Origin: Synergistaceae bacterium
GTDB taxonomy: Bacteria > Synergistota > Synergistia > Synergistales > Synergistaceae
DNA length: 39,268 nt
Assembly: GCA_031290235.1 (NCBI GenBank)
Contig: JAITNX010000052.1
Coordinates: forward strand, 1-39,268
Direction: 5' to 3'
Position 1 is the first letter of the stretch; every line of letters begins with the position of its first letter. Position numbers and translations under genes: made by a program. Positions 1 through 39,268 of this stretch are shown in pieces. The notes below the pieces were generated by a model, which saw nothing but the letters and a program-made list of their open reading frames with translations, was not told the origin of the DNA and did not search any database.

Positions 1-41
1 GTATACAGGCTTTGTTTGGTCTTTGAAAAATTGGCGGAGAA

Positions 42-80
42 TAGCCCGACGATTGAGTGAGCCGCCCAGGCAACGGGCTA
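42..80. repeat. Inverted repeat TAGCCCG(42-48)/CGGGCTA(74-80) in a hairpin-rich noncoding segment (also GGGGCTTCGCCCC near 119-131)
   Basis: Perfect 7-bp complementary arms read directly; no convincing ORF in the first ~180 nt. Confidence 0.4.
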
Positions 81-415
81 TCAAGGGGAATATCCTACTA
101 AACTAAGTTAGCGCTTATGGGGCTTCGCCCCCAGCCCAAGGAGAAATTTTTTCCTGGTCCGGGTCGGAGTCCCAGGGATTTAAGGTGGCCAACGTAGTGC
201 GGCCTCCGCGACAGATAAACTTCCCTCGCCTCTTTCATAAAACCATCCTCTATGATATGCTTCTACAAGGAATATTGCAGAAAAAACTGTACTACATTGA
301 CTCGCCTGATGTTAAAGTTGGAGTTATGCTGGATACGTCGCTTACCGCGTCGGGCCATTCCGGCGGGGCATGGCTGAAGTGACATAACGGGTTTATTGAT
401 GGGAGGTCATAGGCT

Positions 416-2536
416 ATGGACGATACTTTGAAGAACACTGGCGAGGCCGCTTCCAGCGTGACAGGAGGCGAGGGTATCGACTTTGACGAGCTGATGAGGA
501 AGTACGATACCGAGGCTCGGTTCCGTACGCCCCCTGGCTGGCAGATGAAACTCTTGACTTTTCTGGCGGTGGCGATGTCCTGTTTTCACTTCTATACAGC
601 TGGTATGGGGTTGCTGCCAGCTCAGAAGCAAGGCGCGGTTCATCTTGCGTTCACGCTTGTACTCGTCTTTCTGCTGTATCCCATCAAGTCCAGCATGTCA
701 AAGAACTCTAAGGTTCCGATATACGATATATCCCTTGCGATCCTGTCGGTTGTTCCGCTCGCGTACCTGGTGCAACAGATAAACGTCATAGCGATGGAGC
801 GCTCGGGCATGCCTACCACGATGGATATTGCCATGGGGTTCCTGCTGATAGCTATGCTCCTCGAGGCGACGCGGCGAATATCGAACCCCATCCTGCCATG
901 TCTCGCCGTAGCCTCGATCCTCTACTGCCTCTTCGGGCGTTTCATGCCTGAAATGATCTCTCACAGGGGCTTCAACATCGGTCGAATCATCAATCACATG
1001 TACCTTGGAACGGAGGGCATATTCGGGACACCGCTCGACGTCTCCTCGACGTTCGTCTTCATGTTTATACTGTTCGGATCGGTGCTGGAGAAGACTGGAA
1101 TGGGCAAGTTCATAATCGACCTCTCGCTCGCTCTGGCCGGTTGGTCCACAGGGGGGCCGGCAAAGGTGGCGGTCGTGGCGTCCGGACTCATGGGCACTAT
1201 CTCCGGGTCATCTGTCGCCAATGTCTGCACCACCGGGATGTTCACAATCCCACTTATGAAGAGCGTGGGTTACAAGCCGTACTTCGCCGGCGCGGTCGAG
1301 GCGGTCGCGTCAACAGGAGGTCAGATAATGCCGCCTGTGATGGGGGCTGGAGCTTTTATAATGGCCCAGTTCCTTGGGGTCGGCTATTTGGAAGTCGCCT
1401 TAGCCGCGGTAGTGCCGGCACTTCTGTACTACTTCGCTGTAATCGTACAGGTCCACTTCGAGGCGAGGCGCCTTGGACTGAAGGGACTCGCCCGCGAACA
1501 GCTGCCCAAGGTAGGCAGGCTCCTCAAGGGCAAGGGTTTTCTGCTCATACCGCTGGCAGCCATCATCTATCTGCTCATCACGGGGTTTACGCCGCTCATG
1601 GCGGCTTTTGGAGGCATCATGGTCAGCCTCGTCGTCTCCTGGGCAAATTATTTGATAGTGTTGTGCGTCGTCAGGATCGGGTTTCGCAACAAGTCAATGA
1701 CAGAGTCCCTTCTCGCCAAATTCAATGATGGGAGAAGCTCCGGCGTACGCGATCCAAAACGGGCAGAGTACGCATATCTGGAGAATGGGGCTAGGGAAGC
1801 GCTGCTCACGCCAAGGCGCATTCTGGAGGCGTTCGAGGCCGGGGCGAGGGGTTCGCTCTCAGTTGCCTGCGCCTGTGCTTGCGTTGGCATTGTGGTGGGG
1901 ATGGGCACCTTGACGGGGCTTGCTCTTCGCATAGCCGGCGCGATAGTGGCTATGGCCGGGGGAAAATTGATTCTCACGCTGTTCTTCACAATGTGCGCCA
2001 GCATACTGCTTGGGACCGGGCTGCCGACTACGGCAAACTTCATAGTGACGAGTACGATGGCCGCTCCCGCGCTGTTTAAGCTCGACGTCCCTCCGATGGC
2101 CGCTTATATGTTCGTCTTCTACTTCGGCATAGCGGCCGACCTGACTCCGCCAGTCGCGCTCGCGGCGTACGCCGGGGCCGGAATCGCTGGTACAGACCCG
2201 ATGAAGACCGGGTTTACAGCGTTCAAACTGGCTCTCGCTGGGTTCATAGTGCCGTATATTTACGTCTATAACCCGATACTGCTGTTCATAGACGCCACGC
2301 CTCTCGCCATGATACAGGCCGTGGTCACGGCTCTGATCGGAGTCTTTCTGCTGGCGATGTGTACGATAGGCCACTATAAGACGGCGCTGCCATGGTTTCT
2401 TAGACTAGTGGCGTTAGCCGGAGCCATAGGCTTGTTGGACCCTGGAACCATTACAGATGCGCTTGGCCTGGCCGTCTTAGTTGCCATACACGTGATTCAG
2501 GTCATGAGGTCTGGGGGGAAACTTTGGCGGGCCTGA
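416..2536 (+). CDS. TRAP transporter, fused 4TM/12TM permease (TAXI type)
   Basis: 706 aa polytopic protein; GGPAKVAVVASGLMGTISGSSVANVCTTGMFTIPLMK and GGQIMPPVMGAGAFIMA match fused TRAP permeases; SD GGGAGG upstream; followed by a TAXI SBP. Confidence 0.95.
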   Translation: MDDTLKNTGEAASSVTGGEGIDFDELMRKYDTEARFRTPPGWQMKLLTFLAVAMSCFHFYTAGMGLLPAQKQGAVHLAFTLVLVFLLYPIKSSMSKNSKVPIYDISLAILSVVPLAYLVQQINVIAMERSGMPTTMDIAMGFLLIAMLLEATRRISNPILPCLAVASILYCLFGRFMPEMISHRGFNIGRIINHMYLGTEGIFGTPLDVSSTFVFMFILFGSVLEKTGMGKFIIDLSLALAGWSTGGPAKVAVVASGLMGTISGSSVANVCTTGMFTIPLMKSVGYKPYFAGAVEAVASTGGQIMPPVMGAGAFIMAQFLGVGYLEVALAAVVPALLYYFAVIVQVHFEARRLGLKGLAREQLPKVGRLLKGKGFLLIPLAAIIYLLITGFTPLMAAFGGIMVSLVVSWANYLIVLCVVRIGFRNKSMTESLLAKFNDGRSSGVRDPKRAEYAYLENGAREALLTPRRILEAFEAGARGSLSVACACACVGIVVGMGTLTGLALRIAGAIVAMAGGKLILTLFFTMCASILLGTGLPTTANFIVTSTMAAPALFKLDVPPMAAYMFVFYFGIAADLTPPVALAAYAGAGIAGTDPMKTGFTAFKLALAGFIVPYIYVYNPILLFIDATPLAMIQAVVTALIGVFLLAMCTIGHYKTALPWFLRLVALAGAIGLLDPGTITDALGLAVLVAIHVIQVMRSGGKLWRA

Positions 2537-2664
2537 GCCGCTGTCTCTCATTGAGGAAGGAGGTGCCAGCCGGCATCTAAATATATAGCCAACATGGCAA
2601 ATTAACAGAGCGTGTCTTGTATAATGACAGGGGATTTTTTAATGATATGGAGGAGGAGTCAATA

Positions 2665-3621
2665 ATGGCAAAGAGAAGGATTTTGACGGTCATAGCGTTG
2701 GCGGTTGCGGCGGTTGTTGTATGCGGCACGGCGTTCGCGGCGGATGTTTTCCTTTCGATAGCGACAGGCGGCACATCGGGAACCTACTACCCGATTGGCG
2801 GAGCGATCGCTCAAGCGGTCAGCAAGGGCAGCGGCATTCAGGCCACGGCCGAGACCGGAAACGCGTCCATAGCCAACCTCAACCTGGTCGGCAACGGTGA
2901 CATAGAGGTGGCGTTCGTCCAGAATGACACGGCGTTCTGGGCTTATACGGGCAAGCTGATGTTCAAATCTCCGCTGAAGAACCTCCGCGCTATAGCGTCG
3001 CTCTACCCCGAGCACATCCAGCTCATTATAACGAAGGATTCGGCTGTGAAGACGCTGGAGGACCTGAAGGGCAAGAGAATCGGCGTCGGCGCGCCGGGTT
3101 CCGGCACTGAGGGCGACGTGCGCGCCATCTTCCAGGTGGCTGGCCTGAAGTACGGCGATATGAAGGTGGATTTCCTTGATTTCGGCGCAACGACTAGCCG
3201 CTTCAAGGACAACCAGATTGACGCTGGCTTCGTGGTGTCCGGATATCCAACCGCGTCCGTCATGGACCTCGCGACTACTAAGGACATCACCCTGCTGAGC
3301 TTCGACCCTGCGTTCCTCGAGAAGCTAAAGCAGGAGCATCCCTACTTCGTTCCGAGTTCTATCCCGGCAGGCACCTACAGAGGCGTTGACAACGAGATCA
3401 TCACCCCTGCTGTCATCGCTATCCTCGTCACACATGAGGACGTGCCGGAGGACATCATCTACAACTTCACGAAGGCCATGTTCACTAATATAGACGATAT
3501 TCACGCCTCTCACGCCAAGGGAAGAGAGATTAGCCTCGAGACGGCACTGGAAGGGTTGACTGTACCCCTGCATCCTGGCGCCGCAAAGTTCTACAAGGAA
3601 TCCGGCCTGAAGGTTAACTGA
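2665..3621 (+). CDS. TAXI family TRAP transporter solute-binding protein
   Basis: Signal peptide MAKRRILTVIALAVAAVVVCGTAFA; TGGTSGTYYPIGGAIAQ and GVGAPGSGTEGDVRAIF motifs; start moved to ATG 2665 behind GGAGGAGG. Confidence 0.95.
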   Translation: MAKRRILTVIALAVAAVVVCGTAFAADVFLSIATGGTSGTYYPIGGAIAQAVSKGSGIQATAETGNASIANLNLVGNGDIEVAFVQNDTAFWAYTGKLMFKSPLKNLRAIASLYPEHIQLIITKDSAVKTLEDLKGKRIGVGAPGSGTEGDVRAIFQVAGLKYGDMKVDFLDFGATTSRFKDNQIDAGFVVSGYPTASVMDLATTKDITLLSFDPAFLEKLKQEHPYFVPSSIPAGTYRGVDNEIITPAVIAILVTHEDVPEDIIYNFTKAMFTNIDDIHASHAKGREISLETALEGLTVPLHPGAAKFYKESGLKVN

Positions 3622-3642
3622 TATAACGTTATTAGAGGGACA

Positions 3643-4398
3643 TTGTGGCTGTCTGACGCTCTCCTGCTGATACCCTATATGGTTCTGATCGTCCTCGTCT
3701 CGTCCCCGCAGGAGGAGTGGAGGCAGGCGCGGTTCGAGTCCATGTCCGCCGCGGCGTTCCTCTGCGCCCTTCTATCGGCTCTTGCCCTGCCTTGGGGGGG
3801 CGTGCCGTTCTCTCACTATGCGGGAGTCGGTTCGTGGATTTGGCTCCCTGCCGTCGGACTCTCCTCCCTCCTTCTTGTGGGCGATGGGGCTGGGGGGTCG
3901 TTCCGGCTAGTAAAGGCCGTAGTTATTATCTGCCTCGCGGCCTTCGTCTCGACCGCGAACTGGTTCATACTGCGTCAGGGGGTTCCTGGAGGGTTCTTCA
4001 GCATCGAGGCCGCGTCGATGATTCTGCGAGTCGGCAGTGCGTGGGGCGCCGTACCCAAGGCGGCGATGGTTCTGTTTTTTATCGGCCATGTCCTGTCCTT
4101 TGCCCCGCTCTGCTCCATCAGGGGAGTCTCCGCCGGAGTGCTCGCCCTCTCGTACTCCGGTTTCCTTGTGATCACGTTCGTTCCCTTCAGCCCGGCCGGA
4201 CTTCTGGGTTTGTATCCTCCGATATCGATGGCGGCGGACGCCGCTGTGATGTTCGCGGCGTCCGTCCTCCTGGCCCGTTTCTTCTTGTACTGTCTCGGCC
4301 CTATGTTGGCGTCGTATATTGGGACAAACCGACGCCGCGCCATGCTGCCGGCGATTTTTATGGCAGCCGGGTGCTGCCTGATCCTTGCTGTATCTTAA
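3643..4398 (+). CDS. Polytopic membrane protein of unknown function
   Basis: 251 aa with multiple hydrophobic segments; TTG start 22 nt after the SBP stop, same strand. Confidence 0.7.
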   Translation: MWLSDALLLIPYMVLIVLVSSPQEEWRQARFESMSAAAFLCALLSALALPWGGVPFSHYAGVGSWIWLPAVGLSSLLLVGDGAGGSFRLVKAVVIICLAAFVSTANWFILRQGVPGGFFSIEAASMILRVGSAWGAVPKAAMVLFFIGHVLSFAPLCSIRGVSAGVLALSYSGFLVITFVPFSPAGLLGLYPPISMAADAAVMFAASVLLARFFLYCLGPMLASYIGTNRRRAMLPAIFMAAGCCLILAVS

Positions 4399-4400
4399 AA

Positions 4401-5612
4401 TCAAATCGGCTCTCCGCTCCTCAGCTTCTCGATAGCCGCCAGTGCGAATGACGCCATGAGGGCAACGCCGGTTGGCAGCACGGCCTCGTCTATATTAAAC
4501 CTTGGCGAGTGATGGGAGAAGTCCGTCTCCAGCTTCGCGTTGCCGGCCCCCAGGAAGAAAAAGACGCCTGGAACCTTGTGTTGGTAATAACTGAAGTCCT
4601 CCGAGACCATCATAGCGGGAGTTTCCTCGACTTTGCCGGGGCCGACCACCAGCTCCGCTGTCTTTTTGAGCAGCTCCGTCGCCCCCTCGTGGTTGACGAC
4701 GCTCGGGTACATATACGCGACCTCGGTCTCAGCGGCGCAGCGGTAAGCTGCCGCTATTCCGTCGGCTATGCGGCGGATGCGTCCCTCCATGTTGTCGCGT
4801 ACCTCAGGGTTGAAGGATCGCAGCGTGCCCTTCAGCTCGACAGTGTTCGGGATTATGTTGAAGGCGTCTCCCGCGCGCATCTGGCCAAGGCTCACGACAG
4901 CCGTATCGATGGGGTCTATCTCGCGGCTTGTGATTGTCTGTAGGGCCGTGATGAAGTTGGCCGCGGCGATCGTAGGGTCTATCGCCTTGTGAGGCATGGC
5001 GCCATGTCCACCCCTGCCTGTGAATTTTACAATCCATGTGTCCGAGGAGGCCATCACTGGGCCGCACTTCCATTTGACGAGTCCGGCGTCAAAAAACGAC
5101 CAGAGATGAAGCCCTCCTATCACGCTCACTCCATTCAGTGCCCCAGCGTCGATGAGCTCCTGCGCGCCAGAGCGGATCCCGTGCTCCTCCGCCGGCTGAA
5201 ACAGGAAGCGGATCCTGCCAGGGATCTCGTTCTCGATGGATGAGAGCAGTTTGGCGGTCCCCAGAAGTATTGCTGCGTGTCCGTCGTGCCCGCACGCATG
5301 CATGACGCCATCCACGGTCGATCTGTAATCCACGCTGTTTTCCTCAAAGACCGGGAGCGCGTCGATATCGGCTCGAAGCGCCACGCAAGGTCCTGACGGA
5401 TCCCCGGTCAGTTCAGCAGTGACGCCCGACTCGGTCCCCCCGTACCCGCGCTTGACGTTCGACAGCCCGAGCTTGTTCAGTTCTGCCTCTATGAGCCTGC
5501 TTGTCTCCACTTCCTGCCACGCCGTCTCCGGGTGAGCGTGCAGTCTTCGTCTCAGCTCCACCGTCTCCCTTGAGATGGACTCCGCGATGTTTCTTATCCT
5601 GGCCGTATCCAT
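4401..5612 (-). CDS. M20 family metallopeptidase / amidohydrolase (hippurate hydrolase / IAA-amino acid hydrolase type)
   Basis: RRRLHAHPETAWQEVET, MHACGHDGHAAILLGTA, FQPAEEH, GRGGHGAMPHKAIDP, SEDFSYY motifs; SD AGGAGG before ATG at 5612. Confidence 0.95.
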   Translation of the reverse strand: MDTARIRNIAESISRETVELRRRLHAHPETAWQEVETSRLIEAELNKLGLSNVKRGYGGTESGVTAELTGDPSGPCVALRADIDALPVFEENSVDYRSTVDGVMHACGHDGHAAILLGTAKLLSSIENEIPGRIRFLFQPAEEHGIRSGAQELIDAGALNGVSVIGGLHLWSFFDAGLVKWKCGPVMASSDTWIVKFTGRGGHGAMPHKAIDPTIAAANFITALQTITSREIDPIDTAVVSLGQMRAGDAFNIIPNTVELKGTLRSFNPEVRDNMEGRIRRIADGIAAAYRCAAETEVAYMYPSVVNHEGATELLKKTAELVVGPGKVEETPAMMVSEDFSYYQHKVPGVFFFLGAGNAKLETDFSHHSPRFNIDEAVLPTGVALMASFALAAIEKLRSGEPI

Positions 5613-6252
5613 GATCTGTCTTTCCTCCTAGGTAAATATGATTTGTCTTCGTCGTCTTTTCTGCTTTCCACCCGATCACAGGGGCCGAGGCAAGTTTCCT
5701 GACTGACGCCAAGAACGTCAGCCGCTTCGATCTGTATGCCTCGTATGCCTGAATCTCGCCGAATGGCGGCAAGGCCCAGCGGTTTTTTCCAAGCTCCTCC
5801 GTCCCTACCCTGTAGGCGATGCGGTTCATTGCCATCCTGCCGCCGCGGACTATCATCCAGGGCGGCGCCATGACGAACGACCCGTGTTCCGGCGCGGCGA
5901 ACGGCAACCCGGCGTTATGCGACTGCACCCTCTCTTCCCACGTCCATATTTCTCCGCCAATTATCCTGTACTCGTCGATTACCGGAGTGAGCTGGAGCGA
6001 GTGAACGTAGAACGTTACGAATGGTGAACCCATCCCCACCGGCGACGCAAGCAGCGCCTCGCCCCTGTCGAGTATCTCGAGGTATCCTATCGGCAGGTGG
6101 CAGATAACGACAGCGGAGCAGACGATAATAAGGACTATCCTGACCGCTGAGATAAGAGCGCTTCGGTTTTTGTCATCCCTCAAATGTTTCGGGCCCCCCA
6201 TCCGGCCGATATGTTTGCCGTTCAGTCCTCCTGTTACGGATAATTTTAGCAC
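5413..6252 (-). CDS. DUF1850 domain-containing protein with an atypical C-terminal read-through into the M20 gene
   Basis: VTFYVHSLQLTPVIDEYRI...VQSHNAGLPFAAPEHGSF resembles DUF1850 (TAXI-TRAP associated); ORF continues 200 nt past the M20 start in another frame. Confidence 0.7.
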   Translation of the reverse strand: MLKLSVTGGLNGKHIGRMGGPKHLRDDKNRSALISAVRIVLIIVCSAVVICHLPIGYLEILDRGEALLASPVGMGSPFVTFYVHSLQLTPVIDEYRIIGGEIWTWEERVQSHNAGLPFAAPEHGSFVMAPPWMIVRGGRMAMNRIAYRVGTEELGKNRWALPPFGEIQAYEAYRSKRLTFLASVRKLASAPVIGWKAEKTTKTNHIYLGGKTDHGYGQDKKHRGVHLKGDGGAETKTARSPGDGVAGSGDKQAHRGRTEQARAVERQARVRGDRVGRHC

Positions 6253-6369
6253 GCTCGCGCCGCAGATTGACGGCGGCGTTAAGTAAGCGCGGATTAAATC
6301 GCAAAAATGAGATTTTGTCGCTTGAGGATGCAGTGCCGGTCGATAAATCAGCCCTTCATTAAATTGGTG

Positions 6370-6378
6370 TGGTAAAAT
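6370..6378 (+). promoter_or_regulatory. Candidate extended -10 (TGGTAAAAT) upstream of secA
   Basis: TGn + TAAAAT, about 50 nt before the secA ATG; no good -35 seen. Confidence 0.35.
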
Positions 6379-6428
6379 AGCGTAGGTCGGTTTTGTACAC
6401 AGCTGTGTTCATGGAGGCGTGTTGATAA

Positions 6429-9170
6429 ATGCTAAAAGGCATATTGAAGGCATTGGGGCTCGACCCCAACGATAGACTTGTTGCGAAGTACAGGGACAGG
6501 GCGTCGGATATCGGCCTTATCGAGGGCGATGTGGAGCGGAAGTCGGACGACGATCTAAGGGACTCGGTGAATTATTTCAGAAGCAGGCTCTCTGACGGCG
6601 AGACGCTGGACGACATTTTGCCGGAGGTATTCGCCAGGGTGAGGGAGGTCTCCAGACGGACGCTTGGCCTCAGGCACTTCGATGAGCAGCTGATAGGCGG
6701 GATGGTCCTTCACGAACGAAAGATAGCCGAGATGAAGACAGGAGAGGGAAAGACACTTGTGGCGACGCTGGCTGTCGTGCTGAACGCCATCGAGGGGCTG
6801 GGGGTTCATGTTGTGACGGTCAACGACTACCTTGCGCGCCGCGATGCGGAGTGGATGTCCCCTATCTACGAGGGAATGGGGTTATCCGTCGGAGTGATAT
6901 CGCCGTTCATGGCTCCAAACGACAGGGTGGCTGCGTATAGGAACGACATAACTTACGGAACCAACAGCGAGTTCGGGTTCGACTACCTGAGGGACAATAT
7001 GGCGCACTCCACGGAGGCCCAGGTTCAGCGCGGGCACAACTATTGCATAGTGGACGAGGTGGACTCCATACTGGTTGACGAGGCCCGTACCCCGCTCATA
7101 ATATCGGGTCCGTCGGAGGACAGTTCCGAGCCGTACAAAAAGGCCGACTCAGTGGCGCGTTCGCTGCAGCTCGGGAGTGATTTCGAGATAGACGAAAAGG
7201 AGCGCAACGTAGCCTTGACGGAGGACGGCATCGCGCACTGCGAGAAACTGTTGAATCTGCCGGACCTCTTCACGGACTACGCGAACACGGAGCTCGCCCA
7301 CAAGATAACCCAGAGCCTCAAGGCGCACAACCTCTTCAAACGCGACACTCACTACGTGGTAAAGGACGGCGAGATAGTGATAGTGGACGAGTTCACCGGA
7401 CGCCTTATGGTGGGACGCAGGTACTCGGAGGGGCTGCACCAGGCCATAGAGGCGAAGGAACGGGTACAGATCGGCAGGGAAAACCAGACGCTGGCCACAA
7501 TCACCCTTCAGAATTATTTCAGGATGTACAAAAAACTCTCTGGAATGACGGGTACGGCTCTTACGGAGGCTGAGGAATTCAAGGAGATATATGGACTCGA
7601 TGTCGTGACGGTCCCCACTCACATGGAGATGGTCAGGGTCGACAACCCGGACGTGATCTACAGGACTAAGCAGGAGAAATTCAACGCGTCTGCCAACGAG
7701 ATAGAGGAGAGCTGGAAGCTGGGCCAGCCGGTGCTGGTCGGCACGTCCTCCATTGAAAACTCCGAGAGAATGAGTCGCCTGCTCAAAGCGCGAAAGATAC
7801 AGCACAACGTGCTCAACGCCAAGGTACACGACAAGGAGGCCGCCATAGTCGCCCAGGCCGGACGCCTTGGCGCTGTGACTGTCGCCACCAACATGGCTGG
7901 GCGAGGCACAGATATAGTCCTCGGCGGGAACGCGGAGTTCATGGCGCGTGAAGAGGCGGAGAAAAGAAAGATCGAGCCTGGGTCGCCCGATTACGATGAG
8001 CTGTTCGCGGAATTCAAAACAAAGTGTACGGATGAGCATAATAAAGTTGTGGAACTGGGGGGGCTGCGGATAATCGGCGTCGAAAGGCACGAGTCCCGGC
8101 GAATAGACAATCAGCTTAGGGGGCGCTCAGGCAGACAGGGAGACCCTGGCGAGAGCCGCTTCTACGTCGCGCTCGACGACGACCTTCTCCGGCTATTTGG
8201 AGGCGAGAAGGTCCAGAACATAATGACAAAGCTGGGGATGGAGGAAGGGGAGTCGATAGAGCATTCCCTTCTGAGCAGGACGATAGAGGGCGCGCAGAAG
8301 AAGGTCGAGGCCATGCACTTCGACATAAGAAAGCAGCTGCTCTCGTACGACAACGTGATGAACCAGCAGCGCGAGGCGGTCTACAGGGAGCGCGCCGGGA
8401 TATTGACGGATGAGGACATCGAGGGTCGAGTGTGGGGCATCATCGACGACACCCTCTCCGCTGTCCTTGAAAAAATATTCGAGAAGGATGATGAGCCGGA
8501 TGTCGGCGCGGCATCCCTCAAGCTCAAGTCACTCTTCGGCCATGGGATAGAGATTCATCTCAGCGGGGTGGACACGAAGGACGCGCTCTCCGAGGCGGAG
8601 GAAAAGATGCGGGCGGATCTCCGCGAGCGATTTGACAACAAAATCGCGGAGCTGGGCGGCGATGTGGCGTCAGGCCTCTTTAGATATATCCTGCTCCAGG
8701 TGCTCGACGCGAGCTGGAGAGAACATCTCCTCGGCATGGATGAGCTGAGACGCGGCATCGGCCTTCGCGCAATAGGGCAGAAGGATCCGCTGTTGGAATA
8801 TCAATTCGAGTCGTACAGTCTCTTTCAGGAGATGCTGCAGGGCGTCAGGGAAAAGGTGGCGGAGTACGCTTTCAGGGTAGCCATAGTGACGGAGGATCGC
8901 GGGCCGACCTCGAGAAGGGCAATGCACGAGAGACGGGACATGCTCCTGCTGGGGCGCTATTCCGAATCGGGCGGCGGGGAGTCCTCGTCCGATGAAGCTA
9001 AGACGAAGCCGATAAAGAGGGAGCCCAAGATCGGCAGGAATGCCCCCTGTCCATGCGGCAGTGGGAAAAAATATAAACACTGTCACGGAAGAACCCCTCA
9101 GCTTGCAAATGGGAATCAGGTCCAGGGAGGAGACATCGCCTCTTCGCCACGAGTCCCAGCCGGTGACTGA
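6429..9170 (+). CDS. secA: Preprotein translocase subunit SecA
   Basis: 913 aa; [50 protein letters not shown]-terminal zinc motif [19 protein letters not shown]. Confidence 0.99.
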
Positions 9171-9197
9171 TTATGATTCAGCTTCGGAGGTGACGCT

Positions 9198-11051
9198 ATG
9201 AGGCGAAGAATTTTTCTGTTCATTATCCCGGTGTTGCTGCTGCTGTTCCTCCCGGCTGCCGGGCGGCTCGCCGTCGGGTATGACGGAGAGTGGGATATAA
9301 GGGGAGAGATCCTTAGGTTGAAGAAGGAGGTCCCGTCCCTGGAAGCGTTTCGAGGTGTAAGCGGCGTAGTCTGGCTCAGCGCTTACAGATACGAACTGAT
9401 GCCCGATGGATCTACCAGGAAATTACATAAATTCCTCATCCTGCCTGCCGGAGCGGAGGACGACGATGAGGATGGGGCAGAGTTCCGCGTGTTTCCCCAC
9501 CCTGCCGAACTGAACTCCACTTTGACCGTCAACGAGGCTGGGTGGTACGACACTGACACAGGTGAAAGGCTGGGGGACCTTCCAGTGGAGTCATATAATC
9601 AGAATGGGACGAGGGCGGAGATCGTGAATTTTCCATCAGTGGCCAGGGGCCGGATAGCGGCGGTGGAGACTGTTTCGGAGATCCCTCGAAGGTTTTTTAT
9701 GGATGACGTGCTCCAGATGGCGGGTGACCTCCCAATCTGGGAGCAGACAGTCGATGTCGAGGTTCTGCCGGGGACTAACCTCTACTGGGAGGGGGTCGGG
9801 GTTATGCCGCCCGAACGATGGACGGACGACTCAGGCGAGCGCGTAACGTGGACTGTGACCAATCAGCCGGCCTGGCACGACGAGGGAATTGTCGAGAGAC
9901 GGCGTCCGACTCTCATCTTCAGCCTCCAGAAGGGGATAGCGAACGGTCTGAGGGGACTCATGTCATTGGAGAACTCTTTTCAGGCGCCGCCGCTGCCGCC
10001 AGTTGTCGCGTCGGGCAGGTCGAACCTCTCCAGGACAGGAAACAGCATCGCTAAATATCTGTCGGAGAGGCGGCTCGACGTGGTGGGTTACGAGCCGAGG
10101 GAGGTGAGGCCAGCGGGTTTGATGCCGGCCGACGGTCCGTGGACACTTTGGGAACGGGTCCTGATAGCGCAGAAGTGGTTCAAGGCGCTTGGGTGGGACG
10201 CCAAGACATACTGGATTCAGCGGATGCCGGTGGCCTTAGATGGACCATCTTCCATGGCGCTCTGGGATGAACCGGTGCTCCGGATAGATCAGAGCGGTGG
10301 CAAGGAGATTTACTTCAAACCTGGGCAAGCAGTTGTCTTCGGCAGGCTGGACCCATCGCTTTTAGGGGCTGTCATCTATAGAGTTGATGGGTCTGGCGTC
10401 GAGCGGCCCTCCATACCGAGGGGATCCGCGTCAGACCATACGATGATCCAGACGTGGCGGCTTGAAATTGCGGAAAACGGCATTGCCAGAGGGACTCTCG
10501 ACCTCACTGTGACTGGAGCTTGGTTGGACGCGCTCCTGAGAGGGAGCGAGCCGTCATCGGCGGATATGGGGCCGGCATTGCTCGGAGGCATAAAATTTGG
10601 CGTGCAGGGATTGGTCGCCGAACCGCTATCCGTCAAGAGCGCAGGATCGGGCTACATGCTGAGCTATGGGATAAAGGCCCAGCTTGGGATTGCCTCGGGG
10701 AGCGATATTCTGCTGCGGCTGCCTGGAGGAGTGCCAACTTGCTTCGATGCCGTTCCAGAGGGAGGAACTAAGTTTTCGTTCGACTTCCCCTTCGTGTTCG
10801 AACAGCACGCTGTAATCTCGACCCCTGTCGGCTACAGGGCGTTGATGCTTCCAAGCGTCGTTCAAAACGGAGACTCAAAAGCAGTGATGGCGGAGTCCGT
10901 AGTGCACTGGGCAAAGAGCAGGCGAGTCGAGGCGTCTTCGGCGTGGGTGGTGAGGCAGGTCGCGCTTGACGGCGCTATGTCAGCCAGGGTGAGCGAGCAG
11001 CTCGGACTAGCGAGAAGATGGTCAGAGACGACAATCCCGTTGCGTAAATAG
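9198..11051 (+). CDS. Exported DUF3857/transglutaminase-like protein, catalytic residues apparently lost
   Basis: N-terminal signal segment; ...DLPIWEQTVDVEVLPGTNLYW...VTWTVTNQPAWHDEGIVERRRPTLIFS fits the DUF3857 C-terminal half. Confidence 0.7.
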   Translation: MRRRIFLFIIPVLLLLFLPAAGRLAVGYDGEWDIRGEILRLKKEVPSLEAFRGVSGVVWLSAYRYELMPDGSTRKLHKFLILPAGAEDDDEDGAEFRVFPHPAELNSTLTVNEAGWYDTDTGERLGDLPVESYNQNGTRAEIVNFPSVARGRIAAVETVSEIPRRFFMDDVLQMAGDLPIWEQTVDVEVLPGTNLYWEGVGVMPPERWTDDSGERVTWTVTNQPAWHDEGIVERRRPTLIFSLQKGIANGLRGLMSLENSFQAPPLPPVVASGRSNLSRTGNSIAKYLSERRLDVVGYEPREVRPAGLMPADGPWTLWERVLIAQKWFKALGWDAKTYWIQRMPVALDGPSSMALWDEPVLRIDQSGGKEIYFKPGQAVVFGRLDPSLLGAVIYRVDGSGVERPSIPRGSASDHTMIQTWRLEIAENGIARGTLDLTVTGAWLDALLRGSEPSSADMGPALLGGIKFGVQGLVAEPLSVKSAGSGYMLSYGIKAQLGIASGSDILLRLPGGVPTCFDAVPEGGTKFSFDFPFVFEQHAVISTPVGYRALMLPSVVQNGDSKAVMAESVVHWAKSRRVEASSAWVVRQVALDGAMSARVSEQLGLARRWSETTIPLRK

Positions 11052-11112
11052 CGGGCGGATAAAAAAGCTGAACAATATAACAATATAATGATACATCCCG
11101 GAGGTCGGAGAT

Positions 11113-12789
11113 ATGGAGGATAAAAAAGAACTGCTCGCGTCTATTATCGGGGAGGCGTTGAATAAGATCGCCTCTTCGAAGGGCGTAGAGCTGCCAGCGG
11201 ATTTCTCCGTGTTGTTGGAGCGTCCGAGGCGCGACGGGCAGGGCGATTGGGCCACCAATGCGGCAATGAAGCTGGCGAAATCCTTAGGACTCTCGCCCAT
11301 GAAACTGGCAGAGGAGATATCCACCGAAATCAAGGGGTGCGCTGATATAGAGTCAATAGAAGTGGCTCCGCCCGGCTTCGTGAACTTCACCCTGACGTCA
11401 GGCTGGCTCGCCGAGGCGATATGCGCCGCCATATCGGCAGGGAATGATTACGGGCGAAACAATTCAGGAAGGGGGCGCAGGGTGCAGGTGGAGTTCGTCA
11501 GCGCGAACCCGACCGGCCCGATACACCTCGGTCACGGAAGGGGCGCCGCCGTAGGGGATATCATGTCCTCCGTGCTGCGGTTCTCCGGCTGGGATGTCAG
11601 TAGAGAGTACTACATAAACGACGCCGGGCTCCAGATGGAGAACCTTGGGAAGTCGACTCAATCCAGATACTTCGCCCTCCTTGGCAAGGGGGGTATGGCC
11701 CCATTCCCTGAGGATGGATATCCTGGCGATTATATAGACGACATAGCCAGGAAAATCCTGGACGAGCGCGGCGAGTCCCTCAGCCTCGAGCCTCTCGGCG
11801 AGACGGCGGCGTTTTTCAGGGACGAGACGAGCAGGGCCGTGCTTGAAATTATTCGGGAGGACCTCTCAGATTTCGGCGTGTCCTTCGACGTATGGTTCTC
11901 TGAAAAGGCCCTGTATGCGGATGATCTGGCGCAGAGGGCTATAGACCTCCTTAAAAAACGCGGATACGCCTACGACAAGGAGGGGGCGGTCTGGTTTCGC
12001 TCCACGGCCTTCGGGGACGACAAGGACAGGGTAATGGTGAGGAACAACGGCGTTCCAACGTACTTCACTTCGGATATCGCATATCTGCAGAACAAATACG
12101 AGCGCAAATTCGACTTTCTAATATACGTGTGGGGGGCGGATCACCACGGCTACGTTCCTCGCATAAGGTCGGTGAACAAGGCCCTTGGGGCGTCGGACGA
12201 GAGCCTTGAGTTCCTGCTGATACAGTTTGTCAGCCTCCTTCGCAACGGGGAGCCGGTGTCGATGTCCAAAAGAGCCGGCACGTTTGTGACGCTGCGGGAG
12301 GTAATGGACGAGGTTGGGAAGGACGCCACGCGTTTCTCGTTCGTCAACAGGAAGTGCGACTCGCACCTGGAGTTCGACCTCGAGGTGGCCAAGAGGACGT
12401 CGTCTGAGAACCCGGTATACTACGTTCAGTATGCCCATGCCAGAATTTGCAGCATACTGAGGGAGGCGGTATCCAGAGGGGTTCCGCTGCCCTCTGTCGG
12501 CGAGGCCGATCTCTCGTTGCTCTCTGAGCCGTCGGAGGCCCGCCTCGCAAAGGAGATCTCCCGCTTCCCGGAGGAGGTACTGAAGGCTGCCGGTAATCTC
12601 GAACCTCACAGGATCGCGTTCTTCGCGACTGAGATATCCGAGGCGTTCCACGCGTTCTACAACAGCCTCAAGGTGCTCGGCGAGGAGGAAAATGTCATGA
12701 AGGCGCGGCTGCTGCTGGTCGAAGCCTCACGGGTAGCGATCTCCAATGCGCTGAAGCTGTTGGGTATAGACGCCCCTGAGAGGATGTAA
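11113..12789 (+). CDS. argS: Arginyl-tRNA synthetase
   Basis: VEFVSANPTGPIHLGHGRGAAVGD and MSKRAGTFVTLREVMDEVG; class I aaRS signatures. Confidence 0.99.
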   Translation: MEDKKELLASIIGEALNKIASSKGVELPADFSVLLERPRRDGQGDWATNAAMKLAKSLGLSPMKLAEEISTEIKGCADIESIEVAPPGFVNFTLTSGWLAEAICAAISAGNDYGRNNSGRGRRVQVEFVSANPTGPIHLGHGRGAAVGDIMSSVLRFSGWDVSREYYINDAGLQMENLGKSTQSRYFALLGKGGMAPFPEDGYPGDYIDDIARKILDERGESLSLEPLGETAAFFRDETSRAVLEIIREDLSDFGVSFDVWFSEKALYADDLAQRAIDLLKKRGYAYDKEGAVWFRSTAFGDDKDRVMVRNNGVPTYFTSDIAYLQNKYERKFDFLIYVWGADHHGYVPRIRSVNKALGASDESLEFLLIQFVSLLRNGEPVSMSKRAGTFVTLREVMDEVGKDATRFSFVNRKCDSHLEFDLEVAKRTSSENPVYYVQYAHARICSILREAVSRGVPLPSVGEADLSLLSEPSEARLAKEISRFPEEVLKAAGNLEPHRIAFFATEISEAFHAFYNSLKVLGEEENVMKARLLLVEASRVAISNALKLLGIDAPERM

Positions 12790-12790
12790 C

Positions 12791-13090
12791 ATGCCAAAGC
12801 TGAGGTGGATTCTCTTTTATGCCGTTGCGACGTTCATCGTCGCGGTCACGGTCGCGACTTTTTTCAAGGAACTGCGCAGGATTGAACGCCTTACCGCGTC
12901 TCTCGAATCCAGGATGGAGGAGCTGGTCGAGTTGACCAGGCAGAACCAGGAAATTCAGGAGAAGATCACCTACTATCAGACTCCGTCCGGAATAGCATTC
13001 CTGGCGAGGGAGGAGTTCAATCTCGTCAAGTCCGGGGAGAAGATATACAGGATAGAGATTGTCTCCCAGGATAGCTTGCGCAAAGAGTGA
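12791..13090 (+). CDS. Septum formation initiator (FtsB/DivIC-like) protein
   Basis: 99 aa: one N-terminal TM, coiled coil, then YYQTPSGIAFLAREEFNLVKSGEKIYRIE typical of FtsB/DivIC. Confidence 0.8.
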   Translation: MPKLRWILFYAVATFIVAVTVATFFKELRRIERLTASLESRMEELVELTRQNQEIQEKITYYQTPSGIAFLAREEFNLVKSGEKIYRIEIVSQDSLRKE

Positions 13091-13098
13091 GCGAGCGA

Positions 13099-13193
13099 TA
13101 TAATAATTGGTTGTTATCCCTGCTTCTTCGAGAGGAAGAAGCCAGAGAGCTGTGTAGCGCGGCTTATTAGACCACAGGGAGGAGGTGACGCAC
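13099..13193 (+). promoter_or_regulatory. rpsF leader: TATAAT (13099-13104), hairpin GCTTCTTC/GAAGAAGC (13122-13142), second pairing CTGTG/CACAG (13150-13177)
   Basis: Direct reading of complementary arms upstream of rpsF. Confidence 0.4.
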
Positions 13194-13478
13194 GTGCGAC
13201 ACTACGAATTGACTGTAATATTGTCGGCCGACATCGAGGATCACAAGGCCGCGGCCGAGGAGATCGCGGAAGTCGTGCGCGGTTTGGGCGCGGAGGTTGA
13301 GAAGATCGACCTCTGGGGCAAGAAGCGTTTGGCGTATCCCATCAAGAAACAACAGGAAGGGTTCTATGCGCTGATTGTCATGAAGATGCCGCCCGATCAG
13401 ATACGCGAGCTGGATCGCGTTTTGGGCCTGAGACAGCAGTTGATCAGGCACCTGGTCGTAGCGACCGATGAAGAGTAG
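13194..13478 (+). CDS. rpsF: 30S ribosomal protein S6
   Basis: RHYELTVILSADIED...WGKKRLAYPIKKQQEGFY; GTG at 13194 behind GGGAGGAGG preferred. Confidence 0.97.
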   Translation: MRHYELTVILSADIEDHKAAAEEIAEVVRGLGAEVEKIDLWGKKRLAYPIKKQQEGFYALIVMKMPPDQIRELDRVLGLRQQLIRHLVVATDEE

Positions 13479-13495
13479 GCAAGAGGGACAGGGCT

Positions 13496-14059
13496 ATGTC
13501 TAGGGGTTTCAACAAGGTTATTTTGTTGGGAAACTTGGCGCGCGATCCGGACGTGAGACACACGCCGAGCAGGCAGAAGGTTGCCAGGATAACGGTCGCG
13601 GTGAATCGCCAGTGGAAAAACAAAGAAACCGGCGAGACGCAGAACAAGGTGGATTTTATACCTGTCGTGGCTTGGTCGTTTCTGGCCGACCTGTGCGAGA
13701 GATACCTGCGCAAGGGCAAGCCTGTTCTCGTCGAGGGGCGCATTCAGGTGCGCGACTACGACGATGCGAAGACCGGGACCCACAAGTGGGTTACAGAGGT
13801 CATAGCCGATAATTTGACGCTCCTGTCAAGCGGGCGAAGCGACGAGGATTACGGCAGCATGCCTACGCCTACGCCTAAGCCGCAGCAGTCGTCTTACAGC
13901 AAACCAGCTCCCAGAAGTCAGACCGCGGCTCCATCCTATAGCAACGGAGACGTTGGAAGCCTGAGGGATGAGATAGATTTCGAGGAAGACTTCCCTCTTG
14001 ACTTCTCGGAGCTTGGCGACTCGGGAGACGGCGGTGGCGACGTGGAGGTTCCGTTTTAG
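13496..14059 (+). CDS. ssb: Single-stranded DNA-binding protein
   Basis: FNKVILLGNLARDPDVRHTPS OB-fold start; acidic tail ending DVEVPF. Confidence 0.98.
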   Translation: MSRGFNKVILLGNLARDPDVRHTPSRQKVARITVAVNRQWKNKETGETQNKVDFIPVVAWSFLADLCERYLRKGKPVLVEGRIQVRDYDDAKTGTHKWVTEVIADNLTLLSSGRSDEDYGSMPTPTPKPQQSSYSKPAPRSQTAAPSYSNGDVGSLRDEIDFEEDFPLDFSELGDSGDGGGDVEVPF

Positions 14060-14126
14060 CGTTTCGGCGATCGAGGCGCGTTAAGCTAAGGGAGTGCTGA
14101 TTAACGATCAGGGGGGAATAGTATTT

Positions 14127-14363
14127 ATGGACAATCAATTCAGGAAGCGCCGCAAGCGCCGCCCTAAGGTATGTCATTATTGCGTTGACAAGATAGAGCA
14201 TGTGGACTACAAGGAAACCGAGAAGCTCCGTAGGTACATTACCGACAGGGGTAAGATAATACCGAGGCGCGTGACGGGAACCTGCGCAAAACATCAGAGG
14301 CAGTTGACTAGAGCAATAAAGAGGGCGCGTTTTCTGGCTCTCCTGCCCTTCACTTCAGATTGA
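14127..14363 (+). CDS. rpsR: 30S ribosomal protein S18
   Basis: [78 protein letters not shown] 14127 after GGGGGG. Confidence 0.98.
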
Positions 14364-14372
14364 CGCTCGCTT

Positions 14373-14402
14373 GACAGGGGAGGGCAGACGCTCTCCCCTG
14401 TC
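14373..14402 (+). terminator. Strong hairpin GACAGGGGAG/CTCCCCTGTC between rpsR and the DUF2232 gene (no T tract)
   Basis: Perfect 10-bp arms read from sequence; possible attenuator or processing site. Confidence 0.45.
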
Positions 14403-14420
14403 TTAGTCAGGAGGGCAGAG

Positions 14421-15377
14421 ATGGTAGCTAGTTCTGTTTGGAGGGACTGGGTTATATGTACGGCCGCGGGGTGTTTTCTTTTTGTCGCAGGATCCCTGGC
14501 GCCGCTTTTGGCGCTTCCTCTGATGCTGGTTTACCCATGCCCGGCGCTCCTGTTCTCCTATGAACGCGGGGCGCGGCGGGCTCTGTCGAGCGGTCTCGTC
14601 GTCTCAATGATTCTTTTGCTGCTATTGCCCCCTTTTTATCCTGCGATGTATTTTTTCACGTTTTGGGTTTCTGGCACGCTAATCGGAGCGATTGCCCGCA
14701 GGGTCGAGGGGCATGGCGATCTGTTGTTGGCCGGGGTCGTGGTCTCCCTTGCCTGCAAGGTGGCGGTCGCGATGGCCTCGGCGCGGCTTACTGGGATCAA
14801 CATACTGATGCCTGACGCCGCGGAGATGGAGAGGGTACTCATTGCCCTCGGCGGGTCCGGTCTATACTCTCTGCCTGGCGGCGGAGCCTTCTCGCACGTG
14901 GAGGACATCAGGGACACTGTGAACTTCATGATAATGCTGATGCCATTCAGCATGCTGATCTTCTCTTCAATAGAGGTCCTTGTGTGCTGTTTTCTGTCCT
15001 CGCGCATTCACATGAGGCGAGGCGGGGAGCCGTTTTTCTCATTGCCGCCCTTCGGGAGCTGGTCGCTTCCAAGGAACATACTGATTGCGCTTGTCGTGGG
15101 TTTCATTTGTGATCGCGTATCCGCCGGGAGGCCTGACTTGTACATGGTGAGGCAGGTTGGCGCCAATCTAAGCGCTGCTTCGCGCACGCTCTTTATAATT
15201 CAAGGCCTCGCGGTCGCGTATCATTTTATGGAGAACGCCGGTCTCCCCAGGTTTTTGAGGATAATTCTGGTCTTGTTCGCCCCGCTGTTGTCGCCGATGG
15301 GTGATGTCTGTGCCATCGTCGGGATCGTAGACATCGGATTTGACTTGAGGAAAAGGATGAGGAGGAAACCGCAGTGA
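14421..15377 (+). CDS. DUF2232 (YybS-like) membrane protein
   Basis: 318 aa polytopic; position between rpsR and rplI is typical for this family. Confidence 0.75.
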   Translation: MVASSVWRDWVICTAAGCFLFVAGSLAPLLALPLMLVYPCPALLFSYERGARRALSSGLVVSMILLLLLPPFYPAMYFFTFWVSGTLIGAIARRVEGHGDLLLAGVVVSLACKVAVAMASARLTGINILMPDAAEMERVLIALGGSGLYSLPGGGAFSHVEDIRDTVNFMIMLMPFSMLIFSSIEVLVCCFLSSRIHMRRGGEPFFSLPPFGSWSLPRNILIALVVGFICDRVSAGRPDLYMVRQVGANLSAASRTLFIIQGLAVAYHFMENAGLPRFLRIILVLFAPLLSPMGDVCAIVGIVDIGFDLRKRMRRKPQ

Positions 15378-15820
15378 AGGTCATTTTGACTCAGGACGTT
15401 AATAAGGTTGGCATCAAGGGAGACCTCGTCGAGGTCTCGGACGGCTACGCGCGAAACTTCCTCTTTAAAAAAGGTATGGCCGTCGAGGGAACTGGCGGGA
15501 AATTAAAGGAGTGGAAGGACCAGCAGGCGTCAAGGAAGAATAAAGAGGCCAAGCTCGAGAAGGCCGCGCTTGACGTGAAGAAGAGGATAGGCGGCAAACG
15601 AATCGTAGTGAGGATGAACACTGGAGAGGAAGGCAGGCTGTTCGGCAGCGTTACCAGCACTCAGGTGGCATCTGCCATAAGCGGGCAGTACGGGGTCGAT
15701 ATTGACAAAAAGGACATCAAACTTGACGAGCAGATAAAACAGCTCGGCATGTATCCGTTTAAGATACGGCTCTACACGGGCGTTGAGGCGGAACTCACCC
15801 TGTCAGTGGAGGCAGATTGA
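15374..15820 (+). CDS. rplI: 50S ribosomal protein L9
   Basis: MKVILTQDVNKVGIKGDLVEVSDGYARNFLFKKGMA. Confidence 0.98.
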   Translation: MKVILTQDVNKVGIKGDLVEVSDGYARNFLFKKGMAVEGTGGKLKEWKDQQASRKNKEAKLEKAALDVKKRIGGKRIVVRMNTGEEGRLFGSVTSTQVASAISGQYGVDIDKKDIKLDEQIKQLGMYPFKIRLYTGVEAELTLSVEAD

Positions 15821-17178
15821 CATTGCAGGAGTTTCGCGATTATCAGGGGGCGGACAGGATACCGCCCCACAACCTGGAGGCGGAGCGGGCTGTGCTGGGT
15901 TCCTCCCTTCTCGACAGGGAGGCCCTGATGCAAACAGTGGAGTCATTGTCCACCGACGACTTCTATGAGCCGAGACATGCCTTGGCGTTTGAGGTCATGC
16001 ATGAGATGGCCTCACGGGACAGGGCCGTCGATTCCCTGACATTCCAGGAGGAGTTGGCCCGACGCTCCCTGCTGGACAGGGTGGGCGGCATATCCTTCGT
16101 CGCCATGCTTGTGGATGCGGTTGCGACCACGGCAAATGTATACCACTATTGCTCGATAGTGAGGGACAAATCAGTTCATCGCGAACTGATCAGGGTTGGG
16201 GCAGATATAGCGCGTACTGGCTTTGCCGAGGAGATCGACGCGGATGACGCGCTTGCCAACTCGGAACAGCTGGTCTTCGAGATAGCGCGTCACGGCTCGC
16301 GCTCGCGTTTGAAGGATATCGCCTCCGTAGTGGTGGGCACGTTCGAACAAATAGAGAGAAGTATCTCGGAAGGCGTGACCGCGAACGGGGTGCCGTCGGG
16401 CTTTACGGACTTCGACAAACTCACCGGCGGGTTCCAGCCCGGCAGCCTCAACATAATCGCGGCGCGCCCGTCGATGGGCAAGACCGCGTTTGCGTTGAAC
16501 GTGGCTCAGCATGCGGCCATTAACCAAAATGTCCCGGTCCTCATATTCAGCTTGGAGATGTCCGCCGAGCAGCTTGCCGGCAGGCTGCTGTCGTCGGAGG
16601 CCCAGGTCAATATAAAAGAGCTGACGGTAGAGAGAAATGTCAGGAGCGACCAGTGGAACGCGCTCACGGATGCCGTCGCGCGATTGAGCAGGGCCTCCAT
16701 ATCGATAGATGACAGCTCATCTCTCTCCACCCTCGATCTGCGCTCGAGGTGCCGAAGATTTTTCAGCAAGCACAAGGATCAAAAATGCCTTGTCATAGTG
16801 GATTATCTGCAGCTGATGGTGAACAACAAGAGGGTGGAAAACAGGCAGCAGGAGGTTTCAGATATTTCGAGGGCGCTCAAGGGAGTGGCCCGCGAGTTCG
16901 ACACGCCGGTCATCGCGCTCTCGCAGCTGTCGAGGGAGGTTGAAAAGAGAGGAGCGGACAAACGCCCGATGCTCTCCGATCTGAGGGACAGCGGGGCAAT
17001 AGAGCAGGACGCCGATATTGTGGCTTTTCTGTATAGGCCAGCATATTATCAACAGGACAGGGAGTCGTCCGACCCTACGGCGGAGCTTGCCGTGGCTAAG
17101 CACAGAAACGGTCCCACCGGCAAGGTGGACTTGATGTTCTACAGGGAATATTCGCGTTTTCAAAATCTTGCCTACTAG
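15817..17178 (+). CDS. dnaB: Replicative DNA helicase DnaB
   Basis: PPHNLEAERAVLGS, ARPSMGKTAFALN Walker A, VDYLQLM, SQLSREVEKR. Confidence 0.98.
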   Translation: MTLQEFRDYQGADRIPPHNLEAERAVLGSSLLDREALMQTVESLSTDDFYEPRHALAFEVMHEMASRDRAVDSLTFQEELARRSLLDRVGGISFVAMLVDAVATTANVYHYCSIVRDKSVHRELIRVGADIARTGFAEEIDADDALANSEQLVFEIARHGSRSRLKDIASVVVGTFEQIERSISEGVTANGVPSGFTDFDKLTGGFQPGSLNIIAARPSMGKTAFALNVAQHAAINQNVPVLIFSLEMSAEQLAGRLLSSEAQVNIKELTVERNVRSDQWNALTDAVARLSRASISIDDSSSLSTLDLRSRCRRFFSKHKDQKCLVIVDYLQLMVNNKRVENRQQEVSDISRALKGVAREFDTPVIALSQLSREVEKRGADKRPMLSDLRDSGAIEQDADIVAFLYRPAYYQQDRESSDPTAELAVAKHRNGPTGKVDLMFYREYSRFQNLAY

Positions 17179-17280
17179 TTGCGGCAGACACGCTATTGTT
17201 TTATTCTAATTGTATAAACATACACTGCTTGCTCGGTGTAGAGGCTTTATAGTCTGTAGTTATGTTCGGGGGGCGTCATT

Positions 17281-18648
17281 GTGGCGGATAAGATGTGGGA
17301 TATTCTTCGTTTTTTGAAAAGCCCGGACGGCGAGGTTTCCGGGGTTGAGACTCCAAACCAAAATACGGAAACAGAGAAGAAGCAGATTAACGATCAGATA
17401 ATAAGCGCGCTTGAGAGGACGGAACAGGTGATAGACTCCGCCGTCGGGAATACGGTTCCCGGGGACGAGGCTAAGGACGATGTGGAGTCGGCCTCCGTTT
17501 CAGAGGCTGTCGCCGACCCTCCGGCCGAGCCGCCGCAGAATGTTTCATCCGCCCGGATACAGAGGGAAACGCCGCACACTGTTGATGATCGCGCGCCCAT
17601 CTATAGCGAGGCGCTTGAGGAGAGGGAGGCCGGAGCTGCCGCTGAGGTAAGGAGAGCCGTTGAGGCCCACAGGGCCGAGGGTCTTTCCTCCAGGAAGCCG
17701 GTCGAGGCTCAGGAGACCCAGGCGCCAAGAGCCAGGAGGCCGGAGGCCAGCGCCAAGATCGTCCCGTCGCTCCAGCCTGCAAGGACGGCGGAGGCCAGGG
17801 CGCCGGAGCGAGCGAAGGTAGTTGAGCCGACACTGGGAGACCGGCTGCTCAGGCTGCCGATCTCTCAGATAAAACCCAATCCCTTTCAGCCGAGAAAGAT
17901 AATGGGGGAGAACGAGATCATCGAACTCTCCGAGTCGATAAAGGAACTCGGTGTGCTGCAGCCGATAATAGTGAGGGAGCTTGACGGCGAATATGAGCTG
18001 GTGGCCGGGGAAAGACGTCTCCGCGCGGCACAGAGGGCCGGTCTGGAAAATATACCGGCGGTGCTGCTGAAGACGGAACCCCTGACTCAGCAGATAATTG
18101 CATTGGTTGAGAACATTCAGAGAAAAAATCTCTCGGCAATAGAGGAAGCTCTCTGCCTGCAGGACATAATTTCAAAGACTGCCTGGAGCCAGACGGAACT
18201 CTCCCGCAGGATGGGACGCTCTCAGGCGTCGATTGCCAATAAGTTGAGGCTCTTGAGGCTCGACCAGTCCGTTCAGGACTTGGTGATCTCAGGCAAACTG
18301 GGTGAACGTCAGGCGAGATCCCTTCTCAGCCTGTCTACCGATGAACAGCGGACACTGGCCCAGCGGGCGATAGACGACGACCTGAGCGCCAGGGCGCTCG
18401 AGACCATGGTGGAGAACTGGAATGGCCGCGCGGTCGCTAAGCGGCAGATTGAGAAGAAGGGCGTCGTGGTGTCTGACGACGGACCAGCCGGCGACCTTTT
18501 GGGAGATCTGGCGGTCCTCATCAACAGGCACCGCAGCCGCGGAGTGGCTGCGCAGTGGAAGGTGAAGCAGATGGATAAGGATGCGCTCGTTGTGGAGATA
18601 TCTGTAGAACTGACGGCCGGCGTCACTGATGCGGAGGGGATTGTATGA
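17281..18648 (+). CDS. ParB/RepB/Spo0J family partition-like protein with long low-complexity N-terminal extension
   Basis: ISQIKPNPFQPRK, ELGVLQPIIVRELDGEYELVAGERRLRAAQRAG, HTH ELSRRMGRSQASIANKLRLLRL. Confidence 0.92.
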   Translation: MADKMWDILRFLKSPDGEVSGVETPNQNTETEKKQINDQIISALERTEQVIDSAVGNTVPGDEAKDDVESASVSEAVADPPAEPPQNVSSARIQRETPHTVDDRAPIYSEALEEREAGAAAEVRRAVEAHRAEGLSSRKPVEAQETQAPRARRPEASAKIVPSLQPARTAEARAPERAKVVEPTLGDRLLRLPISQIKPNPFQPRKIMGENEIIELSESIKELGVLQPIIVRELDGEYELVAGERRLRAAQRAGLENIPAVLLKTEPLTQQIIALVENIQRKNLSAIEEALCLQDIISKTAWSQTELSRRMGRSQASIANKLRLLRLDQSVQDLVISGKLGERQARSLLSLSTDEQRTLAQRAIDDDLSARALETMVENWNGRAVAKRQIEKKGVVVSDDGPAGDLLGDLAVLINRHRSRGVAAQWKVKQMDKDALVVEISVELTAGVTDAEGIV

Positions 18649-20534
18649 TGCAGGCTGATTATGGGAGAAGAGAGTCCAAATTCAAGGGCGCGAGCGGCAT
18701 CCAGAAGGGACGCCTACTTGGAAAGGCCTCTCTCGTCCCGAAATGGCTCTTGTACGTGGCGTTCATGATATCCTTTTCGCTTCCCAACCTGGTTTTTTCC
18801 GGCAGACACTGGTTCGATACCCTGCATATCATGAAGTGGTTTGTGACGATGGTCCCAATCGGGGTACTATCGCTTGTGTTCGGCATATATCTCTTGCGCT
18901 TTGGGGCCAAGCGAACCGGCTTCACCTTCGACCCGTTCGGATTGGTCTGGATTCTCCTGCTGATGTTAGTGACGACACAGCCTTTTTTCGTCAATCTTTC
19001 CACGATAACGACATACGCAAAGGAATGGTTTTACTTTGCTAGCCTTTTAGGTGTTTATTTGCTGGCATACAATCTCTGCGTTGACGGGCGGTTTCACAGG
19101 GCGCTGCTCTGGGGCGGCGTCGTGAACGGGGCGGTGAACGTGCTTTTCGCTGAGCTTCTGATCAGGAACATGAACTCGGGTTACCCATTCATCCTGGATG
19201 TGCCGGGCAACTACATCGGCAACACGGCACAGCAGGAGATGTTCGGCCTCTGGATGGCGATGTCGGTGCTCAACTCGCTCTTCCTGCACATGTACTACGT
19301 CGGACAGCCTGCCGGCAAATTGGGCGTAATAAAAGTATGGCGCTACAAAATAAAAATCATCGTGTTGATCAATCTGTTTTTCCTGGCGGTCAACTCGTGG
19401 GGCCTCTGGAGTTCGACGGCGCGGGGCGGGATACTCTCGATGCTCGTGGCCTTTGTCGTGCTGTGTCTCGGCCTGTTGAGGAACGGCGATAAGGAGTCCC
19501 TCAAGAGTTCGCTCAAGCTTTTTGGGGTTGTGATGCTATTTCTGGGGCTGGTCCTGTATATCAGCGCCAATATTGGCACTGGCAGGGGTATCGCCCTCGT
19601 TGATAAGATGCAGGACATGATTCATAATCCGACCTCTATCGGTGGCAGGATAAGTATATGGAGAACGAGCCTCGAGGTCTTTCTGAAGTCGCCAGTTACC
19701 GGCGTCGGGCTGGGGCAGTACAAGTGGAACTTTCTCGACGGGCAGAAGCTGATGTATCAGAAATACCCGGAGCTTATAAACAGTCAGGGGTATGAGTGGC
19801 AGTTCACGTACTGGGCGCACAGCGAATACATTCAATGGTTATGCGAGACCGGCATATTGGGCGGCATAATTTTACTGCTGTTGGCGCTGTGGTGGCTGTA
19901 CCGTTTTATACGCTCACTCATGTCGGGGGAACGCCTTCCCCCAGAGGCGCTGTGGGGGTGTGCCATGGCGTTCCTGCTGTGGTTCGACGCGCTTTTCAGC
20001 AGGCCGTTTCACAGGATAGAGAACTCCGTCTGGATGGCACTGGCGTTTGCCATGGCAAACAGGTCCATCATACCTGAGAAGTTTAGGCGGATAGAGGTGG
20101 ATAGCGACTTGATCTACCGGTGCTTTGGAGGGTTCGTTGCCGCCATATCCCTCTTAGGTTTGGTATTCATGGGCGGCGGGCTATACGGGGACAAGCTCAT
20201 TTACAAGGCTGTGTCCACGCCCGGCAGCGCATTGGAGAAGCAGGAGCTGCTGCAGCGGGCTGGGCGCTTTCTGATGTCAAGGGACGATGCGCAGGAGCAG
20301 CTTGGGATGCTTTATATCGAAGCCGGAAGACTGCAGGAGGACGCCGCGATACAATTGGAGGGCGCCAGGATTCTATATATGTCTTTTCTCAAAAGGCCGA
20401 CCTCCAAACTTCTGTTCGACCTGATGAACCAGGCGCAGCTGCTCAACAATACGGAGATGTTTCAGGTGCTTGCGAAGTATCTCAACCCTGGAATGTTCGG
20501 AATCATCCCCTCCCCAATTGCCATCTCTCAGTGA
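18645..20534 (+). CDS. O-antigen ligase / Wzy / O-oligosaccharyltransferase family membrane protein
   Basis: 629 aa polytopic; SIGGRISIWRTSLEVFLKSPVTGVGLGQYKWNF and AHSEYIQWLCETGILGGIILLLLALW match the Wzy_C region; soluble C-terminal repeat-like tail. Confidence 0.85.
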   Translation: MMQADYGRRESKFKGASGIQKGRLLGKASLVPKWLLYVAFMISFSLPNLVFSGRHWFDTLHIMKWFVTMVPIGVLSLVFGIYLLRFGAKRTGFTFDPFGLVWILLLMLVTTQPFFVNLSTITTYAKEWFYFASLLGVYLLAYNLCVDGRFHRALLWGGVVNGAVNVLFAELLIRNMNSGYPFILDVPGNYIGNTAQQEMFGLWMAMSVLNSLFLHMYYVGQPAGKLGVIKVWRYKIKIIVLINLFFLAVNSWGLWSSTARGGILSMLVAFVVLCLGLLRNGDKESLKSSLKLFGVVMLFLGLVLYISANIGTGRGIALVDKMQDMIHNPTSIGGRISIWRTSLEVFLKSPVTGVGLGQYKWNFLDGQKLMYQKYPELINSQGYEWQFTYWAHSEYIQWLCETGILGGIILLLLALWWLYRFIRSLMSGERLPPEALWGCAMAFLLWFDALFSRPFHRIENSVWMALAFAMANRSIIPEKFRRIEVDSDLIYRCFGGFVAAISLLGLVFMGGGLYGDKLIYKAVSTPGSALEKQELLQRAGRFLMSRDDAQEQLGMLYIEAGRLQEDAAIQLEGARILYMSFLKRPTSKLLFDLMNQAQLLNNTEMFQVLAKYLNPGMFGIIPSPIAISQ

Positions 20535-20559
20535 TGTATCGGCCGGGAGTTTCGTTTGA

Positions 20560-21171
20560 ATGAATTGTTCGCGGGAGAGAAAGGCCTTTACGCTGGCCGA
20601 AATTCTAGTTGTGGTGGCGATTGCTGGTATAATAGTCGTCACTGGAATAACTCCTCTGATGTACACAGTGAGGATGATCCGGGACGCGAGGGCGGCATTC
20701 GCGAGCGACGACCGGGAGAGGACCGCTCTTAACAGGATACTGACGGATATGAGGGGCACCGTAAGGATAAACATGCCTACCTCGTTTCGGATAATGCATG
20801 ACGATAAGCTGGAGAGGAACGCGGATTACCTTATGCTCTGGACTAAAACGCCCGCGTATGAAATGGTCCCGATGGGCGGAGTCGTTTACGGGGTTCCAGA
20901 CGTTACTATTCTCGGTAAATTTCCGGAGCGCGGACTTTATAGATGGGTCTTATCTGGGGATGTCCGGTTGGATTCTCTGTCGAAGGAGGATCTGGAGAAA
21001 GAGGATGCTCTGCTCGTGCTGCCGAGGGCTACCGGCGTAGCTTTCCACGCGCTCAGCGGTTCCGAGTGGATGAATGAGTTCTCAGGCGCAATGCCAAGGG
21101 CCGTCAGGGTGACTTTTGAGTACGGCAGCAACGGGGATAAAATATATGAGCGTTGGCTGCCGAAGTTCTAG
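20560..21171 (+). CDS. Type II secretion minor pseudopilin, GspJ-like
   Basis: Prepilin N-terminus KAFTLAEILVVVAIAGIIVVTG; PRAVRVTFEYG near the C-terminus. Confidence 0.7.
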   Translation: MNCSRERKAFTLAEILVVVAIAGIIVVTGITPLMYTVRMIRDARAAFASDDRERTALNRILTDMRGTVRINMPTSFRIMHDDKLERNADYLMLWTKTPAYEMVPMGGVVYGVPDVTILGKFPERGLYRWVLSGDVRLDSLSKEDLEKEDALLVLPRATGVAFHALSGSEWMNEFSGAMPRAVRVTFEYGSNGDKIYERWLPKF

Positions 21172-22066
21172 GGGGTTTATCCTGGTGACTGTCATGTTTA
21201 TCTCGACTATCCTTCTTTCCGCGGCTGTATCGTTTGCGTGGTTCGCAAGACAGGAGATGCGGAGGATATCGGGCGAGGAGTTCGCGATGAAATCGAGAAG
21301 TCTTGTGGACATCGTTTGTTTGACTGTGGCGGAGTGGATAGCGGGGGACGATAACGAGTACGACTCTGATCTCGAGCTGCTTTACTCCGGAGAGTTCCCG
21401 CTGGCGCTCTCCTTCGACGAGTGGGATGTTGGGATAAAGATAACGCCTTTGGACAGACAGTTTTCGATCAACGGCATTTTCCTGCCGGACGGGGTGACCA
21501 TGAAAAAAGAATACGAGTACCCGTGGCAGGAGATTTGGAGGAGGCTTGGAGATGAGAGGGCCGCTCCTGTCGTCCTCGATTTTTTGGACAGCGACGAGCT
21601 TGCGCGTCCAGGCGGCCGCGAGGAAGACTACTTTCTGAACCGTAAGTTATCGGACATGAGCGAGCTGCTGCACATAAAGGAGATAAAACCGGGATTGCTC
21701 TATGAAGGACTTGCCGGAAGACACCTTGCGATAGACTCGTTCTTCACGGTATACGCGGATGATAAGATAAATATAAACCTCGCTTCCAGGGAGACGCTCT
21801 CCGTGCTGGATGAGCAGATCACGCCCGGAGTGGTCGACGCCATACTGGCGTACAGGAGGGAAGCGAACATATCCAACGCGAAGGACCTGATAAAAATACC
21901 GGCTTTTCCAGTCTCGGCTGTTGCGAGGCTGAATAATATAATCGGATACAAGAGCAATTATTTTTCGGTGGACATGAAGGTTGAATACAACAGTGACGAG
22001 CGCAATTTCAACGTAGTCATGAAACGCAGCGGAAACGGATGTCAAATAATCGGTTGGAGAGAGTAG
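21146..22066 (+). CDS. Type II secretion minor pseudopilin, GspK-like
   Basis: SSRGFILVTVMFISTILLSAA lacking Glu5 as usual in GspK; HhH-like INLASRETLSVLDEQITPGVVDAILAYRREANISNAKDLIKIPAF. Confidence 0.8.
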   Translation: MSVGCRSSRGFILVTVMFISTILLSAAVSFAWFARQEMRRISGEEFAMKSRSLVDIVCLTVAEWIAGDDNEYDSDLELLYSGEFPLALSFDEWDVGIKITPLDRQFSINGIFLPDGVTMKKEYEYPWQEIWRRLGDERAAPVVLDFLDSDELARPGGREEDYFLNRKLSDMSELLHIKEIKPGLLYEGLAGRHLAIDSFFTVYADDKININLASRETLSVLDEQITPGVVDAILAYRREANISNAKDLIKIPAFPVSAVARLNNIIGYKSNYFSVDMKVEYNSDERNFNVVMKRSGNGCQIIGWRE

Positions 22067-22072
22067 CCTGGC

Positions 22073-23233
22073 ATGAGAGGAACCGCAGGAATTTGCAAAT
22101 TCACGCTTTTTGACGGCGCCGCGCCGCCCCGAGTCCCGTTCAGCGGAGGCAGGGTGTTGTTGTATCCCTTTAGGAGCGTCTCGGTTCAAGGGTTCTCGTA
22201 TCCCTTCTCCGGAATATCGCGAGTGAGGGAGGTTCTGAAGATCAAATTCAGACCGCTCCTTGGCGATTCCTCAGATCGCGTCGCCATCATTCCGTTTTTC
22301 GTGAATAGCGAGAGAAAATCCTCCTCCGGTTGCGTATTCCTTCTATTTGGGGACGAGAACGACGAGATAGAGGCGGCGATCAGCGGGGATGACGGATGCC
22401 ATGTGTGGCCCGCCGCCCTGGCCTTCGCGGCTGAAATAGACGGCAATGGGATAATTCTATGGACAGACGACGAGTGCATAACGACGGTATGGCTTGATAA
22501 CTGGGTCCCTAAGCTATATAAGACTGTTGACGCGAGTTCCAGCTCCGAGGAGGAGGAGGAGAGGGCCGCCATCGAGTACGTCGCGAGCCAGGGCGGCAGC
22601 GCAGAAAAAATCTTCCTCCTGAAGAAGTCGGAAACGCTGGACTCGGACGTACAGACGTACGGCGCAAGGACTCTCTCGCGCTGTCCCGCGTATGAGCAAC
22701 TCGACCTCTCCAATAGGGGCGCGAACCTCCTGGAAAGGCGTGAGCACGCCGTCCGCTCGCTTTTTCGGACGACGAAGCTCTCCATAGCGTTCGGAGCCAT
22801 CCTCCTGCTTCTATCCGGCGGGATATACGCGCTGAATTCTTCGGTAGAGGGAAGCGCGGGCGAGGAGATTCGGTCGATCTACTCGTCATCGTTTGGAGAA
22901 TCCTCCCCTCAGCCAGTGACATCGGCGATGGAGAAACTTCGAACGGTGGGCGTAACAGTGGTCGATACGTCCCTGTACGCGACGCTGCGCAGCGTATCGG
23001 CTGCATGGGAAAAGCTTGAAGTGTCGAGTGACGTCTATATCGAGACGATGAGATATGGGTCCGAGAACACCGATATAACTGGAACCGCCAGGAGCAACGA
23101 GTCCATTCAGAGGCTGCGGCAGCTCCTTGAGGCGGAGGGCCTCTCTGCTCCCGCGGGCGGCCTTAGCATAGGCACCATACCTGGAGGGGATTTTCGCTTC
23201 AACATGAATATAACGAGAGGCGGGGTCAGATGA
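22073..23233 (+). CDS. GspL-like T2SS inner-membrane platform protein
   Basis: Cytoplasmic N-domain, one TM near residue 245, periplasmic ferredoxin-like tail; position between K and M. Confidence 0.65.
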   Translation: MRGTAGICKFTLFDGAAPPRVPFSGGRVLLYPFRSVSVQGFSYPFSGISRVREVLKIKFRPLLGDSSDRVAIIPFFVNSERKSSSGCVFLLFGDENDEIEAAISGDDGCHVWPAALAFAAEIDGNGIILWTDDECITTVWLDNWVPKLYKTVDASSSSEEEEERAAIEYVASQGGSAEKIFLLKKSETLDSDVQTYGARTLSRCPAYEQLDLSNRGANLLERREHAVRSLFRTTKLSIAFGAILLLLSGGIYALNSSVEGSAGEEIRSIYSSSFGESSPQPVTSAMEKLRTVGVTVVDTSLYATLRSVSAAWEKLEVSSDVYIETMRYGSENTDITGTARSNESIQRLRQLLEAEGLSAPAGGLSIGTIPGGDFRFNMNITRGGVR

Positions 23234-23703
23234 TAAGCTTTAGCGAGCTGAGGGAGATGCCGGAGTCACGGAGGGCGTTCGGGTTCATCGCCCTGGCTGT
23301 CGTGATATGGGCGGCGGGCCTGATTCTGTTGTTTATGGCCTCCGGAGTCGGCTCGAGTCTCGGAACGAACATGGAGTCCGGCGACCGGATAATAAACGCG
23401 GCGACGGTATACAGGGCGTATCCAAGGGCGGAACAGCCTCAGACTCAGGCTTTGGGCGAGGATCCGATGACAGTTGTAACGGAGGTCGTCAACACGCTCG
23501 GCTTCAGCGATAGGATGCGAGACCTCCAAATGGGTCCGTCAGGCGTCTCAGTGCAGTTAGAACGTCTCTACGGCAACGAGCTGGGCGACTTCCTCTCCAC
23601 CATGGAGAGCAGGGGACTCGCGATAAGGACTGCCGAGATTAGAGTACTGCCGGTGGACGGCGAGAGGCGTTTGGCGGTGTCGCTTCAAATGGGGAGGAAT
23701 TGA
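23230..23703 (+). CDS. GspM-like T2SS protein
   Basis: 157 aa, one N-terminal TM; MRDLQMGPSGVSVQLERLYGNELGDFLSTMESRGLAIRTAEIRVLP fits GspM; 4-nt overlap with GspL. Confidence 0.65.
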   Translation: MISFSELREMPESRRAFGFIALAVVIWAAGLILLFMASGVGSSLGTNMESGDRIINAATVYRAYPRAEQPQTQALGEDPMTVVTEVVNTLGFSDRMRDLQMGPSGVSVQLERLYGNELGDFLSTMESRGLAIRTAEIRVLPVDGERRLAVSLQMGRN

Positions 23704-24335
23704 CGGTGAAGCGTCTGATCAAGTTTCTGGCGCTTCTGGCTTTGACGATGATAGTTTTTGCGGTAACATCCTGGCTCCTTGCCCCATGGACCCAGGCCGG
23801 CATATACGCGCTGGATGTAGCGCGGCTTCATGCCGCCAATAACGAGTGCTACGCGACGTACCGCGCCATAGAGGCCAATGGAAGGATAACCCCGATCTAC
23901 AGCATTAGAGATCTCGATGTGGAGAGGAGTCCCTACGCCAGGATATCGTTCTCGAACGTCAGGATAAAACCTCTGCCGCTGTCTAGCCTATTGGCTGGCA
24001 CAGCTACCTGTTTCATAGAGTTCGATGGGGCTGAGATGACGGCCCCGATGAACATAAAGCTCAACATCGGGAATGGCAGCGCTAGAATAGCGGCCTCCGA
24101 CAGCGAAATCACAGCGACTCACGTGATTGTCAGCGGTGATATCCGGATAACGGGCGGCATAACGTTTGACATGCCCGGCGGCAGGATTAAAAACAGCACG
24201 CTGGCGATGCGTGTCCCGGACAGCCTGAATTCGATCATATCGAGTCCAATGGCTGCTCAGATCATAGGTCAATATCTCGAGTCCGAGAATCATGGTGAAT
24301 GGAGGTTGAAATACGATGCGTCTCCAAATAGATAA
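23700..24335 (+). CDS. GspN-like T2SS protein
   Basis: N-terminal TM; LLAPWTQAGIYALDVARLHAA and beta-rich C-terminus; position after M. Confidence 0.6.
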   Translation: MTVKRLIKFLALLALTMIVFAVTSWLLAPWTQAGIYALDVARLHAANNECYATYRAIEANGRITPIYSIRDLDVERSPYARISFSNVRIKPLPLSSLLAGTATCFIEFDGAEMTAPMNIKLNIGNGSARIAASDSEITATHVIVSGDIRITGGITFDMPGGRIKNSTLAMRVPDSLNSIISSPMAAQIIGQYLESENHGEWRLKYDASPNR

Positions 24336-25293
24336 AAAAAAGCTTGGGAGTGCCCTTAAAGGGTTTGGGGGAAGTAATGCCGGAGATGGAGGGACGACGG
24401 CGAATGTCATTGTAAAACTGTTTCGGTCGGGGGTTCCCTTAGCTGTTCTGGCAGGAGTCCTCTTCGCCCTTATAGCCTGCACGGTTTTGGAGGGCACCCT
24501 GGCGGCCGGCGCCCTCTCCGTTCAGAGCAGGGTAGCCGAGGCTGTGGCGGGGCGCAAGGTCAGCGCGTTCGCCCTTGGCGGCCAGCCGCAACAGCCCCGC
24601 GACATAAAATTCGCCGCGTTCAACGTAGGCGACGGCGATGCCCTGGCTGATAAATCAGAAGACGTTGCGGAGAAACCGGACGATGTTCGTTCGATAGACG
24701 CGTTTCAGCTGGTCGGCACGCTCCCTGGAGTCGGCGCGTGGCTGACCGTGGACAATACGACGTCTCTCGTCCTGAAGGAACAGGAGTTCAACGGCTATGT
24801 GCTGGCTGAAGTGAAGCCCGGCGAGGTGCGTCTTGCCAGGGAGGGCGGTACCTATCCCCTTTATCTGACCTTCTACGCGGAGGGTTCTCAACCCCAAATG
24901 GCGCTGCCGGTGGCTCAACTTACGCCTCCTCCCCCTCCCCCAGCCGAGAATCAAGGCGATGGAAGCGTGGAGATGGCGGAGATGAATGGCGCCGAAGGCA
25001 GCATAACTAGGGAGCGCATTAACACGCTGGCTATGAACCCTCTCGATGAGTTGGGCAAGTTGAGGCTGGTGCCGACGGGAGATGGCATGTCTATCAGAAA
25101 CATGCGGCAGGACAGCATATTCAATCAGCTTGGGGTCAAGAGGGGCGACGTCATCACAGGGGTCAACGGCATTGCCCTGAAGGATATGTCCGACATGGCG
25201 AACGTGATCAGCTCAGTGTTGTCGGGGCAGAGGTTCGACCTCCAGATCAAGAGGGGCGATCAAGAGGGCAAGTTGGGTTACGCCGTAAGATGA
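24316..25293 (+). CDS. GspC-like T2SS protein with HR and PDZ domains
   Basis: TM, FQLVGTLPGVGAWLTVDN HR-like region, PDZ NQLGVKRGDVITGVNGIALKDMSDMANVISSVLSGQRFDLQIKR. Confidence 0.8.
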   Translation: MRLQIDKKKLGSALKGFGGSNAGDGGTTANVIVKLFRSGVPLAVLAGVLFALIACTVLEGTLAAGALSVQSRVAEAVAGRKVSAFALGGQPQQPRDIKFAAFNVGDGDALADKSEDVAEKPDDVRSIDAFQLVGTLPGVGAWLTVDNTTSLVLKEQEFNGYVLAEVKPGEVRLAREGGTYPLYLTFYAEGSQPQMALPVAQLTPPPPPPAENQGDGSVEMAEMNGAEGSITRERINTLAMNPLDELGKLRLVPTGDGMSIRNMRQDSIFNQLGVKRGDVITGVNGIALKDMSDMANVISSVLSGQRFDLQIKRGDQEGKLGYAVR

Positions 25294-25733
25294 GAGGTTT
25301 TACTATGATCGAGGTCCTTGTCTCCGTCGCCATCCTTGGGCTGGTCGTCACGGCCTCGCTCAAGCTGGCGGCGCTCTCCGAAAGGGGACTCTCCATGGTG
25401 AGGGAGAGGGAAGTCCTTATAGATGAAACGAACAAAATGCAGATAGCGCTCCTGCTAGATCCCCTCAATACCTTTGGAACGAGCGGCGACATCGAGTGGA
25501 AGGTGGAGGACAGGGAGCAGTCCCTCTGGTTCGAGGAGCTTGCGCAGATGCGGGGACTCAATCTGGGGAACGGGGTCTCGCTGGATGCGGGGATGTTCAA
25601 GGGAAAAGAACAGAAGTGGAGGGAGATGGAGATAACGAAGAATGGGAAATCATTGACGATCTTCCTGCCATACTCCGAGGAGGCTGCCAGTGCCAAGTCC
25701 GCTGACGGGGTTCTCTCTCTCGATGTGAGATGA
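25290..25733 (+). CDS. Type II secretion minor pseudopilin, GspI-like
   Basis: MRGFTMIEVLVSVAILGLVVTASLKLAA prepilin N-terminus, very short leader; 147 aa. Confidence 0.75.
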   Translation: MRGFTMIEVLVSVAILGLVVTASLKLAALSERGLSMVREREVLIDETNKMQIALLLDPLNTFGTSGDIEWKVEDREQSLWFEELAQMRGLNLGNGVSLDAGMFKGKEQKWREMEITKNGKSLTIFLPYSEEAASAKSADGVLSLDVR

Positions 25734-25823
25734 CGGGGTGCGCGCCCTCGTGATCGGATATCATGAAATGTTGGTATTATTTGTGAAGCGGGCTATGATG
25801 GCCGCCAAAAGGAGTGGACCTGA

Positions 25824-27848
25824 TTGAAAAACGCAGGAAAGTTCGTGGCAATCGCACTTATGATTTTTATTTTTACTGCTGTAAACGCGGCGGTTCTGTG
25901 GGCCGCGGACACTGCTCCGGTCACTCCGGAAAACCAAAACGAGGAACAGAATCTGGTGAAAGCCGCGGCATCGATGCGAGCCACGGGCAGGGTTCAATTC
26001 AACTTCAAGGATCTCGATATAATTCTGTTCGTGAGGTTCATGTCGGAGTTGCTTGGCGAGAACCTCGTCGTCAATCCCGGAGTGAGGGGTACTGTGTCAA
26101 TCCTGTCGCCAAAGCCGGTCTCCGTTCAGGATGCTCGCCAGGTTATGTTGTCGATACTGGAGATGAACGGATTGGCGCTGCAGGGAATGGGGAGCTATTC
26201 GAAGGTGGTGCCGATAAATATAGGCCCCTCGTCCGAGAACGAGGTCATCAAGGGTCCGCAGAGCGTAGCGCCCAGCGAACAGATGGTGGTTCAGATAGTC
26301 CCGCTGGAGTATGTGAAGGCAGGGTACGTGGTCGAGCCAATAAGGGCTGGAGTCCCAGGTCTCACGATAATGCCCCTCGTCAGCAACAACGGAGTGCTGA
26401 TCACCGGCAAGGCTGTGCTGCTAAATAGGGCGGCCAGTGTCATCAGGGCCATCGACGTCCCGGACAGCGTGAGGTCCATGAAGACCTACACGATGAAGTT
26501 CACGTCGGCGAAGCTGGTAGAAGGCCACCTGAACGCCCTGGCCCAGGACATCAATTCGAACCTGGCTGGCGTATTCTCCATGGGCGACGAGCGCAGCGGC
26601 AAGATAACCGTCGTCGGCGACAGGGGGGCTTTAGCGGAAGCCGAGAGGATAATGAACGAGCTGGATATACAGTCCACCATCGACAATTTTCATATCTACA
26701 GGCTTCAGAACGCTGACGCCAAGACGCTGGCCGAGCAGCTGAGCCAGATACTGGCGGTGGCGGCGAGGATGCAGGCCGATCCCAACCAGGCCACACCGGC
26801 GAGCGTCGTCCCAGACCTTCCCACCAACAGCCTCATACTGACGGCGTCGAGGGAGCAGTTTGCCGCCATCAAATCGGTCATAGAGGAACTCGATATCCAG
26901 CCGAGGCAGGTGATGCTGCGCGGACTCATAGCGGAGGTCAACCTGACGAAGCTGAACAGCGCCGGCATTGACTGGGCCGCGTGGGGCGGCGAAGCCGGGT
27001 CGGATGTGCTGGCCGGCGGTAACGCTCAGTTTGGCGCGGCAGGGGTGCCGGCGCAGTTCATGCAGTGGTTCACCGAGATGACCAGGACGGAGGAGGTCCA
27101 CTATGACGCGAACGGAAACGCGGTGACAACATCGAACATACATGGCATGGGCCTGGTGTACGCATATATAAAGATGCTCAACCAGTTCAACGCCATCAAC
27201 GTCCTCTCGATGCCGCGCCTAATGTGTACCGACAACCTTCCGAGCGCGCTCCAGGTCGGACAGGTGATACCGCAGATGACCGGCACATTATCCGACGTGA
27301 GTAACCCGTCGGCGGTGCAGAGCAGCTACCAGTACAAGGACACAGGGCTCATTCTCAAGGTCACGCCCCACATCAGGACGGGCAATCTCGTCGCGTTCGA
27401 GATAGAGTTGACGATAGAGGATGTTCTGAGCACTTCGGGTTCGACGACGCCCGTTACCTCCAAACGCCTCATTCAGACTAACGTCCTTGTCGCAAATAAC
27501 CAGACGATCATCCTCGGCGGCCTGATAAGGGAAGTCGAGAAGACCCTCAAAAACAGGGTGCCAGGCATCTCGTACATCCCGCTGGTGGGCAATCTGTTTA
27601 CATCGCAGGAGAGGCAGAGGGAGAAAGTCGACCTCATGGTGTTCCTGACGCCAAGGATAATAGAGACGCCGGTTGACGCGGTAAACGCCACGAATGAAGT
27701 GACGACGGACACGACGATCTTCAGCCCCGGCGAGGAGATGACCATCGAAAGAAACGCGGAGGAGTTCAGAAAGTCCAACAAGCAGGAGGGAATCGACCTG
27801 GAGATCCTTCTCAACAAATATCGCAACAAGCCCCCGGAAGCGGAATAG
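25824..27848 (+). CDS. gspD: Type II secretion secretin GspD
   Basis: FNFKDLDIILFVRFMSELLGENLVVNPGVRGTVSI and secretin core VPGISYIPLVGNLFTSQERQREKVDLMVFLTPRII; TTG start after GGAG. Confidence 0.95.
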   Translation: MKNAGKFVAIALMIFIFTAVNAAVLWAADTAPVTPENQNEEQNLVKAAASMRATGRVQFNFKDLDIILFVRFMSELLGENLVVNPGVRGTVSILSPKPVSVQDARQVMLSILEMNGLALQGMGSYSKVVPINIGPSSENEVIKGPQSVAPSEQMVVQIVPLEYVKAGYVVEPIRAGVPGLTIMPLVSNNGVLITGKAVLLNRAASVIRAIDVPDSVRSMKTYTMKFTSAKLVEGHLNALAQDINSNLAGVFSMGDERSGKITVVGDRGALAEAERIMNELDIQSTIDNFHIYRLQNADAKTLAEQLSQILAVAARMQADPNQATPASVVPDLPTNSLILTASREQFAAIKSVIEELDIQPRQVMLRGLIAEVNLTKLNSAGIDWAAWGGEAGSDVLAGGNAQFGAAGVPAQFMQWFTEMTRTEEVHYDANGNAVTTSNIHGMGLVYAYIKMLNQFNAINVLSMPRLMCTDNLPSALQVGQVIPQMTGTLSDVSNPSAVQSSYQYKDTGLILKVTPHIRTGNLVAFEIELTIEDVLSTSGSTTPVTSKRLIQTNVLVANNQTIILGGLIREVEKTLKNRVPGISYIPLVGNLFTSQERQREKVDLMVFLTPRIIETPVDAVNATNEVTTDTTIFSPGEEMTIERNAEEFRKSNKQEGIDLEILLNKYRNKPPEAE

Positions 27849-29363
27849 ATGGGCCGTGACGGGATGGACACCGTTGCTGTGAGCGCAAACAGATTGCCAA
27901 CCGCCGAACTGGTGATGGATCTAATACCCAAGGGGGTCAGCGTGGACGCCCTGAGGGAGAAGGGGATAGTGCCGATAGAAGCGAGCGGCGGCACACTGGT
28001 CGTCGCGGCGTCGAGCCTCGCGGCCACTCTCGACGCTCAGATACTGGCGGTGGGAACAGGAAAGACCGCCCGAGTCGCGATATTTCCCGAGAACCAGATA
28101 AACGCTCTGATACGCACGCTCTACGACCTCAAGAGCGGGGTGGCGCAGGACACGTTGAACGCCATAGAGTCAGTGGACGACCTCTCTCAGCTCGCGAGGC
28201 AGGAGGTTTTGAGCGACACTGTCGACGCTCCTGTCATAAAGCTGGTAAACGGCCTCTTGCTCGAAGCCATAAAGGAGAGGGCGACGGACATACACCTCGA
28301 GCCGTTCGAGGATAAACTCCTGGTGAGATATAGGATAGATGGGGTTCTGAACGACCGCTACGAACTGACCAAGGGCCATCAATCCCCAGTGACGAGCCGC
28401 ATAAAAGTCATGGCCAAGATGGACATAGCTGAGAGGTTCGTACCTCAGGACGGCAGGATTGGCATAGCTCTTGGGGACAGGGCCGTCGATATTCGCGTCA
28501 GTTCGCTGCCGACTCAGCACGGGGAGCGCATCGTGATGCGTCTCCTCGATAAGGCCAGAGGGCTTCTCACTTTGGAGGACCTTGGAATGAGGGGGAAGGA
28601 GAAGGAGAAGCTGGACGGCCTCATCCGCCACCCACACGGGATGATCCTTCTGACGGGGCCGACGGGCTCTGGGAAGAGCACGACACTGTATGCCATACTC
28701 CAGGCGTTGGCGAGACCGGAGGTCAATATCATAACGGTCGAGGACCCCATAGAATACGACCTTCCTGGCGTGGGGCAGGTTCAGGAGAACGAGAAGGCCG
28801 GGGTCACCTTCGCGAGCGCGCTGCGCTCCATCCTCAGGCAGGACCCTGATATAATAATGATAGGCGAGATTAGAGACTTCGAAACAGCCCACATAGGCGT
28901 GCAGTCGTCGCTGACTGGTCACCTCGTTCTCTCCACGCTTCACACCAACGACTCGGTGAGCGCCGTTTCGCGGCTTGTGGACATGGGGATAGAACCGTAT
29001 CTCATAGCTGGCTGCCTTCTTGGCGTAGTCGCCCAGAGGCTTGTCCGAAGGGTCTGCCCGAATTGTAAAACTGAAATTGAAGCGCCTGCGGCAATGAGGC
29101 GCTACGGCATCGAGAGGGCATATATCGGGGCGGGGTGCGATCAATGCAAGGATTCCGGCTACAGGGGGCGCTTCGGCCTCTACGAACAGTTCGACGTAAC
29201 CCCGGAAATTGCGGATGCCGTCTCAAATGGGGCAGCTGTGGGCGAGCTGAGGAAACTCGCCATATCAGGCGGCATGAGGAGCTTGCTTGAACTTGGGCTG
29301 GCTAGTGTCAAAGCTGGAGAAACTACCTCTGAGGAGATTCTCCGGGTGGTGGGAGAGGTTTGA
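27849..29363 (+). CDS. gspE: Type II secretion ATPase GspE
   Basis: GPTGSGKSTTLYAIL, EDPIEYDLPGVGQVQ, two CxxC (CPNC...CDQC). Confidence 0.97.
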   Translation: MGRDGMDTVAVSANRLPTAELVMDLIPKGVSVDALREKGIVPIEASGGTLVVAASSLAATLDAQILAVGTGKTARVAIFPENQINALIRTLYDLKSGVAQDTLNAIESVDDLSQLARQEVLSDTVDAPVIKLVNGLLLEAIKERATDIHLEPFEDKLLVRYRIDGVLNDRYELTKGHQSPVTSRIKVMAKMDIAERFVPQDGRIGIALGDRAVDIRVSSLPTQHGERIVMRLLDKARGLLTLEDLGMRGKEKEKLDGLIRHPHGMILLTGPTGSGKSTTLYAILQALARPEVNIITVEDPIEYDLPGVGQVQENEKAGVTFASALRSILRQDPDIIMIGEIRDFETAHIGVQSSLTGHLVLSTLHTNDSVSAVSRLVDMGIEPYLIAGCLLGVVAQRLVRRVCPNCKTEIEAPAAMRRYGIERAYIGAGCDQCKDSGYRGRFGLYEQFDVTPEIADAVSNGAAVGELRKLAISGGMRSLLELGLASVKAGETTSEEILRVVGEV

Positions 29364-29371
29364 TCGGTTAA

Positions 29372-30529
29372 ATGCCATTTTTCAAGATAAAGGCGTACGA
29401 TTCAAAGGGGGATATGAAGTCCTTCCGCAGGGAGGCCTCGACTGACGAGGAGTTGCTGAGGTCCCTGGACCTCGAGGGCTACATCCCGGCATCGTACGAG
29501 GTGGAAAAGGAGCGGCGAGGGCAGAAGAAGGCAAAATCCCTAAAGATGGAGGATCAACACCTCTTCTGTACGATGCTCGCGGCCTTTCTCCAGAGCGGCC
29601 TGTCGATGACGGAGGTCCTTGGGCTGCTCCAGCGCCAGACTCGGGACAAAAGGCTGCAGCCGATATTCAGCGACCTCAGGGAGTCGGTGGAGTCAGGAAG
29701 GTCACTGGCCCAGTCGATGAGAACCCAAGGAGTCTTCCGCGAGTCGCTGATCGGAATGATCGAGTCGGGCGAGCGTTCGTCATCTCTGCCGGGCGTGCTC
29801 GAGAGGGCCTCGTCTCTCCTTCAGAGCGAGATATCGCTGAGGCGAAAGATCCAGTCGGCCTTGACGTACCCCATCCTCATGCTCTTCGTCGGGTTCTTCG
29901 TCGTCGCGTTTCTCATAGCGTTCGTCGTGCCGCAGCTCACAGGGATAGTGACGGATTCGGGCGGGGAACTCCCGCTCGCGACCAGGGCACTGCTTGCCAT
30001 CGCCTCCGTTATCAAGACCGGCGGGCTGCCTTCCGTACTCATCCTCTTTCTCGTATACCTCCAGATGAAGAGAAAGGGCAAGAGGATATCCATACCCCTC
30101 TTCAAGGGGATACAGAACCTCCTCACGATCTCTCTGATTTTTTCCCACATCTCGACACTCCTCCGATCTGGCGTGCCGTTGGTTCAAGCCCTTGAGCTGT
30201 CGCAGCCGATGGACCCGCAGAAGGGCAGGGCGCTCTTTCTGGCGGATGAGGTGCGGAAGGGTTATCGCTTCTCTCAAAGCCTCGAACGACAGGGTTCATT
30301 CAGCGAGGACGTGATAGCCATCGTGCGTATAGGCGAGATGGGTGGAAACCTTCCGGATTGCCTCGACAGAATAGCGACTAACTCCTGGGATTTCGCCCAG
30401 ACCTCGATGCAGAAATGGTCGAGCCTGGCTGAACCAATGATAATAATCGTCCTGGGCGTAGTCGTAGGCTTCGTTGTAATGGCCGTGCTGCTCCCCATCC
30501 TGAGCCTTTCAGACCTCGCTGGGTTATAG
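29372..30529 (+). CDS. gspF: Type II secretion inner-membrane protein GspF
   Basis: Two T2SSF repeats: MLAAFLQSGLSMTEVLGLL and HISTLLRSGVPLVQALELS; GEMGGNLPDCLDRIA. Confidence 0.95.
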   Translation: MPFFKIKAYDSKGDMKSFRREASTDEELLRSLDLEGYIPASYEVEKERRGQKKAKSLKMEDQHLFCTMLAAFLQSGLSMTEVLGLLQRQTRDKRLQPIFSDLRESVESGRSLAQSMRTQGVFRESLIGMIESGERSSSLPGVLERASSLLQSEISLRRKIQSALTYPILMLFVGFFVVAFLIAFVVPQLTGIVTDSGGELPLATRALLAIASVIKTGGLPSVLILFLVYLQMKRKGKRISIPLFKGIQNLLTISLIFSHISTLLRSGVPLVQALELSQPMDPQKGRALFLADEVRKGYRFSQSLERQGSFSEDVIAIVRIGEMGGNLPDCLDRIATNSWDFAQTSMQKWSSLAEPMIIIVLGVVVGFVVMAVLLPILSLSDLAGL

Positions 30530-30648
30530 GTTTATACTTCTCGGATTCTATTCTATGGACAAACCCTGGCGGCGTGTGTATATTGGGTGACGCGGCGGCG
30601 TCCAGCCAGGGGCAGGCTGCGAGCAATATTTTATCGGGAGGGATCTTT

Positions 30649-31947
30649 GTGAAAAAAGTTTTTCTGTCATTCATAGTGTGCGTAGCGCTGTTGTCATTTT
30701 GCGGCGTTTTGTCGGCTGATGTCGCCTTTACGACCGACGACTACTCGTCAGGGACGATCGGTATCATCGGGGACGATGGAGGCGGACTGAAGATAAAGGC
30801 AGGACCCTTTGTCGGGTATGCCACGAACCTGAACGTTTTGAGCTACGCGGATGGTAGCAGGCTGTTGCTTGCGGAGAGGCCATATCTGGGCAGCGGTGGC
30901 GGTGCTGAGGACTCCCTGTTTTTCTTCGATTCGTCAGATCTAAGTATCCCACTGAAGAACATAACCATCCCTGGGGTGTCAAATACATACGACGCGGAGT
31001 ACCTTGACGGATATCTGTACCTGATCTGCTATGACGGGGCGAACATCGTAAAGATCGACCCAGACGACTTCACGGTCAAGGCCCGGTACGAGTTTTCCGA
31101 CAGTGATATCGCGCAGGGTTACATCCCGCACGGCGTCTCCCTCGCCTCGCTTGGCGAGGAACTCTTCGCGCTCTTCATAGTCATTGACAATGATACGTTA
31201 ACCCATGCCAACAGCAGATTAGTCCGCCTTGACCGCGATCTGAAGGCGAAAGATTTCGTGCTGCAGCTTCCCCTAAATGCTCACACGGCCGCCGTCTCAG
31301 GCGGTAGCCTGTATGTCGCGAGCTGGGGCGGGGAGCAGAACAGCTCGGCGAGTTCTTATCGGTCGCAGCTGCAGCGAGTGGTGATCAATGGAGACCTGAT
31401 GACCGCCGAGAGACTGTTCACAGCCGCGGTAATCGACGGCGCTCAGATCGGAGCAATCTGTTTCGCCCCCGATGGGACCGCGCTGATAGCGACTCACAGG
31501 TACTCGGACGACTTCACGACAGAAGCCAACTTATACAGACTCGACTCATCCCTTGCCCCTGGCGCCAGATTGAAGCTGACGGACTCGTTCACTCTTGCCG
31601 GCTGGATGACCTCGATAGTTTACGATCCGGATACAAGCTGCTTCTGGGTTGCAAACAGCAACGGAGGAGCCAGCGCAAATCAGATCCTGGCCTTCGACGA
31701 CGCGGGTAAGCTTGTGAAGAGCTTCAGCGCCAAGGACATCGGGGGGCCGTCGTCATATCTCGCGGCTGTCAAAAAGCAGGAGGCCGCCGGAGGGGACGAC
31801 GGGGATTCCAAGCCTGACGATGATGGCAGCAGCCAAGTGGGTGGAAATACCTCCGGCATGGGCGGATCCACCGGCTGCTCGGGCGGCGGCATGTTCGGCG
31901 CCGCGCTGTTCATAGCGGCGCTGGTATGGCGGAGGTTCTGTATATAA
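30649..31947 (+). CDS. Secreted beta-propeller-like protein with Synergist-CTERM-like sorting tail
   Basis: Signal peptide MKKVFLSFIVCVALLSFCGVLSA; C-terminus GGSTGCSGGGMFGAALFIAALVWRRFCI = GCSGG + TM + basic. Confidence 0.8.
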   Translation: MKKVFLSFIVCVALLSFCGVLSADVAFTTDDYSSGTIGIIGDDGGGLKIKAGPFVGYATNLNVLSYADGSRLLLAERPYLGSGGGAEDSLFFFDSSDLSIPLKNITIPGVSNTYDAEYLDGYLYLICYDGANIVKIDPDDFTVKARYEFSDSDIAQGYIPHGVSLASLGEELFALFIVIDNDTLTHANSRLVRLDRDLKAKDFVLQLPLNAHTAAVSGGSLYVASWGGEQNSSASSYRSQLQRVVINGDLMTAERLFTAAVIDGAQIGAICFAPDGTALIATHRYSDDFTTEANLYRLDSSLAPGARLKLTDSFTLAGWMTSIVYDPDTSCFWVANSNGGASANQILAFDDAGKLVKSFSAKDIGGPSSYLAAVKKQEAAGGDDGDSKPDDDGSSQVGGNTSGMGGSTGCSGGGMFGAALFIAALVWRRFCI

Positions 31948-32424
31948 TCACTCGCTTTTCCAGTTTGAGAAAATGATCTTGGCTTTTTTCAGGAAGTCGT
32001 AGGAAATAGTGATGCTGGCGTCGGTGACGGTCTTGCTATCCTTGAATATTGGCACGGGATTGCAGCCCCTCGACGCCGTCTCTATCTGCTCCAGCCTGTA
32101 GCGGTTGCCGCAGTTCTGGCAGACGAGGGCGTTGCCGTCCTGTATGTAGTATCCTCGCCCTGAATCGTAGCAGACCTGGCAGGTGTTGAAGGCCGTTCGG
32201 ATGCTGCCGTCCGGCGCCCTGACAGCGATTACTTCAAGGCTGACCCCCTCCACGTCCACTGGGTAGAATTTGGCCGTGGAGGTAATCTCGTCGGTTTTTA
32301 TGACGAGATCCTGATTTGCCATGGCAGCGCCTGTCAGGCCGCCGCTGAAAAATTGTCCCCCGAATATCGCCGCCGCGACGATTGTGTGTAACAAACGTTT
32401 TTTGATGTTCTCTGGTTTTGACAT
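31948..32424 (-). CDS. DUF2318 domain-containing exported cysteine-rich protein
   Basis: FNTCQVCYDSGRGYYIQDGNALVCQNCGNRYRLEQI with CxxC pairs, N-terminal TM/signal. Confidence 0.85.
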   Translation of the reverse strand: MSKPENIKKRLLHTIVAAAIFGGQFFSGGLTGAAMANQDLVIKTDEITSTAKFYPVDVEGVSLEVIAVRAPDGSIRTAFNTCQVCYDSGRGYYIQDGNALVCQNCGNRYRLEQIETASRGCNPVPIFKDSKTVTDASITISYDFLKKAKIIFSNWKSE

Positions 32425-32507
32425 CGCTTACTGACCTCCGCAAGTGTTTTTATTTGACTCAAAATTGGAATGAGTCCCGTGTTTATAAAGCAGCATCGCG
32501 CTCGCTC

Positions 32508-32603
32508 CTATTTTGTCGGCTTACCTCGGTTCATCAAAACCGAGCCGATCAACAGGGCAAAAAGGGGCAAAATACAGTGCCAGTGGCTCATTATAAATTC
32601 CAT
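32508..32603 (-). CDS. 31-aa small membrane protein (MEFIMSHWHCILPLFALLIGSVLMNRGKPTK), not in the supplied ORF track
   Basis: ATG at 32603 preceded by AAGGAG with 8-nt spacing on the minus strand; one hydrophobic segment; sits between two same-strand genes. Confidence 0.5.
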   Translation of the reverse strand: MEFIMSHWHCILPLFALLIGSVLMNRGKPTK

Positions 32604-32662
32604 TATTCAAACTCCTTCCACGTGGCCGGTCCGGCCGATATAGAACGGGCGAAACGATATAA

Positions 32663-33379
32663 CTATTTCAGGTCGAAGGGCTTGAGGAATTTCTCAGCCT
32701 CGAACTTTCTTCCACGCGAGTCCTCGAGAGGAACCAAGGCGTAGGTCCAGCCCTCCACCTTTGACGGGTCCACTCCCGCTTCCAGCATTATCTTGGGGTC
32801 CAGGACGAACACGATGTCCTTCTCATTTTTTGTCATGTCCTTTGCCCATTCTAAAAGCGAACCATCAGCCACCGTTACCCCATAGTGGTCAAGCGCGGCG
32901 TGATAACCTATAGACTCCCTGTCGAGTTTCACTATCTGCTCAAAGGACGATATCGGCGTGATTTCGCCGTCATACTCGAGCGCCTCCTTGGACAGCTTTT
33001 TCCCAAGCATTATCTTGCCCCTGTCCCCTAGCATATCCTTCATCTCGCTGGGCAGCTTGTCCAGATCGAGGCCGGCTTTCACGAACGGCTCCGCGTCAAA
33101 ACAGAGGAACGTGTCGTAGTGCCTCATGTCATCCGCAGCCTTCCTCCACCAGAAGGCCGCCTCGCCGTCAGGCGAGGTCAGGACCCATACCCCCATCGAA
33201 TCATCAGCCACTGGCGGGAAGTCAAGGGCGTCGATCATCGCGCTGAACGACGTGACCGCGGATTTCCCGATCACATCCGTCGTGAACGCCGCCTCTGCGC
33301 TTCCCCCTGAGTAGAGTGGCAGTGCGCCTGCAAGCAGTGCTCCAATTACTATTTTTCTCGTACTCCTCTTCAATTTCAT
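32663..33379 (-). CDS. Exported hypothetical protein
   Basis: 238 aa with signal peptide MKLKRSTRKIVIGALLAGALPLYSGGSAEA. Confidence 0.75.
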   Translation of the reverse strand: MKLKRSTRKIVIGALLAGALPLYSGGSAEAAFTTDVIGKSAVTSFSAMIDALDFPPVADDSMGVWVLTSPDGEAAFWWRKAADDMRHYDTFLCFDAEPFVKAGLDLDKLPSEMKDMLGDRGKIMLGKKLSKEALEYDGEITPISSFEQIVKLDRESIGYHAALDHYGVTVADGSLLEWAKDMTKNEKDIVFVLDPKIMLEAGVDPSKVEGWTYALVPLEDSRGRKFEAEKFLKPFDLK

Positions 33380-33594
33380 CGAAATTCCCCCTTAATTGGC
33401 CAAGCCTTAGATTCTATGTTAAGAGATTAACCCAGCAATGTGGAGTTTTTATGAAGAAAGAATCACTTTATACAGCTTCGCGTTCTACGCGGGTGCTTAT
33501 GATGTTCCCGATACAGGTATATCCTGTGCGAGCATATCTCAAATAAAGGAGAAGAAATAGTAAAATTTAGCGGCGATATATGGTGGGAAATACG

Positions 33595-33625
33595 TTGTAA
33601 ATTACATCCATTATTTCATTATAAT
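33595..33625 (+). promoter_or_regulatory. Candidate promoter TTGTAA-19-TATAAT upstream of the second TAXI operon
   Basis: Read in an AT-rich intergenic region; spacing suboptimal. Confidence 0.3.
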
Positions 33626-33728
33626 GTTATTCAGGCGTGGAATAAAGTCCGCGTCAAGCGCTTATTCGTGCCGGTAAATTACTGATGCCGGCGGGTGGTA
33701 TGCCAAATGAGATCTCTGAGGAGGAGTT

Positions 33729-34724
33729 ATGATGAAAAAAGCGTTTTCTGTCACAGGGGTGCTGTTTTTTGTCTTGTCCATCGTCATTTGTTCAGCTGCG
33801 CTCGCGGCAGATCCGGCTGTAAAACGAGGAGATTATTTCATCACAGTGCTCACTGGCCCGTCAAGCGGAATTTATTTCCCAATCGGCGGCGCTTTTTCCA
33901 CATTCATAGGCGGTCTCGGATACAAGACGTCGGCGACAGCTACAGGCGCAACCGCCGAGAACATCAATGCTCTTCAGACCGGACAGGGCGAGATGGCAAT
34001 AGCTATGGCCGATTCGGTCATACAGGCCGTAGAGTCGTTCGGGGCATACGAGGGCAAGCCGGCGGCAAAGGATCTGCGCGCATTGATGGGGCTGTGGCCT
34101 AACTTCTGCCAGATAGTCACGACGGCGGACTCTGGGATTAAGACCTTTGCCGACATGAAAGGCAAAAGAGTCGGAGTCGGAGCGCCGAACTCCGGCGTCG
34201 AACTGAATGCCCGCATGATGTTCGAAGCGCACGGCATGACTTATGGCGATTGCCGCGTTGATTACCTGAGCTATGCCGAAGCGATCGACCAGATGAAGAA
34301 CGGCCTCTGTGACGTGGCCTTCGTCACATCGGGCCTGGGTAACGCCACAATCATGGAGCTTGGCACCAGCAAGAAGATCGCGTTTGTGCCGGTCGAGGGC
34401 GAGGCGCTGCAGAACCTTCTGAAGAAGTATCCGTTCTACATCGAGTCGAAGATACCGGCCGCGACTTACGGCACTGACAAGGACACGACGACGGCCGCGG
34501 TCATGAACATCATGCTCATCGACAACAAGCTGCCGAACGAGGTCGTGTACGACCTGCTCGAGAATATATACTCCCCGGCCGGTCTGGATGCCATAGGAGC
34601 GTCGCACGCGACGGCCAAGGCTAATATAACGCTCGACACAGCGCTGCGCGGCATAGTCGGCACGTCTGTTCCCCTCCACGACGGCGCTGTAAAGTATTAC
34701 CAGGACAAGGGCTTGTTGAAATAA
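33729..34724 (+). CDS. TAXI family TRAP transporter solute-binding protein (second copy)
   Basis: TGPSSGIYFPIGGAFSTFI, GVGAPNSGVELNARMMFEAHGM; signal peptide; SD GAGGAGG. Confidence 0.95.
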   Translation: MMKKAFSVTGVLFFVLSIVICSAALAADPAVKRGDYFITVLTGPSSGIYFPIGGAFSTFIGGLGYKTSATATGATAENINALQTGQGEMAIAMADSVIQAVESFGAYEGKPAAKDLRALMGLWPNFCQIVTTADSGIKTFADMKGKRVGVGAPNSGVELNARMMFEAHGMTYGDCRVDYLSYAEAIDQMKNGLCDVAFVTSGLGNATIMELGTSKKIAFVPVEGEALQNLLKKYPFYIESKIPAATYGTDKDTTTAAVMNIMLIDNKLPNEVVYDLLENIYSPAGLDAIGASHATAKANITLDTALRGIVGTSVPLHDGAVKYYQDKGLLK

Positions 34725-34740
34725 ACGACAAAGAGGTCGT

Positions 34741-35274
34741 ATGCCCTTAAAGAAACCCGTATGGCGGGGAGTATCGAGGCTTTTTCTCCCCGTCATCATA
34801 ATTATAATAAGCGTTTCGCTGGTCGTCCCAGGCTCTTTTTGCTCATCGTCCGGCGACGATGAAGCTCTGTTTTTGCGCGTCTACGACTGGAAAACCGGCG
34901 CTGTGTACGTCGAGGCGCCGACCCGCGCGGGGGCGAAACTTTTCTTCGGCTGGATTCACTCTCTGGAGAAGATCCCCTGGAACGAGTATTATCACATTCG
35001 CGAGGATCGCACTCTCATCCTGGACGTCATAACGTTTCCCGCGTTCGGCGCCGGGATACCGGAGAACAAGGGGCGCGTCTGTTATGTGAAGGACGGGTTG
35101 ATTCATATGGAGGAGATAGATCAGGAGTTTGGGGAGCTTGTGTGGCTCAACTCGCACACAGCCACAAGGGACATATCTCTCGATGGTCGTCATATAACGA
35201 GCGGAGCGGAATTGCCGCAGCATACGAGGTTGCGTTTGGTCATTGAAGGAGGAGGCGCTAATGGATCAAAATAA
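34741..35274 (+). CDS. DUF1850 domain-containing protein
   Basis: LFFGWIHSLEKIPWNEYYHI...FPAFGAGIPENKGRV pattern; lies between TAXI SBP and permease. Confidence 0.85.
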   Translation: MPLKKPVWRGVSRLFLPVIIIIISVSLVVPGSFCSSSGDDEALFLRVYDWKTGAVYVEAPTRAGAKLFFGWIHSLEKIPWNEYYHIREDRTLILDVITFPAFGAGIPENKGRVCYVKDGLIHMEEIDQEFGELVWLNSHTATRDISLDGRHITSGAELPQHTRLRLVIEGGGANGSK

Positions 35275-37330
35275 GCTCAATAAACAGGGTTTGGAGGATG
35301 AGGGGATAAAACGCGAAAACCTCCGCCCCGGCGTGGCTGACGATGACGTGTTGGACGAGACCATAGCCATGGCTATGGAGGGAGTTCTGACGGAGGAGCA
35401 GCTGAAGCTCATAGAGGACCTGGATAAGGAGTCCAGCACGCGCAAACTGGAAAATCCCGTTATCGAAAGGCTGTTCTACCTATCCTGTATCGGCGTGACC
35501 CTGTACCACTTCATTACCTCGTTCATAGGAACCCCTGTCGTTCTGCAGCACCGTTCGTTGCACGTGGCCATGATGCTGGCGCTTGGTTTTGTCATGTATC
35601 CGTCCAGCAAAAAGAGCAGTTATAAAAAGGTAGCGTGGTTTGACTGGGTTCTCATAGCCCTGTCAATAGCGGTGCCCGTATATGTCTGGACCCACTATCT
35701 TGGCATCGTGGACCGGGCTGGGAACGCGAACACGGCCGACATGCTCGCGGCGACCTTGCTTGTGTTGTTAGTGCTAGAGGCTTCGCGGCGAATGACCGGT
35801 TGGGCTCTGCCGATATTGAGCGTTATTTTTATCGCCTACGGCCTCTGCGGGCCGCGAGGGCTCTGGAATATCGACCTTCCGATGTTCGGCCACCGCGGTT
35901 ACACATGGACTCAGCTCTCTAACCAATTTTTCGCCAACACCGAGGGAATTTACGGTTCCTCGGTCAGCGTGGCGGCAAGCTACATATTTCTGTTCATCCT
36001 GTTCGGGGCTGTCATGGGCAAGTCAGGGATGGGAGTTTTCTTCAACGATATAGCTATGGCCCTTGCCGGGCATACGAAGGGCGGTCCCGCCAAGGTTTCC
36101 GTCATCTCGTCCGGTTTGCTGGGCTCCATCAACGGCTCGGCCGTGGCAAACGTAGTCACGACAGGAGCGTTCACTATCCCATTGATGAAGAAGACCGGCT
36201 ATTCTAAAGAGTTCTCCGGTGCCGTGGAGGCGGCCTCGTCCGTCGGAGGACAGTTGCTGCCTCCTGTCATGGGCGCCGCGGCTTTTATAATGGCCGATAT
36301 TCTGAGCGTACAGTATTCGGAAATCATAGTACACGCCGCCATTCCGGCTTTGCTCTATTACCTTGGCGTCATAATTCAGGTTCAACTGCGCGCCGGCAAA
36401 TTGGGTTTGGTTGGCCTGCCGAGAGAACAACTGCCTCGTGCCGCCGCCATAATGCGCGAAAAGGGGCACCTGCTTATACCAATAGTGGTATTGCTGTATC
36501 TGCTCCTATTCTCTGGCACGACGGTGGTCTACTCCGCTGTCATAACGATCGTGGTGACTGTCGTTGTCGCGTGTCTTAGGAAATCCACGAGGATGAGCTT
36601 CAAAGATCTATGCGACGCTTTTGCCGACGGCGCGAAGCAGACTGTTTCTGTCGCCATGGCTTGCGCCTGTGTTGGCATTATAGTGGGGGCGATATCGAAG
36701 ACTGGTTTTGGCCTGACGATGGCGGATGCCATAATATCGTTCGGCAAACAAAATCTGCTTTTCACTCTGCTCTTCACCATGATCACCTGCATGATCTTAG
36801 GCATGGGAGTCCCATCCATCCCCGCCTATATAATAACGGCGACGATCGGGGCGAGCGCTCTATCAAAGCTTGGAATTCCCGCTATGGCCGCCCACATGTT
36901 TTCGTTTTACTTCGCAATGTTCGCGAACCTGACCCCTCCAGTCGCCCTTGCCGCCTTCGCCGCCGCCGGCCTCTCCGGCGGAGACCCGATGAAAACAGGC
37001 TTCGCCGCCGTCAAGTTAGCCTTGGCTGGCTTCGTAGTCCCCTATATGTTCATTTACTCTCCACAACTGCTGCTCATAGATACCGGACTTCTGGAGGGCA
37101 TTCGCGTAGTGATTGGGGCATGTCTTGGTGTGTTTTTGATCGGCGCTGCTGTGGAGGGCTATCTGTTCGCCAAGATCAACGTCATACTTAGAATTATCTC
37201 GTTCGCCGGAGCGTTCTGCCTGATAGACAGCGGTTTGTACTCGGACGCGATAGGCATTGTAGTCCTTGTCGGCCTCGTTGCAGTGCAGTACGTCATAACG
37301 AAAAAAAATCGCGCGACGCAGCCTGGTTAG
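35261..37330 (+). CDS. TRAP transporter, fused 4TM/12TM permease (second copy)
   Basis: GGPAKVSVISSGLLGSINGSAVANVVTTGAFTIPLMKK, GGQLLPPVMGAAAFIMA; ATG 35261 behind GGAGGAGG. Confidence 0.95.
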   Translation: MDQNKLNKQGLEDEGIKRENLRPGVADDDVLDETIAMAMEGVLTEEQLKLIEDLDKESSTRKLENPVIERLFYLSCIGVTLYHFITSFIGTPVVLQHRSLHVAMMLALGFVMYPSSKKSSYKKVAWFDWVLIALSIAVPVYVWTHYLGIVDRAGNANTADMLAATLLVLLVLEASRRMTGWALPILSVIFIAYGLCGPRGLWNIDLPMFGHRGYTWTQLSNQFFANTEGIYGSSVSVAASYIFLFILFGAVMGKSGMGVFFNDIAMALAGHTKGGPAKVSVISSGLLGSINGSAVANVVTTGAFTIPLMKKTGYSKEFSGAVEAASSVGGQLLPPVMGAAAFIMADILSVQYSEIIVHAAIPALLYYLGVIIQVQLRAGKLGLVGLPREQLPRAAAIMREKGHLLIPIVVLLYLLLFSGTTVVYSAVITIVVTVVVACLRKSTRMSFKDLCDAFADGAKQTVSVAMACACVGIIVGAISKTGFGLTMADAIISFGKQNLLFTLLFTMITCMILGMGVPSIPAYIITATIGASALSKLGIPAMAAHMFSFYFAMFANLTPPVALAAFAAAGLSGGDPMKTGFAAVKLALAGFVVPYMFIYSPQLLLIDTGLLEGIRVVIGACLGVFLIGAAVEGYLFAKINVILRIISFAGAFCLIDSGLYSDAIGIVVLVGLVAVQYVITKKNRATQPG

Positions 37331-37376
37331 CGCATCAACGGTAAAAAAACCGCGCGCATTGATTTGCCAGTAACCG

Positions 37377-37403
37377 TTGACGAGCCGTGATATTCAGTAT
37401 AAA
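37377..37403 (+). promoter_or_regulatory. Promoter for tRNA-Leu: TTGACG-15/16-TATAAAA
   Basis: -35 at 37377-37382 and -10 at 37398-37403, about 50 nt before the tRNA. Confidence 0.55.
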
Positions 37404-37451
37404 ATGCTCATTATCGGCATTGTTGGCTGACGTTTCACCGGAGGAATTTAA

Positions 37452-37538
37452 GTCGGGGTGGCGGAACTGGTAGACGCGCTGGATTCAGGATCCAGTGGGC
37501 GCAAGCTCATGGGGGTTCAATTCCCCCCCTCGACACCA
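37452..37538 (+). tRNA. tRNA-Leu (anticodon CAG), CCA encoded
   Basis: Acceptor GTCGGGG/CCTCGAC, anticodon arm CTGGA-TTCAGGA-TCCAG, long variable arm, T loop GTTCAATTC, terminal ACCA. Confidence 0.95.
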
Positions 37539-37569
37539 AATTGAAAATCAAGCAACGTTCGAGATACAG

Positions 37570-37598
37570 AAAACCCGCTCACAAGGCGGGTTTTCGCT
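37570..37598 (+). terminator. Intrinsic terminator after tRNA-Leu
   Basis: AAAACCCGC-TCACAAG-GCGGGTTTT followed by T-rich sequence. Confidence 0.8.
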
Positions 37599-37735
37599 TT
37601 TCGTGAAAGATATTATTTGACAAGATTCACCCTAGTGCAATAACATTTCCGTATACGATCCGACGGGGATTGCCTATATCTTGAGGTTGTTTCCGCTCAC
37701 GCACTCAGTCCTGGTCCGGCTCAGGCAGGATATCC

Positions 37736-37897
37736 GTCAAATGGCCGTCAACCGGGGCAATCCTTGTCGAGGATACGGCCAACGGACCGGCGATCATCTC
37801 CACGCCGCAACACGAAATACATGGGCTGATTTCCGTCAACCCAAGAGCGAATCTTTACGAAAGCGCCCGTTTTATGAGAGTGCGCTTGACAGCCTAA
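37736..37897 (+). pseudogene. Terminase large subunit fragment (nuclease-domain region)
   Basis: Frame at 37736: VKWPSTGAILVEDTANGPAIISTPQHEIHGLISVNPRANLYESARFMRVRLTA*; VEDxANGPAII..L/I..VNP is a terminase signature; stop upstream in frame and normal C-terminus missing. Confidence 0.75.
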
Positions 37898-37990
37898 GAG
37901 AAGAAGCGTTAAAAAGTGATACACCAATACAAGATGAGCAATATTCTGTTATGCGTTATTTGGCAAAAACTTTAAAGGGGCTGAGTTTTA

Positions 37991-38179
37991 ATGAGTTATG
38001 AGGAAGAAAAAAAAGAACTTGGCGAATGGTACAAGCAGAAAACTCACGAATACTTAGAAGCTCTGGACAGGGAACACCTGCCGGGGCTTGATTCTCCGCT
38101 TGACGCGCTCCACAAGCAGGACACCAAAGAGTTCAACCGTCGCCTGCTCGCACTGAAAGAAAAGTATGGCGTGGAGTAG
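37991..38179 (+). CDS. Small hypothetical protein in prophage remnant
   Basis: 62 aa MSYEEEKKELGEWYKQKTHEYLEALDREHLPGLDSPLDALHKQDTKEFNRRLLALKEKYGVE; start overlaps preceding stop region. Confidence 0.6.
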   Translation: MSYEEEKKELGEWYKQKTHEYLEALDREHLPGLDSPLDALHKQDTKEFNRRLLALKEKYGVE

Positions 38180-38233
38180 AATACGCCGCTCCTCGCCGGG
38201 CAGTCGAGTAAATGGCAGAGTACCGCGTCGGTG

Positions 38234-38242
38234 TGATATAAT
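38234..38242 (+). promoter_or_regulatory. Extended -10 promoter TGATATAAT
   Basis: Consensus TGn-TATAAT; no clear -35. Confidence 0.5.
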
Positions 38243-38248
38243 AAGCAC

Positions 38249-38386
38249 GGCCCCGATAGACTCAGGTGGCTCGGTCGAGCTGGTGACTCGACCGGGAGAA
38301 TTATGCCCCTATCGAGTCCAGCGAATGATGAGTTTCAGTTTCAGTATGAGCCGCAACCACGGAATCAGCCGTGATTGCGGTTTTTT
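38249..38386 (+). ncRNA. Candidate ~138-nt structured small RNA (possible antisense antitoxin)
   Basis: Extended -10 upstream; stem CGGTCGAG-CTGGTGA-CTCGACCG; outer pairing CGATAG/CTATCG; intrinsic terminator at 3' end; no + strand ORF of note. Confidence 0.45.
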
Positions 38387-38419
38387 CCGTGGTGAGGCTT
38401 TCTTCTTCCGCTTGCTCAT
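38309..38419 (-). CDS. 36-aa very basic/hydrophobic peptide, candidate type I toxin
   Basis: MSKRKKKASPRKKPQSRLIPWLRLILKLKLIIRWTR; SD GGGAGGGGG about 8 nt before ATG (38419). Confidence 0.45.
   Translation of the reverse strand: MSKRKKKASPRKKPQSRLIPWLRLILKLKLIIRWTR
38351..38386 (+). terminator. Intrinsic terminator CCGCAACCACGG-AATCAG-CCGTGATTGCGG-TTTTTT
   Basis: 12-bp stem with one mismatch followed by six T. Confidence 0.8.
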
Positions 38420-38513
38420 CGTTATCACCCCCTCCCATGCGATGTTCTGCCGGGTGTTGCTGAGGTGTGTCCTTCCGTGCGTCCCGTTGGTCAAGGGACC
38501 GCGCTCAATTAAG

Positions 38514-38541
38514 ATTATGCATGAACAGGACAGGAGGCCAA
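38514..38541 (-). promoter_or_regulatory. Candidate minus-strand promoter TTGGCC-16-CATAAT for the 36-aa ORF
   Basis: -35 at 38541-38536, -10 at 38519-38514; would give a leader of ~90 nt. Confidence 0.4.
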
Positions 38542-38546
38542 CACCC

Positions 38547-38700
38547 ATGACCGCCATTAAGATCAACCGATTCAACTTGAACGAGATCAAAGAGGTCTCT
38601 GTGTGTGGTCTGCAAAAAATGCGGCGCAAGAATGACATACAAACTTAGCAACGACGGCCCGCTGAGCGTCCGTCCGCTTTGCTACAGACGTGATTACGGT
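38547..38700 (+). pseudogene. Frame-broken small zinc-ribbon-like phage ORF
   Basis: MTAIKINRFNLNEIKEVSV in one frame continues as VCKKCGARMTYKLSNDG in another; the switch is at a CTGTGTGTGG dinucleotide run. Confidence 0.45.
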
Positions 38701-39268
38701 CGCCGGGCGCAGGACCCTCGACGTGTACAACGAGGCCAAGCTGAACATTCACATGTTCGACGCCATTGCCGGCAAGGAGAGCGTTACCAAGTTCAACCGC
38801 CGGATGCTGGACGAGATGGAGCAGAAGGGGATAACCGGGTTCGTCGATAAGGCCGGGCGAGAGTGGAACATCGCGCGCTACACGGAGATGCTGGCGCGGA
38901 CGACGGTCATGAACGCGAAGAACGAGTCCAAGCTGAACGAGCTGCGGCTGCGGGGGCATGACCTTGTACGGGTGTCGAGCCACGGGACGATCTGCGAGAA
39001 GTGCAAACCCTGGGAGGGCGCAGTGCTTTCGATGTCGGGGGAGAGCAAGAAATATCCGTCTGTCGCGGAGGCGCGGGAGGCGGGGCTATTCCATCCCAAC
39101 TGCCAGCACTCCACAGGCTTGTTCATCGACCTCGACGAGGAAGAGGAGGACGCAACTGAAATAATTGAACCAACAGAAGCAGTCGAAAATGATTTGCAGC
39201 CTGAGGCATCGCTGGAAATATCCGCCAACCGCACGCCAAGCGCTGAGGATATAAAGGAATATCCTGGT
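38690..39268 (+). CDS. Phage minor capsid protein 2-like (N-terminally truncated, runs off window)
   Basis: Frame at 38690: ...FVDKAGREWNIARYTEMLARTTVMNAKNESKLNELRLRGHDLVRVSSHGTICEKCKPWEGAVLSMSGESKKYPSVAEAREAGLFHPNCQHSTGLFID; in-frame TGA just upstream; not in supplied track. Confidence 0.7.
   Translation, partial: MITVAGRRTLDVYNEAKLNIHMFDAIAGKESVTKFNRRMLDEMEQKGITGFVDKAGREWNIARYTEMLARTTVMNAKNESKLNELRLRGHDLVRVSSHGTICEKCKPWEGAVLSMSGESKKYPSVAEAREAGLFHPNCQHSTGLFIDLDEEEEDATEIIEPTEAVENDLQPEASLEISANRTPSAEDIKEYPG

Follow-up and report, generated by a model that had tools for sequence, protein, structure and literature searches.

A 39,268-nucleotide contig from a Synergistaceae bacterium (the whole stretch is referred to here as the window) carries a locus that looks like a member of a previously undescribed family of Synergistota, in which a candidate toxin is silenced by RNA. 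We consider it quite probable that the locus is a type I toxin-antitoxin (TA) module, and the best reading is that it represents a new family of such systems, one that would join an inert mRNA in the style of Hok and AapA to a 3' overlap in the style of TxpA and BsrG. The general features of type I systems that can be tested by sequence, namely a small conserved open reading frame (ORF) with a Shine-Dalgarno (SD) sequence, an antisense gene and a structured mRNA, are all predicted here. At the level of sequence comparison, the copies described below establish a convergent antisense gene, an in-ORF terminator, SD/anti-SD and 5'-3' pairing, and selection on the protein. A first-pass annotation had proposed a type I system on the basis of the window locus; the conserved frame, the convergence and the conserved antisense promoter and terminator bear it out, but it had missed the multicopy nature of the module, the covarying 5'-3' fold and the anti-SD. 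The elements at the window locus are as follows.

38514..38541, minus strand: toxin promoter TTGGCC-16-CATAAT (-10 CATAAT at 38519..38514, TTGGCC at 38541..38536)
38495..38504, minus strand: 5' arm of the 5'-3' end pairing of the toxin mRNA; compensatory changes at 6 of 11 pairs
38464..38469, minus strand: anti-SD in the leader, pairing with the SD (second RNAalifold helix)
38428..38436, minus strand: SD sequence GGGAGGGGG, present in every copy
38309..38419, minus strand: toxin-candidate ORF of 36 aa, MSKRKKKASPRKKPQSRLIPWLRLILKLKLIIRWTR, with ATG at 38419, a conserved frame and an AlphaFold2 helix
38351..38386, plus strand: intrinsic terminator embedded in the toxin ORF, a perfect stem followed by U6; stem pairing kept across subgroups
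38270..38296, no strand assigned: 3'UTR hairpin H1 (CTCGGTCGAG/CTCGACCGGG), which doubles as the antisense RNA's 5' hairpin; 4 of its 10 pairs show compensatory changes
38249..38386, plus strand: predicted antisense (antitoxin) RNA of about 138 nt, from the promoter and terminator positions
38245..38254, minus strand: 3' arm of the end pairing, equivalent to the antisense RNA 5' end on the plus strand; identified by covariation and cognate permutation
38234..38242, plus strand: antisense promoter with extended -10 TGATATAAT; -10 box in 17 of 17 intact, completely sequenced copies

The first-pass annotation had correctly placed the 36-aa ORF with its strong SD, as well as the convergent promoter on the plus strand and the antisense terminator. 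Both boxes of the minus-strand promoter are likewise present and the -10 is conserved across copies, but the -35 TTGGCC is not common to the other copies. The frame stays open upstream to give a 109-aa ORF, within which the internal ATG preceded by the SD is the conserved start. We found no terminator for the toxin transcript, which counts against the type I reading, as does the fact that the 5'-3' end pairing needs a toxin transcript that reads through the antisense promoter.

An antisense gene with its own promoter and terminator, overlapping the toxin mRNA, is predicted from the sequence and its conservation. The length of about 138 nt proposed earlier stands, but the overlap is not restricted to the 3' part of the ORF, since the RNA spans about 70% of it (78 of 111 nt). 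It would start 60 to 70 nt beyond the toxin stop codon and does not reach the SD or ribosome-binding site (RBS). The intrinsic terminator had also been anticipated, with the refinement that it sits inside the ORF. Among homologues with a resolved end, the predicted RNA measures 131 to 157 nt, and the convergent arrangement and the antisense promoter and terminator are kept in every intact copy having sequence there. The terminator stem differs in sequence from subgroup to subgroup with its pairing retained; its U-tract lies opposite Lys codons, and Pro and Trp codons make up opposing arms of the stem. The DNA is under a double load, the Lys codons of the toxin being the U-tract of the antitoxin terminator.

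An intact ORF of this type occurs in 18 modules, including five in the source genome and two on phage contigs; decayed copies come in addition. A 601-base query located five further places in the source genome. One intact copy (C65) is 79% identical at the DNA level and encodes MKKLKPKKKSRPVRRWIAPVLKLKLLIRWTR, C28 holds an intact copy encoding MKKRKPQKKSRPRRRAWIALFLKLKLILRWPR and a second, divergently oriented one encoding MSKKRKKLKKKRRPVIIWPTFVLKLQLLWRWVRKSG, and the fifth intact copy of the genome (C93, MSKKHKKKGRRCCAVALILKLLKLIHRVLAR) was found by the RNA model. These copies retain the ORF, the SD, both -10 boxes, the antisense terminator and the hairpins. In the decayed copies C42 and C85 (L004 and L005), the toxin C terminus and the antisense promoter have been lost together. 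Profile searches recovered additional copies from other genomes of the genus and the family, and peptide-only searches of 188 Synergistota genomes gave nothing convincing beyond that family; weak peptide matches in G030, G034, G040, G015 and G067 were judged to be chance. The sole match in a scan of a genome collection was JAITOY010000024, from Synergistaceae bacterium Po218_bin80 (MAG). Searches of phage and plasmid collections by tblastn and blastn, and scans of viral contigs for peptide patterns, returned no match. Using the DNA pattern of the 3'UTR hairpin alone, we obtained one match among 2.9 million viral contigs, and a second 3'UTR hairpin pattern recovered the same contig and one more. 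Both phage contigs (L060 and L061) have an SD and a family ORF upstream of the hairpin (MKTKRKSHKKKRQPRHWLTFFLKLKLVFRWPWRP, from TTG, and MKRKPKQKKKHQPRRKWLVLVLKLKLKLLWPLWP), both promoters, the in-ORF antisense terminator and the end pairing, and the ORFs around them look phage-like.

Conservation of the peptide frame had been set as a refuting test for the earlier proposal, which survived it. In DNA-only pairwise alignments, the sense frame (frame 0) had the highest pS/pN of all six frames in 10 of 11 pairs, and every internal gap was a multiple of three. For example, C28 compared with G014 shows 15 synonymous and 9 nonsynonymous changes, and the codon-based dN/dS is about 0.1 to 0.3 for most pairs; it is 0.59 for the close pair C65 and G014, which differ by few changes only. 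These substitutions show purifying selection on the peptide frame. At the N terminus, some of the conservation comes from the opposite strand, in which the Lys codons serve as the U-tract and the Pro and Trp codons as opposing arms of the terminator stem. The near-invariant P16, W21 and Lys run all lie on this stem or U-tract, so that some of the peptide conservation is dictated by the RNA, as it would be if the locus were a structured regulatory RNA (a cis leader or trans sRNA) with a small ORF arising only as a side effect of its terminator and hairpins. We regard this as very unlikely, because frame 0 outperforms the other five frames, because the antisense terminator stem does not extend to the C-terminal LKLKL..RW, and because loci with another peptide type still have the ORF and the SD.

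Across the family, the peptides are 28 to 40 aa long with a net charge of +9 to +15. In the AlphaFold2 prediction the basic tail is disordered and residues 20 to 35 form a helix (block pLDDT 85 to 87). We read the peptide as an unstructured Lys/Arg-rich N-terminal part and a C-terminal amphipathic helix, with membrane action as its most likely mode. The helix is short, very basic and without a classical transmembrane segment, a point that we count against the type I reading. The extreme charge could fit nucleic acid as well as membrane, and conserved RNA control implies only that translation is tightly restricted; the same RNA switch might accordingly govern a small peptide that is no self-toxin, for instance a phage-borne one directed at the membrane or nucleic acid of the host, or one made only at a particular stage. 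This seems to us unlikely, as type I toxins are typically multicopy, highly variable small peptides whose helices are amphipathic or transmembrane, whose antisense promoter is strictly retained with them, and which sit in phage or plasmid settings.

The minus-strand transcript at the window locus has a predicted fold 4.2 s.d. below dinucleotide shuffles. We aligned ten full copies of the transcript, from the toxin -10 to the antisense -10, and ran RNAalifold without a supplied structure, which returned exactly four elements. These pair the first transcribed bases with the 3' end (columns 10-20/311-321), the anti-SD with the SD (columns 60-64/101-105), the arms of an in-ORF hairpin whose opposite strand is the antisense terminator (columns 165-176/187-198), and those of the 3'UTR hairpin (columns 268-277/287-296). 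Two-sided, compensatory changes occur at 16 of the 35 pairs of these helices, for example U-A instead of C-G in the anti-SD/SD helix of L003, and 93.7% of cells are paired. No column shuffle (0/500) reached the real alignment on any measure, and sliding the partner by one column lowered the paired cells to 53% or less. On this comparative evidence, the toxin mRNA has a structured fold of four covarying helices, including SD/anti-SD and 5'-3' pairing, and this fold would restrain translation.

Cognate arms of the end pairing have a mean energy of -28.4 kcal/mol, against -21.5 kcal/mol for noncognate arms, and only 1 of 20,000 permutations was as good. Fourteen loci outside the derivation set, with arms located by eye, gave -25.6 versus -21.5 (0/20,000 permutations); together with the two phage contigs, the end pairing holds in 16 loci outside that set. 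One locus (L024) has no strong 5'-3' end pairing, which we count against our reading. The best conserved stretch of the 3'UTR across peptide classes is GGGNGUAAGUCCCGG(U/C)UGAG, found in most copies (e.g., L031 1603-1667), and its conservation exceeds what the hairpin alone explains. Paired termini could also belong to a miniature mobile element (a MITE-like repeat) with promoter-like terminal inverted repeats and an incidental ORF: there are several copies of about 300 nt per genome, their imperfect inverted termini read TATAAT...GGCCCC, and many lie at contig ends. We find this scarcely credible, given that the termini vary between copies yet match within each copy, that the spacing from TATAAT is unequal at the two ends, that the internal helices covary too, and that the peptide is under purifying selection. 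Flanking direct repeats or target-site duplications were not seen by eye, and membership of a MITE or other transposable repeat, with constant terminal inverted repeats and target-site duplication, was rejected.

In the type I system that we favor, the minus strand would produce a leadered mRNA encoding a small cationic peptide, with the membrane as its most likely target. The full-length mRNA would be inactive, its first bases paired with the 3'UTR and its leader anti-SD lying on the SD, until trimming of the 3' end opened it for translation, as the analogy of hok and aapA suggests. The plus strand would produce the 131- to 157-nt antisense RNA, which would silence the mRNA by pairing with the 3'UTR and most of the ORF. 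Because this RNA misses the RBS, RNase III cleavage, as for RatA, or remote refolding of the leader, as SR4 does with its target (PMC4147584), would be likelier than an RBS block. Its 5' end pairs with 3'UTR bases that are held by the mRNA 5' end, so the closed mRNA should resist the antisense RNA, as has been reported for aapA3 (PMC6733600). Loss of the locus, or a lack of fresh antisense RNA, would release the peptide, and release upon loss would suit the stabilizing cargo of phages and other mobile DNA.

The proposed module resembles several known systems in part. Like aapA/IsoA of Helicobacter and Campylobacter, it has a basic 30- to 40-aa peptide with a single amphipathic helix (PMC6733600, PMC8309996), multiple copies per genome, a cis antisense RNA, and an mRNA that a long-distance 5'-3' interaction and anti-SD elements are predicted to keep inert. 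IsoA, however, is an 80-nt RNA with its -10 box and start in the ORF that masks the SD (PMC6733600), whereas the Synergistota antisense promoter lies 60 to 70 nt past the stop codon, the terminator lies in the ORF and the SD is left uncovered. Membership of aapA/IsoA is not supported by a comparison of antisense geometry or by the NCBIfam models, none of which matched. The layout of txpA/RatA and bsrG/SR4 of Bacillus subtilis, with convergent mRNA and antisense genes overlapping at their 3' ends in prophage-like DNA (PMC4147584), had been invoked earlier and is indeed found here, and the conserved anti-SD could be strengthened upon antisense binding, as for SR4. Those toxins are more hydrophobic (TxpA has 59 aa) and the overlaps are about 75 and 120 nt, whereas the Synergistota antisense RNA extends over most of the ORF, and 5'-3' pairing is conserved in the mRNA. 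With hok/Sok of plasmid R1 the module shares a full-length mRNA closed by 5'/3' pairing, for which 3' processing is needed (PMC6733600), but Sok overlaps the mok leader ORF rather than the 3' half, the peptide is unrelated, and we noticed no mok-like leader ORF in the Synergistota module. The msoT1/msoA1 pair of Microcystis is likewise a candidate type I system outside the classical phyla, with an antisense RNA complementary to the 3' end of the coding sequence and the 3'UTR (PMC12390103), but its toxin has 63 aa and two predicted membrane helices (PMC12390103); we found no relation to the Synergistota peptide or RNA scaffold and set it apart by description.

Before the cyanobacterial case, according to a 2025 paper, only Proteobacteria, Firmicutes and Tenericutes were known to have type I systems, a range that it blames on similarity-based searches (PMC12390103). 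Our literature search found no paper on type I TA systems in Synergistetes or Synergistota. The first-pass annotation had recognized no known family for the peptide, and database searches agree: Pfam, NCBIfam and PHROGs searches with the peptides returned no family, Rfam found only a tRNA in the window, and the described toxin families (aapA/IsoA, txpA, bsrG, hok, ldr, ibs, fst and others) gave no meaningful match in Pfam, NCBIfam or Rfam. A match of one member to YmiA (E 0.0015) was taken as chance, and a permissive Rfam search of six homologues gave matches at chance level only. The family, invisible to Pfam, NCBIfam and Rfam, lies outside the phyla known for type I systems; it is multicopy and phage-borne, was reached through its RNA, and would join two regulatory designs that usually occur in separate systems, a self-closed mRNA and a 3'-overlapping antisense RNA.

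The prophage setting proposed for the module holds in the window, where it adjoins a minor capsid protein gene, but the system is not confined to prophages. The L057 module adjoins GPD and tape measure genes, and other copies lie near housekeeping genes, without an obvious role as mobile cargo, which we count against our reading; the neighbor identities guaA, ychF and rpoB are our assignments by eye. On C28 (L003 1-640, G000:C28), two modules of different subtypes are divergent with adjacent leaders, beside a GTPase-like gene, and at L048 292-1227 (G014:C66) a copy with a frameshifted or GTG-started ORF and an intact antisense promoter lies beside a Rep3 plasmid initiator gene. In the window, a stretch of about 75 bp upstream of the antisense promoter (38160-38235, including the end of a 62-aa ORF at 37991-38179) recurs almost unchanged at the C65 copy near a guaA-like gene, so DNA outside the module has moved or recombined together with it. 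The stretch at 37452-37595 holds a tRNA (Leu by eye) and then a terminator, with phage genes within about 1 kb, and is a likely prophage attachment site at the border of the remnant. At 38548-38690, just before the minor capsid gene, there are remains of a small Cys-rich ORF (CxxC, Com-like by eye) with a frame change, and this prophage end looks decayed.

A covariance model built on the 3'UTR/antisense 5' part was run on 188 Synergistota genomes. It identified about 45 loci, spread over 19 genomes and reaching a second family within the order; the remaining 169 genomes had no match at E ≤ 0.001. Many matches have a small ORF that ends exactly at or near the match, often with a different peptide, and some are decayed or lack a clear ORF. 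Other peptide types matched nothing in Pfam, NCBIfam or Rfam. They occur in G024 (MGRKRSKKKNLPKRVYKRIRKAIQKMLRALTRLLA; MLIVVIKINSRLFNIQATIILKISWRRP), in G098, G099 and G166 (amphipathic, e.g., MEEKIRLALAVTQLLLALAELIRLILALF), and in G074 and G002 (transmembrane, MGEEKKSAQIAVWIALLSSLLGALAKLLEAIADLIRSLR), and in all of these loci an inverted repeat again lies within the early ORF. At least four peptide classes are found on the scaffold in Synergistales: basic LKLKL, basic amphipathic arrays, amphipathic ALAELIR, and transmembrane LLGALxxLLEA. We lean toward the view that the conserved unit is the RNA scaffold (the 5'-3' fold, the GGGNGUAAGUCCC 3'UTR hairpin and an antisense RNA ending in the ORF) and that the peptide is exchangeable. 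If true, the RNA and not the toxin would define a type I TA superfamily spanning the phylum. A model of the RNA scaffold could reveal TA loci with unrelated toxins elsewhere. The G024 copies form two five-module clusters (L092 and L093; G024:C5 and G024:C38), each within 2.3 to 2.7 kb, and the modules are of three peptide types; this tandem arrangement is reminiscent of ldr or ibs in E. coli, which are likewise repeated loci.
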